Source: Amoebophrya sp. AT5.2 (Eukaryota > Sar > Dinophyceae > Syndiniales > Amoebophryaceae). From it: 10,243 bases of DNA. This document shows, one piece after another, positions 1 through 10,243 of the stretch. The position numbers and the translations under genes were made by a program. The stretch is taken from assembly GCA_005223375.1 (NCBI GenBank), contig RXOD01006475.1, forward strand, positions 1-10,243, read 5' to 3'. The notes beneath the pieces were generated by a model, which was given only the letters and a program-made list of their open reading frames with translations, was not told the DNA's origin and made no database searches. The first letter of the stretch is position 1. The number at the start of each line of letters is the position of its first letter.

Positions 1-23
1 ACCGCCGGCAGTAGAATTGGCAA
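1..23. repeat. Terminal direct repeat marking circular closure
   Basis: Bases 1-23 are identical to bases 10221-10243. In an assembled contig, an exact end-to-end overlap with a gene interrupted at the same point indicates a circular molecule, here about 10,220 bp. The transposase-like gene supports this: its 5' half is at 9464-10114 and its 3' half at 262-609, and they meet only if the ends are joined. A true terminal repeat of a linear element is the alternative, but 23 bp is short for that. Confidence 0.9.
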
Positions 24-38
24 CAATATTGCCAGTTC
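14..38. other. Candidate replication-origin hairpin
   Basis: A 10-bp stem (14-23 with 29-38, one G-T wobble) closes a 5-nt loop CAATA (24-28). Bases 24-32 read CAATATTGC, which differs at one position from the NANTATTAC nonanucleotide nicked by many CRESS-DNA Rep proteins. The TATT is partly in the stem rather than wholly in the loop, which is atypical. Three iterons follow within 75 bp, and the genome encodes a Rep. Origin function is inferred. Confidence 0.55.
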
Positions 39-47
39 CGCCCATTT

Positions 48-112
48 CGTCGCCAAACCGTCGCCACGACGGTGACACTTTTTGCCCGCGTAGCGGCAAA
101 AAATCGTCGCCA
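48..112 (+). repeat. Three exact CGTCGCCA iterons beside the origin hairpin
   Basis: CGTCGCCA occurs at 48-55, 59-66 and 105-112. The middle copy is embedded in a 7-bp hairpin (57-63 with 67-73). Another hairpin, TTTTTGCC at 79-86 with GGCAAAAA at 95-102, separates copies two and three. Short direct repeats next to a stem-loop are the usual Rep recognition sites in CRESS-DNA replicons, and that role is inferred here from position and exact repetition. Confidence 0.55.
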
Positions 113-136
113 GTGGCACGCACGTGACGGCTCCTG

Positions 137-220
137 GCGGACGAACTTGGCCATTTTTCGTTCATAGATAAGTAAAACTTTTACTTGATCTTTAAACGAA
201 AAAGTAGCAAGTTCGTCCGC
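137..220. repeat. 84-nt imperfect cruciform in origin region
   Basis: An outer 13-bp perfect stem (GCGGACGAACTTG at 137-149 with its complement at 208-220) is followed by a 4x4 internal loop. A 9-bp stem comes next (TTTTTCGTT at 154-162 with AACGAAAAA at 195-203). At the tip is an 8-bp palindrome with one central base (AAGTAAAA 170-177, TTTTACTT 179-186). About 30 pairs in 84 nt will not arise by chance. It may be part of the origin, a packaging structure or a transposon-like end. Confidence 0.75.
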
Positions 221-261
221 GCGCGTGCGCAACTTTTTGAGACTACTTTGCCATACTACAG

Positions 262-609
262 GCCGTAAAGCAGTTCGTGCCGCGCGCGTACTTCGGCAGC
301 TTGGACCAGTTCTGCATCGCACATTTTTTGGCGACGCATTTTTTGCCGGTGTGGGAGGAGTTCCGCCGAAGTCTTCCGCCGGAGGAACGCCGCAGACACT
401 ACGGCATTTTGATTTGGGATCAGGCGTCAACCCACCGTGCGGTTGCCCGTCAGGGCGCGGTTCTGGGCGAGAACCTTTTCCTGCACGAAGTACCGGCGGA
501 GTGTACTTCGCTGGTTTCGCCGCCAGCTACACAGAGGGTTACTGCTCGGGTAGCTGTATCGTGCTCGGGCGACGTCGCTGCGCCTAACTATTTCGTTCCC
601 TCATTATAA
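262..609 (+). CDS. DDE-superfamily transposase/integrase-like protein, 3' exon
   Basis: This is the C-terminal part of the gene that begins at 9464. Read from 262 it gives 115 codons and stops at 607-609. A segment rich in aromatic and basic residues leads into GILIWDQASTH, the classic hydrophobic-D-x-x-x-x-H signature of the second catalytic Asp in DDE_1 (pogo/Tigger-type) transposases. It is followed by VPAECTSLVSPPATQRV, which aligns with the usual P-x-x-T-x-x-x-Q-P-x-D-x-x-V block. The third acidic residue expected in that block is not present (Ala or Thr instead), so a standard DDE active site is not complete. In the spliced model the second Asp is near residue 270 of 332. The stop overlaps a TATAAA motif at 605-610. 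This exon may be a decayed or domesticated form. Confidence 0.6.
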   Translation, partial: AVKQFVPRAYFGSLDQFCIAHFLATHFLPVWEEFRRSLPPEERRRHYGILIWDQASTHRAVARQGAVLGENLFLHEVPAECTSLVSPPATQRVTARVAVSCSGDVAAPNYFVPSL

Positions 610-610
610 A
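605..610 (+). promoter_or_regulatory. TATA-box-like motif upstream of gene A
   Basis: TATAAA lies at 605-610, overlapping the stop codon of the transposase-like exon. It is about 465 bp before the gene A start, so if used, the leader would be long and highly structured. An acceptor-like TCTTATTCCAG ends at 629. Promoter activity is inferred from the motif only. Confidence 0.3.
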
Positions 611-632
611 TTTCGCAGTCTTATTCCAGGGA

Positions 633-1006
633 GGCACCCGCAGGCGCATCCCTACACGGCAAGCCCTGCCGCCGCTGGTGGCTTTACTCCGGCTGCGGCG
701 CCCCGTGTGCGGCCAGAGGGTGCCCCGGCATGCCGCCCCTGCTCGTCCGGGAGAGGCCGAGAGCGGGGCCGCATGCTGGGCCCCCGGGGTGGTCTCCCGG
801 CAGCCACCCCGCAAGGTGGTGGCCACCCCGGGGGGCCCAGCCGGCCCCCCGCTTGCGGGTGAGGCAGGAGGGTAGGGCACTTTTTTCGCCCCACCCTCCT
901 GCCCCCGTCCTTCCGCCTTTCTACTCTGCCCCACCGCCCTCCTTTCATCCTCTGGCGGGCTCACTGGTACAAATGAAAAGACTTCATTTGTACCAGTCAG
1001 CCCGCC
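633..1006. repeat. GC-rich array of strong inverted repeats
   Basis: This stretch has no convincing gene. It holds: a small CGGCA/TGCCG hairpin (657-671); a long hairpin with arms 775-792 and 823-841 and one unpaired base; an inner hairpin (804-808 with 815-819); an 11-bp hairpin (863-873 with 893-903) extended by 4 bp around a T-rich loop; and a near-perfect hairpin with arms 954-977 and 983-1006, 23 of 24 positions paired and a 5-nt loop. GGCACCC (633-639) can also pair with GGGTGCC (718-724). As RNA this would be an extremely structured leader for gene A. As DNA it could be a second origin, a packaging signal or a MITE-like insertion. Which it is cannot be told from sequence alone. Confidence 0.75.
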
Positions 1007-1073
1007 CCGCCTCCCTCCCCCTGAATGGACACGGCCGAGCACGATTATCGCACCCGTAGCAGTCGCCCGCTTT

Positions 1074-1847
1074 ATGGCGCACGTTGGTGGTCTTTTTCGT
1101 AGCCTCAAGGCAGCCTTGAGGCGTATGACCAGGAAGCACCTGCCGCCGGCCACGGAGGACAGATGGCAAGACCACGGCCGACGGCTACGACAGGTTTGGG
1201 AGCTAGGGCGGCAGTACACGCGTACCTACTGTGTTCGGTCGCAATTTCATTATTGCGGCTACAGTGATTCTCTTGATGGAGGGAATCACTTGCTGCACCA
1301 TCGATTGCGGGACTTTCTCATAGAAAAGAACTTTCGCGCGATGGTGAACGTGTATATTCGCCCTGAAAGGGTGACTGAGTGGGCAAACAGACGCAGAGCC
1401 TACGCCGCGGCCCACCAGGAGTTCGCGTTCGACCCGTTCTCCTCTACCGACGAGGGCGAGTCGGTCGACTTAGAGGCGTCGGCGCCTGGTCTGCACGACG
1501 CCGAAGCAGCGGCTCCTGCGCAGGGAAGCGAGGACGACTCGGACAGCGACTCGGACGCAGCGCGGGACGTGGGCGGCGACAAGCGCGAAGACGTTCTGCT
1601 AAAGGCTTGCATTTTTCAGGTGCGTCGGGATGCGCCGAAGAAAGCCACGTGGAACAAAGACGAGGTCACGGCACGAGCTGTGGCTCTCAGGGCTACGCTG
1701 CGTGCTCCGTGGGACGACAACTCAGAGGTGGAGAATATGGAGAATGATAGGAAGATGATTGCGTACAATAAGCTTATTCTGCAGCAGCGCGAAGCAGCTA
1801 GGCAGGCGCGAAGCCAGCAGCAATTTCAGAGCCAACCCCAACGCTGA
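1074..1847 (+). CDS. Gene A: orphan 257-aa protein with acidic patch
   Basis: I do not recognise this protein. It opens with a basic segment (residues 8-40, rich in Arg/Lys) and has a Cys/His-containing stretch at about residues 53-76. A central region follows that is moderately rich in aromatic and basic residues. Residues 151-162 form an acidic Ser/Asp run (EDDSDSDSD), a typical casein-kinase-2-type phosphorylation context. The C-terminus (about 220-257) is Gln/Arg-rich and probably helical. It reads as one open frame without an intron. The start at 1074 is the first ATG in frame, and a later in-frame Met is at codon 18. The first codons contain a perfect 21-nt palindrome (1102-1122). Similar acidic Ser/Asp runs occur in the Rep and in genes D and E, suggesting a shared nuclear or phosphoregulated setting. 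It could be a DNA-binding or structural protein, but there is no direct evidence. Confidence 0.7.
   Translation: MAHVGGLFRSLKAALRRMTRKHLPPATEDRWQDHGRRLRQVWELGRQYTRTYCVRSQFHYCGYSDSLDGGNHLLHHRLRDFLIEKNFRAMVNVYIRPERVTEWANRRRAYAAAHQEFAFDPFSSTDEGESVDLEASAPGLHDAEAAAPAQGSEDDSDSDSDAARDVGGDKREDVLLKACIFQVRRDAPKKATWNKDEVTARAVALRATLRAPWDDNSEVENMENDRKMIAYNKLILQQREAARQARSQQQFQSQPQR
1102..1122. repeat. Perfect 21-nt palindrome in 5' end of gene A
   Basis: GCCTCAAGGC (1102-1111), one base, then its exact complement (1113-1122). It sits in codons 10-17 of gene A, 29 bases after the start. It could be an operator-like dimer binding site or a hairpin that slows translation initiation. Confidence 0.7.
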
Positions 1848-2149
1848 AGATAGGCCTCCAATTTTGTATACAGCAATGAATGAGTGCTGCCTTCCAATTT
1901 TGCAATTCAGTCCTGACTTTTTCTTGCAGCAACAAGTACATCGGAACGCAAGTGAAGCGTAGCGGTGACCGCTCGCGCGAGAGGTGGTAGTGATGTTCCC
2001 CGGCAGCGAAAGTGAGAAAGTGACGCGTGAATTGCCGCTGCGCGTGTTGGTTGCGCAGCGGTCGCCACTAGCGCAACAAGCAGTGGCGCGTCCGGTTCGT
2101 CGTCGTAGCTAATGCCAATCAAAGATCGTTCTTCTACTAGGCACGAACT
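1848..2149 (+). promoter_or_regulatory. Intergenic region, probable Rep promoter and leader
   Basis: There is no gene in these 302 nt. The 10-mer TCCAATTTTG occurs exactly at 1857-1866 and 1893-1902, so two CCAAT-box-like elements lie 36 nt apart. A pyrimidine-rich acceptor-like CTTTTTCTTGCAG ends at 1929. A small hairpin AGCGGT/ACCGCT lies at 1961-1973, followed by the palindrome CTCGCGCGAG at 1972-1981. Another acceptor-like TTCTTCTACTAG ends at 2140, only 9 nt before the Rep ATG, so a 5'-UTR intron or a trans-splice acceptor is possible. Confidence 0.35.
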
Positions 2150-4440
2150 ATGTCGAAAAAAGCCTCCTCTCGGTCCATGAAGCGCGCGGCCGGGGAGCTG
2201 CAGCCGAACGCCGCCGTCGGTGACATGTGGGGCATCTCTCCTCCAAAAGGCGGCCTTCACGCTGCTGCTGCCGACTTCACAGACCGAGGAGAAAGCGACT
2301 CCGACGACAGCGACGAGGGCTCTGCGCTGAACGCGCAAGGCGACCTTTTCGGCGATAGCAGCAATGAACAGAACGACTTCGGGGCCCGCACGCAAGGTCC
2401 GTTTCCGCCGCAGCAGGACGTCAGCGCGAGCTCGTCGTCAGCCGCGCAACCTGCTCAGCCTGCTGGTGCGAAGCGCCGGAAAAAAAAGGACTTCGACGAA
2501 ATGGCAAAGGCGTGTCCGGGTAAGCCGGCAGAGGAGCAGTACGTGCCGCCGGAGCTCAAGGAGCCAGTTTTCGACGAGACCAAAGAGTGGGACATGGGCA
2601 CAATCTTAAAAGACTCTGTTCACGTCAAGACGCACGACTTACGTACCATCCCCATAAGCGCGCAGGGCGACTCCGGCTACACGACTGTTTTCGCGTGCTG
2701 GAGCGAAAAAAAGACTTCGGGGTGGACGAGAAAAAAGGTCGCCACCATTTTCCTCGAGGCGGTCAAAAAAGCAAAGCATTGGAACCCGAACGACTTTTCG
2801 CTCTTCGTCGCTCGCGAACGAAAGCGCACGTCGGTGGTCGAAAGAATTGCTCGCGCCAAAAAGGGCATCTCGCGCGACGATGACGAGGAGTGGGGGTGGC
2901 ATGTGATCATCGACTTCGCGGCGCGCACGCAGGCCCTGCACAAGCTAGAGGCATCCTTCAAAGCCATGAAGCATAACGTGGCCCTCGAGGTATTTCCTTT
3001 CATTGGTATTCTAATTGCAGGCCGATGCATATGGTTCGCGAGCATGCGCAATTTTTTCCACCTTCCTCTCACAAACTTCTCTTTCGTTTCCGCCCATGCG
3101 TCGCAAAATCTTTCCAGATTGTCGCTCCGGGAAGAGGCGGAAACCCGCTGGTGACGCCGTGCGAGTACTTGATGAAATATAATCCGGAAAAAGAAGTCGA
3201 TGACGAGCCAATGAGTCTCCTCGGATTTCAAGTCCCCGCCAAGGCTTTGGAGCTGGTCAAGAAGCAGGCCGAACGCATGAAGAATAAACCGCTTTCGGAG
3301 CTGGAGGTGCACGCGTTTCTGGTGGAGCGACCGAAGCTGCTGAGAAAAAGAGGGAAGGCCGCGATGCAGTCAGCGCTCGTGGGCATGGCTACGGAGCTCG
3401 AAGGCAAGAAGAACGACCCAGGTACTACAAACTTCTTTCTTTTTCTTTCCTCTACACCACGTGCGATCGCAGCAGAGATATTCCTGCCCGCGTCTACAAT
3501 AAGAACTTTCGTCAACACAGAGTACATTCCCTTCATGCGCATGCTGCGGTGGATGGGCTCCGTGAATCAGCAGCAGTTCGCAGCCACGTTGGCCACGGCG
3601 CAGTACCTATGCGACGAGAGGTTTTACAAGATGCCCGTCAAGAAATTCATCGACATGACGGCGGGCACTTGCCGCTGCTGTACGAAGGACTTGAAGTTCA
3701 CGGTCTTGAAGCGCATGGTGGAATTCCACGGCGACGGTTTGGCGGAGTGCATCGGCATGTACCTCGTCCGACTCCAGGACGAGGCGCCAGGGAGGGAAAA
3801 CGGGATTTTGTTTTTTGGCGCAGCCACCGGCACTGGCAAATCCACTCTGGCGCTGGCGCTCGTCGAGATCTTCCCGGACAGCATGGTTTTCGTGCCTGTC
3901 CCCGACTCGAAGTTCCCGTACGACACGTACGACGCGGCGAAAATCAAGGCGCAGCTGCTAGACGAGTTCCGGACAGACGTCGACGGCTTCACGCCGCAGC
4001 TGATCTTGCGCGCGACGGGCGGGGATAAGCGATTAAAGATTTCGCAGAAAGGGGTGAGTGGATGTGACTTTGTTGGGGAAAGTGGGTTTCTCCCGCGGAC
4101 GGTAATGACTACAAACTACCTACTCGCCAAAGGACAATGGAAAAGTCCAGACTTAGCTGCACTCAAGAACCGGTTTTGCGCTCTGTATCACTTTCACAAA
4201 GATATTGATCCGGTAAAAAAGCTGACGCCCAACAACTTTAAAATCAGTGAGGAATGCCCCTGCTGCAGTAGAAAATGGGCACGCCACTGCCGCGCGCAGT
4301 ATGTTAAGAACACGCACCTCGGAGAGCAACATGCGGCGCACCTAAAGGATAAGAATTACATGAACGATAAGTTGATACTCCATGCAGCTCGCAATGATTC
4401 TGGCAGCAAGATGGATACGTCCGAGAACTTCTTTCGTTAG
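2150..4440 (+). CDS. rep: Replication initiator (CRESS-DNA-type Rep: HUH-like endonuclease plus SF3 helicase), spliced
   Basis: Predicted to nick the origin and unwind the circle during rolling-circle replication in the nucleus. Exons 2150-2989, 3118-3421 and 3473-4440 give 703 aa; if the 51-nt second intron is retained, 720 aa. In order: an acidic Ser/Asp run at about residues 48-57; a basic nuclear-localisation-type cluster KRRKKK at 108-113; and an endonuclease domain at about 175-305. That domain has a motif-I-like TVFACWSEKK, a motif-II-like WGWHVIIDF with only one His, and motif III YLMK at 297-300, just after the first splice junction. The helicase follows, with Walker A GAATGTGKS (497-505), Walker B LLDEF (543-547) and motif C MTTN (593-596), the SF3 order. 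A Cys cluster (448-451) precedes it, and a CPCC...HC...H...H cluster (643-671) may bind zinc. It is about twice the usual length of CRESS Reps. Codon use turns more AT-rich after about 4050. Family placement is not possible by eye. Confidence 0.85.
2990..3117 (+). other. Rep intron 1 (128 nt)
   Basis: The Rep frame changes between 2989 and 3118. Donor GTATTT at 2990 and acceptor CTTTCCAG ending at 3117, with a long pyrimidine-rich stretch before it, join two exons in phase 0. The join restores the expected strand between motifs II and III, leading straight into YLMK. Removing only 2990-3020 (also ending in TTGCAG) runs into a stop, so it was not chosen. Confidence 0.8.
3422..3472 (+). other. 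Rep intron 2 (51 nt, frame-neutral)
   Basis: GTACTA at 3422, a strongly pyrimidine-rich interior, and GATCGCAG ending at 3472. Its length is a multiple of three and it has no stop, so retention would add 17 residues of unusual composition without breaking the protein. The next AG (ending 3475) is an alternative acceptor. The composition contrast with its flanks and the GTACT-type donor shared with other introns favour splicing. Confidence 0.6.
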
Positions 4441-4741
4441 CACGGCAAAACACAGGAAGCGATGACTTTTTTTTGAGCAAACCATGATCCCTAGTAGTGC
4501 TCCGAGACCTGCTCTTCAGCGTGCGTAAAGCGCGTGCGAGAGCTTTTTGGGAGTTCGTGGCGTTTCTGTGCACGTCGATCATTTCCGTTCACCGTCGCGT
4601 GCGCTGCAAGATCTCTCAGGTTTCGACTGCAGAGGTCCGCAACTTCGTGTATAATGTGGCGTGCCGAAAAAAGATCCTTTAGTTCAAGGCAAGCGTGAGT
4701 AGATCCACCGCTCGGGCGATACCGTACAACAGCATCCAAAG
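4441..4741 (+). promoter_or_regulatory. Rep 3' region and gene C upstream region
   Basis: There is no convincing gene in 301 nt. A T8 run followed by GAG lies at 4467-4477, just after the Rep stop. It is one of several such elements after stop codons in this molecule. A TATAAT motif at 4650-4655 lies about 87 nt before the gene C ATG and could be its TATA element. The open frame 4497-4682 begins at GTG, lacks an ATG and has no recognisable features. Confidence 0.35.
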
Positions 4742-6723
4742 ATGGGCAACGACAAGTCGTGTGACTCCAAGACGCCCGTGGGCGCCGACGTGCCTGCGTC
4801 GCAAATCTCCAACGGCAATGCCGACGTGCCTGCGTCGCAAATCTCCAACGGCAATGCCAGCAACCTGGCCGCCAACATGCCCGTCGAGCCGGAGGTACTC
4901 TCTAGAGCGTAGCAGAACGAAAGGTCTTTATTTTAGCACCAGGCGGCGACACATGTATTTTTTTTTTTGGCTTCCTAATGCCAAAAATCTAAATCTAAAC
5001 ACAACTCGTTGAACAGCTATGAACGCTTTTTTTTTTGGCCTCGTAATCTCAAAAATCTAAATTTGCGACAGGTTCCGTCGCAGGTGACGAACACCCAGGT
5101 GACAGCGACCACCCGCGCGCCCAGCACCAATGCGTCGCAGGTGACCACGGACTCCGAGAGTCAAGGGCAGCAAGGCTACACTGGGTACGCGTCGGGCCTG
5201 ACGAAGATCACGAAGGTGTCCCGGAAGGGTACTTGCCCCCCCACCACGATCGAGAATCGCGGTGCCGGAGCCATGTTTCTGCCCGGATCCGTCCGCCCGG
5301 CGCCGTACGGGACTGCGTCGAAGGTGCCTGTCGGACCGACCACGGCGGCGAACAAGACTGAGGTCCTGAACCCCGACGCCTCCCTGTCGACTCCGAACGC
5401 GGCTTCTGCGGCTGGCGGAGGTGTGGCTGCTGCAACCGAGGTGAAAGAGAAAGTCGTGTCTGCGGACCCTGGCGCAGTCGTTGGCGGGCTCGCAGCTCCG
5501 GTTGTGCCGGTTTTTGCCGCGATCCCCGACTCTGCGCTCAAGGCGGCTGCGAGCCACGCTTTCGCGGCTGCGAACCCGACTCCTGCGCCCTCTCAGCCCG
5601 ATGTGCCTGTCGCGGGTGCAACTCCGGCTGATGCGGAAACCGGAGCGACCCCCAACAGTCAGCTGCAGGTACTTATCTACATACAGACGCTACGTAAGTA
5701 CTTCTTTGCTAGGTAGGAGTCGATAACTACGCACTTCATTGGTAGGTGAGAGTCCATCGCAGTAAACGCTCGAAGCTTTGTGGACACAAACGCAATCACC
5801 TACTATCAGGTGCCGGCCACGCCGGAAAACCTGAACGAAGTCCACGTGAACGCCGATACCGACACCATCGAGATGCTCGCTGGTGTGTTCGAGCTGCTCG
5901 GCCTGCCGCTGCTGCCGAACTTGGATCAGATCCCGGCAGAGTTTGTACAACACTTCTGGCTCTTTTTTGTATGCTTATGATGCATCATGCAACTTGACGG
6001 TTATAGCTGTCGACAAACGGCAGGTTATCGATCTACGCCCGCACTAGGTTCGTACCAAGTGCGGAAAAGAGGACCCGCGTGTGATGTGGTGGTACAAGAT
6101 GCACATCGGCAGCACCTTGTACCTGAAGTACGCGAAAAAGAACGAAGTGATTTTTCCGCCGGGACTGGACGTGATCGAGGACCACCTCTCGGACGACAAG
6201 GAACCGCTCTTCTTGCTCAACGAATCCGAAATGTTGACCCTGAGAGACAGATGCCAGCTGAACAAAGAGATGAAAGTACTACCTGATGTAACTATAGATG
6301 CGCAGCTTACTTTTGAGAGCAGAAAAGCCGAGGGATAGAACATGTAGACAGCTACACCATGACTCTAACTTCGGGCGGAGGCTGTCGCGATTTTCTACAA
6401 CAGCGAAAAACTTCCCTCTTCAGGTGTACGCCCTCGTGATGTTTTTGGACAAGCAGTTTATTTTCACGGACTGCGGCGTGGCGGGGGCCTGGGGCAAGCA
6501 CATGATCTATAAACACGCGAGTTTGCACTTGCGCGAGGGAAACCTGAATAATGCTGTCCAGGGCTGGGCGAACGAAGCCTTCGCGCGGATCTCCCAGACC
6601 TCCTCCCGGGCGGCGCACATTCAGGCGCAGTGCACTATGGAGAACCTGCTGATCGCGGCCGACCACTACTCGATGCTGGACTGCCCCGAGCCGCGCCGCA
6701 ACCGCCGCGGCGGCGAGGAGTGA
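4742..6723 (+). CDS. Gene C: orphan spliced protein, about 489 aa, candidate structural protein
   Basis: Predicted exons are 4742-4894, 5072-5668, 5753-5944, 6048-6275 and 6424-6723, all joined in phase 0. The start MGNDKSC fits an N-myristoylation signal (Gly-2, Ser-6) with an adjacent Cys for palmitoylation. Exon 1 carries a 12-residue unit ADVPASQISNGN repeated exactly. Exon 2 (residues 52-250) is low-complexity, rich in Ala, Pro, Thr and Val. The rest, from about residue 255, looks globular, with hydrophobic strands and several Trp. The tail is Arg-rich (RRNRRGG). I do not recognise a family. A membrane-anchored capsid, matrix or other structural protein is the best guess, by inference only. 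Intron 2 could instead be 5694-5762 and intron 3 could start at 5969, changing the length by a few residues. Confidence 0.65.
4784..4855 (+). repeat. Exact 36-bp tandem duplication in gene C exon 1
   Basis: 4784-4819 and 4820-4855 are identical and encode ADVPASQISNGN twice. The perfect identity implies a recent duplication. Related V-P-S-Q-V and N-A-S-Q-V-T motifs appear at the start of exon 2, so this may be the newest copy of an older repeat series. Confidence 0.9.
4895..5071 (+). other. Gene C intron 1 (177 nt) with internal tandem repeat
   Basis: Donor GTACTC at 4895 and acceptor TGCGACAG ending at 5071 give an exact in-frame join. The intron contains two imperfect copies, 68 nt apart, of a unit: a T10-11 run, GGC, then TAAT and CAAAAATCTAAAT (T-runs at 4958-4968 and 5027-5036). 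The second copy leads directly into the acceptor and supplies its branch/pyrimidine region. Confidence 0.75.
5669..5752 (+). other. Gene C intron 2 (84 nt, boundaries ambiguous)
   Basis: The reading frame closes at 5714-5716 and resumes from about 5753. Donor GTACTT at 5669 with the AG ending at 5752 is in frame. Donor GTAAGT at 5694 with CATCGCAG ending at 5762 is also in frame, and its sites are closer to the general eukaryotic consensus. The two differ by five residues in the product. Confidence 0.6.
5945..6047 (+). other. Gene C intron 3 (103 nt, donor ambiguous)
   Basis: Coding moves from one frame (ending near 5968) to another (open from 6048). Acceptor GCACTAG ends at 6047. The donor is GTACAA at 5945 or GTATGC at 5969, both phase 0. 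The in-frame TAG inside the acceptor confirms that an intron or a frameshift is needed here. Confidence 0.6.
6276..6423 (+). other. Gene C intron 4 (148 nt)
   Basis: Donor GTACTA at 6276 follows a Lys codon. Acceptor CCCTCTTCAG ends at 6423 after a pyrimidine tract. The join is phase 0 and links two stretches with convincing protein composition, with stops in the spliced-out part. Confidence 0.75.
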
Positions 6724-7397
6724 GGAAACGACGATTTTTTTTGAGCGAGAGCAATACGTCCTGCATAGGAAGTGCAACGCTTACTCTACTTCAGGTATAG
6801 CAACAAAGGCGAGCTTTACACCTTAGGTACAGCAGTAGCGACATAAGTCCTTCCGACAACATCAGAGCTACATGTATATTCAGATCATTCACTTCGTTTT
6901 GGGTACTAGCTTCTTACCCACTTCGCCACCCTTCGACTCCGTGCCACGAATAAATTGATCGTAGAACTCGGCAACAACTTGGGAATGCCTGACCATCGCG
7001 ATGCCAGTATATTCTCGAATTTAGGTCGTGCTACTATATCATCATACTTGTACTGAATTATACTACAGCTCTTCATAACTTGCACTGCCAAGAACCAAAG
7101 TTCGCGGAGCGTTTTCATACTGAAAGTACTCCGACTCGTCGCTACAGAAACCTTTGTAGCTGATGTTCCATGGATCGCGATATCCTCGATCAGCCCTATA
7201 CAACGACGAGAACAGTTTCATGCAGCACAACTGTGCCCGCGGCGTGTTCAATAGCTCGTTCCATATCGACACCGAGCGCTAGCTTTCGACGACAACAATT
7301 CTCGAGCGCTATCATCTCGCGAACAATCGCAGGGAGCGAGATCGCTTGTGTCGGAAAGGCTCGATATGTAGGTAGGGACCGCTTAGGTAGAGACGAG
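6724..7397. other. Lower-GC region without a clear gene
   Basis: A T8-GAG element lies at 6735-6745, just after the gene C stop, and AATAAA at 6949-6954 could be a polyadenylation signal for gene C. The stretch is visibly less GC-rich than its flanks. On the minus strand three overlapping frames (about 7543-7196, 7272-7063 and 7118-6906) each hold protein-like but short open stretches that hand over to one another. A decayed minus-strand gene is possible. I recognise no family. The plus-strand extension of gene D upstream of 7398 has poor composition and was not adopted. Confidence 0.4.
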
Positions 7398-8116
7398 ATG
7401 GGAATCGTTGCATCGAAGCAGGCCTCGCCGACAAAGCCGCTTCGCACGTCCGAGGACTCGTCGACGCTTGAGGCAACCAGCACCACCGCGGCGGAATCCG
7501 ACGATGGGGACAAGAGCAAAGATCCGGGCTCGGACTCCGACACGGAGCAGGAGGAGCCCGAGAAGATCTATACGATCCGCCCGCTGCACACCCCCTGGAT
7601 CCTGTCTCTCTGGGCATCGGAAAGCGAGTTCTTGCGCATGAAGCAGGAGCTCAAAAGCGTCCCCCGCGGGACGTGGTGCAACGTGACCTCGGAAAAGAAG
7701 CTGCGCAGCTGGATGCACGACCACCCCGATGACAGCCTCGGCGACATGCCGAGAAGCTGGACGAACAACTTGGGCAAGCCCTTGCAGAAACAGCAGGAGT
7801 GGAAGGTATGAAATTTTTAGCGCGAGAGACGTAGAATTAGTAAAGAGGACCTTTTATTCCCATCCCCATTTGAAAAATGAAGTTTTTAGCGCGAGAGATG
7901 TAGGCATAGTAGACGCGACATTCTATTCCCATCCCCATTGCATAACAGCTCCTCATCATGGCGGCGAGCAAACACCCGCGGTACAAGAAGCTGACGCTGA
8001 AGCTGAGATACGCGGAGGACAACCTTTTGGGAGTTCAAAAGGAAGCAAGGATGACCATGGAGCACGCGGCCGCAGCGATGGCGCTGAAGAAGAATGGTGG
8101 TCGTAAAAAAAAGTAG
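7398..8116 (+). CDS. Gene D: orphan 191-aa spliced protein with myristoylation-type start
   Basis: Exons 7398-7805 (136 codons) and 7949-8116 (55 codons plus stop). The start at 7398 was chosen because MGIVASK is a textbook N-myristoylation motif (Gly-2, Ser-6, Lys-7); the frame is open further upstream but has poor composition. Residues 15-55 are acidic and Ser/Thr-rich (SESDDGDKS, SDSDTEQEE-like runs). Residues 57-136 look globular with several Trp. Exon 2 is basic and helical and ends in GRKKK. Exon 2 alone could be a 52-aa protein from ATG 7958, but the splice sites fit well. Acylated N-terminus plus basic tail suggests a membrane-to-nucleic-acid bridging role, as in matrix proteins; this is inference. 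No family recognised. Confidence 0.65.
7806..7948 (+). other. Gene D intron (143 nt) with 69-nt tandem repeat
   Basis: Donor GTATGA at 7806, branch-like GCATAAC at 7940-7946, acceptor AACAG ending at 7948; phase 0 join. Almost the whole intron is two imperfect 69-nt copies (7810-7878 and 7879-7947). They share TTTTTAGCGCGAGAGA and TATTCCCATCCCCATT, and the second copy ends at the splice acceptor. Confidence 0.75.
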
Positions 8117-8603
8117 ACGAATGATGACCGTTTGCTTTTTGAGAAGAGGCCTCCGACACAAACAGCACAGCACAAGCAGCCCCCCCGCCCCCATTGAATC
8201 AGCCCTTTAAGCTATCCGCGGCAGGAAGATTCGACGGGGTGCGGGGTTTGACCTCAAAGTGTGTTCAGGCATGTGTTCTGCATTTGAAGAAAAGCTCGTT
8301 TTCTGCATTTGATGGCGTCTGTGCATTTAAAGGAAAAATCGGTGCAAAAGGTCGTTTCTCGTGTGAAAAAATTTGTCTCTCGTTTGAAGAACCACGTGCA
8401 CCCATCGGTCCGATTGAGATTTCTTTCCGTGTGAGTCGTTCTGTTTCTTCGTATATGTCGGCGTGCGCTTTTAAGTACTTTAAGCATACGTAATTCCCCC
8501 TGTCCCCACTTTTTTGTCGCCAGAGACTGTCGTATCCCGACGACAAACTGTTGATCAACCTACTGCTCGCGTAGCTAGGCAATTAAACTTTTTTTTTTCT
8601 AGA
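8117..8603 (+). promoter_or_regulatory. Non-coding region between genes D and E
   Basis: Contains a T5-GAG element (8136-8143) after the gene D stop, preceded by GATGAC. A lower-GC part at about 8205-8493 holds TGCATTTGA at 8279-8287 and 8304-8312 and TGCATTTAA at 8322-8330, which looks like degenerate short repeats. The frame open at 8194-8493 has no ATG until near its end, and opposing frames are open too, so it is not called a gene. A T10-CTAG acceptor-like tract ends at 8602, one base before the gene E ATG, suggesting a 5'-UTR intron or trans-splicing. Confidence 0.4.
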
Positions 8604-9395
8604 ATGGAGGACCAGGACGCAAATATTGAGAATCTCCGGTCACAGAAGAAGAATCTGCAGAGGGAGCTTAGAAGTGTAAGAAGGCTCATCGAAATATCTG
8701 TAACCGACCGAAACAACGCGAATCGTGCTACCTCTCGCGCAGCAACTGCGGCTCGTACTCGCGAGGAGGCTCGTCGTGCCTCCGGACCCAGCGCTGTTGC
8801 GGTCCCGAGCGCCAGATCTCGTGCTCGCCGTGCTCGGGACAGCGCCGTGGTGGCCCCCCGTGGCTCTGAACTGGCTTTGTGTGCCGGTGGCTCTCAGGAC
8901 CTGCTGGGAAACCTGTCACAGTACCGTGGAGCAGCTTCCGCGACCGACCGCACCGCCGGTAGCTCTCGGGACGTGCTGGGAAACCTGTCGCAGAACCGTG
9001 GAGCAGCTGCCGCGACCGACCGTACGAGGGCGGGGAAGCGACCGGCTGACCGAGATTTCGCGACCGACCGACCGAGCAAACGCACCAAGGCTGGAAAGCC
9101 ACGCTTGCAACTGCACGAGGGCGCAGACGACGACATTTTTGCTGGGAGCCAGGGGGACCTCCTCGAAAACTTAGGCGAGCTCGCAGCGGACTCGCAGGCC
9201 GTCGCGGAGGCGCAGCGTCAGCTGAGGGGAAAGAGAGCTGTGCGCGCCAACCAGGGCTCGGGGGAGTCGTCCGATTCTTCTTCCGGCTCCCCGTCCAGCG
9301 ACAGCGACGACGAGCCGAACGGGGTGGAGGACGATAGAAAAGAAGATCAGGGCAAGCAGGATCAGGAAGACGACCTGCTAGCGGAGGAGGACTAA
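8604..9395 (+). CDS. Gene E: orphan 263-aa repeat protein with coiled coil and acidic tail
   Basis: The start is the ATG right after a T10-CTAG tract. Residues 5-33 have a charged heptad-like pattern (a likely coiled coil). Residues 41-80 are Arg/Ala-rich and basic. Two 24-residue repeats follow (94-117 and 118-141) with core LGNLSQ-x-RGAA-x-ATDRT, then a degenerate third copy (about 180-198: LLENLGELAADSQ). Bipartite nuclear-localisation-like clusters lie at 143-166 (GKRPADR, SKRTKAGK). Residues 218-263 are acidic and Ser/Asp-rich, ending EED. No family recognised. The basic middle and acidic tail resemble nucleic-acid- or histone-binding nuclear proteins, which is only inference. A transposase-like gene starts 68 nt downstream. 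Confidence 0.7.
   Translation: MEDQDANIENLRSQKKNLQRELRSVRRLIEISVTDRNNANRATSRAATAARTREEARRASGPSAVAVPSARSRARRARDSAVVAPRGSELALCAGGSQDLLGNLSQYRGAASATDRTAGSSRDVLGNLSQNRGAAAATDRTRAGKRPADRDFATDRPSKRTKAGKPRLQLHEGADDDIFAGSQGDLLENLGELAADSQAVAEAQRQLRGKRAVRANQGSGESSDSSSGSPSSDSDDEPNGVEDDRKEDQGKQDQEDDLLAEED
8883..9026 (+). repeat. 72-bp tandem repeat (two copies) in gene E
   Basis: 8883-8954 and 8955-9026 are related copies encoding the 24-residue units of gene E. Differences are scattered substitutions without length change, so selection has kept the frame. Confidence 0.85.
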
Positions 9396-9408
9396 TTTTT
9401 TTTTTGAG
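9396..9408 (+). promoter_or_regulatory. T-run plus GAG element after gene E (recurring)
   Basis: T10 followed by GAG starts at the base after the gene E stop. Equivalents follow Rep (T8-GAG, 4467-4477), gene C (T8-GAG, 6735-6745) and gene D (T5-GAG, 8136-8143), and a T5-GAG is at 234-241 near the transposase 3' exon. Three are preceded by GAYGA- or GACTA-like bases. They may be 3'-end signals or splice acceptors; the sequence alone does not decide. Confidence 0.45.
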
Positions 9409-9463
9409 TACTCATCACGTGCAGGTGGCGCCTGGAGGCGTCTTTCGGTGGTGCGCGAAAACC

Positions 9464-10114
9464 ATGCTGGAGGTGCCACGAACGAATGCTCGTGGCGTTG
9501 TAATTGAGCCGCGTACCTCTTTGCCGGGAAACCGGCAAAGGGGTACGCGGCGGTCTGCGTTGGTGGAAAGCGCAGAGGAAAACACAGCAGCGTGGGTGAG
9601 GGCTGCTGACGGCGGTGTGACCAGTGACGATATTGTAGAGGAGATGCAACGACAATTACAGGAGCTGGGCGAAGAAATTTATTTTTTAGTTCACCATGAA
9701 ATTGGCAGTGCTACTGCTGCAGCTTGGGTGCCAGACTTTCTTGCCAGATGGGGCCTCCAGCGGGTCCGTGTGCACCCCCGCTACCGTACCAGGCGGAATG
9801 GATTAGAACTTTTGCAGCAGGTGCAATCGGGGTGGCACCAGTACTATCAGATACAGAACCAGGTTCACGACGCCAGCCCTGGCGTCGGGATAGAATGGCA
9901 TTTGTTTGCCTATGATGAGACGTCGATCAGGAGGATGGCGCCGCGCTCACTTATTGTTCCAGGAGAGCGCGTGGGACCGACGTTGAGGGGTGGGGTTTTG
10001 GAGGAGGAGTTCGTGGAGCTGGACTGCAGCCTCGGCTGCATGATCAGCAACTCGCAAGAGATCGTGATTGAGCCTCTGCTGCAGGTCGGGCACGTCGCTC
10101 GACGGCATCAGGGG
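9464..10114 (+). CDS. DDE-superfamily transposase/integrase-like protein, 5' exon
   Basis: This is the N-terminal part of the gene completed at 262-609 across the circular junction; the joined model is about 332 aa. The start at 9464 is the first ATG, with A at -3, in a frame open from about 9404. Residues 54-110 fit the helix-turn-helix region of pogo/Tigger-type transposases (E-M-x-x-x-L and then WVPDFLARWGLQRVR, like the W-x-x-x-F-L-x-R-x-G-L signature). Residues 143-154 hold WHLFAYDETSI, the typical context of the first catalytic Asp (D151). The second Asp is near 270, and the third expected position, about 37 residues later, is not acidic. The reading frame stays open to 10210, but family similarity resumes only at 262, so a donor (GTACTT 10115 or GTATTT 10186) is assumed. 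It may act in integration, or be a captured and inactivated host transposase. Confidence 0.6.
9508..9551. repeat. 20-bp hairpin with GAAA tetraloop inside transposase exon
   Basis: Arms 9508-9527 and 9532-9551 pair at all 20 positions (one is a G-T wobble) around the GNRA-type loop GAAA (9528-9531). A smaller 7-bp hairpin GCCACGA/TCGTGGC lies just upstream (9475-9496). The structure is exceptionally strong for coding sequence and lies near the 5' end of the gene. Confidence 0.85.
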
Positions 10115-10220
10115 GTACTTTTCTTACGCTGTTGGCCGTCCAGCACCCCTTATTTTTTCGGTGCCAAATTGAGGACAAATTACAGGTATTTAGTTAGCGA
10201 ACAACCCTGATTTCAACGGT
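10115..10220 (+). other. Probable intron of transposase-like gene, 5' portion
   Basis: Donor GTACTT at 10115 matches the GTACT-type donors of other introns here and is phase 0 with the acceptor ending at 261. The AAATTACAG at 10177-10185 could alternatively end a short 71-nt intron, but the following frame stops at once. Donor GTATTT at 10186 is a second option. After 10220 the sequence repeats the window start. Confidence 0.45.
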
Positions 10221-10243
10221 ACCGCCGGCAGTAGAATTGGCAA

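Follow-up and report, generated by a model that had tools for sequence, protein, structure and literature searches.

A closed, intron-bearing contig of Amoebophrya sp. AT5.2 that carries a Rep gene with an SF3 helicase and a DDE transposase-like gene

On current views, replication modules are exchanged among single-stranded DNA viruses, plasmids, and transposons. The genomes of CRESS-DNA viruses are usually smaller than 10.2 kb, and Tc1/mariner/pogo transposases have a spacing of approximately 34–39 between the second and third catalytic residues. Replicons and genetic tools are scarce in dinoflagellates, and to our knowledge, no circular element of a eukaryote has a conserved gene cluster that unites a Rep with a DDE transposase. 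Only 11% (A25) and 30% (A120) of the non-canonical introns of Amoebophrya carry inverted repeats (PMC7789003).

The window analyzed here is a whole contig of 10,243 nucleotides (RXOD01006475.1) from Amoebophrya sp. AT5.2, and it contains a spliced Rep gene, a DDE protein gene, a gene for a coiled-coil acidic protein, and the orphan genes C and D (Table 1). It is similar to CRESS-DNA viruses and Rep plasmids in being a closed contig and in encoding an HUH-type nuclease region followed by an SF3 helicase within one protein. However, it differs from them in being 10.2 kb long and intron-rich, with several genes and a DDE protein, and in having no Pfam Rep match, no nonanucleotide, and only one His in motif 2. 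The source assembly is 50.7 Mb in size and of eukaryote type; the dinoflagellate spliced leader gave 18 matches in it compared to 0 in the reversed control. As the tubulin gene of the assembly, read by eye, stops at TAA, a host among the Amoebophrya species that have reassigned their stop codons was not favored.

Table 1. Coordinates of the features of the window
Feature	Position	Strand	Remarks
Terminal overlap, copy 1	1..23	.	identical to 10221-10243
DDE intron 1, 3' part	1..261	+	AG acceptor; holds the 137-220 hairpin
84-nt hairpin in DDE intron 1	137..220	.	z -7.07; 0/200 shuffles equally stable
DDE exon 2	262..526	+	second catalytic Asp, LIWDQASTHR; last residues SPP plus G
Non-GT-AG intron or insertion	527..1080	+	554 nt; imperfect inverted repeats at ends, about 533-571 / 1032-1071
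53-nt near-perfect hairpin within 527-1080	954..1006	.	z -11.1
DDE exon 3	1081..1847	+	third Asp completed at junction, VGGLFRSLKAAL..., acidic tail, stop; 41% identity to C2478 over matched part
Stem-loop before the Rep gene, 9-bp stem and 9-nt loop (alternative candidate origin)	2035..2061	.	not significant; z -0.8 for surrounding 111-nt stretch
Rep exon 1	2150..2989	+	HUH-like domain, degenerate motif 2 WHVIIDF; 36% identity to C2478 over 78 aa
Rep intron	2990..3117	+	GT-AG, 128 nt; homology picks up again in frame after it
Rep exon 2	3118..4440	+	motif 3 Tyr, EYLMKY; SF3 helicase
Gene C (orphan, about 489 aa)	4742..6723	+	proposed exons 4742-4894, 5072-5668, 5753-5944, 6048-6275, 6424-6723; boundaries by eye
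Gene D (orphan)	7398..8116	+	exons 7398-7805 and 7949-8116; intron 7806-7948 contains 69-nt tandem repeat
Coiled-coil / acidic protein	8604..9395	+	counterpart at same place in three sister contigs
DDE exon 1	9464..10084	+	207 codons; N-terminal region, first catalytic Asp, YDET
DDE intron 1, 5' part	10085..10243	+	GT donor; goes on at 1-261
Terminal overlap, copy 2	10221..10243	.	identical to 1-23

A preliminary description had proposed that the window is an undescribed circular element of a eukaryote, encoding a Rep with an SF3 helicase and a DDE transposase-like protein, and had named a protist nuclear plasmid and a large virus lineage as the alternatives; this proposal is supported by a second closed contig (C2478) and two further contigs (C2752 and C2379) of the same gene order. 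In all four contigs, which come from one assembly, the Rep gene is followed by the C-position gene, then the coiled-coil gene, and then the DDE gene. A known plasmid or virus matching the whole circle, named at that time as counter-evidence, did not turn up: phage and plasmid records gave no match to the element, the IMG/VR viral contigs returned no locus (one stretch encoded a relative, possibly the window's own record), and a search of the open-access literature found no description of such an element. An assembly chimera was likewise not apparent at the contig level. A mis-assembly or contaminant that fused unrelated genes is highly improbable; the assembly is fragmented and was judged from its contigs, but four of them have one gene order, their conserved frames are continuous, and the sister elements make such a fusion unlikely.

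Rep-like frames were found on seven contigs, including the window, and fall into two groups: the window, C2478, and C1938 in group 1, and C2752, C2379, C1375, and C1339 in group 2 (C1339 at E 4.5e-4). By direct search, the window Rep missed group 2 and the C2752 helicase missed group 1. The groups are nevertheless tied by the common DDE gene, which is present across both (C2478, C2752, and C2379), by the gene order, and, weakly, by the match of their profiles (hhalign probability 45%; E 2.2e-4 for the single pair). On C1339, a frame resembling DDE exon 3 adjoins the Rep.

The two ends of the window share an exact repeat of 23 nt, and removal of the overlap would leave a circle of 10,220 bp. 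C2478 has its own 23-nt end overlap, as read by eye, and none was seen by eye in C2752 or C2379. The circle of approximately 10.2 kb described previously agrees with the repeat and its closure, but a chromosomal tandem array would yield identical closed contigs, from which the two are indistinguishable. We consider it unlikely that the elements are chromosomal transposons or tandem arrays whose head-to-tail repeats were closed in the assembly graph, given that two different members, the window and C2478, close at unit length with an equal length of overlap, and that the 1,101 bases of Rep DNA searched had no second copy. A chromosomal setting is suggested by C1938, where the Rep adjoins a frame that weakly matches a reverse transcriptase (RVT_2; E 1.1e-4, 22.3 bits vs. 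a cut-off of 31.6), and by C1339, where it adjoins frames of similar appearance by eye, the scanned one of which gave no retroelement match. The loss of Walker A in the C1375 Rep (GASGFGER) and the SF1 helicase frame beside the C2379 element point in the same direction.

The spliced Rep with an SF3 helicase was confirmed: the two exons are joined by a GT-AG intron, and the SF3 motifs GAATGTGKS, LLDEFRT, and VMTTNY are present. By motif, Walker A, Walker B, and motif C line up across the Rep relatives, indicating an SF3 helicase fused to the Rep; Walker A of C2478 (GRQGSTGKS) and C1938 (GMVAGCGKT) is one residue beyond the usual spacing. Motif 2 of the window (WHVII) retains one His only, and the motif 3 Tyr is present. 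The HUH motif is intact in C2478 (HFH), C1339 (HLH), and a metagenome relative, P0003 (HYH), and none was recognized in the C2752 and C2379 Reps. A possible 51-nt in-frame GT-AG intron (3422-3472) was also noticed by eye within Rep exon 2.

The label "CRESS-type" is supported only in part: the Rep is consistent with it in domain order and motifs, but no Pfam Rep family was matched at E ≤ 1 by the window Rep frames, and their HUH motif is imperfect. In the Pfam search of the window, which covered ten raw frames, all matches fell under the cut-offs, and those to the Rep were AAA_22 (E 0.027), AAA_16 (0.24), and DUF7296 (0.26). P0003 also gave sub-threshold matches only (REP_ORF2-G2P, 0.039; Parvo_NS1, 0.15; RNA_helicase, 0.28), and the Rep frames had three PHROGs matches at E 0.06–0.09. 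The best PDB matches of the Rep profile were clamp loaders (E 0.06). AlphaFold produced no usable Rep fold from P0003 plus two more rows (pLDDT 31). Likeness to the NS1-type Rep of Parvoviridae and Bidnaviridae is confined to weak profile hints below significance, namely NS1 chain 9kbj against the window Rep (E 0.45) and Parvo_NS1 against the C2752 Rep (E 0.011) and, as given above, P0003, and it vanished when a profile built from several Reps was used. Parvoviruses are linear with rolling-hairpin replication (PMC6668415), whereas the window is a closed contig. In the protein databases, Rep exon 2 retrieved P0001 only, a Rep from another dataset that is 89% identical to that of the window, and an SF3 profile added P0002 and P0003.

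The DDE-like gene runs through the contig junction, from 9464 to 1847. Its D/D/D triad is conserved in relatives at 32–41% identity to the window: the first and second Asp were found in 4/4 elements, and the third in 5/5, that of the window being assembled across the 526/1081 splice or insertion junction. The spacing was DD35D, DD35D, and DD38D in the three elements counted, as in IS630/Tc1/mariner/pogo (DDxD) transposons, and the profile had Mos1 as its top PDB match (weak, E 0.15), with the second Asp of the triad, in LIWDQASTHR, aligned to the catalytic Asp of Mos1. In contrast to those transposons, the gene is linked to a Rep in a 10-kb multi-gene element, the 25 longest inverted repeats of the window, out of 80, included no recognizable transposon ends, and no TA target duplication was found. 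Judged from sequence, the protein is probably of the Tc1/mariner/pogo type and may act as a transposase. The gene and its triad are kept in the sisters, but structure prediction gave no usable DDE fold from P0004 plus one row (pLDDT 37). No DDE/transposase or Rep family exceeded the Pfam cut-off in any frame tried of the window or its relatives. With the DDE profile, the protein databases returned P0004, the DDE product of C2379 present in EukProt, and the window's own P0005.

The DDE gene of C2752 is interrupted at about the position of intron 1 of the window, and that of C2478 between the same coding blocks, with an approximate 5' edge. For the segment 527-1080, canonical GT-AG introns were tried by hand, and either nearby acceptor turned the third Asp into His and dropped the TSLVSPP stretch matching C2478; the non-canonical 526/1081 junction was therefore preferred. 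The inverted-repeat score of the ends of the segment was 31, which was reached at 0/499 control positions. If spliced, the segment resembles the introners and non-canonical introns of Amoebophrya (PMC7789003) in its non-GT-AG borders, inverted repeats near the ends, and dinoflagellate-type genome. It differs in being a single case inside a mobile-element gene; in the rest of the assembly, its sequence recurs only as a 59-nt match (85%) on C954, short of a full-length copy. The 69-nt repeat of the gene D intron was also considered as a genome-wide introner and rejected, as the assembly search found only itself.

When the stretches of the window were ranked by structure, seven of the top eight fell in the DDE gene, and the hairpins of the window are located within DDE introns and one exon rather than between genes. 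The hairpins of two sister contigs fall between the same two coding blocks. The CRESS nonanucleotide ANTATTAC had no exact copy in the window, with eight one-mismatch matches compared to 8.9 expected. CGTCGCC repeats, sought as iterons in DDE intron 1, were at chance level (273/409 windows reached the same count). Of the structured origin region proposed earlier, the two strong hairpins (137-220 and 954-1006) were confirmed, but an origin was not. The 137-220 hairpin may be an origin or a recombination site.

Three orphan proteins (C, D, and the coiled-coil protein) were counted instead of the four claimed. The coiled-coil protein shares 48% identity with that of C2478 over 69 aa (E 8e-13), and 29% and 25% with those of C2752 and C2379, by alignment only; in Pfam, it matched OVT1 under the cut-off (E 0.023). 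Three frames of gene C gave one sub-threshold Pfam match (DUF7864; E 0.0027, 17.8 bits vs. a cut-off of 27) and no PHROGs match, and no similarity was found between a gene C frame and C2752. It is rather doubtful that the element is a dinoflagellate virus with an encapsidated genome, either large ssDNA or small dsDNA, whose capsid is encoded by one of the orphans, most likely gene C. The Rep domain order, which is that of eukaryotic ssDNA viruses (PMC6668415), the conservation of the cluster beyond Rep and DDE, and the occurrence of P0001 in another dataset are in its favor. On the other hand, Pfam and PHROGs gave no capsid or other virus family above the cut-off for the frames tried of genes C, D, and the coiled-coil protein, and IMG/VR returned no locus. 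The window is also larger than usual CRESS genomes.

Two closed contigs, a common gene content and order, conserved DDE residues, interrupted genes, and further Rep relatives are observed for the family. We propose with moderate confidence that the window belongs to a family of 10–11-kb circular, intron-bearing nuclear replicons of a dinoflagellate-type protist, plasmid-like or viral, that carry a Rep and a transposase. Such a replicon would reside in the nucleus. Its Rep, in which an HUH-type nuclease is joined to an SF3 helicase, would drive rolling-circle-type replication from a nick made in one strand at the origin, for which the hairpin-rich DDE intron 1 is the first candidate. The DDE protein, as a Tc1/mariner/pogo relative, may break and rejoin DNA so that the circle is integrated, excised, or resolved, and the coiled-coil acidic protein and the products of genes C and D are putative accessory or packaging proteins. 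More tentatively, the family might represent a new class of dinoflagellate nuclear mobile element that combines a rolling-circle Rep with a Tc1/mariner-type transposase, exists as a free circle and an integrated copy, and has its origin within a transposase-gene intron. Provided that the circles are real, dinoflagellates would have a plasmid or virus that replicates in their nuclei, and it would provide a direct test bed for an element switching between free and integrated states.

The window is the complete contig C2679 of a 50.7-Mb assembly with 2,759 contigs, and the 23 bases at its start are identical to its last 23, giving a circle of 10,220 bp on which all genes lie on one strand. The sequence that we take to be the dinoflagellate spliced leader was present in 18 exact copies in the assembly, compared with none for the reversed control. 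A tubulin gene of the assembly had GT-AG introns and a TAA stop (by eye), sampled stretches of three other contigs had a G + C content of 50–59%, and residues 1–267 of a predicted family protein in EukProt (P0004) matched the product of the related contig C2379. Based on the spliced leader, the tubulin introns, the EukProt protein, and the G + C content, the host is probably a dinoflagellate-type protist. Amoebophrya ceratii AT5.2, for which a G + C content of 55.9% and 19,925 genes have been listed (Table 1, PMC11453091), would be a compatible candidate host.

Features of the window
Feature	Coordinates	Remarks
Rep exon 1	2150-2989	
Rep intron	2990-3117	
Rep exon 2	3118-4440	
Gene C (orphan)	4742-6723	five proposed exons, boundaries by eye
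Gene D (orphan)	7398-8116	two exons, boundaries by eye
Coiled-coil acidic protein	8604-9395	
DDE exon 1	9464-10084	
DDE intron 1	10085 through contig junction to 261	
DDE exon 2	262-526	
554-nt segment in DDE gene	527-1080	
DDE exon 3	1081-1847	
Local inverted repeats	137-220, 766-850, 778-837, 863-903, 954-1006, 9508-9551	

The preliminary description had claimed an element combining a Rep with a DDE transposase-like gene, and this was borne out by a cluster found in one order (Rep, C-position gene, coiled-coil gene, DDE gene) and on one strand in the window and the sister contigs C2478, C2752, and C2379. C2478 (10,802 bp) also closes, through a 23-nt overlap identified by eye. No end overlap was present in C2752 or C2379, and the Rep of C2752 is divided head-to-tail across the contig ends, its two frames having no direct join. 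When the assembly was searched with DDE exon 1, the three sister contigs were recovered, with identities to the window of 38% (C2478), 32% (C2752), and 33% (C2379). The coiled-coil protein of C2478 showed score-supported similarity to that of the window, and those of C2752 and C2379 were related by alignment only. The C-position genes were alike only in position and make-up, and a gene C frame of the window showed no similarity to C2752. The gene D intron (7806–7948) consists almost entirely of a 69-nt tandem repeat, and two-copy repeats with a spacing of 64–68 nt lie upstream of the coiled-coil gene in C2478 (5349–5472) and C2752 (4222–4353).

The Reps fell into two groups, neither of which recovered the other by direct search of the assembly: exon 2 of the window Rep retrieved C2478 and C1938, and the helicase of C2752 retrieved C1375, C2379, and C1339. 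Alignment of the two group profiles gave an hhalign probability of 45% and a single-pair E value of 2.2e-4 over 98 columns, which include a Cys motif as well as Walker A and Walker B. Both groups are counted as one family because the DDE gene and gene order are common to them; since these carry the family claim, the two-group result leaves the odds of the readings unchanged.

Eukaryotic CRESS Reps are composed of an HUH nuclease fused with an SF3 helicase (PMC6668415). In exon 2 of the window Rep, Walker A reads GAATGTGKS, Walker B reads LLDEFRT, and motif C reads VMTTNY. Walker A has one residue more than the usual spacing in C2478 (GRQGSTGKS) and C1938 (GMVAGCGKT), and the usual spacing in C2752 (GEPGSGKS) and C1339 (GPTGTGKS). 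Motif 2 of the window has a single histidine (WHVIIDF), compared with HFH in C2478, HLH in C1339, and HYH in P0003, an intronless Rep relative from outside the assembly. The motif-3 tyrosine lies within EYLMKY, which aligned to RYCAIP of P0003 and, by eye, to QYTMVY of C2478. In the C1375 Rep (L041 / L045), Walker A is altered to GASGFGER and thus lost, so at least one copy of the family looks dead. Also from outside the assembly, the Rep P0001 was 89% identical, and P0002, near-identical by eye to the Rep stretch of C1938, lies on a 10,520-bp ENA contig that may be a further family circle.

All four elements have the first two residues of the DDE triad, D1 (in YDET or a variant of it) and D2 (in WDQASTH or a variant of it), and D3 lies ahead of a VGGLFRSLKAAL-type stretch in five of five, including C1339, where an exon 3-like frame alone (FQQAVDVGGVVRSFKASLRR) stands immediately ahead of Rep. 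Exon 3 of C2478 was 41% identical to that of the window. The triad spacing, computed for three elements with the junctions assumed, was DD35D for both the window and C2478, and DD38D for C2752. The profile of all DDE pieces had as its top PDB match the Mos1 mariner transposase (E value, 0.15), with D2 falling on LHDNAPSHTA of Mos1. This match, weak by itself, favours a putative Tc1/mariner/pogo-type DDE protein as the best reading when combined with the triad. Two results count against this assignment: Pfam searches of the frames tried returned no transposase family, and structure prediction yielded no usable fold.

The frame of the window (...ECTSLVSPP) breaks at the 554-nt segment, where C2478 runs uninterrupted as ...ETTAYISPPDVGG. 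Notional removal of the segment gives SPPD-VGG, with a spacing equal to that of C2478. The segment has CT...GC rather than GT...AG termini, and imperfect inverted repeats at its ends scored 31, a value reached at 0 of 499 other positions on the circle. In this it is similar to the non-canonical introns found in Amoebophrya A25 and A120, which account for more than 60% of introns and hold inverted repeats in 11% (A25) and 30% (A120) of cases (PMC7789003). If strain AT5 is the host, this intron reading is weakened because 99.98% of AT5 sites are given as canonical (review, PMC11453091); alternatively, the segment would be an insertion disrupting the DDE gene in the window copy.

Of the 25 longest among 80 inverted repeats in the window, the six local ones (arms at most 60 nt apart; see table) all lay within the DDE gene, as did seven of the eight lowest z-scores in a fold scan of 409 stretches of the window, the exception beginning at 5801. 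The sister contigs were scanned over their first 10,000 bases each. The local inverted repeats of at least 18 nt in C2478 (between 3019 and 3270) and the single large hairpin of C2752 (6206–6388; z-score of −2.7 with part of the hairpin folded) likewise lie between DDE coding blocks. This location, common to three diverged elements, suggests that the hairpins are functional, and we infer a candidate origin or recombination site. Elsewhere, C2752 carried a short palindrome at 1697 and another at 4335, and a finer scan of the non-coding stretch 1–1600 of C2478 found two 9-bp stems. CGTCGCC words in the hairpin region were not repeated above chance, and the fold of a rival stem-loop (2035–2061) was not significant. 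C2379 lacks DDE intron 1 and has weaker inverted repeats at 6574–6615 and 8711–8839. Its 75-nt inverted repeat (L023; 2250–2403), 99% complementary with a 4-nt loop, spans the DDE stop codon and is either a real hairpin or an assembly artefact.

Just past the DDE gene of C2379, in the same orientation, lies a UPF1-like SF1 helicase frame (L023; 2–1417; AAA_11 E value, 4e-15), which occurs once in the assembly and is either a flanking host gene or an additional element gene. Frames resembling gag and pol adjoin the Rep relatives C1938 (L010/L011) and C1339 (L047), before Rep in one and after it in the other. Those past the C1339 Rep look by eye like the C1938 frames, and the sole Pfam support for a gag/pol reading was RVT_2 in C1938 (E value, 1.1e-4), under its cut-off.

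Among the matches listed from the open-access PMC literature, no description of such Rep and DDE elements was found, which does not imply their absence from print. The finding of a Rep, DDE, and coiled-coil cluster is real. The cluster occurs in one order on four contigs of a dinoflagellate-type genome, of which two are closed, and it is of greater interest than an isolated aberrant contig would be.
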